Of a stretch of DNA of 64,000 nucleotides, positions 1 through 64,000 are shown one piece after another. The DNA lies in assembly GCA_016213135.1 (NCBI GenBank), contig JACRBQ010000069.1:1-64000 (forward strand). The letters are read 5' to 3'. The translations under genes and the position numbers were made by a program. Every line of letters starts with the position of its first letter. The first letter of the stretch is position 1. Origin of the DNA: Chloroflexota bacterium. GTDB taxonomy: Bacteria; Chloroflexota; Anaerolineae; Anaerolineales; VGOW01. The notes under the pieces are model-generated. The model saw nothing but the letters and a program-made list of their open reading frames with translations, had not been told where the DNA came from and made no database searches.

Positions 1-83
1 ACCCCGACGCCGTCACCAGCCGGGCCGGGGAAATGAAGGTCATTCCGGCGGATGTGAGGGCGCTGGACGAGTTGATTCGATGA
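1..83 (+). CDS. thrC: Threonine synthase, C-terminal end (partial)
   Basis: Only the last 26 codons lie in the window; the reading frame starts at base 3 and ends with TGA at 81-83. The visible peptide opens PDAVTSRAGE and ends ADVRALDELIR, which resembles the tail of PLP-dependent threonine synthases (a lysine, DPD and then ADxxALxxL pattern). The next gene on the same strand is homoserine kinase, the enzyme that makes the substrate O-phosphohomoserine, so a thrC-thrB order is sensible. The identification rests on a short tail plus context, so it is a moderate call. Confidence 0.6.
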   Translation, partial: PDAVTSRAGEMKVIPADVRALDELIR

Positions 84-87
84 ATAT

Positions 88-150
88 GAATACCCAATAC
101 AAAATACCCAATACCCAATATTGAGTATTTTGTATTGGGTATTGGGTATT
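88..150. repeat. AATACCC-type short palindromic repeat
   Basis: Copies of AATACCCAATAC run rightward and are then mirrored as GTATTGGGTATT, so the block can fold on itself. It begins immediately after the thrC stop codon and ends 7 bases before the thrB start. Two more copies occur at 24671-24731 and 31953-31985, again directly at the stop codon of the upstream gene. Confidence 0.85.
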
Positions 151-156
151 ACTTGC

Positions 157-1071
157 ATGCCTTCCCGCGTTCGTGTCCTAATCCCCGCTTCCTCGGCCAA
201 CCTCGGGCCCGGGTTCGATTGCCTGGGGTTGGCGTTGTCGTTGCACAACGCGGTGGAGTTCACAGCGCTGGGGCCGGGCGAGGGGTTACAGGTGGAGGTG
301 GAGGGCGAGGGCGCGGGGTGGCTGGCAACCGACGGCGGCAATTTGATCGTTCGAGCGGCCAACGCGGTTTGGGAGGCCACCGGCCACGCGCCCACTGGCG
401 TGCGGGTGAAGGCCGGCAACGGCATCCCGCTGGGATCGGGCCTGGGTTCCAGCGCGGCGGCTACGGTGGGGGGATTGGTGGCGGCCAATGCGTTGCTCGA
501 TAATCCCCTGCCCCGATCGGCCTTGCTGCGATTGGCCCGGCAGATCGAAGGTCACCCGGATAATGCGGCGGCGGCGTTGTTCGGTGGGCTGACGATGGTG
601 AGCGCGGTGGGCGAGGAGTTGATGTGCGAGTCGCTGGAAGTGCCGCCGATGAAGGTGGCGATTGCCCTGCCCAATGTGCGGCTTTCGACTCGCGAGGCGC
701 GCGACGCGCTGCCGCTGCACGTGCCGCTGAGCGATGCGGTGTTCAACATTGGGCGAACGGCGTTTGTGGTGCGCGCGCTGCAGAAGGGCGACTTTGCCAT
801 GCTGGGCTGGGCGATGACCGACAGGCTGCATCAGCCCTATCGCCGCAAACTCATCCCCGGCTTCGATGCTGCGGTGCAAGCGGCGCGCACCGCCGGGGCG
901 GCAGCGGTGGCCCTGAGCGGCGCGGGGCCGAGCGTGGCCGCCTTTGCCCCGGACAAGCATTGGGAGATTGCGAACGCGATGAAGGCGGCGTTTGAGGCGA
1001 GCGGCGTGAGTTGCCGCACGTTTGTGTTGCCGGTGGATCGGCAGGGCGTGCAGATTAGCGCAGTGGGGTAA
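157..1071 (+). CDS. thrB: Homoserine kinase
   Basis: Phosphorylates L-homoserine to O-phosphohomoserine, the step before threonine synthase. The 304-residue protein is the usual size for the GHMP kinase family. The N-terminus PASSANLGPGFDCLGLAL and the ATP-binding glycine/serine loop at about residues 91-102 (PLGSGLGSSAAA) are classic, followed by EGHPDNAAAALFGG. An upstream in-frame TTG at 121 would add 12 residues, but these are encoded by the AATACCC repeat, so the ATG at 157 is preferred. No strong Shine-Dalgarno sequence is visible because the repeat occupies the leader. It lies downstream of the threonine synthase tail in the same orientation, probably one operon. Confidence 0.93.
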   Translation: MPSRVRVLIPASSANLGPGFDCLGLALSLHNAVEFTALGPGEGLQVEVEGEGAGWLATDGGNLIVRAANAVWEATGHAPTGVRVKAGNGIPLGSGLGSSAAATVGGLVAANALLDNPLPRSALLRLARQIEGHPDNAAAALFGGLTMVSAVGEELMCESLEVPPMKVAIALPNVRLSTREARDALPLHVPLSDAVFNIGRTAFVVRALQKGDFAMLGWAMTDRLHQPYRRKLIPGFDAAVQAARTAGAAAVALSGAGPSVAAFAPDKHWEIANAMKAAFEASGVSCRTFVLPVDRQGVQISAVG

Positions 1072-1073
1072 AG

Positions 1074-2189
1074 CTAAAACGGTTTGGGCGTGACGATGAG
1101 CAGGAACCAAACCAGCGTGAGTAAACCCACGAACTTGCGCGCCGGGTCCAGCGGGGTAATGTCGTTGAGCGGTTCGGCGTGACGCAGGCCGGTGATGAGG
1201 GCGAAGAAGGCCCACGTCCACCACCCGGACCACACGGTGAAACCCAACCAGACCATCAAACCGAATACGGCAAAGGCCAGCGGGCGGGCATATTTGCCCA
1301 GCACGGCATAGGCCACGTGGCCGCCATCAAGTTGGCCCATGGGCAGCAGGTTGATGCCGGTGACGAGGATGCCGAACCACGCGGCAATGGCGATGGGGTG
1401 CAGCGCCACGGCATACGCGGCGGCGTGCGGCTGGATGAGATTCACGAGCCAGTTGACGAAGATGGATAGCCCCAGCCGTTGCCCGCCGACGGCCGGCACC
1501 ACGTGGGAAGCCAACAGGCCGATGATCATGAGTGGCACGGCCACCACAAACCCGGCCACCGGCCCGGAGAGGCCCACGTCGAACAGCGCCTTGCGGTTTT
1601 CCACCGGCGACTTGAGTTGAATGAAGGCGCCGAGCGTGCCCAGCCCGAACGGCACGGGGATGAAGTACGGCAGTGTGACGTTGACGTTGTGTATGCGGGC
1701 GGTGATGTAGTGCCCCATCTCGTGCACGCCCAGAATGGCGAGCAACGTGGCGGAGAACGACGCGCCCGCCGCCAGCGCGGAGATGAGCGCGCCCCACTGG
1801 CCGGCCACCAGCGCCGCGCGCAAGGCCGCCACAAGGTTCACCTGCGTAAACCCGGCGCCCACCAGTGTGGTGGTGATGATCGTCGCCAACAGCAGCACGA
1901 CGTTGATCAGCGGGTTGGAGCGGGTGAAGATGGAAACGCCCTTTTGGGCGACGATCATGTCTGCGCCGTTCTCACTGCGCAAAATGGCCGTGTAGCCCAA
2001 CGCCCGGAAGCGGTCGCGGACGAGGCGGTAGGTTTCGTCGGCGGTGGTGAGCAGGCGGCCCACAAACACCACGGATTCGCCGCCCTCGGATGCCTTGATG
2101 TCGCCCAGGCGCATCAGGCCCTCAACTTCGGCCCGCAGGGCGGACACTACATTGAATTGACGTTGAAGAAGAGATTCGTAGCTATACAT
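1074..2189 (-). CDS. Site-2 protease family (M50) membrane zinc metalloprotease
   Basis: A 371-residue intramembrane protease of family M50. The zinc motif HEMGH is at residues 156-160 inside a hydrophobic segment, and the distal zinc ligand is in LLPMGQLDGGH (Asp288). Several further hydrophobic segments surround them. The first 90 residues are soluble and carry no PDZ domain that I can recognise. This arrangement resembles the EGY1-like or archaeal-type M50 proteins rather than RseP. Its 3' end is 2 nt from the end of thrB (convergent). A TATTGT hexamer 7 nt before the ATG could be the -10 box of a leaderless mRNA. The substrate is unknown. Confidence 0.88.
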   Translation of the reverse strand: MYSYESLLQRQFNVVSALRAEVEGLMRLGDIKASEGGESVVFVGRLLTTADETYRLVRDRFRALGYTAILRSENGADMIVAQKGVSIFTRSNPLINVVLLLATIITTTLVGAGFTQVNLVAALRAALVAGQWGALISALAAGASFSATLLAILGVHEMGHYITARIHNVNVTLPYFIPVPFGLGTLGAFIQLKSPVENRKALFDVGLSGPVAGFVVAVPLMIIGLLASHVVPAVGGQRLGLSIFVNWLVNLIQPHAAAYAVALHPIAIAAWFGILVTGINLLPMGQLDGGHVAYAVLGKYARPLAFAVFGLMVWLGFTVWSGWWTWAFFALITGLRHAEPLNDITPLDPARKFVGLLTLVWFLLIVTPKPF

Positions 2190-2196
2190 ACGTCAC

Positions 2197-2202
2197 ACAA
2201 TA
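2197..2202 (-). promoter_or_regulatory. Possible -10 box of a leaderless mRNA (M50 protease)
   Basis: Read leftward the hexamer is TATTGT, 7 nt before the ATG at 2189. It is a weaker match than the other cases in this window, and is listed because the spacing is the same. Confidence 0.3.
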
Positions 2203-2322
2203 CCTACGAAATGTAAAAAACGCGTTGGCGCAGGATGAGTGCGAGGTGAGACGCCCTCACCCCAATCTCCTCCCCTATTCGGTAATCGTCGGAACGGCGC
2301 GCAAGCGGGGTCGGGGTGGGGG

Positions 2323-2877
2323 TCACAGCCTCGGCAATACCACACCCTGCTGGGCCTGATATTTGCCCTTCTTGTCGGCGTAGGAAATCTCGCACTCCTC
2401 GTCGCCCTCGAAGAACAGCACTTGCGCGATGCCCTCGTCGGAATAGATGCGCGCGGGCAGCGGCGTGGTGTTGGAAATTTCCAGAGTCACGTGCCCCTCC
2501 CACTCCGGCTCGAACGGAGTGACGTTGACGATGATGCCGCAGCGGGCATAAGTGGATTTGCCGAGGCAGATAGTGAGCACACTGCGCGGGATGCGGAAGT
2601 ATTCCACCGTGCGCGCCAGCGCGAACGAGTTCGGCGGGATGACGCACACCTCGCCCTTGAAATCCACCATCGATTTCGGGTCGAAGTTCTTGGGGTCCAC
2701 CACCGCCGAAAAGACGTTGGTGAAAATTTTGTATTCGTCGGCCACGCGGATGTCGTAGCCGTAAGACGACACGCCGTACGAGATGACGCCGTTGCGAACC
2801 TGGCTCTCGGCAAACGGCTCAATCATCCGCCGCTCCGCCGCCATCTTCTTGATCCAGTGGTCAGGTTTCAAACCCAT
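2323..2877 (-). CDS. dcd: dCTP deaminase
   Basis: Deaminates dCTP to dUTP, feeding dTMP synthesis. At 184 residues it has the usual length. Recognisable family segments are the N-terminal [14 protein letters not shown], the [11 protein letters not shown] block, the [19 protein letters not shown] core and [12 protein letters not shown], which carries the active-site Glu, and Q-rich [10 protein letters not shown]. The C-terminal [19 protein letters not shown] is the nucleotide-covering tail. The ATG at 2877 is the first in frame and begins MGLKPDHWI as in homologues. The product could be mono- or bifunctional (dUTP-hydrolysing); the sequence as read does not settle this. Confidence 0.93.
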
Positions 2878-2887
2878 TAGTCAACTC

Positions 2888-2958
2888 CAATTCACAATTC
2901 ACAATGCACAAGCATAAGGCTCAATGCTCAATGCAACGGACTCTTTGTGCATTGAACG
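2888..2958. repeat. CAATTCACAA-type short repeat
   Basis: Direct iterations of CAATTCACAATGCACAA followed by an inverted part (TTGTGCATTGAACG). It fills the gap between dcd and the FAA hydrolase gene. Sister copies are at 13094-13157 and 57625-57697. Confidence 0.8.
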
Positions 2959-2976
2959 TTCTACGCCACGTGTCCC

Positions 2977-3729
2977 CTATTTGACCGAGTTCACCAGCGA
3001 CCCGATTCCCTCAATCTCCACTTCCACCGTGTCGCCGCTCCTGAGCGGCCCCACCCCGGCGGGGGTGCCGGTGAGGATCACGTCGCCCGGCACCAGCGTC
3101 ATCACCGACGAAATGAACGCCACCAACTGCGGCACGGAGAACAGCAGTTCGCGCGTCGAACTCATCTGCCGCAATTGCCCGTTCACCGCGCAGGTGATCA
3201 CCACGTCGGCCGGGTCTACGTCGGTGGATACCCACGGCCCCAGCGGGCAAAAGGTGTCAAACCCCTTGCAGCGCGTCAACTGCAAATCACCTCCTTCGAG
3301 ATCGCGCGCCGTGACGTCGTTGGCGCAGGTGTAGCCCCACACGAACTTCAGCGCGTCTTCCACCGATACCCAGCGGGCGCGGCGGCCCATCACTACCGCC
3401 AGCTCGGCCTCGTGCTCCACCTCCGACGATTGCGGCGGCAGGATAATGGCTTCGCCATGGCCGATGACCGCGCTGGGCGGTTTGAGAAACAGGGTCGGGA
3501 TGTCGGGGGGGGCGGCCCCCAGTTCATCCAGCCGGCTCGCGTAGTTGTTTCCCACGGCAATAATCTTGCCGGGCAGCGCCGGCGGCAGCACGGTCACCTC
3601 GTGCAATTCGGCCACCGCGCCTTCGCGCTTGTAGTCGCCAAACACGTCGCCCACCACCGCGCCAATGCGCGCGCCGTCGAGCCAGCCCCACCGCACCTCA
3701 TCGTTTTTTTGGTAACGCAGAAACTGCAT
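2977..3729 (-). CDS. Fumarylacetoacetate hydrolase (FAA) family protein
   Basis: The 250-residue product has the FAA hydrolase fold: NNYASRLDELG near the start of the domain, LKPPSAVIGHGE, the metal-binding EVEHEAELAVVMGR (Glu ligands), then GYTCANDVTARDLEGG with the Asp ligand, and a C-terminal ILTGTPAGVGPL. Members hydrolyse C-C bonds of beta-diketo acids or decarboxylate oxaloacetate or related acids; the substrate cannot be read from sequence. It sits in a leftward group with the EamA-like gene (9-nt gap) and dcd. Confidence 0.88.
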   Translation of the reverse strand: MQFLRYQKNDEVRWGWLDGARIGAVVGDVFGDYKREGAVAELHEVTVLPPALPGKIIAVGNNYASRLDELGAAPPDIPTLFLKPPSAVIGHGEAIILPPQSSEVEHEAELAVVMGRRARWVSVEDALKFVWGYTCANDVTARDLEGGDLQLTRCKGFDTFCPLGPWVSTDVDPADVVITCAVNGQLRQMSSTRELLFSVPQLVAFISSVMTLVPGDVILTGTPAGVGPLRSGDTVEVEIEGIGSLVNSVK

Positions 3730-3738
3730 CGGACCTCG

Positions 3739-4164
3739 CTATCGCGTGACGATCAAATAGATGCCGCCCACTGCCAGCGCCAGCCCCATGGCATAACGCC
3801 AGGTCAACGGCTCGCGCAACAGAACCAAACCGGCGACACCGGCCAACAGCAATCCGCCGAGACGAATCACCGGCGAAGCCAGCGAAATGGGCGCGCCCGC
3901 GCCAAACGTCGCATACAGCCCGACGGTTACAATACTGAACGACACCCCGACGCCCAGTGCGGCCCACACCCCCGGCGTTTGCGCGTGCAGGGGCGCACCG
4001 TTGAGCTTCTGCCACAATACCCACCCGAGTCCGCTGAGAAAAGTGCAGGAACCATACAGCAGCAGGGCGACGCTATTTGAAAGTTTGCCCGAGGCGAGCT
4101 TGACGCAAAAGTCGGCGGCGGCCAGGGCAAAGGCGGTGAGGAGGGCGTAGGGGACCCAATTCAT
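3739..4164 (-). CDS. EamA/DMT-type small transporter (half-size)
   Basis: A 141-residue hydrophobic protein with about five predicted membrane segments. The last segment, LREPLTWRYAMGLALAVGGIYLIV, is typical of the EamA repeat of drug/metabolite transporters. Full EamA proteins have two such repeats, so this one would have to dimerise, as SMR-type transporters do. The start is the ATG at 4164; a TAGAAT hexamer lies 8 nt upstream on the same strand. The substrate is unknown. Confidence 0.75.
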   Translation of the reverse strand: MNWVPYALLTAFALAAADFCVKLASGKLSNSVALLLYGSCTFLSGLGWVLWQKLNGAPLHAQTPGVWAALGVGVSFSIVTVGLYATFGAGAPISLASPVIRLGGLLLAGVAGLVLLREPLTWRYAMGLALAVGGIYLIVTR

Positions 4165-4172
4165 GAGGAGCT

Positions 4173-4178
4173 ATTCTA
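4173..4178 (-). promoter_or_regulatory. Possible -10 box of a leaderless mRNA (EamA-like gene)
   Basis: Read leftward, TAGAAT ends 8 nt before the ATG at 4164, so transcription would begin at or very near the start codon. Confidence 0.4.
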
Positions 4179-4271
4179 AAACAGAGTTAGGAAATAGGAC
4201 ACAGCAGTTTCACGCACTGTCTTGCCCTTCCTTCCAGTTCAAAGTAGAATCCAAGTGAAAGGAAGGTCGGC

Positions 4272-4604
4272 ATGTCTGAAGTAATCAACGCAATTTATGA
4301 AGGCAACGGGCTGGTTCGCCTTGAAAAAGAGCCTCAAGGCGTAAAGCCGCACGAACGGCTCGCCATCCTCATTGTCCCGATCCGTGTCAGCAAGGAGTTG
4401 TCGCCAGAAAAGGCCGGGGCCTCCAGTCTGCGCCAGCAACTCCAGGGCTTTGAAGAACGCTATTCGCTTGAGACGCCTGAGTTTTATGCGCGTTTTATCA
4501 AAGGGGAGATGGGGGATAGCAGGGATTTCATTGTGTGGGCGGGTTTGCACGAGTTACTCCAGCGCATGACCTCCAAGACGCCCTTTCCCACTGCCGGCGA
4601 TTGA
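4272..4604 (+). CDS. AF2212-like antitoxin (DUF104-type)
   Basis: A 110-residue protein. The first half (NAIYEGNGLVRLEKEPQGVKPHERLAILIVP) matches the small beta-barrel pattern of AF2212-like antitoxins, in which a short ENGLVRPLE-type strand is followed by GxRVxVxI. The second half contains FEERYSLETPEFYARFIKGEMGDSRDF, the acidic helical part seen in longer members of these antitoxins. A good ribosome-binding site (AGGAAGG) precedes the ATG. It abuts the next gene with no gap, as in a toxin-antitoxin operon. The role is inferred from family resemblance and context. Confidence 0.6.
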   Translation: MSEVINAIYEGNGLVRLEKEPQGVKPHERLAILIVPIRVSKELSPEKAGASSLRQQLQGFEERYSLETPEFYARFIKGEMGDSRDFIVWAGLHELLQRMTSKTPFPTAGD

Positions 4605-5006
4605 ATGGACATCCTCGATTACTTCGAAAGCTTGCGGCGAGGAATACAGCAAAACCACAGCATCGGCTCCATCGAAGAACCCGTGCTCATGCAGGCATTT
4701 GACGATTGTCGCGGCCTGTTTCGAGCGCGGGTTTTCTTTTGGGACAATTCCCATCTCACAATAGACGAAGTCATAGACACCGAGGGTGGCTATCCCGAAA
4801 TACTCCGCTACTCGTACAATTACATCAAAGGCAACGAGCACGTTTTACGCTACGATAACGCCCCGCACTACCCCGCTCTCGAGAACTTTCCGCACCACAA
4901 GCACATTGGGCCGGACGAAACGCCGGAGTCGTCACATCAGCCGCGATTGAGCCAGGTATTTTCCGAAATTGAGGCAATTCTGGCAACGGGCAGTGGCGGA
5001 TCATAG
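4605..5006 (+). CDS. TumE-family toxin (DUF6516-type)
   Basis: A 133-residue protein starting directly after the stop of the antitoxin-like gene. The motif block ILRYSYNYIKGNEHVLRYDNAPHYP followed by FPHHKHIGPDETPESS is the signature of the TumE/DUF6516 group, in which YDNAPHHP and HHKH are the conserved His-rich segments. The group has been described as the toxin half of two-gene modules. Its molecular target is not evident from the sequence. The tRNA-Val gene begins 47 nt downstream. Confidence 0.65.
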   Translation: MDILDYFESLRRGIQQNHSIGSIEEPVLMQAFDDCRGLFRARVFFWDNSHLTIDEVIDTEGGYPEILRYSYNYIKGNEHVLRYDNAPHYPALENFPHHKHIGPDETPESSHQPRLSQVFSEIEAILATGSGGS

Positions 5007-5015
5007 ATTGCCTCA

Positions 5016-5043
5016 TTGGGCAAAAAAGTCCGCATGGTATAAT
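5016..5043 (+). promoter_or_regulatory. Promoter of tRNA-Val
   Basis: A consensus TATAAT is at 5038-5043, and a weaker TTGGGC at 5016-5021 with 16-nt spacing can serve as -35. The tRNA begins at 5054, so the transcription start would be only a few bases ahead of it. Confidence 0.55.
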
Positions 5044-5053
5044 CGCTTTCACC

Positions 5054-5127
5054 GGGCGAATAGCTCAGTTGGTTAGAGCGCCTCGCTTACACCGAGGAGG
5101 TCGCGGGTTCAAGCCCTGCTTCGCCCA
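5054..5127 (+). tRNA. tRNA-Val (anticodon TAC)
   Basis: A complete cloverleaf: acceptor stem GGGCGAA pairs with TTCGCCC (5120-5126), discriminator A at 5127. The anticodon stem CCTCG/CGAGG encloses loop CTTACAC with TAC at 5088-5090, and the T arm contains GGTTCAAGCC. The 3' CCA is not fully encoded (CAG follows the discriminator). Confidence 0.95.
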
Positions 5128-5137
5128 CAGTGAATTT

Positions 5138-5761
5138 ATGGCCCCCACCGCGCAAGTCATCAACGTACCCCAGGCCCTCCGCCATTTGCGCCGCGATGCG
5201 CACCTTGCGCCCCTCATCGCACAGCACGGCCCGCCGAGCTTCCGCCCCGCCCGCAGCGCCTTCCGCGCCCTGGCCGAGTCCATCGTCTACCAGCAGCTCT
5301 CCGGCAAAGCCGCCGCCGCCATCTTCGATCACTTTTTGGATATCTTTCCCGGACGGCGTTTCCCCACGCCCGAGCAGTTGATGGGCGTGCCCGTGCCGCG
5401 TTTGCGCGCCGCCGGGCTGTCGAGCCAAAAGGCCGCTTACCTGCTCGACCTCGCCGCCCGGTTTCACGATGGCACCATCGCGCCGCGCCGTTTCAGAAAA
5501 ATGACCGACGAGGAAATCTCCGACCACCTGATTCAGGTGAAGGGCATCGGCCAGTGGACGGCGGATATGTTCCTCATGTTCGCCCTCAACCGCCCGGACG
5601 TGCTGCCCGTAGGCGACCTCGGCATCCGCAACGGCATCAGGAAACTCTACAATTTATCCGAACCACCCACCGCCGAACAGATGGAAGTGCTGGCGGAAGC
5701 GTGGCGCCCGCATCGCACCGTGGCCTCGTGGTATCTGTGGCGTGTGGTTGACTCGTCTTGA
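5138..5761 (+). CDS. DNA-3-methyladenine glycosylase II (AlkA-like)
   Basis: Base-excision repair glycosylase of the HhH-GPD superfamily, 207 residues. The helix-hairpin-helix is at about 133-150 (IQVKGIGQWTADMFLMFAL), followed by the catalytic Asp160 in PVGDLGIRNGI. YQQLSGKAAAAI around residue 51 is the conserved YQQxSxKAA element. It lacks the extra N-terminal domain of E. coli AlkA, so it is the short bacterial/archaeal form. The start chosen is the ATG at 5138, since the longer frame would run through the tRNA. It is only 10 nt downstream of the tRNA and may be co-transcribed with it. Confidence 0.9.
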   Translation: MAPTAQVINVPQALRHLRRDAHLAPLIAQHGPPSFRPARSAFRALAESIVYQQLSGKAAAAIFDHFLDIFPGRRFPTPEQLMGVPVPRLRAAGLSSQKAAYLLDLAARFHDGTIAPRRFRKMTDEEISDHLIQVKGIGQWTADMFLMFALNRPDVLPVGDLGIRNGIRKLYNLSEPPTAEQMEVLAEAWRPHRTVASWYLWRVVDSS

Positions 5762-5844
5762 TCTTCACCGCCAGGGCGCAACCCCCCTAAAGAGGGCAGG
5801 CGAGCGCGCAGGTTTTTATGCGCGCATCTTGCGCCCAGGCTTCG

Positions 5845-6543
5845 TCAGTCAACCGATCCTCCCGTATACCCGCACTGGCCCACGCGCGGAGAATTGACGA
5901 CCGGCAGAAACATATCACTGTGCTTGTGCTTTGCGGCATGGCTTTCGCACAGCCAACCGTTCGGGGAATCCATACATTCCCCACAGATATCGGTGGCCGG
6001 CTGACCACACTTCCCGCACGGGATGGGCGGCGGATGGTTGCGCGCTAAAATGTTGATCGCATCCTTGGGAAGGACGCTTTCCTGCTCGGCCACCACTTTG
6101 AGCGCCAGAGTCGTGGTCGTGCCGAAATCATATTCATGGAGGAACTTAAGGCCGGGGCGCAGCGCCAAATCCATGCGAGCGCTCATACCCCGCGTCGGTT
6201 CCGGCGAGCCAAAAATTTCTGACCACATGCCATCTATGCCGCCGGTGTCCAGCTCATAGCGTACCCCCTCAATTGTGAAGGCGCTGAGGTGCCCACAGCA
6301 CTCGAGCCAGATGTCGCGCAGAAACGCATCCAGCAAGTGGAGCGCCGCCGCAGCGGGCACTTCCACATGAAGCCAGTATTCGGGCAGATACTGGCCCTGC
6401 ACGAGCAGGTGAAACGTCTTGCGCGGCTTGCCTTTCTGGGGAGGGCGCTGGGAGCGGCACCTGGTCAGGTGGCGAGTCATCGCCTGCTTACTGAACGTCT
6501 CGTTGCAAAAATTGCATTGTCCGGTGGACGTGATGCGGGGCAT
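5845..6543 (-). CDS. pRiA4b ORF-3-like protein with zinc-finger ends
   Basis: A 232-residue protein beginning at the ATG at 6543, preceded by a clear GGAGAA ribosome-binding site. Residues 10-29 form a C2HC-type finger (C10, C13, H25, C29). The central LLVQGQYLPEYWLHVEVPAAAALHLLDAFLRDIW through the EYDFGTTTTLALKV strand is the pRiA4b/IS1096 passenger (PRiA4_ORF3) domain. The C-terminal 60 residues contain a second Cys/His cluster (CGKCGQ, CGECMD, C..H..KH). No biochemical function is established for the family. Its link to mobile elements is by family name only; no transposase is adjacent. Confidence 0.7.
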   Translation of the reverse strand: MPRITSTGQCNFCNETFSKQAMTRHLTRCRSQRPPQKGKPRKTFHLLVQGQYLPEYWLHVEVPAAAALHLLDAFLRDIWLECCGHLSAFTIEGVRYELDTGGIDGMWSEIFGSPEPTRGMSARMDLALRPGLKFLHEYDFGTTTTLALKVVAEQESVLPKDAINILARNHPPPIPCGKCGQPATDICGECMDSPNGWLCESHAAKHKHSDMFLPVVNSPRVGQCGYTGGSVD

Positions 6544-6683
6544 AAGGTTTTCTCCTTTGCCAAATGGAAAGTTCGCGACACCGCCACACAATTATACTGC
6601 CGCCTATTCTCCTCAGTTGACTCGACTTTCGTCTGTTCCCGCCAGTTGACTCATTTTGCGGCGGGCCCTCCGTTTCCCATTCC

Positions 6684-6712
6684 TTGACTTCCCCCCTCCC
6701 CCCGCCTACAAT
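6684..6712 (+). promoter_or_regulatory. Sigma70-type promoter of glyA-gcvT
   Basis: TTGACT (6684-6689), a 17-nt C-rich spacer, then TACAAT (6707-6712). The predicted start of transcription near 6719 leaves a 40-nt leader before the glyA ATG at 6759, with AAAGG as a weak ribosome-binding site. No riboswitch-like structure is seen here, unlike at gcvH. Confidence 0.65.
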
Positions 6713-6758
6713 CCCCCCACGCGAAGCGACCCACACTCCCATACTCAAAGGTATTCCC

Positions 6759-7133
6759 ATGTCCGACTTCCTCTTCCGCGGCACCCTCCGCGACCTCGAT
6801 CCCCGACTAGCCGAACTGGCCGACATTGAGGCCGAACGCCAATACCGCAAGCTCATCCTCATCGCCTCCGAAAGCACCGCCCCCCGCGCCGTGCTCGAGG
6901 CGCTCGGCTCCAACTTCCACAATATCTACGCCGAAGGCTACCCCGACGACGACAGCCGCCGGATGAGCGACGCCGAACTCTTCGACTACGAAGCCCGCCT
7001 CGGACACTACCGCCGCTACGCCGACCCGCGCTACTACAAAGGCGTCGAATACGCCGACATCGTCGAGGCCCTCGCCCGCCGCCGCTGCGCCGAGGTCTTC
7101 GCCGCCAACGGCGTCACCGCCGACCAAATCTAA
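6759..7133 (+). CDS. glyA: Serine hydroxymethyltransferase, N-terminal piece before in-frame stop
   Basis: These 124 codons encode the N-terminal part of SHMT: LILIASESTAPRAVLEALGSNFHNIYAEGYP is the substrate and PLP-pocket segment of the family. An insertion of roughly 25 residues follows YAEGYP before the YYKGVEYADIVEALA region. The frame is ended by TAA at 7131-7133. It continues in the same phase as [16 protein letters not shown], the next conserved SHMT block, so no frameshift is involved. The stop is either a nonsense mutation, an assembly error or a real split gene. Alone this fragment cannot be an active enzyme. Confidence 0.85.
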   Translation: MSDFLFRGTLRDLDPRLAELADIEAERQYRKLILIASESTAPRAVLEALGSNFHNIYAEGYPDDDSRRMSDAELFDYEARLGHYRRYADPRYYKGVEYADIVEALARRRCAEVFAANGVTADQI

Positions 7134-7139
7134 GTTAAC

Positions 7140-10040
7140 GTGCAAGCCCTCTCCGGCGGCCCGGCCAACAATGCCGTCTATCATGCCCTCGTCAACCCAG
7201 GCGACACCGTGATGGGCATGAACCTGCTCTTCGGCGGCCACCTCTCGCACGGCTCGCCCGTCAACCGCTCCGGCAAGTATTACAAAATCGTCCCTTACAC
7301 CATCAACCCGCAAACCGAGCGGATTGACATGGACGAGGTCGAGCGGCTGGCTAAAGAACACAAACCAAAAATGATCATCGTCGGCTACTCGTCGTACCCG
7401 TGGGCCGCCGACTTCAAACGCTTCCGCGAAATCGCCGACTCGGTGGGCGCCTACCTGCTCGCCGACATGGCCCACGTGGCCGGGCTGATCGCCGCCGGAG
7501 TGTACCCCTCGCCCATGGGCTACGCCCACGTCATCAGCTTCACCACTCACAAAACGCTCAACGGCCCGCGCGGCGCGTGCATCCTCACCACCGATGCCGC
7601 CCTCGCCAAAAAGATCGATCGCGCCGTCTTCCCCGGCGAGCAGGGCGGCCCGCACGTCAATGTATTCCTCGGCCTGGCTCTGGCCTTCAAACTCGCCGCC
7701 ACGCCCGAATACAAGCAATTGCAAAAGCAGGTCGTCGCCAACGCCGCCCGCTTCGCCGATCAACTCAAAGCGCACGGATTCAAAATCCCGTTCGGCGGTA
7801 CCGAGAGCCACCTCTTCAACCTCGACTGCAAAACCGTCACCGGCCCCGATGGCACGCCCCTCATGGGCGACCTCGCCGCGCGCATCCTCGACATCGCCGG
7901 CGTCGTTGTCAACCGCAACACCATCCCCGGCGACCGCTCGGCCATGACCCCCTCCGGCTTGCGCCTCGGCACCCCGTGGATCACCCAGCGCGGCTTCAAA
8001 GAAGAACACATCGACAAACTCGCCGCCTACATGGCGCAAGTGCTCCACGCTTGCAAGCCCTACGCCTACGCCGGGCGCAAAAGCGACATCTTCCGCGCCA
8101 AAGTGGATTTTGACGCCCTCAACGACGCCAAAATCAAAATCCGCGATCTGTCGCAAGCCGTCGGCATCGACTTCGCGCCCACGCAGCACGGCTACCCGCA
8201 CTTCTATTACATTGATGATCCGAGGCCCGGTAGAGACGCCCCGGCGGGGCCTCTCGGAGACGTTCCACCGGAACGTCTCTACGCAACGATCGAAATCGAA
8301 GGCGAGCAGGCCGAAGAATTTTTGTATTGGGCTACTACCAATGATGTTTATAACCTGACCGACGGATCGGCCCAACCGACCGAAGTGCGCTTCCCCGGCG
8401 GCCTCTGCCGGGGCACGCTAAAACGGGTGACACGCGATCGCTACACCCTCACCGGGCTCGACGGGCAAGCAGCCCGCGCCCTCACCTTTCTCCGCGACCT
8501 CTCCGACGGCTACGTGGCCTTCGACCCCGACCTCTACCGCAAACTTCCCGGCCCGGTGACCGTGCGCGACGGCAAACCCGCCTCAACGCCCGCGATCAAG
8601 GGCGGAAGCGTAGACGCGACCAAACCATTTTACGTAGGGGCCGACCCACGTGTCGGCCCGAACCAGGGCGAACATGTCAGCCCTCAGCAGGGCGAACACA
8701 AAGGTTCGCCCCTACCCGCGTTTCAATGGGCCGAACCCACGGACCCGCCCCTCCGCAAAACCCGCCTCAACGAGACCCACCGCGCCCTCGGCGGGCGCAT
8801 GGTGCCCTTTGCCGGGTGGGAAATGCCCGTGCAATACACCGGCGTACTCGAAGAACATCAGGCCACGCGGCAGGCCGCGGGCCTATTCGACGTGAGCCAC
8901 ATGGGCGTGTGGGACGCCAGCGGCCCCGGCGCGTGCGCCTTCCTCAACGCCGTCACCACCAACGACGTGGCCTCGCTCCAACCGGGCCAAAGCATGTATT
9001 CGCAGTTCCTGGCCCCCAACGGCCACGTGCTCGACGACTGCTACTTCTATTGTCTGGCCGATGACCACTACCTCATCGTCGTCAACGCCAGCAACGACGA
9101 CAAGGACTGGACGTGGGTCAACGCCGTGCAGCGCGGTGAAGTAATGATCGATGCCGACCGCCCATGGGCGGCGGCCCCCGGCCGCCACGCCTTCACCCTG
9201 CGCAACCTGCGCGCCGAGTCCTCCGGCGCCGACCAACGGGTGGACATCGCACTGCAGGGGCCGCGAAGCCGCGACATCCTGCTCGCCCTCGGCGCTGACG
9301 CAAATTCCACGCGAAGCGTCCAAATCTCAAATCTCAAACGGACAGGGTTGTGCCGCGCCACCGTGGGCCCTTCGACAGGCTCAGGGCAAGCTTTCGACCT
9401 CATTGCCGCGCGCACCGGCTACACCGGCGAGCAAATGGGCTTCGAGTTGTTCGTCCACCCCGATCACGTCGTGAACCTGTGGAACGCGCTGCTCGACGCC
9501 GGTAAACCCTTTGGCCTCAAGCCGGTGGGCCTCGCCGCCCGCGACTCGCTGCGCACCGAAGCGGGCCTGCCGCTTTACGGCGACGAAATGGCCGGGCATT
9601 TGGATCTGGGCGTGGGCGATGCCGGCTTTGAGTCTTACGTGAAGACTCACAAGCCGTGGTTCGTCGGGCGCGCAGCCTTCCTGGCACAGGAAAAGAAACG
9701 CACACGCGAAGTGGCGCGCTTCCGGTTCAACGCCAAGAGCGGGCGCATGGCCCACAATGGCGACCCGGTGCTGGATGCCGGAGGCCGCGTCATCGGCGAA
9801 GTGACCTGCTGCTCCATCGACACCAAAGGCTTCCGGTCGGGGCAGGCGCACATCGATCTCAAATCCAACGCCGAAGGCACGCCCATTGCCGTGATGCAGG
9901 GCGCGGGCGAGGCGTTGGTCAAAGTCAGCCCCAAGCCGAAATCGCAAGCCGAAGTCGAATCCGCCGTGTCTGCGGCGGGTGGCAAAACTCGCCCGCCGGA
10001 GGCGGCGACGGTGTTGAGTCGGTTTCCGAAGAAGAAGTGA
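7140..10040 (+). CDS. SHMT (C-terminal part) fused to glycine cleavage T-protein (GcvT)
   Basis: A 966-residue frame in phase with the preceding fragment. Residues 1 to about 320 complete SHMT, with the PLP Lys in [12 protein letters not shown] and the [17 protein letters not shown] block. About 330-520 is a linker domain with [26 protein letters not shown], which looks like a worn GcvT-type element. From about residue 545 there is a full GcvT (aminomethyltransferase): [44 protein letters not shown] and [20 protein letters not shown]. The fusion would couple 5,10-methylene-THF production and use. Three short repeats lie in frame (8221-8284, 8631-8720, 9367-9391). If translated separately, GTG 7140 is the nearest start, but no ribosome-binding site is seen. 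Confidence 0.85.
8221..8284. repeat. GTAGAGACG-type palindrome inside glyA-gcvT
   Basis: GTAGAGACGCCCCGGCGGGG is followed by AGACGTTCCACCGGAACGTC and TCTAC, two nested inverted repeats read through in frame (peptide around [18 protein letters not shown]). The same outer arms, GAGACG and CGTCTC, occur in mfd at 60292-60336. Confidence 0.75.
8631..8720. repeat. GTAGGGGC / GGTTCGCCCCTAC palindromic repeats inside glyA-gcvT linker
   Basis: GTAGGGGCCGACCCACGTGT begins the block and GGTTCGCCCCTAC ends it, with two inner GGGCGAACA half copies. The block is translated in frame as a Gly/Pro/Gln-rich linker between the SHMT-side domain and GcvT. Confidence 0.75.
9367..9391. repeat. CCTTCGACAGGCTCAGGGCAA repeat inside gcvT part
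   Basis: A short inverted repeat (CCTT...CAGGGC type) translated as PSTGSGQA in a surface region of GcvT. The sequence resembles a repeat that I recall from many bacterial genomes; only one copy lies in this window. Confidence 0.55.
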
Positions 10041-10084
10041 GAATTGAAAATCTCAAATCCCAGGATTGGAAGGGAGGAGGCAGT

Positions 10085-10456
10085 ATGCTAACTGTTACTT
10101 TGAAGCCCGACGTGGCTGAGCAGATCAGCCAGATTGCCGGGGAGTCAAAGATGGAGACTGAGGCCGTTGTGGACACTGCCGTGCGGGCCTACTTGCGTAA
10201 GCGCGCCGAAGAAAAAATTCGCGCTGAGCAGAAGGAATTTAACGAGCAGAAAGAATCGTTGCTTGTCAAATACAAAGGTGAATACGTAGCCGTGCACAAT
10301 GGCGAAGTCATTGACCACGACCCTAGCATTGGCGAACTCCATCGGCGCGTTCATAAGAGTTTGGGACGTATACCGGTTTTGCTCAAAAAGGTCACTGACG
10401 AGCCTGATCGAGTCCTCGTATTCAGAAGCCCGAAACTACAGCGCATCCAGCCATGA
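10085..10456 (+). CDS. DUF5678-type hypothetical protein
   Basis: A 123-residue protein preceded by a strong ribosome-binding site (GGGAGGAGG). The N-terminal 45 residues look like a ribbon-helix-helix or helical DNA-binding segment (LTVTLKPDVAEQISQIAGESKMETEAVVDTAVRAYLRKRAEEK). The C-terminal half (LVKYKGEYVAVHNGEVIDHDPSIGELHRRVHKSLG...VLVFRSPKL) matches the DUF5678 pattern. It overlaps the next gene, a retropepsin-like protein, by 4 bases (ATGA), so the two are translationally coupled. This resembles a regulator/effector pair. No function is established. Confidence 0.65.
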   Translation: MLTVTLKPDVAEQISQIAGESKMETEAVVDTAVRAYLRKRAEEKIRAEQKEFNEQKESLLVKYKGEYVAVHNGEVIDHDPSIGELHRRVHKSLGRIPVLLKKVTDEPDRVLVFRSPKLQRIQP

Positions 10457-10833
10457 TCACCCGTTACAGCCGCAACTATTTTCCACCCGCGCCTGCCGTT
10501 CAAGTTGTCATTGCCGTCCCTATTGAGAACACGCGCACAGAGCCAATTTCGGCGTTCATAGACACTGGGGCCGATGCGACTCTTGTGCCGCTCAATTATC
10601 TGCTCAACGTTGACGCGCCCCGAACAGAAGAAATGATGATTAGCAGTCAATGGGGAGAGGGCCGCCGCGTCTGGCTCTATCTCGTAAATATCCAGATTGG
10701 CGAAATACTTGTCAGCGACATCGAAGTCGTCGGCGACGAAATGTCTAACGAGACAATTCTGGGACGTGATGTGCTCAATCAATTGCGCTTATTGCTCGAC
10801 GGGCCAGATGAAAGCGTAGAAATTTTTGAATGA
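10453..10833 (+). CDS. Retropepsin-like aspartic protease (clan AA), small
   Basis: A 126-residue protein. FIDTGADATLVPL (catalytic Asp in DTGA) and the later ILGRDVLNQLRLLLDG are the two hallmark segments of single-domain retroviral-type aspartic proteases, which act as dimers. The region between them is beta-rich. It has no signal peptide or membrane segment. Translationally coupled (ATGA overlap) to the DUF5678 gene upstream, and overlapping the phosphatase gene downstream (ATGA). The substrate is unknown; processing of its DUF5678 partner is one possibility, but that is inference. Confidence 0.75.
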   Translation: MITRYSRNYFPPAPAVQVVIAVPIENTRTEPISAFIDTGADATLVPLNYLLNVDAPRTEEMMISSQWGEGRRVWLYLVNIQIGEILVSDIEVVGDEMSNETILGRDVLNQLRLLLDGPDESVEIFE

Positions 10834-11447
10834 CGTTACTCTATCTCATCCGCCACGCCCGCTCCACATGGAACGCCGACGGCCGCGTGCAGGGCCAGGC
10901 CGACCCGCCGCTGGACGACGTGGGCCGGGCGCAAGCGCACGCGCTGGGCAAGTATCTGCGGCACGAAACCTTCGACGCGCTGTATTGCAGCCCGCTAGCC
11001 CGCGCCCGCGAAACGGCCGCCATCGTGACCGGGCACATGCCCGCCCCCCCGATCGTTCGGTTTGATGATCGGCTGAAAGAGCGCGACTTTGGCAAGTGGA
11101 CCGGCCTGACGGGCAGCGAAGTGGATGCCGCCGTGGCCCTGAATCCCGATCAGGATTGGCGACTGCTGGGTCCACCCGGCGGCGAGGCCCGGGGGCAAAT
11201 CGTGGCCCGCGCCGAGGCCGTATTTTCAGAAATCATCGCCGCCCACCTCGACCAAAAAATCGCCGTTGTGAGCCACGGCGGGCTGTTGGCCGCCTACATG
11301 GGACATTTGCTGGGCGTGCCGCTCGAAAAACAGACTTATTTCAGTTTCCACAATACGGCGCTCGCGCGCGTGCGCATCGAGCCGGGGCGGTTGACGCTGC
11401 TGACCCTGAACGACGACCGGCATCTGGAGTCGGTGAAAGCGACCTGA
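10830..11447 (+). CDS. Histidine phosphatase family protein (phosphoglycerate-mutase-like)
   Basis: A 205-residue enzyme with the catalytic LIRHARSTWNADGRVQGQADPPL (phospho-His in RHA), SPLARARETAAIV, the acid-base Glu in LKERDFGKWTGL, and VVSHGGLLAAYMGHLLG. These are the features of the co-factor-independent GpmB/CobC-type branch. The substrate is not predictable. Overlaps the upstream gene by 4 bases, so it is likely part of the same operon. Confidence 0.88.
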   Translation: MTLLYLIRHARSTWNADGRVQGQADPPLDDVGRAQAHALGKYLRHETFDALYCSPLARARETAAIVTGHMPAPPIVRFDDRLKERDFGKWTGLTGSEVDAAVALNPDQDWRLLGPPGGEARGQIVARAEAVFSEIIAAHLDQKIAVVSHGGLLAAYMGHLLGVPLEKQTYFSFHNTALARVRIEPGRLTLLTLNDDRHLESVKAT

Positions 11448-11467
11448 GTGACGTGGCCCGATAGGCG

Positions 11468-11512
11468 GTAGGAGCGCGCGCAACGATCGCGGCTACAAGC
11501 CGTTCCTACCTG
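11468..11512. repeat. GTAGGA...TCCTAC palindromic repeat
   Basis: GGTAGGAGCG at the left and CCGTTCCTACC at the right enclose a GC-rich core (CGATCGCGGCTACAAG). It lies between the phosphatase gene and the gcv terminator. Only one copy was noticed in the window. Confidence 0.5.
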
Positions 11513-11527
11513 GCAAGCAACCGGATT

Positions 11528-11555
11528 AAAAGCAAAGGCGCGGCAAGCCGCGCCT
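11528..11555 (-). terminator. Terminator of the gcv operon
   Basis: Read leftward, AGGCGCGGC-TT-GCCGCGCCT forms a 9-bp perfect stem followed by TTTGCTTTT. It is 60 nt downstream of the gcvPB stop codon. Confidence 0.7.
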
Positions 11556-11615
11556 CCACTCACTGAACCGCGAAGGATTTTCATCCTTCATCGCTCATCC
11601 TTCCGCCTTCATCCT

Positions 11616-13085
11616 TCATTCCGCCCACTCCGGCATAGGCCGGCAACACAACACCAGCTCTTTCGCGGCCCGCACTTCGTCCAGCCGCGCCACGGGGGTC
11701 ACGTGCGGCGCAGTCTTGAGCACGTCGGGGCTTTCGTGCGCTTCTTTGGCAATCGTCAGCATCACTTCGGCAAACCCGTCCAGCGTCTCTTTGCTCTCGG
11801 TTTCAGTCGGCTCGATCATCAGCGCTTCTTTGACGATGAGCGGGAAATAATTGGTCGGCGGATGGATGCCAAAGTCCATCAGCCGTTTGCTGATGTCGAG
11901 AGCGTGCACCTCGGGCGCGTCGGCCCAGTAGCCCTCCAGCACAAACTCGTGCATGCAAATGCGGTCGTAGGCCAGATGGTAAGCGCCCCGCAGTTTGGAC
12001 AGCAGGTAGTTGGCATTGAGCACGGCCATTTCTGAGTTTTCGCGCAGGCCCGACGCGCCGTGCACCCGGATGTAAGTGTAGGCCCGGACGTGCATGCCGA
12101 ACTGGCCGTTGAAGGCCTTCACCCGCCCGATGGATTTCCTGGGAGTCACAAAGCCATACAGCGGCGGTTCATCGTCGTCCCCCTCGGCCACAATGGCAAC
12201 GACGGGCGCGGGCAGGAAATCCTTGAGCCGTTCCGAAACGCCCACCGGGCCGCTGCCGGGGCCGCCGCCGCCGTGCGGCGTGGAAAAGGTCTTGTGCAGG
12301 TTGTAATGCATCACGTCGAAGCCCAGGTCGCCGGGACGAACCACGCCGACGATGGCGTTCATGTTTGCGCCGTCGCCATACACCAGCCCGCCACAATCGC
12401 GCACCAGCTTGACTACGGCCTCGATGTGCTCTTCAAAGAGTCCCAGCGTATTGGGGTTGGTGATCATCAGCCCCACCACATCGGGGCCGCAGGCGGCGCG
12501 CAGGGCTTCAAGGTCAATGTTGCCCCGGTCGTCGGAGGGCAGTTCCACCACTTCCAGCCCGCTCATGGTGGTGCTGGCCGGGTTGGTGCCGTGCGCCGAG
12601 TTGGGGATGAGAATCTTGTTGCGCGCGGTGTCGCCCCGGTCGAGATGATAGGCGCGCATCATCAGCACGCCGGTAAGCTCGCCCTGAGCGCCCGCCGCCG
12701 GTTGCAGGCTCAGCGCAGCGAAGCCGCCGATCTCGCGCAGCCATTCCTGCAATTGATACATGAGGGCCAGGTTGCCCTGCACCGTGCCGGGGTCCTGCAA
12801 GGGGTGCGAGAGGGCAAAGCCGGGCAGGCGCGCCGTGTCTTCGTTGAGGCGCGGGTTGTACTTCATGGTGCACGAGCCGAGAGGGTAAAAACCGCGGTCG
12901 ATGGAATGGTTGAGAATGGACAAGTGGTTGAAATGCCGCATCACGTCCAGTTGGGAGACTTCGGGCAGGTCGAGGTCGGGCCGCAGCAGCCCGGCAGGCA
13001 GGGCGGCCAACGGCACATCCGGCTGGGGCAGGTTCACGCCTTCGCGGCCGGGAGAGGAGAGGTCGTAGATCAGAGGCTCGGTCAT
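11616..13085 (-). CDS. gcvPB: Glycine dehydrogenase (decarboxylating) subunit 2
   Basis: The PLP-binding subunit of the two-subunit P-protein of the glycine cleavage system, 489 residues. PLP Lys265 is in YNLHKTFSTPHGGGGPGSGP; other family blocks are GFYPLGSCTMKYNPRLNE and SAHGTNPASTTM. It decarboxylates glycine and passes aminomethyl to lipoyl-GcvH together with GcvPA. The ATG at 13085 (MTEPLIYDLS) is chosen over an upstream in-frame start that would be encoded by the CAATTCACAA repeat. Last gene of the leftward gcvH-gcvPA-gcvPB operon. Confidence 0.94.
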   Translation of the reverse strand: MTEPLIYDLSSPGREGVNLPQPDVPLAALPAGLLRPDLDLPEVSQLDVMRHFNHLSILNHSIDRGFYPLGSCTMKYNPRLNEDTARLPGFALSHPLQDPGTVQGNLALMYQLQEWLREIGGFAALSLQPAAGAQGELTGVLMMRAYHLDRGDTARNKILIPNSAHGTNPASTTMSGLEVVELPSDDRGNIDLEALRAACGPDVVGLMITNPNTLGLFEEHIEAVVKLVRDCGGLVYGDGANMNAIVGVVRPGDLGFDVMHYNLHKTFSTPHGGGGPGSGPVGVSERLKDFLPAPVVAIVAEGDDDEPPLYGFVTPRKSIGRVKAFNGQFGMHVRAYTYIRVHGASGLRENSEMAVLNANYLLSKLRGAYHLAYDRICMHEFVLEGYWADAPEVHALDISKRLMDFGIHPPTNYFPLIVKEALMIEPTETESKETLDGFAEVMLTIAKEAHESPDVLKTAPHVTPVARLDEVRAAKELVLCCRPMPEWAE

Positions 13086-13093
13086 AGTTGGCT

Positions 13094-13157
13094 CCAATTC
13101 ACAAAGCACAATTCACAAGGCACAATTGAGCATTGAGAATTGTGCATTGGGCATTCA
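13094..13157. repeat. CAATTCACAA-type short repeat between gcvPA and gcvPB
   Basis: Iterated CAATTCACAA and GGCACAATTGAG, then the inverted ATTGAGAATTGTGCATTG. It fills the gap inside the gcv operon, touching the gcvPA stop codon and lying where the gcvPB ribosome-binding site would be expected. Confidence 0.8.
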
Positions 13158-14498
13158 TCCGGCAATTTCCTTCAACGCTTCCACCAGGCGGTCGATGTCG
13201 TCGGTGTTGGCCATTTCGGTGACGCACAGCAGCATGTGGCCGTCGAGGTGGGCATAGTCCTGCCCCAGATCATAGCCGCCAATAATGCCGTGTTCGTTGA
13301 ACAGTTCGGCGTTGATCTCGGCCACGGGGCGCGGGCACTTCACCACGAATTCGTGGAAGAACGGCTTGTCGCGCAGCACGCTGTAACCGTCGAGCGCGGC
13401 GATCTGGTCGGCGGCAAAGTGGGCGCGGTGGTAGCAAACTTCGGCGACGCGCTTGAGGCCGTGTTTGCCCATGACGGACATGTACACGGTGGCGGCCACG
13501 GCCATGAGGCCCTGGTTGGTGCAGATGTTGGAGGTGGCTTTGTCGCGGCGGATGTGCTGTTCACGGGTGGCCAGGGTGAGCACATAGCCCTTCTTGCCGT
13601 TGGCGTCCAGCGATTCGCCCACCAGCCGCCCGGCCATCTTGCGGACGTACTCTTTCTTCGTGGCGAAGAGGCCCAGGTAGGGGCCGCCGTACGAAAGCGG
13701 CACCCCGAGCGGTTGGCCCTCGCCCACCACAATATCCGCGCCGAAGGCGCCGGGCGGGGTGAGTATGCCCAGGGCGATGGGGTTGGTGACCACGCAGAAC
13801 AACGCGCCCGCCGCATGAACGGCTTCGGCAATGGGCTTGAGGTTTTCGATGCCGCCGAAGAAGTCGGGATACTGCGCCACGAACAGGGCGGTGTCGCCGT
13901 CGAGCATGGGCAGGATGTCCTGCAACGACAAATCCGGCTCGTCGTCGCCGGCGATGGTGAGGCCCATGCCTTGCGTATACGTGCGCACCACGGCGCGGTA
14001 CTGCGGGTGCACGGCGGGCGAGATGATCACTTTGCGGCGCTTGAGTTTGAAATGGTTCAGCGCCATGATGGCCGCCTCGGCCAGAGACGTGGCGCCGTCG
14101 TAATGGCTGGCGTTGGCCACTTCCATGCCGGTGAGGGCGCAGATCATGGACTGGTATTCAAAAATAGCTTGCAGCGTGCCTTGCGAAACTTCGGGCTGGT
14201 AGGGCGTGTAGGCGGTGAGAAACTCGCCGCGCAAAAGTGTGTGATCCACCACCGAAGGGATGAAGTGGTGATAGGCGCCGGCGCCCAAAAAGCAGGCAAA
14301 CTGCCCGGCGCCGGCATTGGCGTCGGCCAGCTCTTGCAGTTCGCGCAGGGTCTCCGGCTCGGAGAGGGGGTCTGGCAAATCGAGCGCGGGGAAGCGCACT
14401 CGGGCCGGGATGTCGGCGAACAGTTCGTCAACGGATTTGAGGCCCACGGCCGCAAGCATTGATTTGCGGTCGGCGTCGGTGTGGGGAGTGTAAGACAT
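13155..14498 (-). CDS. gcvPA: Glycine dehydrogenase (decarboxylating) subunit 1
   Basis: A 447-residue N-terminal-type half of glycine decarboxylase that partners GcvPB. Family blocks include FLGAGAYHHFIPSVVDHTLLRGEFLTAYTPYQPEVSQGTLQAIFEYQS, GMEVANASHYDGATSLAEAAIMA, and VVGEGQPLGVPLSYGGPYLGLFAT. This half has the PLP-enzyme fold but not the Schiff-base lysine. Separated from gcvH by 92 bases containing two REP-like palindromes. Confidence 0.94.
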   Translation of the reverse strand: MSYTPHTDADRKSMLAAVGLKSVDELFADIPARVRFPALDLPDPLSEPETLRELQELADANAGAGQFACFLGAGAYHHFIPSVVDHTLLRGEFLTAYTPYQPEVSQGTLQAIFEYQSMICALTGMEVANASHYDGATSLAEAAIMALNHFKLKRRKVIISPAVHPQYRAVVRTYTQGMGLTIAGDDEPDLSLQDILPMLDGDTALFVAQYPDFFGGIENLKPIAEAVHAAGALFCVVTNPIALGILTPPGAFGADIVVGEGQPLGVPLSYGGPYLGLFATKKEYVRKMAGRLVGESLDANGKKGYVLTLATREQHIRRDKATSNICTNQGLMAVAATVYMSVMGKHGLKRVAEVCYHRAHFAADQIAALDGYSVLRDKPFFHEFVVKCPRPVAEINAELFNEHGIIGGYDLGQDYAHLDGHMLLCVTEMANTDDIDRLVEALKEIAG

Positions 14499-14514
14499 AG
14501 GGTTGCACCTTTAT

Positions 14515-14561
14515 GGGGCGATTCATGAATCGCTATGGTCGGGGGCGATTCATGAATCGCC
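14515..14561. repeat. Two REP-like palindromes (GGGCGATTCATGAATCGCCC type)
   Basis: Two copies of the palindrome GGCGATTCATGAATCGC (14515-14533 and 14541-14561) lie 8 bases apart. They occupy the gcvH-gcvPA gap, just ahead of the gcvPA start. They belong to the same family as the palindromes around and inside the RAYT gene at 27.7-28.5 kb and in the ABC gene at 51.6 kb. Confidence 0.9.
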
Positions 14562-14590
14562 CTTACGGATTGGTGTATCGCCCCCACGGA

Positions 14591-14980
14591 TTAATGCGCG
14601 CGCTCGGCGCAATACTTTTCGTAGGCCGCCGGGTCCATCAGACCATCCAGTTCGGAGGCGTTAGTGATTTTGAATTTGACCATCCACGCTTTGCCGTAGG
14701 GGTCCTGGTTCACCAGTTCCGGCGTGTCTTTCAGCGCCTCGTTGATTTCGGTGATTTCGCCGCCGATGGGCAGATAGATGTCGCTGGCGGCTTTCACCGA
14801 TTCGAGCGCGGCGAACGCTGCGCCCTGCTTGAATGCCGCGCCCACATCGGGCAGCTCGACAAATACGATGTCCGACAACTGCTCCTGCGCGTAATCGGTG
14901 ATGCCCGCCGTGCCCGTGCCGCCGGACGCGCGGACCCATTCGTCGTTCTTCGTATACTTCAGATCGTTGGGGATGTTCAT
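14591..14980 (-). CDS. gcvH: Glycine cleavage system H protein
   Basis: The lipoyl carrier that shuttles the aminomethyl group from GcvP to GcvT and is re-oxidised by a lipoamide dehydrogenase. At 129 residues it is the normal size. The lipoylated lysine is Lys63 in ALESVKAASD; YTKNDEWVR at the N-terminus and NQDPYGKAWMVKFKI further on are typical. First gene of the leftward operon under the tandem glycine riboswitch, and preceded by AACAGGAG as ribosome-binding site. Confidence 0.95.
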   Translation of the reverse strand: MNIPNDLKYTKNDEWVRASGGTGTAGITDYAQEQLSDIVFVELPDVGAAFKQGAAFAALESVKAASDIYLPIGGEITEINEALKDTPELVNQDPYGKAWMVKFKITNASELDGLMDPAAYEKYCAERAH

Positions 14981-15000
14981 GTGGTAGGCTCCTGTTGGTA

Positions 15001-15033
15001 AGACCTCACAGGTTTTGGAAACCTGTGAGGTCT
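15001..15033. repeat. AGACCTCACAGG palindrome in the gcvH leader
   Basis: AGACCTCACAGGTTTT and its mirror AAACCTGTGAGGTCT form a near-perfect hairpin about 20 bases from the gcvH start, between the riboswitch terminator and the ribosome-binding site. It has no U-tract in the gcvH direction, so it is read here as an inserted palindromic repeat, not a terminator. Confidence 0.75.
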
Positions 15034-15042
15034 GCGCGAATC

Positions 15043-15081
15043 AAAAAGGGACCCAGACAGCACTTCACTGACTGCGTCCCT
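15043..15081 (-). terminator. Intrinsic terminator of the glycine riboswitch expression platform
   Basis: Leftward, AGGGAC and GTCCCT close a stem that continues through CAG/CTG and CA/TG pairs with mismatches, and is followed at once by TTTTT. The 5' arm overlaps the end of aptamer 2 (CGACAGAGGGAC), so ligand binding could prevent it from forming. This fits an ON switch. Confidence 0.7.
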
Positions 15082-15310
15082 CTGTCGCAAACCTGAGAGA
15101 TTCACCCTGTCCCGCGGCCTCATATTTCACTTCGTTGGGCCGTGGGCAAATGGCTTGCCCCGTCGGTGTCCGCCCCCAGGAGGGCGACGACTTTCCAGAG
15201 GAAACGGCTACAGGGTCCTTTTTGCCTGAGAGTTTCGCTCCGGGCTTCGCTGTGCGCGAGCCTGCGGAGTTTGCCCCTTCGGCGCTCCTTGCAGAGTCTC
15301 TCCCCTGTGG
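15077..15310 (-). ncRNA. Tandem glycine riboswitch (gcvT-type)
   Basis: Two glycine aptamers in a row read leftward. Aptamer 1 (about 15310-15211) has GGAGAGACTCTGC, the core CGCCGAAGGGGCAA (15271-15284) and CTCTCAGGCAAAAAGGACC. Aptamer 2 (about 15205-15077) has CACCGACGGGGCAAGCC (15152-15168) and CTCTCAGGTTTGCGACAGAGG. These are the conserved P3 and J elements of the family. It precedes gcvH-gcvPA-gcvPB and ends in a terminator, so it should turn on glycine degradation when glycine is abundant, as known for the family. Confidence 0.93.
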
Positions 15311-15328
15311 CCGGTTGATTGTGCTTGG

Positions 15329-15357
15329 ATTCTATTACTCGAAGTGGGAAGAGTCAA
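15329..15357 (-). promoter_or_regulatory. Sigma70-type promoter of the gcv operon
   Basis: Leftward TTGACT (15357-15352), 17-nt spacer, TAGAAT (15334-15329). Transcription would start near 15322, a dozen bases before the first riboswitch aptamer. This is one of the two best promoters in the window. Confidence 0.75.
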
Positions 15358-15369
15358 GCGATTCGACGA

Positions 15370-15981
15370 TTATGGTTTGGGCGCGGCCTCGATGGCGACT
15401 TCGCCTAGCGCGGAGAAGCGCGGCCCGGCGAGGAGGCGCAGGTAACGCGCCGCCGCCGGGGCAAAGGCGAGGGTGGCCCACTGCTTTTCGGCGAAGCCGT
15501 CGCAGTTGGGATAGAAGCATGTGCCGCTGCCCGCCCACACGTCGACCCATGTTTGGCCATCGCCGCTCACGGAGACGCTACGAAGCAAAAAGCCGTCGCC
15601 GGAGTCGGTGAGCGGCCAGAATTTGACGGCGGTGAGGGATTGCTCGCCGCCGAGGTCGAACACCCACGCGCCGTCGCCGGCGCGGATGGCGGCCCAGGTG
15701 TCGGTGTTGCCGTCGCGCACGGCGTCGGTTGAGCCAAAGAGGGTGTCGGGCGGGGAGACGACGGCGACGGTAAATGCTTGAGTGAACTGAGCGCCGGCAG
15801 TCGGCGAGGCGACGACCGACGTCGGTTGGGATGTGGCCGTGAGCGCACGGGGGACGGTCGCAGCGGGGGAGGCGGTTGGGGTTGGCGACACGGTGAGCGG
15901 AGTGGGGGCGGCCACCGGGTTGCCTGTGCAGCCGGTGAGCCAGATAAGGCTGATCACGATGGCGGCGTTTTTCATGATCAT
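15370..15981 (-). CDS. Lipoprotein with F5/8 type C (discoidin-like) domain
   Basis: A 203-residue exported protein. The start ATGATCATG overlaps the alr stop codon by 4 bases (ATGA). A signal peptide ends in the lipobox LIWLTGC, followed by a Thr/Pro/Ala-rich linker. The rest (VRDGNTDTWAAIRAGDGAWVFDLGGEQSLTAVKFWPLTDSGDGFLLRSVSVSGDGQTW...RYLRLLAG) has the layout of a galactose-binding/discoidin beta-sandwich. Probably a surface carbohydrate- or lipid-binding lipoprotein. It is translationally coupled to alanine racemase. Confidence 0.75.
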   Translation of the reverse strand: MIMKNAAIVISLIWLTGCTGNPVAAPTPLTVSPTPTASPAATVPRALTATSQPTSVVASPTAGAQFTQAFTVAVVSPPDTLFGSTDAVRDGNTDTWAAIRAGDGAWVFDLGGEQSLTAVKFWPLTDSGDGFLLRSVSVSGDGQTWVDVWAGSGTCFYPNCDGFAEKQWATLAFAPAAARYLRLLAGPRFSALGEVAIEAAPKP

Positions 15982-17117
15982 TTTTCCGGCCCTTCGTTGA
16001 CGTATACGCGCGGGACGCGAGCCATGATGCCGCTGGTGACGTCGTAGTTGATGGTGCCCCACCAGCCCGCGGCGTCGTCGGCGGTGAGGCGCGCGCCGCC
16101 CTGCGCGCCGATGAGCACGACTTCGTCGCCGGGGTGCACGTCGCCAGCGTCGCTGACGCTCGCATCCCCGATGCTCGCCATAATCTGATCCATGCACACG
16201 CGGCCCACCACCGGCACGCGCCGACCGCCGATGATGACTTGCGCGACGTTCTTAGGGTAGCGGCGGAAGCCATCGGCGTAGCCCACGGGGATGACGGCGA
16301 TGCGTTCGTGTCCGGCGGTGAAGTATTCGCGGCCATAGCTCACGGGCGCGCCGGGCGGCAGGCGCTTCACTTGCGACACGGTGGATTTCCATTCGAGCGC
16401 GGGGATGAAGTCCGGCGGCACGGGCGCATCGGGCGAGGGGTTGAGGCCGTAGGTGGCAATGCCCACGCGCACCATGTCGAAGCGGGCCGGGGGCAGGTGC
16501 AGGGCCGCGGCGGAGTTGGCGGCGTGCACGAGGGCCGGGCGGCCGGCGGCGTTAACGGTGGCGAGGGCTTCGTTGAAGCGGCGCAGTTGTTCGTGGGCGA
16601 ACGACAGATCGGATTCGTCGGCGGTGGCGAAGTGGGTGAATATGCCCTCGGCCGCGGCCCCGGCGTGGGTCACCGTGTTCAACAGTGACGCGGCCTCGGC
16701 GGGCGGCACACCCAGGCGGCCCATGCCGGTGTCCACTTTGACGTGCAGGCGGGCGCGGCGGTGGAGGATGCGCGCGGCCTCGGCATAGGCGCGCGCCACA
16801 TCGGGGTCGAACACGGCGAGGGAAAGATCGTGTTCGATGGCTTCGGCGGCGAGGTGCGGCGGGGTGTAGCCCAGCACCAGCACGGGCGCGGTGAGGCCGG
16901 CGTGCCGCAGAGCCACGCCCTCGGCGCTGAAGGCCACCCCCAGCCAGTCGGCTCCGGCTTCCACGGCGGCGCGGGCCACGGCCTCCGCGCCGTGGCCGTA
17001 GCCGTTGGCTTTCACCACGGTCATCACTCGCGTGCCGGTAATTTGGCGCATGCGGCGGATGTTGTGTTGAATGGCGGCGAGGTTGACGACGACGAAGGTA
17101 GGCCGGGGAGAGAGCAT
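15978..17117 (-). CDS. alr: Alanine racemase
   Basis: Makes D-alanine for peptidoglycan. The product is 379 residues: PLP Lys36 in VVKANGYGHGAEAVARA, a TIM barrel, and the C-terminal beta domain with the catalytic Tyr region PVSYGREYFTAGHERIAVIPVGYADGFRR and GRVCMDQIM. ATG 17117 is chosen (MLSPRPTFVVVNLAAI); an upstream in-frame start would run through the promoter. TATAAT sits 7 nt before this ATG, so the mRNA should be leaderless. Confidence 0.93.
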   Translation of the reverse strand: MLSPRPTFVVVNLAAIQHNIRRMRQITGTRVMTVVKANGYGHGAEAVARAAVEAGADWLGVAFSAEGVALRHAGLTAPVLVLGYTPPHLAAEAIEHDLSLAVFDPDVARAYAEAARILHRRARLHVKVDTGMGRLGVPPAEAASLLNTVTHAGAAAEGIFTHFATADESDLSFAHEQLRRFNEALATVNAAGRPALVHAANSAAALHLPPARFDMVRVGIATYGLNPSPDAPVPPDFIPALEWKSTVSQVKRLPPGAPVSYGREYFTAGHERIAVIPVGYADGFRRYPKNVAQVIIGGRRVPVVGRVCMDQIMASIGDASVSDAGDVHPGDEVVLIGAQGGARLTADDAAGWWGTINYDVTSGIMARVPRVYVNEGPEK

Positions 17118-17121
17118 GAAC

Positions 17122-17146
17122 GGGATTATACTCCTCGCGGTATAAT
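17122..17146. promoter_or_regulatory. Divergent, palindromic -10 pair for alr and the SLC13 gene
   Basis: GGATTATAC-CGCGAGGA-GTATAATCC (leftward reading) is an inverted repeat with 9-bp arms. Each arm contains one TATAAT: leftward at 17130-17125 (7 nt before the alr ATG) and rightward at 17141-17146 (15 nt before the ATG at 17162). The two promoters share this DNA and would compete or be co-regulated. Confidence 0.65.
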
Positions 17147-17161
17147 CCAAACTCTCCCGCT

Positions 17162-18961
17162 ATGACGCTCCCAATCGTATTTGTCCTCAGCCTCATCGCC
17201 ATCGCCAGCGCGCTGCTGATCAGCGACAGGCTTCGGCCCGATTTGATGGCGCTGTTGCTGCTCGTCATCCTCGGGCTGACGGGGCTGGTGCCGGCCAAGG
17301 ATTTGTTTTCGGGCTTCAGCCGTTCGGCGGTCATCACCATTATGGCGCTGTTCATTATTACCGGCGGGCTGGAGAAAACAGGCGCGACGCGCATTGTGGG
17401 CAAGCAGTTGAGCCGCCTTGCGGGCAACAGCGAGGGGCGGGCGGTGACCGTGGTGATGGTGGCCACGGCGGCGCTGTCGCTGATGATGAACACCATTGCC
17501 GCGGCCGCCGTGCTCATGCCGCCGGTCATCGGCATGACGCGCCAGTCCACGGTGCGGCCCTCCAAACTGCTGATGCCGTTGGCCTTTGGCGCGCTGCTGG
17601 GCGGCATGGCTACGCTGTACACCACCTCCAACATTCTGGTAAGCACGGCGCTGGTGGATAGCGGCTTCAAGCCGTTCGGGGTGCTGGAGTTTGCGCCGGT
17701 GGGCCTGCCAATGGCCGCCGCCGGGATCGTGTTTATGGTGCTCGTGGGACGACGATGGCTGCCCAAAAGCGGCCTCGGCGGGCAACCCGATGAACTGCCA
17801 CGCCAGAGCCGCACGCTGTCGGAAGCGTACGGACTGCGCGATACGGTGCACGCCGTTTACGTGAAGCCCGGTTCGGTGCTGGCCGGGCAGAGTTTGGCGA
17901 GCGGCGGCTGGGGCGGCAAGCTGGGGCTGACGGTGGTGGCGATTTCGCGAGGGGGAGCCATTCAACTGGCTCCGCCGCCCACTGAAGAGGTCATTGAAGG
18001 CGACGTGGTTCTCTATTCGGGCAACACCGACGACGAGGACATGCGGCGCTATGGGCTGCTGCTCACCGACGACCCGGCATGGAACGGCAAGTTTGCGTCG
18101 AGCAACGTGAGTCTGGTGGAAGTGGTGTTGCACCCGCGCTCGTCGCTGGCGGGCAAAACGCTGCGGGAGATTCTCTTTCGCGAGAAGCACCAGCTTTCGG
18201 TGCTCGCCATTTGGCGCGAGGGCATCACCGTTCGCGAAGGGCTGGGCGACCTTCCGCTGCGTTTCGGCGATGCGTTGCTGATGCAAGGCCCGCGCGCGCG
18301 CATCAAGCTGCTGCGCGCCGACCCGGAGTTTTTGGTGCTGGACGAAGACACGGCGGCGGTGGAAACGCCGCGCAAAGCGTGGATGGCCGTGGCCCTGACC
18401 ACGGCAGCGGTGGTGCTGCCCGCCGCGAACATTCTGCCCATTGCCGAAGCGGCATTTGCGGCGGCGTGCCTGATGGTGCTGCTGAACTGCCTGACGATGG
18501 ACGAGGCTTATAACGCGATTGAATGGAAGACCGTGTTCCTCGTTGCGGGGATGATTCCGCTGGGGCTGGCGATGAACAGCACCGGCACGGCGGCGCTCAT
18601 TGGCAACGGACTGGTGAAACTGCTGGGCAGTTTTGGGCCGCTGGCCGTGGCCGGCGGCGTTTACCTTTTGGCCATGCTGCTCACGCAGGTGATGAGCGGG
18701 CAGGCCACGGCCATTGTGCTGGCGCCCATTGCCATTGCTGCCGCGCAATCGGTGGGCGCAGACCCCCGCGGCGTGGCCCTCACCGTAGCCATGGGCTGCT
18801 CGACGGCGTTTCTCACGCCGTTTGGCCACCCGGCCAATATGCTGGTGATGGGCCCCGGCGGCTACAAAGTAAAAGACTACACCCGCATCGGCGTGCCCCT
18901 GACTGCCATCATGTTTGTGGTGCTGCTCGCTGGCCTGTTTCTGTTCTGGAATATTCGGTGA
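17162..18961 (+). CDS. SLC13/DASS-family permease with two RCK_C (TrkA-C) domains
   Basis: A 599-residue membrane protein. The first about 190 and last about 210 residues are hydrophobic permease halves (LLISDRLRPDLMALLLLVILGLTGLVPAKDLFSGFS; NTIAAAAVLMPPVIGM; QATAIVLAPIAIAAAQSVGADPRGVALTVAMGCSTAFLTPFGHPANMLVMG). The central about 210 residues hold two TrkA-C domains (VKPGSVLAGQSLASGGWGGKLGLTVVAISRGG and LHPRSSLAGKTLREILFREKHQLSVLAIWREG). The family transports anions such as sulfate or dicarboxylates with sodium; the substrate is not predictable. Confidence 0.88.
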   Translation: MTLPIVFVLSLIAIASALLISDRLRPDLMALLLLVILGLTGLVPAKDLFSGFSRSAVITIMALFIITGGLEKTGATRIVGKQLSRLAGNSEGRAVTVVMVATAALSLMMNTIAAAAVLMPPVIGMTRQSTVRPSKLLMPLAFGALLGGMATLYTTSNILVSTALVDSGFKPFGVLEFAPVGLPMAAAGIVFMVLVGRRWLPKSGLGGQPDELPRQSRTLSEAYGLRDTVHAVYVKPGSVLAGQSLASGGWGGKLGLTVVAISRGGAIQLAPPPTEEVIEGDVVLYSGNTDDEDMRRYGLLLTDDPAWNGKFASSNVSLVEVVLHPRSSLAGKTLREILFREKHQLSVLAIWREGITVREGLGDLPLRFGDALLMQGPRARIKLLRADPEFLVLDEDTAAVETPRKAWMAVALTTAAVVLPAANILPIAEAAFAAACLMVLLNCLTMDEAYNAIEWKTVFLVAGMIPLGLAMNSTGTAALIGNGLVKLLGSFGPLAVAGGVYLLAMLLTQVMSGQATAIVLAPIAIAAAQSVGADPRGVALTVAMGCSTAFLTPFGHPANMLVMGPGGYKVKDYTRIGVPLTAIMFVVLLAGLFLFWNIR

Positions 18962-19008
18962 GACCTGATGTTTGACAACGGATGTAACGGTTTTTTTCGT
19001 TCAAGCCG

Positions 19009-19014
19009 TATAAT
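19009..19014 (+). promoter_or_regulatory. -10 box of the DNA methyltransferase gene
   Basis: A consensus TATAAT ends 15 nt before the GTG at 19030. A TTGACA at 18972-18977 is too far away (31-nt spacing) to be its -35. Confidence 0.45.
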
Positions 19015-19029
19015 ACGCGAAGTATCGAA

Positions 19030-20463
19030 GTGAATGCCGCGCCCAGTCATCTACGGGAATCTACAACAGTGCCCAGCCGAAGCAAAGTCAGAGAGATCAA
19101 CGCCACATACGCGGCTGCCGTCGGAAAACAAGAGCCGTTGATGATCGTCCCGGTTAGCCGCAATGGGGACGGCCAGGCCATTTTTCGCGACCCCGCTTTT
19201 ACTGATAACAAGAACTTGCCGGTACATCGCTGGGTTCCGTGGATCGCGGGATACTCAGCGCCGTTTGTAGACGACGCGATTTCGGCATTTCTGCCTCATC
19301 ACAAGAAGGCTCTGATTCTCGATCCGTTTTGTGGCGTTGGAACGACCTTACTGCAAGCGACTCTGCGCGGGCACGATGCCATCGGGTTTGAAATCAACCC
19401 CTATCCTGCTCTGAGCGCCCGCGCAAAACTCAACACTGCGGCGATCAATTTAGCCGAACTCGATGTGCTCCTGCTGGCCATGCAGGCCGCTTCGGCCAAG
19501 TGGAGATCTGCCGCCAGCCCCAAAGACGCGGCGGCGCCGCCACTTAAGTCCCGCATTCCCTTTTTCAGCCCCGCCGTGGAGAAGCAGGTGCTCCACGCGT
19601 TGACCTTCATTAACCATATCGAACCCGATTCGGTTGCCGATCTGTTTCGAGCCGCATTTGGGGCGGTGATGGTGAGCTTCTCAAACTATTCCTACGAGCC
19701 GAGTCTGGGATCGCGTCCGGCGGCCGGTAAACCACTCGTGGATGATGCGGACGTAGCCCATGTTCTATTGGCAAAGCTTCACCAGATGCGCGCCGATATC
19801 GCCTGGCTGCAAGCTGAAACAGAGGGTCGATCCCTCGGAAGCGGCCAGGTTATTAACTCTGACTTCTTTGCTACTAACGGGCAAGTGGCAACCGGCTCGG
19901 TGGATTTGGTGATCACCTCGCCGCCCTACATGAACAACTATCACTATGTCCGCAATACCCGCCCGCAACTATATTGGCTGAATTTCATATCGTCGCCGGG
20001 CGAACAAAAGCATTTGGAGACGAATAATTTCGGTCAATACTGGCAAACCGTACGCGACGCCGATCCGATAGACCTTGCCTTTGAACATGCGAAACTGCAG
20101 AAGACGATCAAGCAATTGCGGGAGACACGGAGCGACCGAGGCGCCTATGGCGGCCCCGGGTGGGCCAATTACGTGACAGCCTACTTCAACGATTGTTACC
20201 GCTTCATCGCTGCGCTAAAGCGAGTGCTGGCGCGTAACGGCGTCGGCGTCATCGTCATTGGCAACTCCATCATTCAAGGAATCAATATCCGAACCGAAAC
20301 AATCCTTGGCGAGATCGGAGCGATGCAAGGCTTGACTTTGGAAGGCGTGCAATGCATCCGCGAAAAACGGGTGGGGGCAAGCATCACCCAATCGTCCGTT
20401 CGACAGGGCGAGCGCAGTGATGCCACTCTATCCGAATCGGCGGTCATTGTCCGTAAGCGATAG
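19030..20463 (+). CDS. Site-specific DNA methyltransferase (N4-cytosine/N6-adenine type)
   Basis: A 477-residue SAM-dependent amino-methyltransferase. Motif I (DPFCGVGTTLLQA, residues 98-110) comes first, and the catalytic motif IV TSPPY is at 296-300. The order, I then about 190 residues then IV, resembles the alpha class with the target-recognition region between. SPPY more often marks N4-cytosine enzymes, but N6-adenine is not excluded. GTG 19030 is used because it follows the -10 box; later in-frame starts are possible. Directly downstream is a 57-residue frame resembling a restriction-endonuclease N-terminus, so this may be the surviving half of a decayed R-M system. Confidence 0.85.
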   Translation: MNAAPSHLRESTTVPSRSKVREINATYAAAVGKQEPLMIVPVSRNGDGQAIFRDPAFTDNKNLPVHRWVPWIAGYSAPFVDDAISAFLPHHKKALILDPFCGVGTTLLQATLRGHDAIGFEINPYPALSARAKLNTAAINLAELDVLLLAMQAASAKWRSAASPKDAAAPPLKSRIPFFSPAVEKQVLHALTFINHIEPDSVADLFRAAFGAVMVSFSNYSYEPSLGSRPAAGKPLVDDADVAHVLLAKLHQMRADIAWLQAETEGRSLGSGQVINSDFFATNGQVATGSVDLVITSPPYMNNYHYVRNTRPQLYWLNFISSPGEQKHLETNNFGQYWQTVRDADPIDLAFEHAKLQKTIKQLRETRSDRGAYGGPGWANYVTAYFNDCYRFIAALKRVLARNGVGVIVIGNSIIQGINIRTETILGEIGAMQGLTLEGVQCIREKRVGASITQSSVRQGERSDATLSESAVIVRKR

Positions 20464-20466
20464 GCC

Positions 20467-20640
20467 ATGGCCAACGAACCCTACAATTCTCTTCATAAAC
20501 GTCATTTGGGCGAAAGCGTAGCGAAGGCATTGCTGGCCCGGCCGGTGATCCATCCGGGGCGGCGCTGGGCCGCAAAGCTTCAGCCCAACTCGCGCTCGCA
20601 CAAAGATATTCTGGGCGACGTAGCGGAGTTCCTGGGTTGA
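20467..20640 (+). pseudogene. Possible restriction-endonuclease remnant (57 codons)
   Basis: This short frame starts with an ATG 4 bases after the methyltransferase stop. Its first about 25 residues (NEPYNSLHKRHLGESVAKALLARPV) recall the N-terminal PYNPLDKxNLGxSVAxALLxRPV pattern that I associate with Eco29kI-type (GIY-YIG) restriction enzymes. After that the similarity stops and the frame ends in RSHKDILGDVAEFLG. A genuine enzyme would be over 200 residues. The match is from memory and short; it may instead be an unrelated small protein. Confidence 0.35.
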
Positions 20641-20652
20641 CCTATTCTCACC

Positions 20653-21768
20653 GTGTTTGAATTTGATGTAATTGCCCGCTCCGGCGATGCTCGCGCCGGA
20701 GTTTTTCACACCCCGCACGGCGATTTGCTGACGCCGGTGTTCGCCCCGGTGGGCACGCAGGCCACGGTGAAGGCCCTCACCCCGACCCACCTCACCGAAC
20801 TGGGCGCGTCGCTGGTGCTGGCCAACACCTACCACCTTTACCTGCGCCCCGGCGACGATCTGGTGAAGGAGTTCGGCGGCGTGCACGAGTTTATGCGCTG
20901 GCCCGGCCCCATGCTCACCGACAGCGGCGGGTTTCAGGTGTTCTCGCTTTCCGATACGCGCAAGATCGACTCCGACGGGGTGACGTTCAAAAGCCACCTC
21001 GACGGCGCGCTGCACCGCTTCACGCCCGAGCGCTCGATGGAAATACAGAACAACCTGGGGGCCGACATCATCATGGCCTTCGACGAATGCCCGCCGCCGC
21101 TGGACCGGGCGTACAACGAGATCGCGCTGGCCCGCACCCACGCCTGGGCCGAGCGCTGCCGCAACTACCACCGGCGAGACTCGCAAGCGTTGTTCGGCAT
21201 CGTGCAGGGCGGCATCTTCGCCGATCTGCGCGAACGGTCGGCGCGGTTTCTCATGGGGCTGGACTTTCCCGGCTATGCCATCGGCGGGCTGGCGGTGGGC
21301 GAAACCAAGGCGCAAATGCACGCCGCCCTCGAAGTGGTGAACGACGCGCTGCCGCCGGACAAGCCGCGCTACCTCATGGGAGTCGGCACGCCGGAGGATC
21401 TAGTGAACGGTGTAATGCGTGGGGTGGACGTTTTCGATTGCGTGCTGCCCACCCGTTTGGCGCGCAACGCCGCCGCCTTCACCCGGCGCGGGCGGCTGAA
21501 CATGAAGAACACGCAATATGCCCGCGACCACCGCCCGGTGGAGGAGGGCTGCGCCTGCTACTGCTGCGCCAACTTCACTCGCGGCTACATCCGTCATCTC
21601 ATCGTAGCCAGGGAAATTCTGGCGTCCACCCTGCTTTCGATGCACAACGTCCACGTGCTGCTCACGATCATGCGCGAAATGCGCGCCGCCATCGTCGAGG
21701 GAACCTTCGAACGGTATGCCCAAACATTTCTATCCGAATGGAAAGGAACGCAAATCAACTCGATATGA
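20653..21768 (+). CDS. tgt: tRNA-guanine (queuine) transglycosylase
   Basis: Exchanges G34 for the queuosine precursor in tRNAs with GUN anticodons. The 371-residue protein shows LVLANTYHLYLRPG, the catalytic region LTDSGGFQVFSLSDTRKI, MAFDECPP, QGGIFADLRERSARFLMGLDFPGYAIGGLAVGE, and DCVLPTRLARN. The zinc site is in CACYCCANFTRGYIRHL. The GTG start 20653 gives MFEFDVIARSGDARAGVF as in homologues. Overlaps uppP by 4 bases. queG, which finishes queuosine, is at 32.0 kb. Confidence 0.95.
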   Translation: MFEFDVIARSGDARAGVFHTPHGDLLTPVFAPVGTQATVKALTPTHLTELGASLVLANTYHLYLRPGDDLVKEFGGVHEFMRWPGPMLTDSGGFQVFSLSDTRKIDSDGVTFKSHLDGALHRFTPERSMEIQNNLGADIIMAFDECPPPLDRAYNEIALARTHAWAERCRNYHRRDSQALFGIVQGGIFADLRERSARFLMGLDFPGYAIGGLAVGETKAQMHAALEVVNDALPPDKPRYLMGVGTPEDLVNGVMRGVDVFDCVLPTRLARNAAAFTRRGRLNMKNTQYARDHRPVEEGCACYCCANFTRGYIRHLIVAREILASTLLSMHNVHVLLTIMREMRAAIVEGTFERYAQTFLSEWKGTQINSI

Positions 21769-22589
21769 GCATCTTTCAAGCATTCCTGCTCGGCATTGTG
21801 CAAGGCCTCACCGAATTTCTGCCCGTGTCGTCCACGGCGCATCTCATCCTCATCCCGTGGCTGTTCAATTGGCAGTTCGACACGGATGCGGCTTTCGTGT
21901 TCGACGTGCTGCTGCAACTCGGCACGCTGCTCGCGGTCATCGCCTATTTTTGGCGCGACCTGTGGCGCATGGCCGGGGCCATGATCGGCGACGCGCGCCG
22001 GGGCCGGGCGTTTGCCTCCAGTGATGCTCGGCTGGGCTGGCTGGTGGCGTTGGCCACCGTTCCGGCGGGGGCCATCGGGCTGCTCTTCAAAAAATACTTC
22101 GAGGCGCTGCACCACAACCCGGCGCTCGTGGCCGCCATTCTGCTGGGCACGGCGGGGCTGCTGTTTGTGGTGGAATACTTCGGCAAGCGCACGCGCCGCC
22201 TCGACTCGCTTGACTGGCTGGACGCGCTGGTGGTGGGCTGTTCGCAGGCGCTGGCGCTGCTGCCCGGCGTGTCGCGCTCGGCGGCCACCATTTCCGGCGG
22301 GCTGGTGCGCGGCCTCGACCGCACCTCGGCGGCGCGCTTCAGCTTCCTCATGTCCATCCCGGTGATGCTGGCAGCGGGCGCGGTGGCCGCCAAAGACCTT
22401 GCCGCCATTCCACACTTCATGACCTACATCCCCCCGCTGGCGGTGGGGTTTGTGGCCGCGGCGGTCGTGGGCTTCGCGTCCATCCACTGGCTGCTGGGCT
22501 ACCTCTCGCGCCGCCCGCTCAATGCCTTCGCGTGGTATCGCATCGCGTTCGGTGCGCTGTGCCTCTCAATCGCTTTCATCCGACGATAG
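21765..22589 (+). CDS. uppP: Undecaprenyl-diphosphate phosphatase
   Basis: Recycles the undecaprenyl carrier lipid for peptidoglycan export. The 274-residue polytopic protein has the two BacA signature regions: VQGLTEFLPVSSTAHLILIP near the N-terminus and LALLPGVSRSAATISGGLVRGLDRTSAARFSFLMSIPVMLAAG in the second half. The ATG overlaps the tgt stop (ATGA), and the next gene's GTG overlaps its own stop by one base. Confidence 0.95.
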   Translation: MSIFQAFLLGIVQGLTEFLPVSSTAHLILIPWLFNWQFDTDAAFVFDVLLQLGTLLAVIAYFWRDLWRMAGAMIGDARRGRAFASSDARLGWLVALATVPAGAIGLLFKKYFEALHHNPALVAAILLGTAGLLFVVEYFGKRTRRLDSLDWLDALVVGCSQALALLPGVSRSAATISGGLVRGLDRTSAARFSFLMSIPVMLAAGAVAAKDLAAIPHFMTYIPPLAVGFVAAAVVGFASIHWLLGYLSRRPLNAFAWYRIAFGALCLSIAFIRR

Positions 22590-23269
22590 TGCTGCGCCGG
22601 TTGCTCCTCGCCGCGCTGGTCGCCGGGTGCGCCGGCCCTGCCCCCAAGCCGCCCGTGGCTCCTCCGGTGCAACTGGCCACCACCGCGTCCGCCGCGCCGT
22701 TTACGCGGCTGATCGCGGATCGGGCGGTGACGGGAGTCGCGCCGGTAGAGATCACACGGGTTTCTTCCAATGAAGATTTGCTTGACTCTGCCGCTCAACC
22801 CGGAGTGGTGGGCCTCACCCTTTTTTTCCCGCAGGGCACGCCACTGTGGGCCACGCCCCTGGGCAACGAGCCGCTCGCCATCGTCGTCCACCCTTCCCGC
22901 GACACGGTGGGGCTGACACTGGAGGCGGTGCGACAAATCTTCAGCGGGCAAACGGCCGGATGGCAAGTGACGGTGCGCGAGGCGGGCGACGATTCGCGCG
23001 CGGCCTTTGAGGCGCTCACCGAAACGCGCCCCGCCCCCGCCGCGCGGGTGATGCCCTCGCCCGAAGCGATGCTGAATTTCGTTTCGCAAACGCCGGACGC
23101 GATTGGCTACCTGCCGTGGCGATGGGTGACCGAGGCGGTGAAGGCGCTGCCGGTGGACGGCAAAGCGCCCACGGCGAGCGACTATCCGCTGATGGCGATG
23201 GCCGTGGCGGTGGCGAGGCAAGAGCCAACGGGCGCGGTGCGCGACTGGCTGGCGCAGGCGCAGAAGTAA
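22589..23269 (+). CDS. PstS-like periplasmic-binding lipoprotein
   Basis: A 226-residue exported protein. The GTG start shares one base with the uppP stop and gives MLRRLLLAALVAGCAGP, a lipoprotein signal with lipobox VAGC. The middle (LGNEPLAIVVHPSRDTVGLTLEAVRQIFSGQTAGWQVTVREAGDDSRAAFEALTE) matches the phosphate-binding PBP_like domain (NPLAIIVH...L...I.IFSG...W), and TPDAIGYLPW is the usual later block. It lacks the transporter partners nearby. The ligand is likely a small anion but is not established. Confidence 0.75.
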   Translation: MLRRLLLAALVAGCAGPAPKPPVAPPVQLATTASAAPFTRLIADRAVTGVAPVEITRVSSNEDLLDSAAQPGVVGLTLFFPQGTPLWATPLGNEPLAIVVHPSRDTVGLTLEAVRQIFSGQTAGWQVTVREAGDDSRAAFEALTETRPAPAARVMPSPEAMLNFVSQTPDAIGYLPWRWVTEAVKALPVDGKAPTASDYPLMAMAVAVARQEPTGAVRDWLAQAQK

Positions 23270-23276
23270 CGCGGCA

Positions 23277-23939
23277 TCAGATCACGGAGAACAACTTCCG
23301 CGCCAGCCACAAGTGAAATCGATCCAATTGCGGCAAGGCCAGCGCCAACCCGATGACGAGCGCGGCCAGCGCGCTGAGGCGCAACAGCCCGGCCGGCAAG
23401 CCGAGCAGCGGCGGGCTGACGACGATTGGCAACGTGCGGGCCCACAGCACGCGCTCGGTCGTTGCTCCGTCCTGTGAAACCAATCGCTCGCGCACAATCA
23501 AATCAACGCGCTGCCGCCCCGCGCCCAGCCCGGTCACGGCCCAACGCCACACCACCGTCTGCCCCGGCAACACCGTCTGCTCCCAATCGCCGGGGCGGTC
23601 GGCGCGCAGGCCGATAGAATCGAAATGGGCAACAGCAGTGATGTTGTTTTTTTGATTGGCACGGGCGAACGGTGTGGAATCCGGTCCCGCGCGGCTTTGG
23701 GTGGCGGGCGGCGACTCGCCATTGGGCGCGGTGTTCAACGCCAACCGCACCCACCCCGTTTCACCGGAGTGCAGCGTCGCCGGATACTGCAACTCCACGC
23801 CGGGCAGCGTCGCGCCGGGAGACAGGGCTTGGCGAATCACCAGCGACGGGTTGGGCCACCACGAGGCCACGAGCGCGGCGGCGGCGCCGAGTACGGCGAG
23901 CCAGCCAACGATTGAGATCAGCCGACGGCGGATGGACAT
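23277..23939 (-). CDS. Hypothetical membrane-anchored protein
   Basis: A 220-residue protein with an N-terminal membrane segment (LISIVGWLAVLGAAAALVASWW) and a C-terminal one (LLRLSALAALVIGLALAL). The extracytoplasmic middle looks beta-rich (LPGVELQYPATLHSGETGWVRLALNTAP...DWEQTVLPGQTVVWRWAVTGLGAGRQRVDLIV). I do not recognise a family. The ATG at 23939 has TATACT 6 nt upstream, which indicates leaderless transcription and supports this start over a longer frame. Convergent with the PstS-like gene. Confidence 0.65.
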   Translation of the reverse strand: MSIRRRLISIVGWLAVLGAAAALVASWWPNPSLVIRQALSPGATLPGVELQYPATLHSGETGWVRLALNTAPNGESPPATQSRAGPDSTPFARANQKNNITAVAHFDSIGLRADRPGDWEQTVLPGQTVVWRWAVTGLGAGRQRVDLIVRERLVSQDGATTERVLWARTLPIVVSPPLLGLPAGLLRLSALAALVIGLALALPQLDRFHLWLARKLFSVI

Positions 23940-23945
23940 GCCGCG

Positions 23946-23951
23946 AGTATA
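23946..23951 (-). promoter_or_regulatory. -10 box of a leaderless mRNA (gene at 23939)
   Basis: Leftward TATACT, 6 nt from the ATG. No ribosome-binding site could fit in between. Confidence 0.55.
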
Positions 23952-24017
23952 CCCCGCGCAAAAAATCGGCATAGACATTCTGCGCCGACAGTGGTATATA
24001 GAACATTTGTGCCTCAC

Positions 24018-24671
24018 ATGAACCCACAAGATTACGAGTCCATCTACGCCGGGTTTGAGTCGGCGCTCTCGCGCTACGATTGCGGCCAGCATTGCGCCCC
24101 GCACAACCGCGGCGAGCCGGTGTGTTGCTCCACCGAGCACGCGGTGCCCATTGTGACGGTGGAGGAATGGAAGTTTCTCAAATCGCGCACCGACCTGTGG
24201 CATCTCTACCGATCGCCCTCCGCCGCCGGGCGCAAAATCAAAGCCGAACTGCCCCACGATTGCCGGGCGCTGGAGTGCAAAGGGGCGGCCCTATGCGAGC
24301 GCGAGAACCGGTCGCTTTCGTGCCGCACGTTCCCGTTCTTTCCGTACATCACAAAGAAATACGACTTCGCCGGACTGGCGTATTACTGGAACTTTGAAGA
24401 CCGCTGCTGGGTGATCAGCAATCTGCAAGTGGTGGAGCAGATTTTTGTGCGCGAGTTCGTCAGCACGTTCGAGTTGCTGTTCCGCAAAATACCGGGGGAG
24501 CTGGAAACGTTCCGCGACTACTCGGCCTCCATGCGGCGCGTGTTTTCGCGCAAAGGGCGCACCATCCCTCTCATTGGCCGCGACGGCGGCTACTTCGAAG
24601 TGGCGCCCGGCACCGGAGAGATACGGCCGGCGAAGGTGGATGAGTTCGGGAAACACGGAGTGTACAAGTAA
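24018..24671 (+). CDS. Cysteine-rich conserved hypothetical protein (YkgJ-like)
   Basis: A 217-residue soluble protein with cysteines in the pattern YDCGQHCAPHNRGEPVCCS, HDCRALECKGAALCERENRSLSCRTFPFFPY and DRCW. The spacing suggests a metal or Fe-S cluster site reminiscent of YkgJ/CxxCxxxCC zinc-iron proteins. The function is unknown. ATG 24018 is preferred; an upstream in-frame start adds nine residues without a better ribosome-binding site. It is divergently placed from the gene at 23939. Confidence 0.6.
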   Translation: MNPQDYESIYAGFESALSRYDCGQHCAPHNRGEPVCCSTEHAVPIVTVEEWKFLKSRTDLWHLYRSPSAAGRKIKAELPHDCRALECKGAALCERENRSLSCRTFPFFPYITKKYDFAGLAYYWNFEDRCWVISNLQVVEQIFVREFVSTFELLFRKIPGELETFRDYSASMRRVFSRKGRTIPLIGRDGGYFEVAPGTGEIRPAKVDEFGKHGVYK

Positions 24672-24731
24672 TACTCAATACCCAATACCGAATACCAAAT
24701 ATTGGGTATTGAGATTTTGTATCGGGTATTT
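24671..24731. repeat. AATACCC-type short palindromic repeat
   Basis: Starts within the stop codon of the upstream gene (TAATACTCAATAC), continues as AATACC iterations and is mirrored as ATTGGGTATTGAG and CGGGTATT. It ends just before the uvrA ribosome-binding site (GGAG). Same family as 88-150 and 31953-31985. Confidence 0.85.
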
Positions 24732-24742
24732 ATCGGAGTCTT

Positions 24743-27694
24743 ATGCCTCAAGATAAACTCGTCATCGTCGGCGCACGAGAACACAACCTGAAAAACATCA
24801 CCGTCGAGATTCCGCGTGACAAACTGGTGGTCATCACCGGGCTGTCGGGGTCGGGCAAATCGTCGCTGGCCTTCGACACCATTTTTGCCGAGGGCCAGCG
24901 GCGGTACGTGGAAAGCCTGTCGGCCTATGCGCGGCAATTCCTCGGCCAGCTCGAAAAGCCCGACGTGGATCGCATTGACGGCCTCAGCCCGGCGGTAGCC
25001 ATTGACCAGAAGGGCGTCAGCCACAACCCGCGCTCCACCGTGGGCACCGTCACCGAAATTTACGATTACCTGCGTTTGCTGTTCGCCCGGGCGGGCACGC
25101 CCCACTGCCCCAAGTGCGGGCGGCTGGTGCAAAAGCAATCCGCCGAGCAGATTGTGGATGCCATTGCGGCCATGCCCGAAGGGGCCAAATTCATGATCCT
25201 CTCGCCGCTGGTGAAAGACCGCAAAGGCCACCACCAGCAAGTGTTCGACGACGCCCGCAAGAGCGGCTTTGTGCGCGTGCGCGTGGACGGGCAGGTGCGC
25301 GACGTGGAGGAGCAGATCGAGTTGGACCGCTACAAGATGCACACCATCGAGGCGGTGGTGGATCGGCTGGTGGTGAAAAGCGGCAAGGGAGAAGAGGCCA
25401 GGGAATTCCTCACCCGCGTTACCGACTCGGTGGAAACGGCGCTGCGGCTGGGCGGCGGCACCATGATCGTCAATCGGCTGGAGGCGGACGGCGGCGAGGA
25501 TCAATTGTTCTCGGAGCACTTCGCCTGCCCGTTCGACGGCACCAACCTGCCCGATATCGAGCCGCGCACGTTTTCGTTCAACAGCCCGCACGGGGCCTGC
25601 CCCGACTGCCAGGGGCTGGGGACGAAAATGGAAATCGACCCCGACCTGATCCTGCCCGACAAGGAATTGAGCGTGGCCGAGGGGGCCATTGCCGTGATGG
25701 AATGGCGCAACATGGAAGAGGGCGGCGGCTACTACTGGCAAACGCTGGAGGCCGCTTCACAGCATTACGGCATTCCCCTGCGCGCGCCCGTCGGCAAGTT
25801 GGCTGAGGATAAGCTGAAGTTGCTGCTCTACGGCTCGGGCGGCGAGAAAATAAAAATCCATTACAAGTCGCGCGACGGGCGCTCGGCGGTGTGGGAAACG
25901 GCTTACGAGGGAGTCATCCCCAACCTCAAGCGCCGCTACAGCGAAACCACGTCCGAATACATCCGCGAACGCATCCAGGAATTCATGACCTACCGTCCGT
26001 GCGAAGTATGCAACGGGCTGCGCCTGCGCCCCGAAGCGCTGGCTGTGACCATCGGCGACAAGAACATCGTGCAAGTAACCGAATGGCCCGTGAACCATGT
26101 GCTGGAATGGGCGGAGGGACTCAGAAGGCAAAAGGCAGAAAGCGGAAGGCAGAGGTCAGAGGTCGGAGGTCGGAGGTCGGAAGGGATTGGGCCGGCGGGG
26201 TTGAGTCAGCGGGAGACGATTATTGCCACGCCGATTCTGAAAGAGATTCGGGCGCGGCTGCAGTTCATGGTGGACGTGGGGCTGGACTACCTCACCCTCA
26301 GCCGCACGGCGGGCAGTCTCTCGGGCGGCGAGGCGCAACGCATCCGCCTGGCCACGCAGATCGGCTCGCAACTGATGGGCGTGCTGTACGTGCTGGATGA
26401 GCCTTCGATTGGCTTGCACCAACGCGACAACGCCCGGCTGATCAAAACGCTCCAGCGCATGCGCGACCTGGGCAATACTATGCTGGTGGTGGAACACGAC
26501 GACGAGACGATGCTGGCCGCCGATTGGATTGTGGACCTGGGGCCGGGCGCGGGAGCCAAGGGCGGCTACCTCGTGGCCGAGGGAACGGTGGAGCAGATTC
26601 TCAAACACAAAACATCGCTCACCGGCGCGTATCTTTCGGGCCGCAAGCGCATCGAAGTCCCCGCCCGGCGGCGCGACGGCAACGGCCAATCGCTCGTGCT
26701 GCGCGGCGCGCGCGAGAACAACCTCAAGAACATTGACGTGCGCATTCCGCTGGGCAAAGTGGTGTGCATCACCGGGGTTTCCGGCTCCGGCAAAAGCACG
26801 CTGCTGGTGGAACTGCTCTACAAGGCGCTGGCGCAAAAGCTGCACGGCGCGCACGACCGCCCTGGCGACTTCGACGGGCTGGATGGCGTCGAGCACATCG
26901 ACAAGATCATCAACATCGACCAGTCGCCCATCGGTCGCACGCCGCGCTCGAACCCGGCCACGTACACCGGCATGTTCGACGAAATCCGCAGCCTGTTTGC
27001 CGAACTGCCGGAATCCAAAACGCGGGGCTACAAGTCAGGGCGCTACTCGTTCAACGTCAAGGGCGGGCGCTGCGAGGCCTGCCAGGGGCAGGGGCAGAAT
27101 CAAATTGAGATGCAGTTCCTGCCGGACGTGTTTGTGCCGTGCGAGGTGTGCCACGGCACGCGCTACAACCGCGAGACGTTGCAGGTGCGGTACAAAGACA
27201 AGAGTATTGCCGACGTGCTGGATATGAGCGTGGACGAGGCGCTGGTGTTCTTCGAGAATTTCCCGGCGCTCAAGCGCAAACTGGACACGCTGGCCGCCGT
27301 GGGGCTGGGCTACATCAAGCTGGGCCAGCCGGCCACCACCCTCTCCGGCGGCGAGGCGCAGCGCGTCAAACTGAGCAAGGAGCTGTCGCGCCGCTCCAAC
27401 GGCCACACGCTGTATGTGCTCGATGAGCCGTCGGTGGGCTTGCACGCCGCCGACGTGCACAACCTCACCGACGTGCTGCAACGGTTCGCCGACGACGGCC
27501 ACACCGTGCTGATCATCGAGCACAACATGGACATCATCAAACTGGCTGACCACATCATTGACCTCGGCCCGGAGGGCGGTGACCGGGGCGGTTACATTGT
27601 GGCCGAAGGCACGCCGGAGGAAGTGGCGAAGGTGAAGGAAAGCTACACGGGGCAGTATTTGAGGAAGTATTTGAAGAATGGGAGGAAGGCGTAG
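24743..27694 (+). CDS. uvrA: Excinuclease ABC subunit A
   Basis: DNA-damage recognition ATPase of nucleotide excision repair, 983 residues. Two ABC modules: Walker A motifs GLSGSGKSS and GVSGSGKST, two signatures LSGGEAQR, and Walker [17 protein letters not shown] and [16 protein letters not shown]. The zinc fingers CPKC/C..C-type, [16 protein letters not shown] and CEACQGQGQ...[10 protein letters not shown] are present. About residues 455-478 contain an inserted Arg/Ser/Gly-rich stretch ([20 protein letters not shown]) that comes from a GAGGTCGG direct repeat, immediately before the conserved [12 protein letters not shown]. The Shine-Dalgarno sequence is GGAG. Confidence 0.97.
26127..26185. 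repeat. GAAGGCAGAGGTCGGA direct repeat inside uvrA
   Basis: Iterations of AAGGCAGA and GAGGTCGG (four GAGGTC units with one or two changes). Read in frame as a basic Ser/Gly/Arg stretch. Low-complexity DNA of this type elsewhere in the window is intergenic, so this looks like an insertion or expansion tolerated in a linker. Confidence 0.7.
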
Positions 27695-27730
27695 GGGGCA
27701 ATTCATGAATTGCCCTTACGGAATTGCCCG
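27691..27730. repeat. REP-like palindrome upstream of RAYT
   Basis: GGGGCAATTCATGAATTGCC flanked by GTAG and CTTAC, followed by a half copy GAATTGCCCG. It overlaps the uvrA stop codon region and ends 12 bases before the RAYT start. Confidence 0.9.
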
Positions 27731-27741
27731 CTAGGAACATT

Positions 27742-28431
27742 ATGCCCTTCGATCCGCGCAGACACCATCGCCGCTCCATCCGCCTCAAGGGCTACGATTA
27801 CTCGCGAGCCGGGGCGTATTTCATCACCATCGTTGTCAAAAGGCGCGAATGCTTGTTTGGCGAGATCGCGGACGGCCAGATGCAATTGAACGAGTTTGGG
27901 CACATCGTTGAATCCATTTGGGACGAATTGCCGGCCCGTTACCCCGCGGTCGAATTGGATGCGTTTGTGATTATGCCAAACCACGTTCACGGCATCGTCG
28001 TGATTACCGTAGGGGCAATTCATGAATTGCCCCTACCCAACGAATTGCCCCTACCCAACGAATTGCCCCTACCCAACGAATTGCCCCTACCCAACGAATT
28101 GCCCCTACCCAACGAATTGCCCCTACCCAACGAATTGCCCCTACCCAATGAATTGCCCGTGCGGGATACCAACGACCCGGCCCAGCGTCGCAAAATGTGG
28201 TTACCTAAAATCGTGGGGTACTTCAAAATGAATGCCGCCAAACAGATCAACCTCTCGCGCCAAACACCCGGTCTCCCCCTTTGGCATCGCAACTACTACG
28301 AACACATCATTCGCAATGAGGCTGATCTCAAACGTATTCGCGATTACATTCAGGCAAACCCTGCACGCTGGATAGCGGATCAGCTACATCCTGGCGCGCC
28401 GCCCAACCGGTTCAACCAAGAAGACTCGTGA
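27742..28431 (+). CDS. REP-associated tyrosine transposase (RAYT, Y1_Tnp) containing its own palindrome and repeat array
   Basis: A 229-residue HUH/Y1 single-strand transposase. The N-terminal [28 protein letters not shown] is typical. The HUH motif is H81-V-H83 in [11 protein letters not shown], and the catalytic Tyr is probably Y202 in [13 protein letters not shown]. Between them, residues about 90-139 are encoded by a perfect 28-bp palindrome plus seven 18-bp units, giving GAIH followed by ELPLPN seven times. Without this segment the protein would be about 180 residues, the usual RAYT size. All catalytic parts remain in frame. Known RAYTs are single-copy domesticated transposases linked to REP spreading; activity here is not shown. 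Confidence 0.9.
28009..28164. repeat. In-frame palindrome plus seven 18-bp tandem units inside RAYT
   Basis: A perfect palindrome at 28009-28036 (core GGGGCAATTCATGAATTGCC) followed by units of GAATTGCCCCTACCCAAC starting at 28024, 28042, 28060, 28078, 28096, 28114 and 28132, and a partial eighth at 28150. Unit 7 ends in AAT instead of AAC. 18 bases equals 6 codons, so copy-number change preserves the frame. Confidence 0.95.
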
Positions 28432-28449
28432 TCGTCGGCACACCCCATA

Positions 28450-28525
28450 CGGGCGCGTGGGGTAAGGGCGCGCAGGGTAGGGGCAATTCATGAATTGCCC
28501 TTACGCCCTTACGCCCATACGCGCC
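28450..28525. repeat. Long hairpin with REP-like palindrome downstream of RAYT
   Basis: The palindrome GGGGCAATTCATGAATTGCC (28480-28499) sits at the tip of a longer imperfect inverted repeat: GGCGCGTGGGGTAAGGGCG on the left and CGCCCTTACGCCCATACGCG on the right. Together with the copy at 27691 it brackets the RAYT gene. Confidence 0.8.
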
Positions 28526-28670
28526 TCACGAGTTGTCGCCACAAGCATAACGGTTATACTACTACGTGGATCACGCTGGCGAGAAGCATACTCACCAAAA
28601 GGGCGCGATCAAAACGCCTCACCTCACCGATGGCGCAGGTGAGGGCAAAGGCGATGTGGAAGGATAAACC

Positions 28671-29798
28671 ATGCTCACCACCGAAAAAATAGACACCGGC
28701 AACAAACCCCTCGTCCGCCGCTTCATCGCCCTGCCCTACCGCCTCTACGCCGGCCACCCGCAATGGGTGCCGCCGCTGTTGGGCGATATGGAGCTGATGC
28801 TCAACCGCAGCAAGCATCCCTTCTACCAGCATTCCGACGCCGACTTTTTCCTCGCTACGCGCGATGGCTGCGACGTGGGCCGCATTGCCGCGCTGGAAAA
28901 CAAACGCTACAACGACTATCACAAAACCCGGCAGGCCCAGTTCTACCTCTTCGATTGCGAAAACGATCCCGAGGCTGTCGCCGCCCTGTTCGAGCAGGTC
29001 TTCGCCTGGGCGCGGGCGCGCGGCCTCACCCGCCTCGTCGGCCCCAAAGGCTTCGGCCCGCTCGACGGCTACGGGCTGCTCGTCGAAGGCTTTGAGCATC
29101 GTCAGCTTATGACGATGATGAACTACAACTACGACTACTACCCCAAACTGGTGGCGGCCCTCGGCTTCGAGAAGGAAGTGGACTTCGTGTCGTGCTACCT
29201 CGGCCGCGATGCCTTCCGCCTGCCGGAGCGCGTCCACCGCATCGCCGACCGCGTGCAGGAGCGCGGCCTGCTGCGCGTGCGCCGCTTCGCCGGCAAACGC
29301 GAACTGGTGGCCTGGGCGGGCCGCATCGGTCAGGCCTACAACAAAGCTTTCGTCAACAACTGGGAATACTACCCGCTCACCGAGGCCGAGGTGAAATTCG
29401 TGGTGGATAACATCATGCTGGTGGCCGATCACCGGCTGATCAAAATCATCACCCACGGCGACGACGCCGTGGGATTCCTCTTCGCCTTCCCGGACGTGTC
29501 GGCGGCGTTGCAGCGGGCGCGGGGCCGCCTCTTTCCGTTGGGGCTGCCCGATCTCCTCCTCGACATGCGCCGCACCCAGTGGGTGGCCCTCAACGGCGCG
29601 GGCATCCTCCCGGAATTCCAGGGCCACGGCGGCAACGCCCTGCTGTATTCCGAAATGGAAAAGACCATCCGCGAATTTCACTTCCTGCACGCCGACCTGA
29701 CGCAAGTGGCCGAGTCCGCCGTGCAAATGCGCCGCGACCTCGTCAACCTCGGCGGCAAGCCGTACAAGAACCATCGCGTGTACGGGCGGGTGTTGTGA
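28671..29798 (+). CDS. GNAT-fold conserved hypothetical protein (YghO-like)
   Basis: A 375-residue soluble protein. The opening FIALPYRLYAGHPQWVPPLLGDM and HPFYQHSDADFFLATRDGCDVGRIAALENKRYNDYH, followed by VGPKGFGPLDGYGLLVEGFEHRQLMTMMNYNYDYYPKLVAALGFEKEVDFVSC, match the double GNAT-like family that includes E. coli YghO. The acetyl-CoA loop region may be ILPEFQGHGGNALLYSEM. The function is not established. A GGA-type ribosome-binding site precedes ATG 28671. Confidence 0.7.
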   Translation: MLTTEKIDTGNKPLVRRFIALPYRLYAGHPQWVPPLLGDMELMLNRSKHPFYQHSDADFFLATRDGCDVGRIAALENKRYNDYHKTRQAQFYLFDCENDPEAVAALFEQVFAWARARGLTRLVGPKGFGPLDGYGLLVEGFEHRQLMTMMNYNYDYYPKLVAALGFEKEVDFVSCYLGRDAFRLPERVHRIADRVQERGLLRVRRFAGKRELVAWAGRIGQAYNKAFVNNWEYYPLTEAEVKFVVDNIMLVADHRLIKIITHGDDAVGFLFAFPDVSAALQRARGRLFPLGLPDLLLDMRRTQWVALNGAGILPEFQGHGGNALLYSEMEKTIREFHFLHADLTQVAESAVQMRRDLVNLGGKPYKNHRVYGRVL

Positions 29799-29921
29799 TC
29801 GTGATCCGCAAACGCCGTGGATTGGCGTACTCATTCGGCGGGCGGCATAAACCACAGTATCCCCAAATGACGGACAGCAACTCACGCAATCCGGTCGGCA
29901 CGGCTTCCCAATGCGGCGACT

Positions 29922-30242
29922 CTAATGCGGCCATATTCGCGGATAGTCCGACTGCCGATAGTCGGTGATGCCCAAGAGATTGAGCCAGTAATAAAAGCGG
30001 TGCGGCGGGATGCGCCACCAGCCGGCATCGCGGACGAACGCAGCCAGCTGCCGGCGTGGATAGCGATGAAACAGCCATCGCAACTCGCGCCGATTTCCGC
30101 ACGACAGCGTGCGCTCAATCACCGTAAAGGCATCGGTTTCCGGGTTGACGCTCTCGAAAACGCAATCCTGGAAAAATGGCCGCAGGCTGGCGGGAATCCC
30201 GGCGGGGGTCAACTTAATGGAGGCAAGGTCGGAATTGCTCAC
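29922..30242 (-). CDS. Small DUF6922-like hypothetical protein
   Basis: A 106-residue protein with LRPFFQDCVFESVNPETDAFTVIERTLSCGNRRELRWLFHRYPRRQLAAFVRD, which resembles a short family of unknown function seen next to nucleotidyltransferase or toxin-antitoxin genes. I propose the GTG at 30242 as start because TATAAT lies 7 nt upstream (leaderless). The longer frame would be encoded partly by the CTCCTGT repeat. No partner gene is adjacent here. Confidence 0.55.
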   Translation of the reverse strand: MSNSDLASIKLTPAGIPASLRPFFQDCVFESVNPETDAFTVIERTLSCGNRRELRWLFHRYPRRQLAAFVRDAGWWRIPPHRFYYWLNLLGITDYRQSDYPRIWPH

Positions 30243-30249
30243 GGCAGGA

Positions 30250-30255
30250 ATTATA
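30250..30255 (-). promoter_or_regulatory. -10 box of a leaderless mRNA (gene at 30242)
   Basis: Leftward TATAAT, 7 nt from the GTG start, the same geometry as alr. Confidence 0.55.
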
Positions 30256-30310
30256 CTGCGCCGCGGCCGAACCCCGGCCCCCACACCGCCAACGTGTCCG
30301 CCGGGTTTCA

Positions 30311-30338
30311 CTCCTGTCTCCTGTCTCCTGTCTCCTGA
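30311..30338. repeat. CTCCTGT heptamer repeat
   Basis: Almost four tandem copies of CTCCTGT in the gap before gdhA. It resembles the other low-complexity direct repeats of the window (11579-11617, 26127-26185, 53553-53610). Confidence 0.75.
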
Positions 30339-30396
30339 TCCCCCTTTTCCCAAAAGTTTGCTACAATCCGGCCATCACTATTCAGGAGACCCCTTA

Positions 30397-31644
30397 ATGG
30401 CAGAATCCAACGCCTATCAAAACGCCCTCACGCAGTTCGACAAAGCCGTTGCCCACCTCAACCTCAAGCGCGGCATTGCCGAAACCCTGCGCCACCCCAA
30501 GCGGGAACTCACCGTTAACTTCCCCGTCAAAATGGACAACGGTGAGGTCAAGCTCTACACCGGCTACCGCGTTCATCACAACACCGCGCTCGGCCCCACC
30601 AAGGGCGGCATCCGATACCATCAGGATGTCAGCCTCGACGAAGTGCGCGCCCTTGCCATGTGGATGACGTGGAAATGCTCGCTCATGGGCCTGCCCTACG
30701 GCGGCGCAAAGGGCGGTGTCATCGTCGACCCCAAGACCCTCTCCCTCAACGAACTTGAGGCTCTCACCCGCCGCTACGCCACCGAAATCTCCATTCTCAT
30801 GAATCCGCAGGGCGACGTGCCCGCCCCCGACGTGGGCACCAATGGGCAGATCATGGCCTGGATCATGGACACGTACTCGATGCACAACGGCTTCACCCTG
30901 CCGGCCGTCGTCACCGGCAAGCCCGTCGAAATCGGAGGCTCGGCGGGCCGCCTCGAAGCGACCGGGCGCGGCGTGATGGTCACGGCCCGCGATGCGATGC
31001 AGCGATTGAACATGCCGGTCGAAGGGGCCACCGCCGCCGTGCAGGGCTTCGGCAACGTCGGCTCTGTGGCCGCGCGCACCGCGCACGATATGGGCATGAA
31101 GGTCATTGCCGTCACCGACGTGTCCGGCGGCGTGCACAACCCCAACGGCCTCGACATCCCCGCCCTCGTGAGCCACCTCGCCGCCACTCGCTCCGTCGCC
31201 GGCTTCCCCGGCGCCGACTCGATCACCAACGACGAACTGCTGACCCTCAAAGTGGACGTGTTGATTCCCGCCGCCCTCGAAAACCAGATCACCTCGGCCA
31301 ACGCGCACAAAGTGCAATGCAAAGTGCTGGCCGAGGGCGCCAACGGCCCCACCACCCCCGAGGCCGACAACATCCTCAACGATCGCGGCATCTTCATCAT
31401 CCCCGACATCCTGTGCAACGGCGGCGGCGTCGTCGTCAGCTACTTCGAATGGGTGCAAGACCTGCAAGCCTTCTTTTGGGATGAGGACGAAATCAACAAA
31501 CAACTGGAGCGGCACGTCACCAAAGCCTTCGCGCAAGTGATGCTCGCCGCCGAAAAGCATAAAGTGGATAACCGCACCGCGGCGCAAGTGCTGGCGATTC
31601 AGCGCGTGGCCGACGTCACCTTGCTCCGGGGAATTTATCCGTAG
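30397..31644 (+). CDS. gdhA: Glutamate dehydrogenase
   Basis: Interconverts glutamate and 2-oxoglutarate plus ammonia using NAD(P). The 415-residue protein shows the substrate lysine region GPTKGGIRYHQDVSLDEVRALAMWMTWKCSLMGLPYGGAKGGV, VPAPDVGTNGQIMAW, TGRGV, the dinucleotide fold AVQGFGNVGSVAA, and AEGANGPTTPEAD...ILCNGGGVVVSYFEWVQ. The size fits the hexameric bacterial/archaeal NAD-type enzymes. ATG 30397 has the ribosome-binding site CAGGAG. TACAAT at 30362-30367 could be its -10. Confidence 0.95.
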   Translation: MAESNAYQNALTQFDKAVAHLNLKRGIAETLRHPKRELTVNFPVKMDNGEVKLYTGYRVHHNTALGPTKGGIRYHQDVSLDEVRALAMWMTWKCSLMGLPYGGAKGGVIVDPKTLSLNELEALTRRYATEISILMNPQGDVPAPDVGTNGQIMAWIMDTYSMHNGFTLPAVVTGKPVEIGGSAGRLEATGRGVMVTARDAMQRLNMPVEGATAAVQGFGNVGSVAARTAHDMGMKVIAVTDVSGGVHNPNGLDIPALVSHLAATRSVAGFPGADSITNDELLTLKVDVLIPAALENQITSANAHKVQCKVLAEGANGPTTPEADNILNDRGIFIIPDILCNGGGVVVSYFEWVQDLQAFFWDEDEINKQLERHVTKAFAQVMLAAEKHKVDNRTAAQVLAIQRVADVTLLRGIYP

Positions 31645-31709
31645 GACGCACCCCCCCGTTGGGGCGGCGGCCGAGGCCGCTCCAGCCTTTCACTGCGCCC
31701 CCCGCGCCC

Positions 31710-31955
31710 ATGCCCCCCGCCCCGCCCAAGCCGCCCACCAACTACCGCGCCATTCGCGGCATCACCGACCGCAACCTGCTCATCGGCTTCTTCGTCATAT
31801 TGTTCGTCGTCGGCCTGGGGCTGATTGCATTCTTCTACGGCGGCGGGGGCGTGCTCGGCGGTCTGGCCTGCATCGTCGTGGCCCTCGGACTCGTGGGCCT
31901 CATTGCCCTCCTCCTCGCCGGCCTGGGCAAACTGACCGAGTGGCTGGATAAGTAA
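31710..31955 (+). CDS. Small two-segment membrane protein, unknown
   Basis: An 81-residue protein. After a proline-rich start (MPPAPPKPPTNYRAIRG) there are two hydrophobic segments (NLLIGFFVILFVVGLGLIAFFYGG and LGGLACIVVALGLVGLIALLLAGL). No family is recognised. It ends in the TAA that also opens an AATACCC-type repeat. Confidence 0.5.
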   Translation: MPPAPPKPPTNYRAIRGITDRNLLIGFFVILFVVGLGLIAFFYGGGGVLGGLACIVVALGLVGLIALLLAGLGKLTEWLDK

Positions 31956-31985
31956 TACTCAATACTGAATACCCAATACCCAATT
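31953..31985. repeat. AATACCC-type short repeat
   Basis: Begins at the stop codon of the small membrane protein (TAATACTCAATAC) and runs as AATACCC iterations ending at CAATTGG. Third copy of the family. Confidence 0.8.
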
Positions 31986-32033
31986 GGAGAATGTTTCAAA
32001 GGGGTACGCCCCGGCCCCCAATTCAATCCACCT

Positions 32034-33080
32034 TTGCATCCGTTGTCTGCGCTCTCTGACCGCCTCAAAGCCCGCGCCCGCGAACTCGGCTTCGCCTTGT
32101 GCGGCATTACCACGCCCGACCCGCCGCCGCACCTCGAGGCCTACGAACGCTGGCTGGCGCAGGGCCGACACGGCAGCATGGGCTACCTCGCCGCCGAACG
32201 CGCCCGCGAGCGCCGCGCCGACCCGCGCCTCATCCTCCCGGATTGCAAAAGCATCGTCGTCGTGGCCCTGCCCCACTCGCCGGGCGACACACGCGGCCCC
32301 ATCGCCGCTTACGCCCTCGGCGACGACTACCACGACGTGATCCCGCCGCGCCTCGTTAAATTGGTGGAATGGCTGGCAACGGAAGTGGGCCGCCCCATCG
32401 CCCACAAAATTTACACCGACACCGGCCCGCTGCTCGAACGCGAACTGGCCCAGCGCGCCGGCCTGGGCTGGATCGGCAAGAACACCCTGCTCATCAACCC
32501 CAAAGCCGGGTCGTACTTTTTGCTGGGCGAGGCCCTGCTCGACCTCGACCTGCCCCCCGACCCGCCCCTCGCCGCCGACCACTGCGGCAGTTGCACCCGC
32601 TGCCTCGACGCCTGCCCCACCGGGGCCATTCTACCCGACCGAATGCTAGACGCGCGGCGGTGCATCTCGTATCTCACTATTGAACTCAAAGACGCGATCC
32701 CGATGGACCTGCGCCAGCAGACCGGCGGCTGGGTGTTCGGCTGCGACATTTGCCAGGCCGTGTGCCCGTGGAACCTGCGCTTTGCCGAGTCGCTGACCCC
32801 CGACGCTGCCCTCGCCCCCCGCGCCCCGGCCCCCGACCTCGCCGCCGAACTCTCACTCAGCCCGGAGCAATTCAACGCCAAATTCAAAGGCAGCCCGGTG
32901 CGGCGGGCAAAGAGGCGCGGCTACTTGCGCAACGTGGCCGTGGCGCTGGGCAATGGCGGCGACCCCGCCCGCCGCAGTTTATGCGTGCCCGCGCTGGAGC
33001 GCGCCGCCGCCACCGACCCCGAAGCGCTGGTGCGCGAACATGCCCGCTGGGCGGCAGACAAAATAAAACGCGATGCGTGA
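32034..33080 (+). CDS. queG: Epoxyqueuosine reductase
   Basis: Cobalamin and Fe-S enzyme that converts epoxyqueuosine to queuosine in tRNA. The 348-residue protein carries the DUF1730 N-terminal part (LGFALCGITTPDPPPHLEAYERWLAQGRHGSMGYLA), GPLLERELAQRAGLGWIGKNTLLI, and two 4Fe-4S clusters CGSCTRCLDACPTGA and CDICQAVCPWN. TTG at 32034 gives the standard N-terminus, though the TTG three codons later is equally possible. tgt at 20.7 kb acts earlier in the same pathway. Confidence 0.95.
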   Translation: MHPLSALSDRLKARARELGFALCGITTPDPPPHLEAYERWLAQGRHGSMGYLAAERARERRADPRLILPDCKSIVVVALPHSPGDTRGPIAAYALGDDYHDVIPPRLVKLVEWLATEVGRPIAHKIYTDTGPLLERELAQRAGLGWIGKNTLLINPKAGSYFLLGEALLDLDLPPDPPLAADHCGSCTRCLDACPTGAILPDRMLDARRCISYLTIELKDAIPMDLRQQTGGWVFGCDICQAVCPWNLRFAESLTPDAALAPRAPAPDLAAELSLSPEQFNAKFKGSPVRRAKRRGYLRNVAVALGNGGDPARRSLCVPALERAAATDPEALVREHARWAADKIKRDA

Positions 33081-33098
33081 AGTAGATCACGCATCGCG
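33069..33098. terminator. Bidirectional terminator between queG and the LysM gene
   Basis: CGCGATGCGTG and CACGCATCGCG form an 11-bp perfect stem with an 8-nt loop, flanked by AAAA on the left and TTT on the right. The two genes converge here; the queG stop codon lies within the hairpin. Confidence 0.75.
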
Positions 33099-33130
33099 TT
33101 TCACGTTCGGCGGTTGAACCCGCGGTTGAC

Positions 33131-33793
33131 TTACGGCTTCTTCGTCGCCGAGGGCTTGGGCGTGCGGGTGGGCGTCACCGGAGTCCCGGTCAGGCTGTTG
33201 TATGGAATCTTGATCACCTCGCCCACTTGTATGCTGTTGGCGTCGGTGATGCCGTTGATGACCATCACGTCGCTCAGGCGCGCGCCGAACCGCTCGGCAA
33301 TCACACTCAGCACATCGCTGGCCCGGATGGTATAGGTGATGATCGTGCCGGGGCGCAGGCCGGTGGGGAGGGCGGTGGCCGTGGGCGCGGTGTACGTGTA
33401 TCCCGGCGGCGGGATGATGATGGTTTGCCCCACCGACAGGAAGCCTGAGATGGGGTTGTTCTGCGACTCGTTATAAGCTACCAACGCGTCCGCGTCTACA
33501 CTGAAGTTTGCGGCGATACCAATAAGCGTGTCGCCGCTGACCACCGTGTAAGTGATGGAGGTGGAGCGCGTGGGCGTGGGCGTCACGGTGGGTGTGTCGC
33601 TCGGCACGTACAGTGTGGATGTGGGGATGATGGGCGTGGGCGTGAAAGTGGCCGTGGGGGTCCGGGTGGGGAACAGCGCCCACGCCCCGCTCGATAGTTG
33701 CATCAACCCGTAAGCCAGCCCGCCCACTACCAACAGGATGAGCAGTATGGCCATGCCTCGCCAAAAGAATACAGCTCGTTTTCGTTGAACCAT
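33131..33793 (-). CDS. LysM-domain membrane-anchored protein
   Basis: A 220-residue protein: a short basic N-terminus, one membrane segment (FFWRGMAILLILLVVGGLAYGLMQL), a Thr/Pro-rich linker, then two LysM domains at about residues 82-130 (YTVVSGDTLIGIAANFSVDADALVAYN) and 155-200 (YTIRASDVLSVIAERFGARLSDVMVIN), and a Thr/Pro/Lys tail. LysM binds peptidoglycan or related N-acetylglucosamine polymers, so the protein is probably a cell-wall-binding outer-face protein. Confidence 0.88.
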   Translation of the reverse strand: MVQRKRAVFFWRGMAILLILLVVGGLAYGLMQLSSGAWALFPTRTPTATFTPTPIIPTSTLYVPSDTPTVTPTPTRSTSITYTVVSGDTLIGIAANFSVDADALVAYNESQNNPISGFLSVGQTIIIPPPGYTYTAPTATALPTGLRPGTIITYTIRASDVLSVIAERFGARLSDVMVINGITDANSIQVGEVIKIPYNSLTGTPVTPTRTPKPSATKKP

Positions 33794-33875
33794 TGTTTAC
33801 CTCCGGTTGTCCTACACAACCAAATATCTCACGGAATTTGTCTTCCGGCAACTGGAGGTCAACCCCGCCCTGGGC

Positions 33876-33881
33876 TATACT
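33876..33881 (+). promoter_or_regulatory. -10 box of a leaderless mRNA (methyltransferase)
   Basis: TATACT followed by 7 nt (CCGCCCC) and then ATG at 33889. It fixes the start and rules out the longer upstream frame. Confidence 0.6.
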
Positions 33882-33888
33882 CCGCCCC

Positions 33889-34668
33889 ATGACTCACACC
33901 CACGCCGTGCAAGTTCGCAACTCGTTCGGCCCCAACGCCGAAAAGTACGCCCGCAGCGCCGCGTTCGCCGGCAGCCCCAGCCTCAACCGCCTGTTGGAGG
34001 TGGTGGCCCCGCAGCCGCACTGGGTGGCGCTGGATGTTGCCACGGGCGGCGGCCACTGCGCGCTGGCCCTGGCCGGACGCGTGGGCCGGGTGGTGGCTAC
34101 GGATATCACGCCGGAAATGCTCACCGCCGCCCGGGCGATGATCGGCGGCCACGGGGGGGCGCATGTGTGCTTCGGTGAGGCCGATGCCCACGCCCTGCCG
34201 TTTGCCTCCGGGGCGTTCGACCTGGTCACCTGCCGCATCGCCCCGCACCACTTCCCCGACGTGGCCGCCTTTGTGCGCGAGTGCGCCCGCGCCGCCCGCC
34301 CCGGCGGCACGGTGGCGGTCATCGACAACATTGCCCCCGGCGACGGTTTCACGGTGCGCTACCTCAACGCCTTTGAGAAGCTGCGCGACCCCAGCCACCA
34401 CTGGATGTATCCGGCGCGGCGCTGGGGAGATTTTTTTGCCCAGGCCGGGCTGCGGGTGACACACCTCGAAACATTCCGCAAGGCGCACGACTTCGGCGAT
34501 TATTGCGAGCGGATGGCGGTACCGCCGCGCACCCGCGACCGATTGCGGGCGATGCTGGTGCAGGCCCCGGCCGGCCCGGCAGCGGCGTTCGAGGTGTTTG
34601 AAAAGGTCGGGCAGTTGCACTTCCATCTGGCAGAGGTTCTCATTGTAGGGGTGGCCAAAGAGGCATAG
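33889..34668 (+). CDS. Class I SAM-dependent methyltransferase
   Basis: A 259-residue small-molecule-type methyltransferase. Motif I is VALDVATGGGHCALALAGRVGRVVATDITPEML, then ADAHALPFASGAFDLVTCRIAPHHFPDVAAFVRECARAARPGGTVAVID, as in UbiE/MenG-like enzymes. The start at 33889 follows the leaderless -10 box. The substrate is unknown and the neighbours (LysM, miaB) give no clue. Confidence 0.82.
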   Translation: MTHTHAVQVRNSFGPNAEKYARSAAFAGSPSLNRLLEVVAPQPHWVALDVATGGGHCALALAGRVGRVVATDITPEMLTAARAMIGGHGGAHVCFGEADAHALPFASGAFDLVTCRIAPHHFPDVAAFVRECARAARPGGTVAVIDNIAPGDGFTVRYLNAFEKLRDPSHHWMYPARRWGDFFAQAGLRVTHLETFRKAHDFGDYCERMAVPPRTRDRLRAMLVQAPAGPAAAFEVFEKVGQLHFHLAEVLIVGVAKEA

Positions 34669-34717
34669 AAGAGACGTTCCGAAATCTTCGGGTACAATGG
34701 AACATCGAACGACCTGC

Positions 34718-34745
34718 CAGGGCATGAGAAATAATTCATGCCCTG
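34718..34745 (+). other. Hairpin in the miaB leader
   Basis: CAGGGCATGA and TCATGCCCTG form a 10-bp perfect stem with loop GAAATAAT. It lies between a TACAAT (34693-34698) and the likely miaB start at 34787. There is no U-tract, so it is not a plain terminator; it could be a regulatory or stability element. Confidence 0.5.
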
Positions 34746-34786
34746 TGCCTTCCATAATAACTCCCTTGAAGAAAGATCGCCGAGTA

Positions 34787-36160
34787 GTGAAATCTTATTT
34801 CATCCAAACGTGGGGCTGCCAAATGAACACCGCTGATTCGCAGCGGGTGGCCTCGGCCCTGGAGAACCTGGGCTACGCCCCGGCGGCGCAGATAGACGCC
34901 GCCGACGTGATTGTGCTGAATACTTGTGTGGTGCGCCAACAGGCGGAGGACTCTGCCGTGGGACGCCTGACGGCGCTGGCCCCGCTCAAAGAGAAAAACC
35001 CGAACGTGGTCATCAATCTCATGGGCTGCATGGTCGGGGTAAAAGGCGGCGAACGCCTGCGAAAAACCTTCCCCTTGGTGGATGTGTTTTCGCCGCCTTC
35101 GGAGCCGGGGCCGCTGGTGAAGCTGCTGGCCGAGCGCGAGGGTTTGTCGCTGATGGAAGCCGAGACGGCGCGCCGCTTTGCGCTGCAAGATGAACTGACG
35201 ACGGTGCTCAACCCGCAGGCCGGCGCCTTCTCGCTGCCCTTGGCCGAAACCGGCAAGCTGGTGTCGGCGCACGTGCCGGTGGTGTTTGGCTGCTCGCACG
35301 CCTGCACCTTCTGCATCATCCCCTTCCGGCGCGGAGTGGAACGTTCGCGCCCGGTGGGCGAGATTGCCGCCGAGGTGCGCGCGCTGGTGGCGCAGGGCGT
35401 AAGGGAGGTGACGCTGCTGGGGCAGATCGTGGATCGCTACGGCAAGGATGTTCCCGACGGCCCGGACCTCACCGCCCTGCTCCGGGTGATCAACGATATC
35501 GAAGGGCTGGAGCGCATCCGCTTTTTGACCTCCCATCCGAGCTACATGACGGATGAGCTGCTGCATGCGGTGGCCGAATTGCCCAAAGTGTGCGAGCACA
35601 TTGAAGTGCCGGTGCAGGCCGGGCACGACGAAGTGCTGGCGGCCATGAAGCGCGGCTACACGGTCGACGATTACCGGCGGCTGGTGGAGCGCATCCGGGC
35701 GCGGCTGCCTAATGCGTCCATTGCCACGGATATCATCGTGGGCTTCCCCGGTGAAACCGAGGCCCACTTTCAGCACACGCACGACTTGCTGGCCGAACTG
35801 AAGCTGGATGTCGCCCATCTGGCCCGCTACTCCTCCCGCCCCGGCACGGTGGCCGAGCGCCGCATGGCAGACGATGTGCCGGAGGATGAAAAGTTGCAAC
35901 GGCTCAAACTGCTGGATGAGTTGCAGGCCGGCATTGTGGGCGAGATCAACTGCCGGCTGTTGGGGCAAACGACGGAGATATTGGTCGAAGAGAATCACAA
36001 AGGAAAGTGGAAGGGCCGCACGCGCACCAACAAGATCGTTTTCTTTGAAGACGAGGCAGATTGGAAAGGGCGACTGGCGCGGGTGGTCATTCAAAAGACC
36101 AGCCCGTGGAGCATGCAGGGCACGCCGGCAGCACAATCAAAACCCCCCGTTCGCAGATGA
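34787..36160 (+). CDS. miaB: tRNA-2-methylthio-N6-dimethylallyladenosine synthase (MiaB family)
   Basis: Radical-SAM methylthiotransferase that modifies A37 of tRNAs. From GTG 34787 the protein is 457 residues. The N-terminal Fe-S domain has FIQTWGCQMNTADSQRV (Cys11), VLNTCVVRQQAED and NLMGCMV; the radical-SAM motif is CSHACTFC; the C-terminal TRAM domain includes EILVEENHKGKWKGRTRTN. A longer frame from 34697 is possible but overlaps the -10 box and hairpin. Its last codons lie in the downstream terminator. Confidence 0.9.
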   Translation: MKSYFIQTWGCQMNTADSQRVASALENLGYAPAAQIDAADVIVLNTCVVRQQAEDSAVGRLTALAPLKEKNPNVVINLMGCMVGVKGGERLRKTFPLVDVFSPPSEPGPLVKLLAEREGLSLMEAETARRFALQDELTTVLNPQAGAFSLPLAETGKLVSAHVPVVFGCSHACTFCIIPFRRGVERSRPVGEIAAEVRALVAQGVREVTLLGQIVDRYGKDVPDGPDLTALLRVINDIEGLERIRFLTSHPSYMTDELLHAVAELPKVCEHIEVPVQAGHDEVLAAMKRGYTVDDYRRLVERIRARLPNASIATDIIVGFPGETEAHFQHTHDLLAELKLDVAHLARYSSRPGTVAERRMADDVPEDEKLQRLKLLDELQAGIVGEINCRLLGQTTEILVEENHKGKWKGRTRTNKIVFFEDEADWKGRLARVVIQKTSPWSMQGTPAAQSKPPVRR

Positions 36161-36176
36161 ACGGGGGGTTTGTTTT
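36141..36176 (+). terminator. Terminator of miaB
   Basis: AACCCCCCGTTC pairs with GAACGGGGGGTT (12 bp, 6-nt loop), followed by TGTTTTT. The miaB stop codon TGA is inside the hairpin. Confidence 0.85.
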
Positions 36177-36213
36177 TGACACATCTCACACCCCCTTCAG
36201 CCGCAAGGCCGAC

Positions 36214-37095
36214 TCACCCAGCCGCGCCTTCCAGCGGATACACGGCCAACGGCAGGTCCTTGCCTTTAGCCTCCACTTCGCGCATGGGGCCAAAACGAAA
36301 CGCCTCGGCCAGCGAGCCGTGGATGGCCTGCGAGGCCAGCACTTCGGCAGGCCCGGCATTGCCCTCGATTCGCTTGGCCGTGTTCACCGTGTCGCCGATC
36401 ACATCATAGAATTTCACTTCGGCGCTGCCCAGCAGGTCGCGCCCCAGCAACCATTCGGAATACATTTTGAGCCGCGCCGAAGTTTGCCGCAAAAGGTCGA
36501 GATAGCGCTGAGCCGTAAGGCTGGAGAGGCCCAGGCTCAGGCCCAGCAGCAGCGTAGCCAGAGACACAAACTGATGGCTGCTATCGGCAAAGAACGCGCC
36601 CCACGAGGTGGTCTGCACGGGGTTGGTCGCCATTTCATACAACGTGTACATCACCAGCAAAATGCCCGCTCGAACCACGTCCTCGAGCACGCGGAGGGTC
36701 GAAGCCAACCAGCCAAACCGGTCGCCCCGGAACGATTGCAACGCGCCGATGACGAGAGCAAATCCCCAATAAGCCAGGTGGTGCGGGGCCGAAAAGAAAC
36801 GCGGCCCTTCGATGGCGGCTTCGATGACCGTATACACCGCCGGGCCAATGAGGTTGCCGATGAAGCGCCGCGGGTGCGCCGTGGTTTGCCAACGGCTGAG
36901 CCAGTAGGCCTGCACCACGCTTACCAGCAAAATGGTGTACGGGTCTGGCGCGCGAACATAGCCGGCGAGGCCTTCGCGCAGCACTTCAAACAATATGTTG
37001 GCGATGGGGAACTGCGCCGAGTTGCCGAACAGCTCCAGCCAAAAGCGCGTGCGCGGGGAACCTGTGAGTCGGATGTCGATAAGTTGAACGGTCAT
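36214..37095 (-). CDS. Membrane protein with a truncated class III adenylate/guanylate cyclase domain
   Basis: A 293-residue protein with about five hydrophobic segments in residues 45-200. A normal class III cyclase domain would follow, but only its C-terminal third is present: FYDVIGDTVNTAKRIEGNAGPAEVLASQAIHGSLAEAF...EAKGKDLPLAVYPLEG. The metal-binding FADIRGFT and GDGxMAVF parts are absent. KMYSEWLLGRDLLG joins directly to SAEVKFYDVIGD. It is therefore likely an internally deleted or pseudo-cyclase. ATG 37095 is chosen. Confidence 0.7.
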   Translation of the reverse strand: MTVQLIDIRLTGSPRTRFWLELFGNSAQFPIANILFEVLREGLAGYVRAPDPYTILLVSVVQAYWLSRWQTTAHPRRFIGNLIGPAVYTVIEAAIEGPRFFSAPHHLAYWGFALVIGALQSFRGDRFGWLASTLRVLEDVVRAGILLVMYTLYEMATNPVQTTSWGAFFADSSHQFVSLATLLLGLSLGLSSLTAQRYLDLLRQTSARLKMYSEWLLGRDLLGSAEVKFYDVIGDTVNTAKRIEGNAGPAEVLASQAIHGSLAEAFRFGPMREVEAKGKDLPLAVYPLEGAAG

Positions 37096-37412
37096 GCGAG
37101 CCTCGATGTTGAACGGGCGGTCATGGTGAAAACTTCTGGCGCGCAACGGCCTGTGCGTAAGTCCGGTAGCTTAGAGCCGATTCCCAATTAATAGATGGCG
37201 CGAGGTTGGGGTGAAGGATTCGCCGCGCGGATTCTTGTGGCTTTGGGTGCCGGAGGCGAATGCTTCGCCCGTACATCGAAGAGAAATCTGCTGTAGCCAA
37301 CGCGCAAGCCCGGCTAATTATACCTTTCGCCCGTGTCTTCTCAGAATTATGGGGCGAACGGGTGAGCGGCGCACCCGTTCGTTCAATCGGTTTCCGGTAC
37401 AATTGCGCAACG
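37096..37412. other. Intergenic region between cyclase-like and GT39-like genes
   Basis: 317 bases without a convincing gene. It holds two palindromes: GGCGAATGCTTCGCC at 37255-37269, and GAACGGGTG/CACCCGTTC at 37356-37380. The GT39 -10 box is at its right end. A leftward TATAAT at 37322-37317 could serve the cyclase-like gene with a long leader. Confidence 0.5.
37398..37403 (+). promoter_or_regulatory. -10 box close to the GT39-like start
   Basis: TACAAT followed by 9 nt and ATG at 37413, so the mRNA would be leaderless or nearly so. Confidence 0.45.
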
Positions 37413-39467
37413 ATGCGCCGCGCCCTTTCCCGACCCGCCCTGTTCGTCGTCGCCGTGACGCTGCTGGGAACCTTCCTGCGCTACCATCGCCTCTCGTCGC
37501 TGGCCCCCGAGGCATGGTTCGACGAAGTATGGTTTGCGCTGCGCGCCCGCGAAATGCTGGCCGCGCCGCACTTCGCGGTCTTCTATCGCACCGCATGGGG
37601 CGGCGGCAACTCGCTCATGGTATATTTCACGGCGCTGGCGCAGTGGTTCGGCTTCACCGGCATCTCATCGTCGCGCCTCCCCTCCGCCGCCCTCGGCGCG
37701 CTGGCCGCGCCGCTGGCCTACGCCTGCTTTTGCGAAATGTTTCGCCGCACGGATTTTCCGGAGCGGGTCTATCGCTGGATCGCGGCCCTGGCCGCGCTCA
37801 TCGCCTCCTACCTCCTCTACTGGGTCATCGTGAGCCGCGTGGGCACCGAACCCAGTCTGGCTCCTGCGGCCACGTTGTTCTGCGTGTGGCAACTGTACCG
37901 CGCCGAACGATTGTTGCAACTGCCCCCGGCGGATAGAAAGAACAGCCCACTCGCTGCGCTCGCCGCGCTCACTCCCTCATCCGCCCTCAGCTTTGTTCTC
38001 GTTGGACTCGTGGCCGCCATCGCCCAGTACAACGGCCCCCACGCCCGGTTCGTACTGCCGCTGCTGGGCCTCGTGGCGCTGCACCACGTCATCACCACCC
38101 CCGCCCCCCGGCGTGCGCCCATGGCCCTTGGGCTGGGCCTCGCCGCCGTGGTCGGCCTGTTGGTGATTGCGCCGCTGGCTCTCTTCTTCACCCGCGAACC
38201 GTACTGGTTGGTGGCCCGCGCCCAAATCACCGGGAACCGGGGCGCGCTCGCCCAACCCAATCTGCTGCTGGAAAACCTGCGCCTCGTGCTGGCCGCGCTC
38301 AACATCGAGGGCAGTTTCGACCCGCTCACCAACTATCCGGGCCTGCCCATGTTCGACGCGGCGCAATCGGCCGGTTTTTTTGTCGGCCACGCCTGGGCGC
38401 TGTGGCGCTTCCGGCGTTCGCCCGTGGCCCGCGAACTGCTGGGCTGGGAAGCGCTGATGATCGTGCCGAGTTGGCTCACCAGCGACCCGCCCAACTTTCA
38501 GCGCATGATCGGCGTGGGCGCGCCTGCCGCTGCGCTCATTGCCGTTGGTTGGGTGCTGGCCCTGCAATGGATCGCCCGCCGTTTACCGCCGCGCCCGGCC
38601 CGCGTGGGCGTTGGGCTGGCAGTGCTGGCCATTGCCTTCAGCCCGCTGTATCAAATGTACGTGCTGCTTGTGCGCTTCCCCCAATGGCCCAGTCTGCCGC
38701 TGGACTACCTCGCCGTGCCGGTGAAGACCGCGCGCGAACTCATCGCCCGCGCCGACGCCGGCGAGCGCGTATTCGTCTCGCGCAACCCCGAAGACGACGA
38801 CGTGATCTCGTTTGAATTTCTGTTCCCCGGCACGCCGGTGGGGCGGCTGGATTTTCGCCAATGCCTGCCGCTCGGCGATGGCCGCGCCGCGCGCAGCAAC
38901 TACCTCGTCCTCACCCGGCGCGACAGGCAATCCGTCTTGGCCCTGTACGACACCTACCCCGGCGCGCGCATCACCGAATATTATTTATGGCAGGATAGCG
39001 GCACGCTGATCGAAGTGCCGCCCCTCGCCAGTGGCCCCGTGGCCTCGCACCCCGGCCGGGCCGCCTTTGCCCCCGGCCTCACCTTCACCGGCCACGACTG
39101 GTCCGGGCCGGCAGTGCGAGCCGGGGAGAGTCTGTTCCTCACGCTTTACTGGAAAGTGGAAGTTGACCTGCGAACCGATTACACGTCGTTCCTCCACGTG
39201 GGCACGGGGCTGGGGGGCACACCGGTCGCTGCACAGAATGACCATGCGCCCTGCCAGGGTCTTTTTCTCACCTCACGTTGGCGGGCGGGCGATCTTATCC
39301 GCGATTCATTCGCCGTCACCATACCCCCCGATACCCCGCCCGGCGATTACCCCATCGTCACGGGTTGGTACACATATCCCTCCCTCACTCGCCTGAGTTT
39401 GCTCACCGCCAGCGATGCGCTGCCGGACAACAGGGCTATAATCGGCGTCGTCACCGTGACTCGTTAG
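37413..39467 (+). CDS. GT39-like membrane glycosyltransferase
   Basis: A 684-residue polytopic protein. The N-terminal FLRYHRLSSLAPEAWFDEVWFALRAREML is the first extracytoplasmic loop of ArnT/PMT-type lipid-linked sugar transferases (acidic pair Asp-Glu). About nine to ten further hydrophobic segments follow up to about residue 440. The C-terminal about 200 residues are soluble and extracellular, ending in a beta-sandwich-like part (GESLFLTLYWKVEVDLRTDYTSFLHVG). Acceptor and donor are unknown. A longer frame from 37260 runs through palindromes and is not preferred. Confidence 0.78.
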   Translation: MRRALSRPALFVVAVTLLGTFLRYHRLSSLAPEAWFDEVWFALRAREMLAAPHFAVFYRTAWGGGNSLMVYFTALAQWFGFTGISSSRLPSAALGALAAPLAYACFCEMFRRTDFPERVYRWIAALAALIASYLLYWVIVSRVGTEPSLAPAATLFCVWQLYRAERLLQLPPADRKNSPLAALAALTPSSALSFVLVGLVAAIAQYNGPHARFVLPLLGLVALHHVITTPAPRRAPMALGLGLAAVVGLLVIAPLALFFTREPYWLVARAQITGNRGALAQPNLLLENLRLVLAALNIEGSFDPLTNYPGLPMFDAAQSAGFFVGHAWALWRFRRSPVARELLGWEALMIVPSWLTSDPPNFQRMIGVGAPAAALIAVGWVLALQWIARRLPPRPARVGVGLAVLAIAFSPLYQMYVLLVRFPQWPSLPLDYLAVPVKTARELIARADAGERVFVSRNPEDDDVISFEFLFPGTPVGRLDFRQCLPLGDGRAARSNYLVLTRRDRQSVLALYDTYPGARITEYYLWQDSGTLIEVPPLASGPVASHPGRAAFAPGLTFTGHDWSGPAVRAGESLFLTLYWKVEVDLRTDYTSFLHVGTGLGGTPVAAQNDHAPCQGLFLTSRWRAGDLIRDSFAVTIPPDTPPGDYPIVTGWYTYPSLTRLSLLTASDALPDNRAIIGVVTVTR

Positions 39468-39492
39468 CTCGCTTCGTTGCGAAAGGCCTGCC

Positions 39493-40878
39493 ATGCCCCA
39501 AACTTTCAACTGCCCCAACTGCGGCGCGCCGCTGGACTACGCGGGCGGGTCGGACGCCACCATGCGCTGCCCCTACTGCAACAACTCGGTGATCGTGCCG
39601 GCGGAACTGCGCGGCCCGGGGCGCCCCGGCGTGAGTGCCGTGCCGCAAAGCTCGCGCATCAGCGACAGGGTAGAAGGCATGGCCGACGTGCGGCGGTTGT
39701 TGGAGAGCGGGAATAAAATCGAAGCCATCAAACGCTTCCGCGAAATCACCAACGTGGGCCTCAAAGAAGCCAAGGACGCGGTGGAGCGAATGGAACTGAC
39801 CGTGGGGCCGCCTCGCGCCGCAAACGTGTCGCTGCCGGACGCATCGGCCGGCCAGTCGTCTGCCGGCCGCGCGGTGACCGTCATATTCCTGGTCGGCGTG
39901 CTGTTCGTCGCAGGCATGGGGTTGGCGCTGTATCTTTTATTCGGCCAACTAGGGAACAACGTGAGCAGCATCCTGCCGCAAGACGTCGCCACTCCCGCGC
40001 CCACCGATACCGAGGTTCCCCCGACCGATACGCCCGAACCCACCCCCACCCCCGGCTTTGCCAGCCCGGCCCTCACCTTTGGCAGTGAGGGCATCGGCCC
40101 CGGCCTGTTCACCGACGCGCGGCACATTGGCCTGGACGGCGCGGGCAACATTTACGTGGGCGAATACAGCGGCGGGCGGGTGCAAGTGTTCGACCCGCAG
40201 GGCAAATTCAAAAACCAGTGGCACGCCACCGAGGGCAATAACATCCTCTTCAGCATGGCCGTGGCCCGCGATGGCACGGTGTACGCCGTGGTCAATGGAG
40301 GCATTCTGAAATTCAACGGGACCACGGGCGAGTCGCTGGGGGCGCTCGACTATCCCGCCGGGCAGGGGTTTCAGTCGGTGGCCGTCACCGCCGATGGCGG
40401 CTTGGCTGCTTCGTGGAACAAAGATTGGGCCGGCGGCATCTTCACCAACTTCAACGACAGTCAGGACGATTTTGTGTTTTTCGACCGCAACGGCAAAGTG
40501 ACTAACGTGATTGCCAAAGCCCTGAGCAGCGTGGGCAACGCCGAACTGGGCACGACGCTGACCGTGGACGCGCTGGGCAACATTTACGCCTACGGCGACC
40601 TCAACCGCGGCGTGTTCAAGTTCTCGCCGCAAGGCAAGTTTGTGGATCAGATCGGCAGCGCCAGCCAGGTGGGCAACCCCTACGCCCTTGCCGCCGACGG
40701 GCAAGGCCGCCTGTATGTTGCCACCTCGAACGGCATCGAAGTCTTCAGCCCGGACGGCGCGCACATTGACGTGATCCCCACCCGCGGCTCGGTGAGTGCC
40801 CTGGCCCTCGACGACCAAAACAATCTGTACATCGTAGCGCGCACGCAGGTCGTCAAATTTGTGCTGAACTCGCGGTAA
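39493..40878 (+). CDS. Zinc-ribbon / L7-L12-CTD-like / TM / NHL propeller protein
   Basis: A 461-residue protein with an unusual order. A zinc ribbon (C7, C10, C26, C29) is followed at about 62-101 by MADVRRLLESGNKIEAIKRFREITNVGLKEAKDAVERME, which matches the C-terminal helical domain of ribosomal protein L7/L12. A single membrane segment is at 127-150, then a Thr/Pro/Asp linker. The extracytoplasmic half has NHL-type repeats (GNIYVGEYSGGRVQVFDPQGKF; GNIYAYGDLNRGVFKFSPQGKF; GRLYVATSNGIEVFSPDG). A scaffold or signalling role is likely but not established. Confidence 0.78.
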   Translation: MPQTFNCPNCGAPLDYAGGSDATMRCPYCNNSVIVPAELRGPGRPGVSAVPQSSRISDRVEGMADVRRLLESGNKIEAIKRFREITNVGLKEAKDAVERMELTVGPPRAANVSLPDASAGQSSAGRAVTVIFLVGVLFVAGMGLALYLLFGQLGNNVSSILPQDVATPAPTDTEVPPTDTPEPTPTPGFASPALTFGSEGIGPGLFTDARHIGLDGAGNIYVGEYSGGRVQVFDPQGKFKNQWHATEGNNILFSMAVARDGTVYAVVNGGILKFNGTTGESLGALDYPAGQGFQSVAVTADGGLAASWNKDWAGGIFTNFNDSQDDFVFFDRNGKVTNVIAKALSSVGNAELGTTLTVDALGNIYAYGDLNRGVFKFSPQGKFVDQIGSASQVGNPYALAADGQGRLYVATSNGIEVFSPDGAHIDVIPTRGSVSALALDDQNNLYIVARTQVVKFVLNSR

Positions 40879-40895
40879 TCCTGCTGAGGATAAGC

Positions 40896-41000
40896 GCGGG
40901 GCGTTGATAAATGCTGATCTATCCGGCCAAACAGGAAGGGCGCAACCGCGTCGTCGCCCACGGCGCGAGCGCGCCCAGGCTTGCAAATCCGGCGCTGTGA
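40896..41000 (+). pseudogene. Fragment of a GGDEF (diguanylate cyclase) C-terminus
   Basis: The frame from ATG 40911 to TGA 40998 reads LIYPAKQEGRNRVVAHG..., which resembles the end of GGDEF domains (ALYxAKxxGRNRVV). Immediately upstream, in another frame, GTT GAT AAA gives VDK, the expected preceding residues, so one base seems lost at the junction. Nothing else of the domain is visible. Probably a remnant left in the gap after the propeller gene. Confidence 0.45.
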
Positions 41001-41042
41001 GTATCCCGCAACTCAACACGGGCCTCTCGCAAACAAAACGCC

Positions 41043-41078
41043 CCGGGCCGCAACGCGCTGTGAGGCGTTGCGGCCCGG
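41043..41078 (-). terminator. Terminator downstream of the lipoprotein gene at 41111
   Basis: CCGGGCCGCAACGC and GCGTTGCGGCCCGG form a 14-bp perfect stem with an 8-nt loop. In the leftward direction it is followed by GGCGTTTTGTTT. It serves the leftward gene ending at 41111. Confidence 0.75.
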
Positions 41079-41110
41079 AGTGAAAATTTGACCGGCGCGC
41101 GGCTACGCCG

Positions 41111-41929
41111 CTACGGCACCGTGATACTGAAGTTGTCGAAACCGGCCTGCACGGCCCGGCCGCCCACCACCAGCCCCACCGCCCCCGGGGGATAGGGGAT
41201 GCCAGTCAACCCGTCCACCCAGTTGTCGTTGACGTAGATATCCATTTCCGTGCCCCCGCTGCCCGATACCGCCCGCAATGTATTCACCTTGGTGCCGGGT
41301 CGAATGCTGCCTTCGAATTTGTCCAGCACCCGCGTCCAGCCGCCGTTGGGCAAATGCTCCCACACCACAAAATACTTGTCGTAAATGCTCAGTTCAAAAT
41401 CCAGATAGTAATCTCCCGGATCCACCAGCCCGTTGTTATCGTTGTCCACAAAGCGCAGCACCATGCCAAAGGTGCGGTCGGTCACCCCGCTCACATACGC
41501 CGTGTCCACCTGCATATCGTAATCGGTGAGCTGGCCGCAAACCAAACACTGCGTGAAGCACCCGAATGGATTGTCGCTGCCCACATCGGCGCAATCGGAA
41601 AACTGGCCGAGATAAAAAATCCCGTCGGCAATCGTCGCTCCGTCGAACGTCTCCCAGCCGCCGTAGTCCGATGAAAAATCATCGATACCGCCGGTGAACT
41701 CATCCTGTACGGGCGGCACGGGCGTGTCCAGCACCACCGGCGGCTGTGTGGGGGCCACAATGGGCGGCTTGGTAGGGGCGGCAACGGGCGGTTTGGTGGC
41801 CGCCGGTGGCGGCAGCAGCGGCGTGGCCGTGGCCTGGGGCTGCCCAAATGCCCCACAGGTGCACGCCAGCGCCACCAGAGTCACAAACGAAAACATAGGC
41901 ACAAAAATCCGTCTTAACTTGCTGTTCAT
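41111..41929 (-). CDS. Exported lipoprotein with a jelly-roll-like domain, unknown
   Basis: A 272-residue protein starting at ATG 41929 with ribosome-binding site AGGAGAA. The signal peptide ends in lipobox LVALAC. A proline-rich linker (PPPAATKPPVAAPTKPPIVAP) follows. The remainder (FSSDYGGWETFDGATIADGIFYLGQF...YYLDFELSIYDKYFVVWEHL...NTLRAVSGSGGTEMDIYVNDNWVDGL...GLVVGGRAVQAGFDNFSI) has the layout of a concanavalin/LamG-type beta-sandwich seen in surface carbohydrate-binding proteins. The ligand is unknown. Confidence 0.72.
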   Translation of the reverse strand: MNSKLRRIFVPMFSFVTLVALACTCGAFGQPQATATPLLPPPAATKPPVAAPTKPPIVAPTQPPVVLDTPVPPVQDEFTGGIDDFSSDYGGWETFDGATIADGIFYLGQFSDCADVGSDNPFGCFTQCLVCGQLTDYDMQVDTAYVSGVTDRTFGMVLRFVDNDNNGLVDPGDYYLDFELSIYDKYFVVWEHLPNGGWTRVLDKFEGSIRPGTKVNTLRAVSGSGGTEMDIYVNDNWVDGLTGIPYPPGAVGLVVGGRAVQAGFDNFSITVP

Positions 41930-42015
41930 GGAGTTCTCCTTTTTGGGTATCTGCTGCACATTATATGACAACCGGCCCATAGCACAACCCGATTGCCGCC
42001 GGCCGCCCATCGGTG

Positions 42016-42021
42016 TACAAT
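42016..42021 (+). promoter_or_regulatory. -10 box of a leaderless mRNA (receiver-Roadblock gene)
   Basis: TACAAT, then 7 nt, then GTG at 42029. It sets the start of the receiver domain at VITNVLVADPN. Confidence 0.55.
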
Positions 42022-42028
42022 CTCCCTC

Positions 42029-43570
42029 GTGATCACGAACGTCTTAGTCGCCGACCCCAATCCCGGCTTTGCCGGCATGTTGCAGCAAGTGTTGGAAGAA
42101 ACGGGCCGCTTCAAGGCCACCGTCGTCGGCAGCGGCGGCGAGGCCATCAGCGCCGCCGGCCGCCACCCCTTCCACCTCGCCATAATCGACTCCGGTCTCG
42201 ACGACGCCGACCTGCGCTCCGTCATTGCCGGCCTGCGCAGCCAGAAGCCCGCGCTCGCCATCATGGTCATCCTCGGCTTCGGGCAGGAAAGTTTGGACGA
42301 CACCGGCCTCGACGTGCAGGGCACCCTCTCCAAGCCGTTTTACATCCCGGACCTTGAGCCGCAAATTGAAGAAGCGCTGACGCGCCCGGTAAACGGAGTG
42401 ACGCCCCCGCCGCGCCCCAAACCCGCCCCGCCGCCCGCGCCGATTCCCGACGCAGAACCGGCCCGGGCCGCCGCTCGGCCCCAGTCTGGCCGCGCGCCCG
42501 CACGCCCGACCCCGGCCCCCGCCCGGCAACCCGCGCCCCCCGCTCCATCGTGGCTCAACGACGTCAGCCGCGCCGCGCAATATCTCACCACCCTCACACT
42601 TCAGTCCGCCGCCGAAGCGGCATTGCTCATGCGCGGCCAGCAGCTCATCGCTTACGCCGGGCAGTTTGGCCGCGAGCAGGCCGAGGAACTCTCGCGCATC
42701 GTCGCCGACGCCTGGGCCAAAGACGGCGGCGGAGGCTCCGGCGCGCAAGTGCGCTTCATCCGCCTCTCCACCGGCGCAGACTTCCTCGTCTACTCCACCC
42801 TCGCCGCCGCCGACATCGTGCTCTCGATGGCCTTTCAGGCCGAAACCCCGTTGGGCATGATCCGCAAGCAGGCCAAGCAAGCCACCGAAGCCATCTTCAG
42901 AGTGCCGGCCACCGGCAACACGCCCGCCGCCGAGGCCGCTCCGCCGCCCGCCCCGCTCGTTGACACATTCACCTCCGATCCGCCGCCCGAACCGGCCCCC
43001 ACTGCCTCTCCTGAGGATTGGGCGCCACTGGCGGCCCGCCCTGCCGCCCCGTCCGACGCGGCCCCCATGGCTCCCATGCCGCCCGCGGCTCCGTCACCCG
43101 TGGTTCCCACGTCCCCATCGCCGCACGCGTTGCTGGGCATGCCGGCCGCCTTCCCCAACGCGCGCCGCACCCCGCATGGCCTGTACGCGCTGTCGTACAC
43201 TTACCTCATTATCCCCAAGTTCGCCAGCACACGCCTCAGTGGCGACCTCCAATCGCGGCTCGCAGAATGGATCAGCTTTCAGGCCCTGACCCACGACTGG
43301 CGCATCACCGGGCTGCACATCGAACCAGACCACCTCGAAATCAGCCTCGACTGCGCCCCCTCCGAAGCGCCGGAAAAAGTGGTCAAGGCCCTCATGCAGT
43401 ACACCGCCGAAAAAGCGCTGGCCGAGTTCCCGCGTCTCGCCGCCGAGCATTCCAAACGGGTGAGCAGCTTTTGGGCGCAGGGCTATTACGTGGTCGCCCC
43501 GGGCCGCCGCCTCTCCGCCGACGAAATTCGCGCCTTCATCGACTACCAACGGCAAGAGCAAAACGGGTAA
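42029..43570 (+). CDS. Receiver - Roadblock/LC7-like - inactive IS200-type (Y1) transposase-fold fusion
   Basis: A 513-residue protein. Residues 1 to about 120 are a response-regulator receiver: VLVADPNPGF, phospho-acceptor Asp54 in AIIDSGL, and Lys102 in LSKPFY. A Pro/Ala linker leads to about 175-290, WLNDVSRAAQYLTTLTLQSAAEAALLMRGQQLIAYAG, a Roadblock/LC7-like domain. After a second Pro-rich linker, residues 383-513 (YALSYTYLIIPKFASTRLSGDLQSRLAEW...DWRITGLHIEPDHLEISLD...VVKALMQYTAEKALAEFP...FWAQGYYVV...IRAFIDYQ) follow the IS200/IS605 TnpA order. The HUH motif is H435-L-E437, so the second His is lost, and the catalytic Tyr position is Phe503. Therefore it should be non-catalytic, possibly a nucleic-acid-binding signalling protein. 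Confidence 0.82.
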   Translation: MITNVLVADPNPGFAGMLQQVLEETGRFKATVVGSGGEAISAAGRHPFHLAIIDSGLDDADLRSVIAGLRSQKPALAIMVILGFGQESLDDTGLDVQGTLSKPFYIPDLEPQIEEALTRPVNGVTPPPRPKPAPPPAPIPDAEPARAAARPQSGRAPARPTPAPARQPAPPAPSWLNDVSRAAQYLTTLTLQSAAEAALLMRGQQLIAYAGQFGREQAEELSRIVADAWAKDGGGGSGAQVRFIRLSTGADFLVYSTLAAADIVLSMAFQAETPLGMIRKQAKQATEAIFRVPATGNTPAAEAAPPPAPLVDTFTSDPPPEPAPTASPEDWAPLAARPAAPSDAAPMAPMPPAAPSPVVPTSPSPHALLGMPAAFPNARRTPHGLYALSYTYLIIPKFASTRLSGDLQSRLAEWISFQALTHDWRITGLHIEPDHLEISLDCAPSEAPEKVVKALMQYTAEKALAEFPRLAAEHSKRVSSFWAQGYYVVAPGRRLSADEIRAFIDYQRQEQNG

Positions 43571-43616
43571 CGCCGGTTGTTGGTGGTTGGCCGCTGGTGA
43601 CTGGTAGCTACCCAAC

Positions 43617-46493
43617 ATGAAGACCCTCACCCTCATCGACGGCCATGCGCTGGCCTACCGCACCTACTTTGCCCTCACCGCCGCCGGGACGGACACCTCG
43701 CGCTGGGTCACCAAAGCCGGCGAGCCGACCGCCGGAACCTACGGCTTCACCGCCGTGCTCTTCCGCATCATCGAGCAAGACCAGCCCGATTACCTCGCCG
43801 TGAGCTTCGACCTAGGCGCGACGTTTCGCGACACCCTCTTCCCCGACTACAAAGGCACGCGCTCCAAAATGCCGGACGACCTGCGCTCGCAAATCGAGCG
43901 CATCCGCGAAGTGGTGGCCGCCTTCAACATCCCCATCCTCGAGGCCGAGGGCTTCGAGGCCGACGATGTGCTGGGCACGGTGGCCAGGCAGGCCGCTGCG
44001 CAGGGCGTGAGCGTGGTCATCGTCACCGGCGACCGCGACCTGCTGCAATTGGCCGATACGAATGTGCGCGTCAGCCTCGCCGGGCAAAAACTCTCCGAGG
44101 CCATGCTTTACGGCCCGGAGGAAGTGCGGGCCAAGTTCGGCGTGACCGCCAGGCAATACATTGACTACAAAGCCCTCGTCGGCGACACCTCCGACAACAT
44201 CCCCGGCGTGGCCGGCGTGGGCGACAAGACCGCCACCAGCCTGCTCAACGAATACGGCTCGCTCGACGGCGTCTACAAAAACCTCGAAAAGATTCCGGCG
44301 CGGTTCAAAACCAAACTAGAGGCCGGGCGCGAGAACGCCTACCTATCGCAAAAGCTGGCCACCATCGTCACCGACGTGCCGCTGCAATTTAATTTGGAGG
44401 CCTGCGACGCGCCGCGCCTCAAGGGCGCTCCGCTCAACTTCGACCGCGCCCGCGTGCTGGAGTTGTTCCGCGCGCTGGAGTTTCGCAGTTTGCTGGCCAA
44501 GCTGCCGGAGGCCGAGGCGTCGCCGCGCGATAAAGAGTCGGCGCGCGAGGCGGCTTCCGGGCAGATGGGCCTCTTCGGTGAGCCGGCCCTCAGCGGCCCG
44601 GGAGGCGACGAGGCCTCCCGGCGGATGATCCCCTTGCCCCCGGTGCGCCCCGGAGTCACCCGCCCCATCGTGGTCGCCACCCCGAGCGATCTATCCGCGC
44701 TGGCCGCCCGCCTGGCCAAAGCGCCCGTCATCGCCGTGGACACGGAGACCACCAGCATCGATTCCAACGCCGCGGCGCTGGTGGGCATCTCGCTCGCCAT
44801 TGCCGAGGGCGAGGGCTACTACATCCCGCTGGCGCATCAGCCGCCCACGGCAAACCTCAAACTTCAAACGGTGGTGGAGGCGCTCGCTCCGCCGCTGACG
44901 AATCCGGCCATTCCCAAGGTGGGGCACAACATCGGCTACGACTACACGCTGCTCAAGCGGCACGGCCTGGCCATCAGCCCCATCGGCTTCGACACCATGC
45001 TGGCCGAGTGGCTGGCCGACCCGGCCTCGCGCAGCCTCGGGCTAAAGAGCCTGGCCTTCATCCGGTTGGGCGTCGAGATGACCGAGATCAAAGAACTGAT
45101 CGGCACGGGCAAGAAGCAGGTGACGTTTGACTTTGTGCCGCTGGAGGCCGCCGCGCCCTACGCCGTGGCCGACGTGGACATGACGTTGCGGCTGCTGCCG
45201 CAACTGCGGCGCGAGCTGGAAGAGAAAGGGCTGCTGAAGCTGTTCGAGGAAGTGGAACTGCCGTTTATCACCGTGCTGGCCGATATGGAATCGGCGGGCG
45301 TGACCGTGGACACCGATTACCTCGCGGGGATGTCGGCAGAGTTGGAGAAGCGGCTGACCGCGCTGGAAAAGAAAATCTACAAAGCCGTGGGCTACGAGTT
45401 CAACATCAATTCCACGCAGCAGCTTGCCAGGGCGTTGTTTGAAGACCTGCGACTCGAGCCGCCGGACAAGTCGCGCAAAACGGCTGCGGGCAAATACTCC
45501 ACCGCCGCCGATGTGCTGGAGGAGATGCGCGACGCCCAAGCGCACCCGGCGCTGGATCATATTTTGGAGCACCGCGAGATTTCAAAACTGAAGGGCACTT
45601 ACGTGGACGCGCTGCCGCAAGCGGTGAACCCCGAGACGGGGCGCATTCACACCTCGTACAACCAGGCCGGGTCGGTGACCGGGCGGCTGGCTTCCTCCAA
45701 CCCCAACCTGCAGAACATCCCCATCCGCAGTGAGTTGGGGCGCGAAGTGCGGCGGGCCTTTGTGGCCCCGCGCGGCCGCCGATTGGTGGCCGCAGACTAT
45801 TCGCAAGTGGAGCTGCGCATCGCCGCGCACTTCGCGCAGGACCAATTCTGGATCGAGTCGTTCCGGCGCGGCGACGACATTCACGCCGCCACTGCCTCGG
45901 CCGTGTTCGGCGTGCCGCTGGAAAAGGTGACGAAGGATCAGCGCCGCAACGCCAAGGCCATCAACTTCGGGCTGCTGTACGGCATGGGGGCTTATAGTTT
46001 GGGCCGCAGCACCGGCCTCACATTGGGCGAGGCCGAGGAGTTCATCCAAACGTATTTTGCAAAGCTGCCGGGGGTGAAACGATACATCGAGGAAACGAAA
46101 CAAAAAGCGGCCACCGACGGGTACGTGGAAACGCTGCTGGGCCGCCGCCGTTACTTCCCCATCCTCACCAGGCCGGGACAGACTCGCGAAGACCATGCGG
46201 TGCGCGCCCGCGCCGAGCGCGAGGCCATCAACACGCCGGTGCAAGGAACCGCCGCCGACATCATGAAGCTGGCGATGCTGCGGCTGGCCCGCGATCTGCC
46301 GCGCGCCATGCCCGCCGCGCTGATGATTTTGCAGGTGCACGATGAGCTGGTGTTCGAGTGCAACACCGCCGATGTGGAGGCCGTGGCCGCGTTGGCCAAA
46401 GAGGTGATGGAGGGCGCGTTCCAACTGGATGCGCCGCTGGCGGTGGATGTGCGCGTGGGCAAGAACTGGGACGAGATGAAGGCGATAGTGTAG
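43617..46493 (+). CDS. polA: DNA polymerase I
   Basis: A 958-residue three-domain enzyme. The 5' nuclease (residues 1 to about 300) has TLIDGHALAYRTYFAL, FEADDVLGTVA, VTGDRDLLQLAD and DTSDNIPGVAGVGDKTA. The 3'-5' exonuclease region has DTETTS, VGHNIGYDYTLL and YAVADVDMT, so proofreading residues appear intact. The polymerase (from about 560) has SYNQAGSVTGRLASSNPNLQNIPIR, ADYSQVELRIAAHFA, RRNAKAINFGLLYGMG and QVHDELVFE. The linker between nuclease and exonuclease contains an in-frame CCGGGAGGC/GCCTCCCGG hairpin (44598-44621). The adjacent upstream genes are unrelated. Confidence 0.96.
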   Translation: MKTLTLIDGHALAYRTYFALTAAGTDTSRWVTKAGEPTAGTYGFTAVLFRIIEQDQPDYLAVSFDLGATFRDTLFPDYKGTRSKMPDDLRSQIERIREVVAAFNIPILEAEGFEADDVLGTVARQAAAQGVSVVIVTGDRDLLQLADTNVRVSLAGQKLSEAMLYGPEEVRAKFGVTARQYIDYKALVGDTSDNIPGVAGVGDKTATSLLNEYGSLDGVYKNLEKIPARFKTKLEAGRENAYLSQKLATIVTDVPLQFNLEACDAPRLKGAPLNFDRARVLELFRALEFRSLLAKLPEAEASPRDKESAREAASGQMGLFGEPALSGPGGDEASRRMIPLPPVRPGVTRPIVVATPSDLSALAARLAKAPVIAVDTETTSIDSNAAALVGISLAIAEGEGYYIPLAHQPPTANLKLQTVVEALAPPLTNPAIPKVGHNIGYDYTLLKRHGLAISPIGFDTMLAEWLADPASRSLGLKSLAFIRLGVEMTEIKELIGTGKKQVTFDFVPLEAAAPYAVADVDMTLRLLPQLRRELEEKGLLKLFEEVELPFITVLADMESAGVTVDTDYLAGMSAELEKRLTALEKKIYKAVGYEFNINSTQQLARALFEDLRLEPPDKSRKTAAGKYSTAADVLEEMRDAQAHPALDHILEHREISKLKGTYVDALPQAVNPETGRIHTSYNQAGSVTGRLASSNPNLQNIPIRSELGREVRRAFVAPRGRRLVAADYSQVELRIAAHFAQDQFWIESFRRGDDIHAATASAVFGVPLEKVTKDQRRNAKAINFGLLYGMGAYSLGRSTGLTLGEAEEFIQTYFAKLPGVKRYIEETKQKAATDGYVETLLGRRRYFPILTRPGQTREDHAVRARAEREAINTPVQGTAADIMKLAMLRLARDLPRAMPAALMILQVHDELVFECNTADVEAVAALAKEVMEGAFQLDAPLAVDVRVGKNWDEMKAIV
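44598..44621. repeat. CCGGGAGGC inverted repeat inside polA
   Basis: A perfect 9-bp inverted repeat with a 6-nt loop, in frame in the domain linker (peptide GPGGDEASRR). Confidence 0.5.
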
Positions 46494-46494
46494 T

Positions 46495-47967
46495 TCAGCC
46501 TCGCAAGACCTCGAAGGCTTGCACCGGGCCGGTGCGATTCTTGACCTTGATCTCGCCCAGTCGCGTGGTGTTGAAATGCCCCACCACCGCGGCGGCCGTG
46601 CGCGGGCCAATGACCACCCGGTTGGGGCGGGCGTGCGGTTGCAGGCCGTAGGCCACGTTCACCGTGTCGCCCAGCACTGTGAACTCCACGCGATCCTTGT
46701 TCCCCAAATACCCCGCCACGGCTTGGCCAGTATTCACTGCGATGCCGATCTCAATTTGATACTGCCGCGACAGCTCGTTGGCTTCCAATTGCTCCAGCAT
46801 CGCCAGCGCCGCCCGCACGGCGGACACTTCCGGCTCGGCGTTGTGCGCGGTCATGCCAAATACGGCCATGATGCCGTCGCCCAGATACTTGTCCACCAGG
46901 CCGCCGTTGGCAAACACAATGTCGGTCATTTGCTCGTAATAGAGGCTGAGCAATTCGCCGAATACGCGCACGCCCATGCGCTCGGCCAGCCGGGTGGAAT
47001 TGGAGATGTCGGCAAAGACCACGGTGAGCAGGCGCTCGGTGAGCGGCGGCAAACTGCCGGAGCGCAGGAACTCCTGCAACAGGAACTCGGCCTCCGGCGG
47101 CGAGACGAATCGTTGCAGCAACTGGCGCACGCCCTGCTCGCGGGAGACGCGCTGCAACAAGTGCATGCGCTGGATGGTGAGCGCGGCCTGGTGGCTGATG
47201 GCAATGGCCAGCTGCAAATCGCGCCGGTCAAAGGGCCGGGCCTCGGGCTGGTTCTTGTGAAGATAGAGCAAAGCCAGCGTCTCGTCGCCGCCGATGACCG
47301 GCACACACAGCACCGAGCGCAGGCTCAGTAGTTGCGTATTGGGACCCACCTCGAACTCGGTGTCCGACATATCGGGGATGAGCACCGTGGCCCGCTGCTC
47401 GATGGCTGTTTGGGCAATGGACACAGGGAAGCCCAATTCGGCCAGCTTGTCGAAATCGGAAGCCAGGACGACCTGACAACGGTCTGCGCCCATGGAGGTC
47501 ATGAGCAGGGTGGACACCTCGTATAGCGCCATGTCGAGGTCGGTGACCATGTTGAGCTTGCGCGACACCTCGTACATGAGCACAGCCTGATTGTCGAGGC
47601 TCTCCAACAGCGCGTCGCGGGTGAGCGCTTGCGTGCCCGAAGCTGCCCCGGCCGGCCTGGGCGGATCGGGGTGGCGCACGGCCACGGCGATCACGTGCTC
47701 GCCAATGCGGATGGTGTCGTCAGGCTCCAGCTTCAGGGGGACGGTAACCCGTTCGCGGTTGACGAACGTGCCGTTCAGGCTTTGCAGGTCCACCAGCGTT
47801 GCCGTGTCGGCGTCGGCGTCGTAGTAAATTTCGGCGTGCGCCCGCGAGGCGGAGCGGTCGGCCACCACAATGTTGTTCTCGGGGCTGCGGCCCAGCGTAT
47901 TGTTGCCCGGCTTCAGGCTGTATTCCTGCGGTTGGCCGGACGATGAACGGGTGGTGAGGAGCCACAT
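46495..47967 (-). CDS. FHA - GAF - adenylate/guanylate cyclase (class III)
   Basis: A 490-residue cytoplasmic signalling enzyme. The FHA domain is at about 1-100 (NTLGRSPENNIVV, SRAHAEIYY, LNGTFVN), the GAF domain at about 130-280 (VSTLLMTSMGADRCQVVLAS...SVLCVPVIGG), and the cyclase at about 300-490 (LTVVFADISNSTRLAERMG, VDKYLGDGIMAVFG, VEFTVLGDTVNVA). Metal Asp residues FAD and GDG are present, so catalysis is plausible. It would link phospho-protein binding to cyclic nucleotide production. Convergent with polA (1-nt gap). Confidence 0.9.
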   Translation of the reverse strand: MWLLTTRSSSGQPQEYSLKPGNNTLGRSPENNIVVADRSASRAHAEIYYDADADTATLVDLQSLNGTFVNRERVTVPLKLEPDDTIRIGEHVIAVAVRHPDPPRPAGAASGTQALTRDALLESLDNQAVLMYEVSRKLNMVTDLDMALYEVSTLLMTSMGADRCQVVLASDFDKLAELGFPVSIAQTAIEQRATVLIPDMSDTEFEVGPNTQLLSLRSVLCVPVIGGDETLALLYLHKNQPEARPFDRRDLQLAIAISHQAALTIQRMHLLQRVSREQGVRQLLQRFVSPPEAEFLLQEFLRSGSLPPLTERLLTVVFADISNSTRLAERMGVRVFGELLSLYYEQMTDIVFANGGLVDKYLGDGIMAVFGMTAHNAEPEVSAVRAALAMLEQLEANELSRQYQIEIGIAVNTGQAVAGYLGNKDRVEFTVLGDTVNVAYGLQPHARPNRVVIGPRTAAAVVGHFNTTRLGEIKVKNRTGPVQAFEVLRG

Positions 47968-47982
47968 GGCAAAAGCTTCCGG

Positions 47983-48765
47983 CTAGGCGAAAATCTCGTC
48001 GACGCAGCGGCCTTCCCATTGGGGGTGCGGGGTGAGGCCCAGCAAGCGCGCCGCGGTCGGGGCGGTGTCGAGCAGCGAAACAGGCGAGGCAAGGGTGTGA
48101 TCTTGCCGGATGCCCGGCCCGGCAATCACCCAGGGGATGGTCATGTCTTCGGGCGAGTCGGTGCCGTGGGTGCGTTCGTGTCCCCCGTGGTCGGCGTGAA
48201 CGAGCACCACGGCCTCGGCGGGCAGGGCCGCCACCACGCCGCCCAGCAGCGCATCCACCCGCGCCGCCTGCGACAAATACTCCGGCGACATCCAGCCAAA
48301 GGCGTGCCCGGCCGTGTCCACCGTGCCAAAGTAGACGAAGATAAAATCGGGCGCGTCGCCGGCGAGGAGGTCCGCCGCGGCTGCACCCACCCAGTCGTCG
48401 CCGTCGGCGGTGTAGGCGGTGTCGCGGAAGTTGGAAAGATAGAGGCTGCCCGGCTGGCTCACGTTACGCAGCGGCTCCCAGTTGTAAACGAAGGCGCAGC
48501 GCTTGCCGGCGTTGTTCGCCATTTCGATCAGCCCCGGCAACGGGCGGGCCATGGGGCTCCACTGGTTGTCGGTGACGCCGTGGCGCGAGGGCGGCACGCT
48601 GTGAAAGATGCTCATGTGGCACGGCAGAGTCACCGAGGGGGCCACGCTGGAGCCGGTGAAGGTGTGCGCGCCCCGGCGGCACAGGGCGAGCAGGTTGGGG
48701 CTGTGTTCAGGCGTCACCGCATCGGGCCGCAAACCGTCAATCATCACAAAGACCACGCAGGGCAT
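47983..48765 (-). CDS. Alkaline phosphatase superfamily (phosphodiesterase/phosphopentomutase-like) hydrolase
   Basis: A 260-residue metal-dependent hydrolase. VVFVMIDGLRPDAVTPEHSPNLLALCRRGAHTFTGSSVAPSVTLPCHMSIFHSVPPSRHGVTDN contains the metal Asp (MIDG) and the nucleophile Thr region (SVTLPCH). FVYFGTVDTAGHAFGW supplies Asp/His ligands, and HADHGGHERTHGTD is the last metal site. This matches the nucleotide pyrophosphatase/phosphodiesterase branch. ATG 48765 has the ribosome-binding site GAGGAGAA. The substrate is unknown. Confidence 0.85.
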   Translation of the reverse strand: MPCVVFVMIDGLRPDAVTPEHSPNLLALCRRGAHTFTGSSVAPSVTLPCHMSIFHSVPPSRHGVTDNQWSPMARPLPGLIEMANNAGKRCAFVYNWEPLRNVSQPGSLYLSNFRDTAYTADGDDWVGAAAADLLAGDAPDFIFVYFGTVDTAGHAFGWMSPEYLSQAARVDALLGGVVAALPAEAVVLVHADHGGHERTHGTDSPEDMTIPWVIAGPGIRQDHTLASPVSLLDTAPTAARLLGLTPHPQWEGRCVDEIFA

Positions 48766-48808
48766 AAAGTTCTCCTCAATCGATCGGATCGGGCGAAATG
48801 CCGCCGCG

Positions 48809-49639
48809 TTACGGAATGATGGCGTAAGGCCACAGCACCGCCGCAATTTTGGCCTGGCCCGCCAGCGACGGATGGAAGTAGTCGCGGGTGGACACGTCGG
48901 AGGCGACGAAGGTCGTAGTGAACGCCGCGCCGCTATCGGTGTGGCAATTGGCGAACAGGGCGCACACGGCGGCCAGTTGCGCGTTGTAATCTGCCACGCG
49001 CTGCAGCACTCGGGCGCGCCGATTCACATCGGCCGGCCGCATGGAGGCGGGGTTGGCCAGCATGGATTGGCAGATGCGGCCGGCTTTCCATGCACGGCGC
49101 GCGGCGGAGTTGTTGTGAAACAGTTCCCACAGCCGATGGATGTTTGGGACGCTGACGATGAACACTTTGGCGTTTGGTGAACCCGCGGCCAATGTAGTCA
49201 TGGCAGCATAAAACTGATCATGAAAGGTTTGCACGGAGGTCATGGCGGCTTCGGTGCCGGCGCAGGCGTCGTTCGCGCCGAGCAGGATGGTCACGTATTC
49301 CACGTGCTGGGCGTTGGCCCTGGTCACCTGCCCGGCGAGGTCGCTCATCTCCGAGCCGGACTTGGCGAGGTTGTAGTTGTGACCGCTGATGCCCGGCTCG
49401 AGGACGAGGATGCGGCTGTAGAGGCTGTTGACCGAGGGGTTGATGCCTGTGGACCACGAGTTGTCGGGGGCGTCCTTGAAGGGGATGTTGCCGGTGTTGA
49501 AGGCCCGGGTGATCGAATCGCCGAGCGAGGCCATGGAGGCGGGGTAGGCGCTGGCGGCAGCCGGTTGCGGCGCGGCTACGGCAATGACGAGCGCGAGGAC
49601 AATGACCCGCGCAAACCACGAAGAAAGTCGTGTGTGCAT
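48809..49639 (-). CDS. Secreted SGNH/GDSL-family hydrolase
   Basis: A 276-residue exported protein; the signal peptide MHTRLSSWFARVIVLALVIAVAAPQPAAA is clear. Block I GDSITRAF (catalytic Ser), block III GANDACAG and block V DYFHPSLAGQ (Asp/His of the triad) are present. Cysteines (C..ANCH) suggest disulfides. Family members are esterases or lipases; the substrate is unknown. ATG 49639 is chosen over a frame that would extend through the palindrome at 49686. Confidence 0.85.
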   Translation of the reverse strand: MHTRLSSWFARVIVLALVIAVAAPQPAAASAYPASMASLGDSITRAFNTGNIPFKDAPDNSWSTGINPSVNSLYSRILVLEPGISGHNYNLAKSGSEMSDLAGQVTRANAQHVEYVTILLGANDACAGTEAAMTSVQTFHDQFYAAMTTLAAGSPNAKVFIVSVPNIHRLWELFHNNSAARRAWKAGRICQSMLANPASMRPADVNRRARVLQRVADYNAQLAAVCALFANCHTDSGAAFTTTFVASDVSTRDYFHPSLAGQAKIAAVLWPYAIIP

Positions 49640-49685
49640 AGGTGCCTTCTTTTGATGGAGCGGTCCAGAAACGTCTTCTGCCACA

Positions 49686-49716
49686 GACCGACGCGGTCTT
49701 GAAGACCGCGTCGGTC
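49686..49716. repeat. GACCGACGCGG palindrome
   Basis: GACCGACGCGGTCTT and AAGACCGCGTCGGTC are perfect 15-bp arms separated by one base. It lies in the gap between the SGNH gene and the ABC exporter, which are divergent. It has no tail of T's. Confidence 0.8.
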
Positions 49717-49800
49717 CGGCCGGGAAAGCAATCACTGGCGCAGCCAAAGAATACTACCAATTGAGATTCCTGTGGAAAGTGCAAACACGCCTGCGCCGGA

Positions 49801-49806
49801 TATAAT
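49801..49806 (+). promoter_or_regulatory. -10 box of the ABC exporter operon
   Basis: A consensus TATAAT 25 nt before the ATG at 49832; a matching -35 is not obvious. Confidence 0.4.
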
Positions 49807-49831
49807 AAGCGCGAGCCTGGTCGTCAAATTC

Positions 49832-51706
49832 ATGAAGATACTCATCCGACTATTCAAGAGCCTTTCGGGCTATGGCCGGCAACTGGCCGGGCTGGTGGCC
49901 TGTATTGTGCTCGTCACCGCCACTTCGTTGGTCACGCCGTCCATCATTCAGTACGTCATCGACGACGGCCTCACTAAAAACCACCCCCGCGCCATGCTCA
50001 CCGCCGGGCTGATCATTGTGGCCGTGGGCTTCGTGCGCGCCGTGTTTAATTTGGGCAAGCGCTACATTGGCGAATGGCTGGTCAACCGATCGGGGTACGA
50101 CTATCGCAACGCCCTGTACGAAAAAATCCAGCGCCTGTCGTTTGGCTACCACGACCACACCCAAACCGGGCAACTGATGAGCCGCTGCACCGAGGACGTG
50201 AGTTCGCTCTCGCGGTTTGTAGGCCAGGGCGCGGTGGATCTCGTCAACGTGATTCTGCTGTTTGCCGGGATTGTGTTCCTGCTGTTCCGGCAGAGCGCCA
50301 CGCTTACGCTCATCGGCCTGGGGCCGCTGCTGGTGCTGGCGACGCTCACGTATTACCTGGGCCACCTGCTCGGCCCGCTGTTCCTCAAAGTAGATCAGGC
50401 GCTCGGCGACCTCTCAGCGGCGTTGCAGGAAAACCTGAGCGGCGTGCAAGTGGTGCGCGCATTTGCCAGCGAGGATTTTGAAAAGGGCAAGTTCGACGCC
50501 GCCAATCGCAAGCTATACGGCGCGCGGGTGCACATCGTCACCACATGGGGCATGTTCCTGCCGGCGATGACGTGGCTCGTGATGGCCGCCACCGTGCTGG
50601 TGCTGTGGTTCGGCGGGCGCATGGTAATGGCCGGGACGCTCACGCTGGGCGAACTGGTGGCCTTCAACGCCTACCTGCTGTTGCTGGCCGCGCCCGTGCA
50701 GCAATTGGCCTTCGTGGTCAACTCGGCCGGCGAGGCCGTGGCCGGCGGCCAGCGCATCTTTGAAATTCTCGACTTGCCCGAAGAGATCAGCTCGCCGCCC
50801 CAGGCCCTGGCCCTGCCGCCCCTGACCGGGCGGGTGACATTTGAGAATGTGTCCTTCGCCTACCGCAGCGAACGGCGCGCGCTGCACGATGTGTCGTTCG
50901 AGGCCCTGCCCAACCAGATCATCGCCCTCATCGGCCCCACTGGCAGCGGCAAGACCAGCCTCGTCAACCTCATCCCCCGCTTTTACGACGCCACCACCGG
51001 CGCGGTGCGCGTGGACGGCTACGACGTGCGCGGCGTCAATCTCAAATCACTGCGTTCGCAGATCGGCCTCGTGCTGCAAACGTCGCTGCTGTTTTCCGTG
51101 TCCATCCGCGAAAACATTGCCTATGGCCGCGCCCAGGCCGCCGCCGACGAAGTGGTCGCCGCCGCCGCCAAAGCGGCCCGCGCCCACGACTTCATCGCCC
51201 GCCTGCCGGAGGGATACGACACGGTGGTGGGCGAGCGCGGCATCACTCTCTCCGGCGGCCAGCGCCAGCGTGTGGCCATTGCCCGCGCCCTGCTGCTCAA
51301 CCCGCGCATCCTCATCCTCGACGACTCCACCTCCAGCGTGGACACGCAGACGGAATACCTCATTCAGCAAGCGTTGGCCGAACTGATGCAAGGCCGCACC
51401 ACGTTTGTCATTGCCCAGCGCCTGTCCACCGTCAAACGCGCCGACCTGATTTTGGTGCTGGATGGCGGGCGCATCGTGCAGCGCGGCACGCACGACTCGC
51501 TCCTGGCCGAGGGTGGATTGTATAAAGAGATTTACGACTTGCAGTTGAAGGATCAAGACAAATTCCGCCGGGAAATGTTGTTTCTGGATGCCGCGCCCGA
51601 ACATGTAAGGGCGATTCATGAATCGCCCCTACAGCCCCACGCCGACCGGCCCGAACCACATGTGGCTCCGGACACCCAACCCCTGCGCCCCAGCGCAGTG
51701 AAATGA
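49832..51706 (+). CDS. ABC exporter subunit A (degenerate catalytic site)
   Basis: A 624-residue half-transporter: six membrane segments in the first about 330 residues, then the nucleotide-binding domain with GPTGSGKTS (Walker A), ITLSGGQRQR (signature) and LILDDSTSSVDT. The catalytic Glu after Walker B is Asp498, typical of the degenerate site in heterodimeric exporters. The last about 35 residues after AAPEH are encoded partly by a REP-like palindrome (51605-51632, in frame, VRAIHESPLQ). It is followed 10 nt later by the partner gene. Probably multidrug or lipid export; not established. Confidence 0.9.
   Translation: MKILIRLFKSLSGYGRQLAGLVACIVLVTATSLVTPSIIQYVIDDGLTKNHPRAMLTAGLIIVAVGFVRAVFNLGKRYIGEWLVNRSGYDYRNALYEKIQRLSFGYHDHTQTGQLMSRCTEDVSSLSRFVGQGAVDLVNVILLFAGIVFLLFRQSATLTLIGLGPLLVLATLTYYLGHLLGPLFLKVDQALGDLSAALQENLSGVQVVRAFASEDFEKGKFDAANRKLYGARVHIVTTWGMFLPAMTWLVMAATVLVLWFGGRMVMAGTLTLGELVAFNAYLLLLAAPVQQLAFVVNSAGEAVAGGQRIFEILDLPEEISSPPQALALPPLTGRVTFENVSFAYRSERRALHDVSFEALPNQIIALIGPTGSGKTSLVNLIPRFYDATTGAVRVDGYDVRGVNLKSLRSQIGLVLQTSLLFSVSIRENIAYGRAQAAADEVVAAAAKAARAHDFIARLPEGYDTVVGERGITLSGGQRQRVAIARALLLNPRILILDDSTSSVDTQTEYLIQQALAELMQGRTTFVIAQRLSTVKRADLILVLDGGRIVQRGTHDSLLAEGGLYKEIYDLQLKDQDKFRREMLFLDAAPEHVRAIHESPLQPHADRPEPHVAPDTQPLRPSAVK
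51605..51632. repeat. REP-like palindrome in frame at the ABC-A C-terminus
   Basis: Core GGGCGATTCATGAATCGCCC with GTAA and CTAC flanks, one mismatch short of a perfect 28-bp palindrome. It is read as VRAIHESPLQ, the counterpart of [10 protein letters not shown] in the RAYT. Confidence 0.9.
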
Positions 51707-51716
51707 TCATCCCTCC

Positions 51717-53564
51717 ATGAGCCGAAAGCCCCCCACTCCCGCGCCGGACGACGATAGCATCCTGGGCAAGGCCTACGACCCGCAGATCGCCGGCCGCCTG
51801 TGGACGTACGTGCGCCCGTACAACCGCCAACTGGCGCTGGCCCTCACGCTGATGACCGTGGCCACCATCGCCAACGTGCTCGGCCCGTACATCATCAAGG
51901 TGGCGCTGGATAGCGGCGTGGCGGCCCACAACATTCCCCGGCTGGCGCAGGCCGTGACGCTGTATCTTTTGGCGGCCACCATCATGTGGGCCTGCACCTT
52001 CACCCGCATCCGCATCATGGCCGTGGCCGGGCAGAGCATCATCTACGACATCCGCCGCGAACTGTTCGACCACTTGCAGGCGCTGTCGCTGGGCTTTTAC
52101 AGCCGCTACGCCGTGGGGCGGCTGGTAAGCCGCGTGGTCAACGACGTGAGCGTGGTGCGCGAGTTCATCGTGTGGGCCATCACCGCCGTCACCCGCGACC
52201 TGTTTGACCTGGTGGGCATCACCCTCGTCATGTTCGCCCTCAACTGGCAGTTGGCCCTGCTCAGCTTCCTCGTGCTGCCGCTCATGGCCGTGGCCACCGA
52301 AATCTTCCGCCGCCGCGCCCGCGAGAGCTACCGGCTGGTGCGCTCGGCCATCGGCTGGGTGAACGCCGTGCTCAACGAAAACATCGTCGGAGTGCGCGTG
52401 GTGCAGTCGTTCTCGCGCGAAGAGCGCAACTACCAAATCTTCGCCGACGAGGTGAACGGCAACAACCTGCGCGTCAACAATCAGGCCGCGCTCATCGCTT
52501 CGGTCTTCTTTCCCTCGGTGGATTTCATCGGCAGTCTGGCGCTGGGGCTGGTGGTATGGCTGGGCGGGCTGGCCGTGCTCAATGGCGGCGTAGTGGCCTC
52601 GCTGCAAGGCCCGGCCATCACCGCCGGAACGCTGGTGGCCTTTGCGCTGTACATTGACCGCTTCTTCGACCCCATCCGCGATCTATCACAGCGCTACAAC
52701 ACGTTTCAGGCCACCATGGCCGGGGGCGAGCGCATTTTTGAATTGTTGGATACGCCGATAGAAGTGAAGGACTCGGCTGAGGCCCGCGAGATGCTCCCCA
52801 TCCGGGGCGAAGTGGCCTTCGAGGATGTGAGCTTCCATTATGAGGCGGGCGGCGCGCCCATCCTCAGCCACGTCAACCTGCGCGTCCAACCGGGGCAAAC
52901 GGTGGCGCTGGTTGGCGAAACCGGTGCGGGCAAATCCACCCTCGTCAAACTCATCAGCCGCTTTTACGACCCCACCGGGGGCGCGTTGCGCGTGGACGGC
53001 CTTGACCTGCGAACGGTGACCCAGCGCTCGCTACGGCGGCAGATGGGCGTGGTGCTGCAAGACCCGTTTTTGTTTGGGGGCACGGTGCGCGACAACATTC
53101 TCTACGCTCAGCCACCCGAGCGCCTCGGCCAGGCCGCCACCGAGCAGGCTATTGAGGCAGCCGCCTGCGCCGTGGGCGCGCACGATTTTATTGCCGCGCT
53201 GGAGAAGGGCTACGATACGCTGGTGGGCGAAGGCGGGGCCATTCTCTCCGGCGGGCAGCGGCAACTCATTTCGTTTGCCCGCGCCCTGCTGGCCGACCCG
53301 CGCATTCTCATCCTCGACGAGGCCACCTCCAGCGTGGACACGCAGACCGAGCGCGTCATCCAAACCGCGCTGGAGCGCTTGCTCAAGGGGCGCACCGCGT
53401 TCGTCATCGCTCACCGCCTGTCCACCATCACCCGCGCCGACAAAATTGTGGTGATGGACGCGGGCCGCATCGTGGAAGAGGGCACACACACCGAACTGCT
53501 CGAGCGCCGTGGCCGGTATTTTGAGCTGTACACCATGGCGTTTGAAGGAAATGTTGAATGTTGA
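51717..53564 (+). CDS. ABC exporter subunit B
   Basis: A 615-residue half-transporter with six membrane segments, then ATPase motifs GETGAGKST, ILSGGQRQL and LILDEATSSVDTQTE (canonical catalytic Glu535). This subunit supplies the active-site Glu and pairs with subunit A, which has Asp there. It opens with a proline-rich stretch typical of such subunits. The gene is translated from ATG 51717, 10 nt after the partner. Confidence 0.92.
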   Translation: MSRKPPTPAPDDDSILGKAYDPQIAGRLWTYVRPYNRQLALALTLMTVATIANVLGPYIIKVALDSGVAAHNIPRLAQAVTLYLLAATIMWACTFTRIRIMAVAGQSIIYDIRRELFDHLQALSLGFYSRYAVGRLVSRVVNDVSVVREFIVWAITAVTRDLFDLVGITLVMFALNWQLALLSFLVLPLMAVATEIFRRRARESYRLVRSAIGWVNAVLNENIVGVRVVQSFSREERNYQIFADEVNGNNLRVNNQAALIASVFFPSVDFIGSLALGLVVWLGGLAVLNGGVVASLQGPAITAGTLVAFALYIDRFFDPIRDLSQRYNTFQATMAGGERIFELLDTPIEVKDSAEAREMLPIRGEVAFEDVSFHYEAGGAPILSHVNLRVQPGQTVALVGETGAGKSTLVKLISRFYDPTGGALRVDGLDLRTVTQRSLRRQMGVVLQDPFLFGGTVRDNILYAQPPERLGQAATEQAIEAAACAVGAHDFIAALEKGYDTLVGEGGAILSGGQRQLISFARALLADPRILILDEATSSVDTQTERVIQTALERLLKGRTAFVIAHRLSTITRADKIVVMDAGRIVEEGTHTELLERRGRYFELYTMAFEGNVEC

Positions 53565-53610
53565 ATGTTGAATGTTGAGTGATGAGTTGAAGTTTGAAGT
53601 TTGAAGTTTT
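53553..53610. repeat. GTTGAAT and GAAGTTT direct repeats
   Basis: GTTGAAT iterated three times with GTTGAGT, then AGTTTGA iterations, running from the ABC-B stop codon to the -10 box of the next gene. The TTTGAAGTT series resembles the repeat in mfd at 62571-62636. Confidence 0.75.
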
Positions 53611-53614
53611 ATGC

Positions 53615-53620
53615 TATAGT
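53615..53620 (+). promoter_or_regulatory. -10 box of a leaderless mRNA (propeller gene)
   Basis: TATAGT followed by 8 nt and ATG at 53629. Confidence 0.45.
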
Positions 53621-53628
53621 TTTGCCTC

Positions 53629-55737
53629 ATGTCCTTCAGCCAACGCCCGCCGCGCGCCACGGTTCTGCTGTTAGGGGCGCTTAACGTCGTCCTGCTGGTT
53701 GGCTTTGCCGTTGCAGTCTACTTGCTCACGCAAAACAGCAACCAGCCCGCGCCAACGGCCACGCAGCCGCTTTTGGCTACAGTGGCGGCGGCTACCTCTC
53801 TGCCCACGCCCATCGTGGAAGTGCAGAGCATCGAAGTCACCGCCATCACGCCCACGCCCGGCCCCTCGCCCACCGCCCCGGCCAACCCCTTCGACGTGGG
53901 CGGCACCATTGCGCTGGCCCTGCGCCGCAACAGCTATACCAACCTTTGGGCGCTCACGCCCGGCCGAACCTCGCTCACCCGCCTCACCGCCGGGCCGTGG
54001 GACGACCGCGACCCGGCGTGGTCGCCCGACGGCAAGCGGCTGGCCTTTGCCTCGCACCGCAGCGGCGGCTGGGATTTGTTCATCCTCGATATCGCCACCG
54101 GCAACGTGACCCGCCTCACCACCGGCCCCGGCTTTGAAGCCAACCCCTCGTGGTCGCCGGATGGCGCGTTCATCACTTACGAGGGCTACGCCAACGACAA
54201 CTTCGACGTCTACATCATCAGCGCCCTCGGCAAAAGCGGCCCCATCCGCGTCACCCGCGACCCCGCCGCCGACTTTGCCCCGGCGTGGTCGCCCAACGGC
54301 CGCTCGATTGCCTTCGTTTCATATCGCGGCGGCGACCACAACCCCGACCTTTACCTTTACAACCTCGACGAGCCGGATGAAACGAGAGCCGTCACCCGCC
54401 TCACCGACACGCCCGACATTGCTGAAGACGAACCGCAGTGGAGCAAGGACGGTAGACTTATTCTCTTTTCCGACGTCGCCTCGCCGCTCAACCTGGTCTA
54501 CGTCAAAGCCGCCGATGCGCCCGGCGCGCCGGCCACCGACGCTGCCCAGGGCCACTGGCCGGGCTGGACGCCGGACGGCACCGGCATCGTCACCGCTTTC
54601 AACCAGAACGATAAAGAATACGTCACCTCCGCCGCCCTGGGCGCATGGTCTGCGGCCCCGGTCGCCATTCCGGTGGATGGCCGCATCGAGTCGCTCTCGT
54701 GGAGCAGCGCCAGACTCCCGGCGGCGCTCAGCGGCACACTGGCCGAGGCCGCCGAAGCCGCCGACCTCGCGCCGTGGCAGGAAAAGATCACCGCCCCCGG
54801 CGGCAAGACCGATCCGCCTTATGCCTTCGTCACCATCCCCGACCTGCGCGCTCCCTTCCCCGCCTTCTCGGATCGTGCCGACGACGCCTTCGCCGCGCTG
54901 CGCCTGCGCACCATCGCCAACGCCGGGTGGGACTTTTTACAGACGCTCGATGCCGCCAGCACGCAACTGAAGGCCCCGCTCGAACCCGGCCTGCCCGCCG
55001 AGTCGTGGAACAAGGCCGGCCGCGCCTTCGACATCAGCCAGGCCGCCGTCAACGACGGTTGGGGTATGCTCATCCGCGAGGAGATTGGCAACCGAGTGTA
55101 TTGGCGCTTGTGGGTGCGCGCCCGGCAGGGCGACGGCACGCTGGGCGAGCCGCTGCGCCGCATGCCGTGGGAGTTCCGCGCGCGCTTTTCCGGCGACCCG
55201 GTGGCTTACGACAACGGCGGCAAATACTTCGCCGATTTGCCCAGCGGCTATTTCATCGACTTCACCACCCTGGCCGAAGATTTCGGCTGGACTCGCGTGC
55301 CCTCCGGCGACGACTGGAAGACTTTCTTCCCCGGCGTGCAGTATTGGCACTTTGAAGATCGAGACAGCCTGACGTGGGTGCAAGCCATGCGCGAACTGTA
55401 TTCGCAAGCCGACGTGGCGTCGCCCACCCCATTCTTCACCCCAACGTACACCCCGTTGCCCACGTTGTCGCCCACGCCCACCGGAACTCAGACCTACACG
55501 CCCACGGCCACGCGGACCGCATCGCGCACGCCGACCATCACGCGCACCCGCACGCCCACCCGCACGCCCACGCCGACGTATACGCCGACCATCGTCGTCA
55601 CCCGGCTGGGCCTGCCCACCCCCACTTCGTCGCTGACGCCCACCGCATCGCGCACGCCTACGCCGTCGCTCACGCCCACCGTCAGCCGGACGCCCACGCG
55701 CACGCGCACCCCGTCGCCCACTGCCACGCCGCGTTAG
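53629..55737 (+). CDS. TolB/WD40-like beta-propeller, membrane-anchored
   Basis: A 702-residue exported protein. One N-terminal membrane segment (VLLLGALNVVLLVGFAVAVYLL), a Thr/Pro linker, then from about residue 100 WD40-like PD40 repeats (DRDPAWSPDGKRLAFASHRSGGWDLFILDI; FEANPSWSPDGAFITYEGYANDNFDVYII; ADFAPAWSPNGRSIAFVSYRGG). After about 260 is an uncharacterised alpha/beta part (ALRLRTIANAGWDFLQTLDAAS...QYWHFEDRDSLTW). The last about 100 residues are TPT-type low complexity. Likely a surface scaffold. Confidence 0.75.
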   Translation: MSFSQRPPRATVLLLGALNVVLLVGFAVAVYLLTQNSNQPAPTATQPLLATVAAATSLPTPIVEVQSIEVTAITPTPGPSPTAPANPFDVGGTIALALRRNSYTNLWALTPGRTSLTRLTAGPWDDRDPAWSPDGKRLAFASHRSGGWDLFILDIATGNVTRLTTGPGFEANPSWSPDGAFITYEGYANDNFDVYIISALGKSGPIRVTRDPAADFAPAWSPNGRSIAFVSYRGGDHNPDLYLYNLDEPDETRAVTRLTDTPDIAEDEPQWSKDGRLILFSDVASPLNLVYVKAADAPGAPATDAAQGHWPGWTPDGTGIVTAFNQNDKEYVTSAALGAWSAAPVAIPVDGRIESLSWSSARLPAALSGTLAEAAEAADLAPWQEKITAPGGKTDPPYAFVTIPDLRAPFPAFSDRADDAFAALRLRTIANAGWDFLQTLDAASTQLKAPLEPGLPAESWNKAGRAFDISQAAVNDGWGMLIREEIGNRVYWRLWVRARQGDGTLGEPLRRMPWEFRARFSGDPVAYDNGGKYFADLPSGYFIDFTTLAEDFGWTRVPSGDDWKTFFPGVQYWHFEDRDSLTWVQAMRELYSQADVASPTPFFTPTYTPLPTLSPTPTGTQTYTPTATRTASRTPTITRTRTPTRTPTPTYTPTIVVTRLGLPTPTSSLTPTASRTPTPSLTPTVSRTPTRTRTPSPTATPR

Positions 55738-55742
55738 TTGTT

Positions 55743-56963
55743 ATGCATATTCATCGCATCGCTATTCTCTCGGTCTTCATCATCGCCTCGGCGCTGGCCG
55801 CCTCTTGCGCTGTTGCGCCCGCGGCCCCGCAAATCATCGTCATCGTGCCGCCCACCTCGCGAGCCACTGCCGCCATCGCCGCTCCCGCCTCCAGCGACAC
55901 GCCGCTTGCCCCGGCAGGCCCCACCGTGACGCTGTATCCCACCACCGATTTCCAGAACAGCAGTGCCCTCCCGGTCACTGTGGCCGCCACGGCGCCCCTG
56001 CAGATCAACTTTGGGACACAGACCCCGGCCCCCACCCTCAACTGGCGTCCCCCGCCTATGCCGGTGCCGGTGTCCATCCGCCCGGAAGATCACTTCTGGT
56101 TTGCGCGCCCCATCGCCTCCAACGCCGTCAACTGGCCGCACCCGCTTTACCGCTACGGCAGCACCTACTTTGGATTCATGCGCGCCCACACCGGCGTCGA
56201 TCTCGACTCCGATTTTGGCACGCCGGTGCTGGCCGCCGGGCCGGGCGTGGTGGTGTGGGTGGGCTACGGCCTCTACGGCAGCAACCCGCCGGAGAACGAT
56301 CCCTACGGCGACGCCGTGGTCATCAAGCACGACTTCGGCTACAACAACCAGCCCATGTTCACCGTGTACGCCCACATGCAGAAGACGCTGGTGTGGCTCA
56401 ACCAGCCGGTGAAAACCGGCGACCCAATTGGCGAAGTGGGCAGCACGGGCGCATCCAGCGGCCCTCATTTGCATTTTGAAGTCCGCATCGGCGAAAACAA
56501 ATTCCTCAAAACCTACAACCCGGAACTGTGGCTGGCCCCGCCCACCGGCTGGGGCGTGCTGGCCGGGCGCGTGCTCGATCCCAGCGGCCATTTCATCCCC
56601 GAGCTGCACCTCGAAGTGCGCGACTCGGCCGGGCGGGTTTACCCCATTTGGACTTACGCCAACAGCGCCGTCAACTCCGATCCCGTCTACAAAGAAAACT
56701 TCGTCATCTCCGATCTCCCCGCCGGAACGTACACCTATTCCATGATCATCAACAGCGAGCCTTACGTCGGCACGACCGACATTCTGCCGGGGCAGACTAC
56801 TTTCGTGATCGTGCAAGAGGGTTTGCAGAATATCCCCCGCACCGCCGAACCGGCAGCCACCAATGGCCGCGCGCCCACGCTGACCTTCACGCCGTCGCTC
56901 ACCTTTACGCCCAGCAACACCCCCACGCCGACCAAGACGCCGCGCCCCACCCGCACGCCGTAG
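55743..56963 (+). CDS. M23-family metallopeptidase lipoprotein
   Basis: A 406-residue exported protein with an N-terminal signal and lipobox ALAASC. Residues about 150-265 form a LytM/M23 domain: HTGVDLDSDFGTPVLAAGPGVVVWVGYG (HxxxD) and GSTGASSGPHLHFEVRIG (HxH). Zinc ligands therefore look intact, so it could cleave peptidoglycan cross-links, or be a regulator as some LytM proteins are. A beta-sandwich (LHLEVRDSAGRVYPIWTYANSAVNSDP...) and a TPT-rich tail follow. In line with the propeller gene upstream. Confidence 0.85.
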   Translation: MHIHRIAILSVFIIASALAASCAVAPAAPQIIVIVPPTSRATAAIAAPASSDTPLAPAGPTVTLYPTTDFQNSSALPVTVAATAPLQINFGTQTPAPTLNWRPPPMPVPVSIRPEDHFWFARPIASNAVNWPHPLYRYGSTYFGFMRAHTGVDLDSDFGTPVLAAGPGVVVWVGYGLYGSNPPENDPYGDAVVIKHDFGYNNQPMFTVYAHMQKTLVWLNQPVKTGDPIGEVGSTGASSGPHLHFEVRIGENKFLKTYNPELWLAPPTGWGVLAGRVLDPSGHFIPELHLEVRDSAGRVYPIWTYANSAVNSDPVYKENFVISDLPAGTYTYSMIINSEPYVGTTDILPGQTTFVIVQEGLQNIPRTAEPAATNGRAPTLTFTPSLTFTPSNTPTPTKTPRPTRTP

Positions 56964-56970
56964 GCACCCC

Positions 56971-57624
56971 ATGCGCTTGTTCCTCGTCCTCCTGCAAGCC
57001 GCGCTGGCCATCATCAGCGCACCCGGCGACAACCAGACCCTCACCGGCATCGTCAGCATCACCGGCTCTGCCGCGCATCCGCAATTCGCCCGTTACGAAA
57101 TCGCCTTTGCCTACGACCCCAACCCCACCGACACCTGGTTTGAGATTCAGCCTCCGGCGACGACTCAAGTCTCTGAGGGACTCCTCGCCACGTGGGATAC
57201 CCGGCACATCGCGGACGGCACGTATATGCTCCGCTTGCGCGTCTACCCCTCGGACGCCTCCGCCCCGCTCGAAACCATCGTCCATGGCATCATCGTAGCC
57301 AACACCCCCAAACCCACAGCCACCCCAACCGCCACATCATCCCCTTTGGGGACTGCCGCCCCGGCCACACCCACCGCCGAACTGCCCGCCACCCTCAGTT
57401 CAGGCGTGCCAGCGCCCGCCGCCACCCAACTCTCCCCGGCGGCCACCCCGCCCACCGCACCCCTCTTCGACCTCGCGCCCTACACCTCCGCCTTTTTCAA
57501 CGGCGCGCTCTACACCTTCGGTTTCTTCCTCCTCCTCGGCCTCTACGCCTTGCTCCGTGATAGAATCAGACGCCCGATTCGCCGCTGGCTCAGGCGAATC
57601 GTCAGCGACATCCGAAAACCATAA
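56971..57624 (+). CDS. Exported Ig-like protein with C-terminal membrane anchor, unknown
   Basis: A 217-residue protein: the hydrophobic start MRLFLVLLQAALAIISA, then an Ig-like beta-sandwich (LTGIVSITGSAAHPQFARYEIAFAYDPNPTDTWFEI...LATWDTRHIADGTYMLRLRVYP), a Pro/Thr/Ala linker and a C-terminal membrane segment (GALYTFGFFLLLGLYALL) with a basic tail. It follows the M23 gene closely, so the three genes probably form one envelope cluster. Confidence 0.6.
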   Translation: MRLFLVLLQAALAIISAPGDNQTLTGIVSITGSAAHPQFARYEIAFAYDPNPTDTWFEIQPPATTQVSEGLLATWDTRHIADGTYMLRLRVYPSDASAPLETIVHGIIVANTPKPTATPTATSSPLGTAAPATPTAELPATLSSGVPAPAATQLSPAATPPTAPLFDLAPYTSAFFNGALYTFGFFLLLGLYALLRDRIRRPIRRWLRRIVSDIRKP

Positions 57625-57697
57625 CAATGCTCAATGCACAATTCACAAGGCGCAATGCTAACCCCATTGTGGATTGAGCATTGCGAGTTGTGCATTT
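57625..57697. repeat. CAATGCACAATTCACAA-type short repeat
   Basis: Forward CAATGCACAATTCACAAGGC is followed by inverted GAGCATTGCGAGTTGTGCAT. It starts directly after a stop codon and ends 6 bases before the pth start. Confidence 0.8.
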
Positions 57698-57702
57698 AAC
57701 TC

Positions 57703-58293
57703 ATGACCAAACATCTCATCATCGGCCTGGGCAACCCGGGCCGGGACTATGCCAACAACCGCCACAACGTGGGCTTCATGGCCGTAGACCGCCTGGCCAA
57801 AACGCACAACACCGCCTTCACCCGGCGGCAGGGCAAAGCGCTCGTCACCACCGTTCGCCTCGGCGAGGAACAGGTCGTGTTGGCGAAGCCGCAGACTTTT
57901 ATGAACCTCTCCGGCGAGGCAGTGCAATCGCTCGTCAAGTTTTACGACGTGCCCCTCGCCGACCTACTCATCTGCTTCGACGACATTGACCTGCCCACCG
58001 GAGCAATCCGCCTCCGCCCCGAGGGCGGCTCCGCCGGGCAGAACGGCATGAAGTCCATCATCGCCGCGCTCGGCACGCAGGGCTTCCCCCGCCTGCGGCT
58101 GGGCGTGGGCCGCCCCCCCGGCCGCATGGACGCCGCCGCTTACGTGTTGCAGGACTTCAAAGGCTTCGATGCCGATGTGATTGACGCGACACTGGACAAA
58201 GCCGTGCAAGCCATTGAAACCTTTGTCAAAGATGGCATCGTCACCGCCATGAACCGCTTCAACGGCTCCGCCGATGGGGCCACCGATGACTGA
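57703..58293 (+). CDS. pth: Peptidyl-tRNA hydrolase
   Basis: Releases peptides from peptidyl-tRNAs dropped by ribosomes. The 196-residue protein has IGLGNPGRDYANNRHNVGFMAVDRLA (catalytic His in NRHN), AKPQTFMNLSGEAV, the catalytic Asp region CFDDIDLPTGAIRLRPEGGSAGQNGMKSII, and LRLGVGRPPGRMDAAAYVLQDF. Overlaps the next gene by eight bases (ATGACTGA). Confidence 0.96.
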   Translation: MTKHLIIGLGNPGRDYANNRHNVGFMAVDRLAKTHNTAFTRRQGKALVTTVRLGEEQVVLAKPQTFMNLSGEAVQSLVKFYDVPLADLLICFDDIDLPTGAIRLRPEGGSAGQNGMKSIIAALGTQGFPRLRLGVGRPPGRMDAAAYVLQDFKGFDADVIDATLDKAVQAIETFVKDGIVTAMNRFNGSADGATDD

Positions 58294-59539
58294 CCCACCG
58301 CCTATGCTGACCCTCACCCCCGCCCTCGCCCGCCGCCTCGCCGTCGCCCGCCAACGGCTCGCCGATCCGCGCCCCGCGCCCATATCATCCCCTATGGGGA
58401 CCGCTCCGGGCATCATGGAGACCATACGCGACCTGGGCTGCCTGCAAATCGACCCCATCAACGTCGTGGCCCGCAGCCATTTGCTTGTACTCTTTAGCCG
58501 CCTCGGCCCCTACGACCCGGCCCGCCTCGACACCCTGCTCTGGCAGGAGCGGCAACTGTTCGAGTACTGGGCGCACTGCGCCTCCATCGTCCCCACCGAA
58601 GATTACCCGCTGCATCGCCACTTCATGACCCGCTACCCGTGGAGTGAGCGTACGCTGGCGTGGGTGAAGCAAAACGAGAAACTCAAGCGCTACGTCCTTA
58701 GCGAAATCCGCCGGCACGGCCCGCTGCCCTCGCGCGCGCTGGAAGAAGGCGGCGTTCACCCCGTCAACTGGGTGTCCACCGGCTGGACTTCGGGCCGCAA
58801 CATCAGCCGCATGCTCGACTATTTGTGGATCGGCGGCAAGATCATGGTTGCCCGGCGCGAGGGCGTGCAAAAATTCTGGGACCTCTCGGAGCGCTGCCTG
58901 CCCGACTGGACTCCGCGCCACAAACTCACCGAGAGCCGGCTTGTGCGCTTCGCCGCACAACAATCGCTCCGCGCTCTCGGGGTAGCCACTCCGCGCCAGA
59001 TCGGCCAACATTACATCCGCGGCCGCTATACCGCGCTGCCCGCCGTGCTGGCGAGCCTCGAAGCCGAGGGCCTGGTGGCCCGCGCCCAAATAGTCGAAGG
59101 CCGCACTCCGTGGCCCGGCCAGTGGTACATCCACACCGCCGACGCGCCCCTGCTCGAATCGCTCGCCGATGGCAACTGGTCGCCGCGCACCGTGCTGCTC
59201 TCGCCCTTCGACAACCTCATCTGTGACCGGCAGCGCACCGAGCAATTGTTCAACTTCCACTTCCGCTCCGAAATCTACACACCCAAAGCCAGGCGGCAAT
59301 TCGGCTTTTATGTGCTGCCCATCCTGCACGGCGATCAACTTATCGGGCGCATCGACTCGCAAATGGATCGCGAGACCGGCACGTACAACATCCACGCCAT
59401 CCACGCCGAACCCAAAGCGCCCAAAGCCGCCGGCCCGGGCATTGCCGCCGCCCTCGCCGAACTCGCCACCTTCCTCGGCGCGCAGAACATCGTCTATCCC
59501 AAAACCGCGCCGGAGCAATGGAGGCGGGCGCTGAGATGA
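58286..59539 (+). CDS. YcaQ/AlkZ-like DNA glycosylase (winged-helix, HTH_42)
   Basis: A 417-residue protein of the HTH_42 superfamily, with members that unhook DNA interstrand cross-links. DLGCLQIDPINVVARSHLLVLFSRLGPY contains the QID signature corresponding to the catalytic QxD region; EYWAHCASIVP and LLSPFDNLICDRQRTEQLFNFHF are other hallmarks. ATG 58286 overlaps the pth stop. The stop overlaps the mfd start (ATGA), so pth, this gene and mfd are translationally coupled. Confidence 0.82.
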   Translation: MTDPPPMLTLTPALARRLAVARQRLADPRPAPISSPMGTAPGIMETIRDLGCLQIDPINVVARSHLLVLFSRLGPYDPARLDTLLWQERQLFEYWAHCASIVPTEDYPLHRHFMTRYPWSERTLAWVKQNEKLKRYVLSEIRRHGPLPSRALEEGGVHPVNWVSTGWTSGRNISRMLDYLWIGGKIMVARREGVQKFWDLSERCLPDWTPRHKLTESRLVRFAAQQSLRALGVATPRQIGQHYIRGRYTALPAVLASLEAEGLVARAQIVEGRTPWPGQWYIHTADAPLLESLADGNWSPRTVLLSPFDNLICDRQRTEQLFNFHFRSEIYTPKARRQFGFYVLPILHGDQLIGRIDSQMDRETGTYNIHAIHAEPKAPKAAGPGIAAALAELATFLGAQNIVYPKTAPEQWRRALR

Positions 59540-62500
59540 ATCTCTCCGCTCTACTCCCCGCCCTGCGCACGCTGCCCGAATACCCCGGCCTGCTCGAACA
59601 CATCGGGCGCAACCCGGTGGCTCTCGGCCTGCCCCGCGCCGCCCGCTTGCCCCTTGTGGCCGCCCTCGCCGCCGACCTGCAACGCCCGGCCCTGCTTATC
59701 GCCGCCCGCTCCGACCGCGCCCTCCTCTTCAACGAAGAACTGCCCGCCTGGCTTCCGGGCAGTCAGCTATCGGCGATCAGCGATCAGCCCGCATCCTTCA
59801 ACATTCATCATTTCCCCGAACCCAACCCCCTGCCCTACGAACACGCCCCGTGGGGGCCGCGCACCATCCGCCAGCGCATCGAGACGCTCGCCGCCCTCAC
59901 CTCGCCACGCCCCGCCGACTCATCCTTCATCATTACCTCGGCCCGCGCCCTCCTCACCCGCACCCTGCCCAAGCGCGACTACCTCGCCGCCGCCCGCACT
60001 CTCCGCATCGGGCAATCCATTCGCCTCGACAAACTGCTCGAAAGCTGGATCGGCGCCGGATACACTTCCGACACCATCGTCTCCGAACCCGGCCAGTTCT
60101 CGCGCCGGGGCGGCATCGTAGACGTGTGGCCCCCTGCCGACACCTACCCCACGCGTATCGAACTCTTTGGCGATGAGATCGAACACCTCCGCCGATTCGA
60201 TCCCGCCAGCCAGCGCTCCGGCGACGGCGTCGATAGCGTCACCGTGACTCCGGCCCGTGAAGTCCTCATCAAAAACGGCCCACGGGCCGTACAGACGCAG
60301 CATATCGTGGAGACGCAGCATGCTGCGTCTCTACCGGACAACATCGCGCCCGACCTCGACCGCCTCGCCGAGGGAGCCACCTTCCCCACGCTTGAGTTCT
60401 ATCTGCCGCTGCTGCACACGACCCCGGCCAGCCTGCTCGATTACCTCCCCGACGATACCCTCATCTTCATCGACGATTGGAGCGACCTCGCCGGAACCGT
60501 CGCCGAACTCGAAACGCAAGCCCTTGAGCTTCGCGCCGATGCGCTGAACAACGGACTCATCGCCCCGGACTTCCCCGCCCCCAACCTCTCGTGGTCCGAC
60601 CTGCAAGACGACCTCGCCCACCTGCCCCTCATCCACCTCGGCCACCTAGCCGACGAGTTGATTACCGCCCTCCCCATTTCCCTCGGCGATCACTTTACCC
60701 CCGGCCCGCGCTTCGGCGGCCAGGTCGATCACATCCTCGACCACCTCATCACCCGGCACACCGCGCCGGATGCGCCCACCCTGCTCGTCACCCGGCAGGC
60801 CGCGCGCATGGCCGAACTGTGGGGCGAACACGACGCCTACCTGCCGCCCACCGAACACCTGCCCGACCCTCTGCCGCCGCTCGCCTTTGTGCAGGGCGCG
60901 CTCTCCGATGGTTTCACCCTGCGGCTGCCCACGGCCACCCTCAGCCTCCTCACCGACTCGGAACTGTTTGGCTGGGCGCGGCCCGAACCCCGCCGCCGGC
61001 CCCACACCCCCGAACCTCCCCGCGCGCCCGACGTGTCCTACGCCGACTTCGCCCCCGGCGATTACATCGTGCACGTGGACTACGGCATTGGCCGCTACAC
61101 CGGCCTCGTCAAGCGCACCCTCGACGGCCACGACCGCGAATACATCCATCTGCAATACGAGGGCGGCGACGACCTGTACGTCCCCATCATCCAGGCCGAC
61201 CGCCTCAGCAAATACATCGGCGCGAACGAAACCCCGCCCGGCCTCTCGCGCCTCGGCACCGCCGAATGGGTGGCCGCCCGCACCCGCGCCCAGCAGGCCG
61301 CCGAAGAAGTGGCCCGCGAACTGCTCGACCTGTACGCCAAGCGCGAAACCATCCCCGGCCGGGCCTTCGCCCCCGACACCGTGTGGCAGGGCGAGCTCGA
61401 AGCCGCCTTTGGCTACATCGAGACCCCCGACCAGCTCAAAGCCATCGACGACGTCAAGCGCGACATGGAACACGCCCGCCCGATGGATCGCCTCATCTGC
61501 GGCGACGTGGGCTATGGAAAAACCGAAGTGGCCCTGCGCGCCGCGTTCAAGGCCGTCAACGATGGGGCGCAGGTGGCGGTGCTGGTGCCCACTACCGTGC
61601 TGGCCCAGCAGCACTTCAACACCTTTCGCCAGCGCCTTGCCGCCTACCCGGTCAAAGTGGAAATGCTCTCCCGCTTTCGCACCCACGCCGAGCAGGAAGA
61701 AATCCTCCGCAACACCCACAGCGGCGAAGTGGACATCCTCATCGGCACGCACCGCCTCATTCAAAAGGACGTGGCCTTTGCCAACCTGGGCCTGCTGGTC
61801 ATCGACGAAGAGCAGCGCTTCGGCGTCACCCACAAAGAGCGGCTCAAGCAAATGCGCACCGAAGTGGACGTGCTCACCCTCACCGCCACCCCCATCCCGC
61901 GCACCCTCTACATGAGCCTGGCCGGCATCCGCGACATCAGTATGATCCAGACCCCGCCCGACGAACGCCTGCCCGTCATCACCCACGTCGGCCCGTACAA
62001 CGAGCGCGTGGTGCGGCAGGCCGTGCTGCGCGAGCTGGATCGCGGCGGGCAGATCTTCTTCGTCCACAACCGCGTGCAATCCATCGACATCGTGCGCCGC
62101 AAACTGCAAACGCTCGTGCCCGAAGCCCGCATCGGCGTGGGCCACGGGCAAATGGACGAGCACCGATTGTCGGCGGTGATGGACGCCTTCTCCGCCAACG
62201 AGATCGATATCCTGCTATGCACCTCCATCATCGAGAGCGGCCTCGACATCCCCAACGCCAACACCCTCATCATCGACCGCGCCGATATGTTCGGCCTGGC
62301 CCAGCTCTATCAACTGCGGGGGCGCGTGGGTCGCGGCGCCAACCGCGCCTACGCCTACTTCTTCCACGACAAGCACCACCGCATGACGCCCGAGGCCCGG
62401 CAACGGCTGGAGACCATTGCCGAGCAAACCGAACTCGGCGCGGGATACAGCATTGCCATGCGCGATTTGGAAATGCGCGGCGCGGGCGACCTGCTCGGCG

Positions 62501-63057
62501 CGCGTCAGCACGGCCACATCTCCGCCGTGGGCTTCCACCTCTACACCCGGCTGCTGGCGCAAGCAGTGAAAAATCTCAAACTTCAAACTTCAAATGGGAC
62601 GCCATTTGGAGTTTGGAATTTGGAGTTTGGAGTTTCGGTGGACCTGCCCATCCCGGCCACCCTGCCCGCCGAGTACATCCCCGACCGCAACCTGCGGCTC
62701 AAGCTATACCGGCGGCTGGCCGACATCAAAGACGAGCAGGGCATCGCCGACATCGCCGCCGAACTGGCCGACCGCTTCGGGCGAATGCCCAAACCCGTGG
62801 AAAACCTGCTATATCAAATTAGGGTGAAGATATTGGCGCAGCGCGCGGCAGTGGAAGCCGTGTCCGGCGAGAGCGGGCAGATTGTGCTGCGCAGCCGATT
62901 GTGGGAAACGGACGAGGGTCGCGAGGCCGCGGCTGCGGCGCTGGGCGCGGCAGGGCGCATTGGCAAAGGCAAAGCGTGGCTGGCCCGCCTGGCCGAAGGC
63001 GCGGCCAAAAGCTGGAAAGAGCAGTTAGTCGAATCGCTGGAGCAGTTAGCGCAGTAG
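59536..63057 (+). CDS. mfd: Transcription-repair coupling factor
   Basis: A 1173-residue SF2 ATPase that removes stalled RNA polymerase and recruits UvrA. The N-terminal UvrB-like part ([39 protein letters not shown]), the RNA-polymerase-interacting domain ([27 protein letters not shown]), helicase motifs ([51 protein letters not shown]), and the C-terminal TRCF domain are present. Three low-complexity insertions lie in frame (59761-59814, 60292-60336, 62571-62636). It works with uvrA at 24.7 kb. Confidence 0.95.
59761..59814. repeat. AGTCAGCTATCGGCGATCAG repeat inside mfd
   Basis: Iterations around GATCAGCGATCAGC and CAACATTCATCATTTC, read in frame as [18 protein letters not shown]. Weaker than the other mfd insertions. 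Confidence 0.5.
60292..60336. repeat. GAGACGCAGCATGCTGCGTC palindrome inside mfd
   Basis: A half copy (AGACGCAGCATATCGTGG) is followed by a perfect 22-bp palindrome with core GAGACGCAGCATGCTGCGTC. Read in frame as [14 protein letters not shown]. Same GAGACG/CGTCTC arms as in glyA-gcvT. Confidence 0.8.
62571..62636. repeat. CAAACTTCAAA / TTTGGAGTTTGG inverted repeat inside mfd
   Basis: CTCAAACTTCAAACTTCAAA then GGGACGCC then TTTGGAGTTTGGAATTTGGA..., an imperfect inverted repeat of direct iterations. Read in frame as [23 protein letters not shown], lying between helicase and TRCF domains. Confidence 0.75.
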
Positions 63058-63061
63058 GGCC

Positions 63062-64000
63062 TCACAGCACCTGCACGTCGTGCGCGCCGCTTTCCTTCTT
63101 TCCGGCAGACGTGATGCGGATGAACTCGGCGTTGGCCCATAGCTCGGCCAGGGTGCCGGCCCCGGCGTAACTCAACCCCGAACGCAAGCCCCCCACCAGT
63201 TGATGCAAAATATCGGCGGCCGGGCCTCGGATGGGCACCATGGCTTCCACGCCCTCGGGCACTACTTTGTCCCAATCTTCCGGGTCCACCTCGCGGCCCA
63301 GTTCCACTTCCTGCCGATCGATGTTCGCCGTCAGCGAGGCCATGCCGCGCACCACTTTGAAGCGGCGGCCATCGCGCACCACGGGCGCACCGGGGCTTTC
63401 GTCGGTGCCGGCGAGCAAACTGCCCACCATGGCGCTGCTGGCCCCCGCCGCCAGCGCCTTCGTCAAATCACCCGCCGTGCGAATGCCGCCGTCGGCGATG
63501 ACCGGTACCTTGAGGGCCTGCCCGGCCTCGGCGCAATCGGCAATGGCCGTGAGCTGCGGCACGCCAAAGCCGGTGACGAGGCGGGTGATGCAGATGGACC
63601 CCGAACCCACGCCCACCTTCACCGCGTCGGCGCCGGCTTCCACCATGTCGCGCACCCCGTCGCCGGTGGCTACATTACCGCCCACCACATCCACCGCGGG
63701 GAAGCGTTGTTTGAGAGTGCGCACCATTTCAATGGCGTGATCCGAATGGCCGTGGGCAATGTCCACCACCAGCGCATCGGCGCCGGCGCTCACGCAGGCC
63801 TGCGCCCGATCGATGTCGGAGGGGCGCACGCCCACCGCCGCCGCCACGCGCAACCGCCCGCGCTCGTCTTTGGTGGCGGTGGGCGAGTGTTCCATTTTGA
63901 TGATGTCCTGCGCGGTGATGAGGCCCAACAGCCGCCCGTCGTTGTCCACCACGGGCAGCTTTTCGAGGCGGCGGGAGTGCAACAAGGCCCGGGCATCGGC
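63062..64000 (-). CDS. guaB: IMP dehydrogenase, C-terminal part (partial)
   Basis: Leftward gene cut by the end of the window; 312 codons of the 3' part are visible. It begins inside a CBS domain ([34 protein letters not shown]) and then gives the catalytic barrel: [78 protein letters not shown] (active-site Cys in SICITR), [21 protein letters not shown], and the flap region [41 protein letters not shown]. Converts IMP to XMP with NAD. Confidence 0.9.

Follow-up and report, generated by a model that had tools for sequence, protein, structure and literature searches.

A conserved receiver-Roadblock protein encoded beside polA ends in a catalytically dead IS200-type transposase fold

Domain organization

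What purpose could a transposase domain without its catalytic residues serve at the end of a signalling-type protein, and why does its gene lie directly in front of polA? Both questions are raised by a 64,000-nucleotide stretch of a Chloroflexota genome (contig JACRBQ010000069.1; referred to as the window), in which a coding frame from 42029 to 43567, with a stop codon extending to 43570, specifies a protein of 513 amino acids. An initial annotation had described it as a receiver, a Roadblock/LC7-like region and a dead IS200-type transposase (Y1) domain, the last being an exapted fold that serves as the output of a phospho-signalling protein and might bind the hairpins of a RAYT protein in the same genome. 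A PADLOC search gave no match for the 513-residue protein, and no description of the receiver-Roadblock-Y1 architecture was found in the open-access literature. For the coordinates of all features see Table 1.

Table 1. Features of the receiver-Roadblock-Y1 locus (window coordinates).
Feature	Position	Strand	Remarks
Whole receiver - Roadblock - dead Y1 gene	42029..43570	+	GTG start; 513 aa; start matches that of relatives (MITNVLVADPN / MTINVLIADPN)
Receiver-like domain, residues ~4-120	42038..42388	+	Pfam match below threshold; one acidic residue (D9) remaining of the usual pair
Receiver residues D54; K102	42188-42190; 42332-42334	+	
Roadblock/LC7 (MglB-like) domain, residues ~172-295	42542..42913	+	AlphaFold2 model, Foldseek, VIA
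Pro/Ala-rich linker	42914..43150	+	Poorly conserved; ranks first in dN/dS among the four segments in most close pairs
Dead IS200-type Y1 domain, residues 386-507	43184..43549	+	Profile, PDB sequence matches, predicted fold
Y1-domain residues H435; E437; F503	43331-43333; 43337-43339; 43535-43537	+	
46-base spacer preceding polA	43571..43616	+	Lacks the hairpin found in other families
polA, DNA polymerase I, 958 aa	43617..46493	+	Conserved neighbour; full-length polA relatives found alongside the gene

The Y1 domain

The Pfam family Y1_Tnp (PF01797) matches residues 386-507 with E = 1.1e-13 and 51.8 bits (cut-off 23), and the NCBIfam IS200 transposase model matches residues 380-505 (1.8e-15, slightly above its cut-off). 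PDB sequence matches of the protein are the TnpA proteins 2ec2, 2f4f and ISDra2. For residues 375-513, AlphaFold2 with 70 relatives as input gave a model that has a mean pLDDT of 88.6 and shows the Y1 fold. Compared with TnpA_IS200 structures, it gave a best Foldseek value of 3.5e-10 and a VIA Z-score of 17.1 with a deviation of 1.6 Å over 109 residues; the VIA scores range from 15 to 17 for TnpA_IS200, as opposed to 9.0 for the RAYT structure 4er8. The TnpA_IS200 likeness annotated for residues 383-513 is borne out by all of these comparisons.

Catalysis by TnpA requires two histidines (the HUH motif) and a tyrosine. In the window protein the HUH site reads P-D-H435-L436-E437 and the motif is therefore incomplete, with only the first histidine left. 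The column of the catalytic tyrosine is occupied by F503, while Q507 takes up its place in the Y---Q segment. Our alignment agrees with the annotation on both substitutions. It comprises 107 rows, 97 receiver-Roadblock-Y1 homologues with the same three-domain order and 10 Roadblock-Y1 proteins; because a few genomes are present in two collections, the rows correspond to about 102 distinct C-termini. HUH and Tyr occur together in none of them (0/107). The commonest active-site state is YUQ with the tyrosine retained (87 rows), and rows that keep the first histidine carry phenylalanine in the tyrosine column. Y435, Q437 and Y503 are present in most rows and R508 is invariant (107/107).

Residual activity would be conceivable if H435, E437 and Q507 held a metal ion and Y506 replaced the lost tyrosine: the window protein has both Y506 and Q507, and HUQ variants occur naturally in some Rep proteins. 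Y506, however, is present in only 9 of the 107 rows, most of which also lack the first histidine, and is therefore unlikely to be a substitute nucleophile. The single relative that retains HUH (L011) has Phe503 and no Tyr506. We consider residual catalysis very improbable.

With a net charge of -2 and a pI of 6.1 the Y1 domain of the window protein is not basic, and among 23 members 10 carry a negative net charge; the active ISDra2 transposase is also approximately neutral. The charge of the domain does not decide whether it binds DNA. The domain might act purely in dimerisation or protein docking, for instance with PolA or the sliding clamp as its partner, and have given up contact with nucleic acid. 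The replacement of HUH and Tyr throughout the family, the non-basic Y1 domain in the window's clade, the dimeric state of known TnpAs and the Roadblock fold as a dimeric scaffold are all compatible with this alternative, yet the former active-site region is conserved, through its mostly retained positions 435, 437 and 503 and the invariant R508, beyond what a pure dimer face would need. Docking alone is a serious but less probable explanation than a module that also binds nucleic acid.

Receiver and Roadblock domains

The Pfam model Response_reg scored 27.6 bits on the window receiver, which is below its gathering threshold of 30.2 bits; the match is weak but real, and 16 of 23 relatives are matched at E ≤ 0.01. 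The annotated Asp54 and Lys102 are both present, and they are kept in 94 and 89 of 97 rows, respectively, with Asp54 replaced by Glu in 3 of 97. At the position of the acidic pair we find D9-P10 in the window and mostly T-P in relatives, and several lineages have no receiver altogether. Because the acidic pair is mostly gone and the domain is absent in some lineages, the receiver may be unphosphorylated in most members. The label of a phospho-signalling protein is thus doubtful.

For residues 172-295 an AlphaFold2 model (pLDDT 83.6) is predicted to adopt the Roadblock fold, in accordance with the region at about 175-290 that had been read from the sequence. The best Foldseek hit is MglB (1.2e-7), and VIA gave Z-scores of 14.8 for p14/MP1 and 13.3 for MglB. 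The Pfam family Robl_LC7 has no match in the window protein and matches one of 23 members (0.0013). Like TnpA, MglB is a dimer, and the Roadblock fold is a dimeric scaffold.

Selection, origin and spread

In 14 close pairs the dN/dS ratio of the Y1 domain lies between 0.006 and 0.10, often below that of the receiver, as compared to 0.05-0.53 for the linker. In a phylogenetic tree that covers sampled active transposases, dead and active Y1 domains part with a support of 100/99 and a single change of state. This split fits a single, old domestication, as far as the sampled sequences go.

The three-domain protein is conserved across most families of its order, and among 151 genomes of the order 79 contain hits to a profile of the dead domain, mostly in open frames of 430-730 aa. 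The gene is single-copy in the window genome; a scan of genome contigs with the window's Y1 domain alone gave no match. The gene is absent from some families of the order and therefore not essential everywhere; many genomes of the order are without it and carry unrelated genes at the polA site. Nearly all remaining matches in a wider sample of the phylum are plain receivers or ordinary TnpAs. A genome from another family of the class (G291), however, encodes a receiver-Roadblock-Y1 protein of 673 aa that a single gene separates from the downstream polA, so that the fusion may predate the order.

Stand-alone dead Y1 proteins about 180-230 aa long were also observed away from polA in several genomes (L192:3826-4371, L193:3327-3884, L194:4118-4699, L195:137-769, L196:3722-4414 and L197:3983-4561). 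All six nest within the fused group and are therefore derived copies. Contig ends truncate a stand-alone Y1 protein in G007 (L217) and a Roadblock-only protein in G052 (L233), neither of which was counted as a variant.

In one genome of the same genus (G004, L013) the gene, adjoining polA, is interrupted by a stop or frameshift and falls into three frames, which reflects either a recent loss or an assembly error. Such a broken copy would be expected if the protein were a decaying relic or an assembly fusion. This explanation is refuted by the identical architecture in dozens of independent assemblies together with the low dN/dS, and its probability is negligible.

The dead Y1 domain on a receiver-Roadblock protein is hence confirmed as an observation. 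Profile matches, the predicted fold, the family-wide loss of catalytic residues, purifying selection and the tree all lend strong support to the reading of the C-terminus as a TnpA_IS200 fold that is exapted and catalytically dead.

Linkage to polA

The strongest clue, and a new lead missed by the initial annotation, is the neighbourhood of the gene. In 21 out of 21 flanked neighbourhoods polA follows directly downstream on the same strand; the next commonest neighbour is found in 9 of 21. We further analyzed 80 named loci, labelled Anaerolineales, Anaerolineae or Chloroflexi, of which 78 could be tested (L133 and L135 end before polA could be seen). polA lies downstream in 74 of these, within ~0.6 kb in 72 cases and at 1.1-1.3 kb in two, and the gene is away from polA in the remaining four (L104, L129, L134 and L152).

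Versions of the protein with fewer domains adjoin polA as well: receiver-Roadblock proteins lacking Y1 (L202, L205-L208), Roadblock-Y1 proteins lacking the receiver (L209, L210) and, in another family of the class, Roadblock-only proteins (L268, L269). What stays constant is therefore the combination of Roadblock and polA, and the receiver and the dead transposase are parts added to, or lost from, this unit.

Palindromes and the hairpin before polA

The window genome does contain an intact RAYT, a 204-aa protein with complete HFH and Y---NP motifs on contig C85 (L002:1477-2091). It also contains palindromes around ATTCATGAAT, often in the form TAGGGGC..GCCCCTA, which in the window are located at 14518-14560, 27698-27713, 28015-28030, 28483-28498 and 51611-51626. 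The 10-base core has 7 matches in the window with at most one mismatch (0.8 expected), and the 16-base core, GCRATTCATGAATYGC, occurs in 16 exact copies genome-wide, of which the window contig carries 6. Since none of the 16 lies on the RAYT contig, their assignment as the RAYT's own palindromes is unsupported. No REP palindromes flank the gene, the nearest ATTCATGAAT copy on the window contig (51611) being more than 8 kb away, and none is found at polA. The proposal that the dead domain binds RAYT hairpins is not supported, because its fold is much closer to TnpA_IS200 than to RAYT and the palindromes are missing from the RAYT contig. Despite the number of exact copies, binding of the dispersed palindromes by this domain is highly improbable.

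One family of the order has a different hairpin, with the consensus AAAGCGCAGAGTATAATCAACTCTGCGCTTTATTTTTT, in the interval that separates the gene from polA. It consists of GCGCAGAG-TATAAT-N-CTCTGCGC followed by a T-tract and is found at L118:7739-7775, L130:7656-7692 and ~50 other loci. An inverted repeat with its core stem is found in this interval at 52 of 80 loci and occurs once elsewhere in 922 kb (L140), there also just before polA. Of 201 genomes, 12 contain the exact form with the TATAAT loop, each in a single copy at the gene-polA locus, and the bare stem is found elsewhere at chance level. Its pairing is 98% with 18 compensatory cells, a number reached in 0 of 500 shuffles. A search of Rfam yielded no confident match.

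Because TnpA folds bind hairpins, such a conserved element could suggest that the protein regulates polA expression, for example via a hairpin in the polA leader. The hairpin is, however, missing from the gap in the window, it accompanies polA also at loci where the gene is displaced or an additional gene stands in between (L291, L293, L294), and with its A-tract and T-tract and the lack of a -35 signal it resembles an intrinsic terminator whose sequence is unusually fixed. These features point to a polA element of terminator type rather than to a partner of the dead domain. A link between the two is possible, and a regulatory role of the protein in polA expression is unlikely.

Proposed function

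Based on these results we propose, with a probability of roughly 0.5, that the dead Y1 domain serves a scaffold linked to Pol I as a module that has no catalytic activity and probably binds nucleic acid. The protein would be a stably inherited accessory gene product of the polA locus. Early in the lineage, a Roadblock protein, in most cases preceded by a receiver, would have captured an IS200-type TnpA domain at its end in a single event. The captured domain would then have lost its HUH/Tyr chemistry and would now be retained for its fold. The Roadblock and Y1 folds may form a dimeric scaffold, as expected from MglB and TnpA, and the cleft of the Y1 domain could be a non-cutting binding site for nucleic acid in single-stranded or hairpin form. 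The scaffold might thereby place or tune Pol I at structured single-stranded DNA, e.g. in lagging-strand or repair gaps.

Adjacency of the gene to polA is no proof of a physical partnership. By analogy, a role at Pol I is supported by the contacts of TnpA_IS608 with DnaN and fork-like DNA (PMC6006769) and by the interaction of REPs, which are associated with RAYTs, with Pol I in E. coli (PMC2817692 citing Gilson 1990). More tentatively, the protein could be a lineage-wide Pol I accessory factor, in which a receiver-Roadblock-TnpA scaffold reads structured single-stranded DNA and controls Pol I. It would then be a non-catalytic counterpart of RAYT, its replication role having been adopted by the host. 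More broadly, the case would illustrate how replication or repair can take up a TnpA fold as a component that does not cut, and would allow the role of contacts between TnpA and replication to be tested in a system free of transposition.

Comparison with known systems

To our knowledge, the host-kept Y1 transposases described to date, the RAYTs, retain the residues needed for cutting. In the present family only the fold is retained: catalysis is lost throughout, selection is strong, and the domain is joined to signalling-type domains and linked with polA throughout the order.

The domain resembles the TnpA proteins of IS200/IS605 elements (IS608, ISDra2, 2ec2) in its Y1 fold, its Pfam and NCBIfam matches and the position of the Y---Q segment in the last helix (F503---Q507). 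It differs from them in lacking the pair of HUH and catalytic Tyr, in its fused domains and in occurring nearly always as one copy per genome. Instead of being mobile and multicopy, the gene has one copy in its own genome and occupies the same site by polA across the order. With RAYT/TnpA_REP proteins it shares a Y1 domain retained by the host and not by an element. RAYTs, however, keep HUH and Tyr (Y---NP) together with REP partners, whereas the window protein has HLE and F503---Q507 and no link to REPs, and its fold match to RAYT is the weaker one. The Roadblock region is similar to MglB and other Roadblock/LC7 proteins in its predicted fold, but its sequence in the window protein is too distant for Pfam, and it is fused between a receiver and a Y1 domain. 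Like the receivers of response regulators, the N-terminal domain keeps D54 and K102; unlike them, it has mostly Thr-Pro in place of the acidic pair, is connected to no known output domain and has been lost in some lineages.
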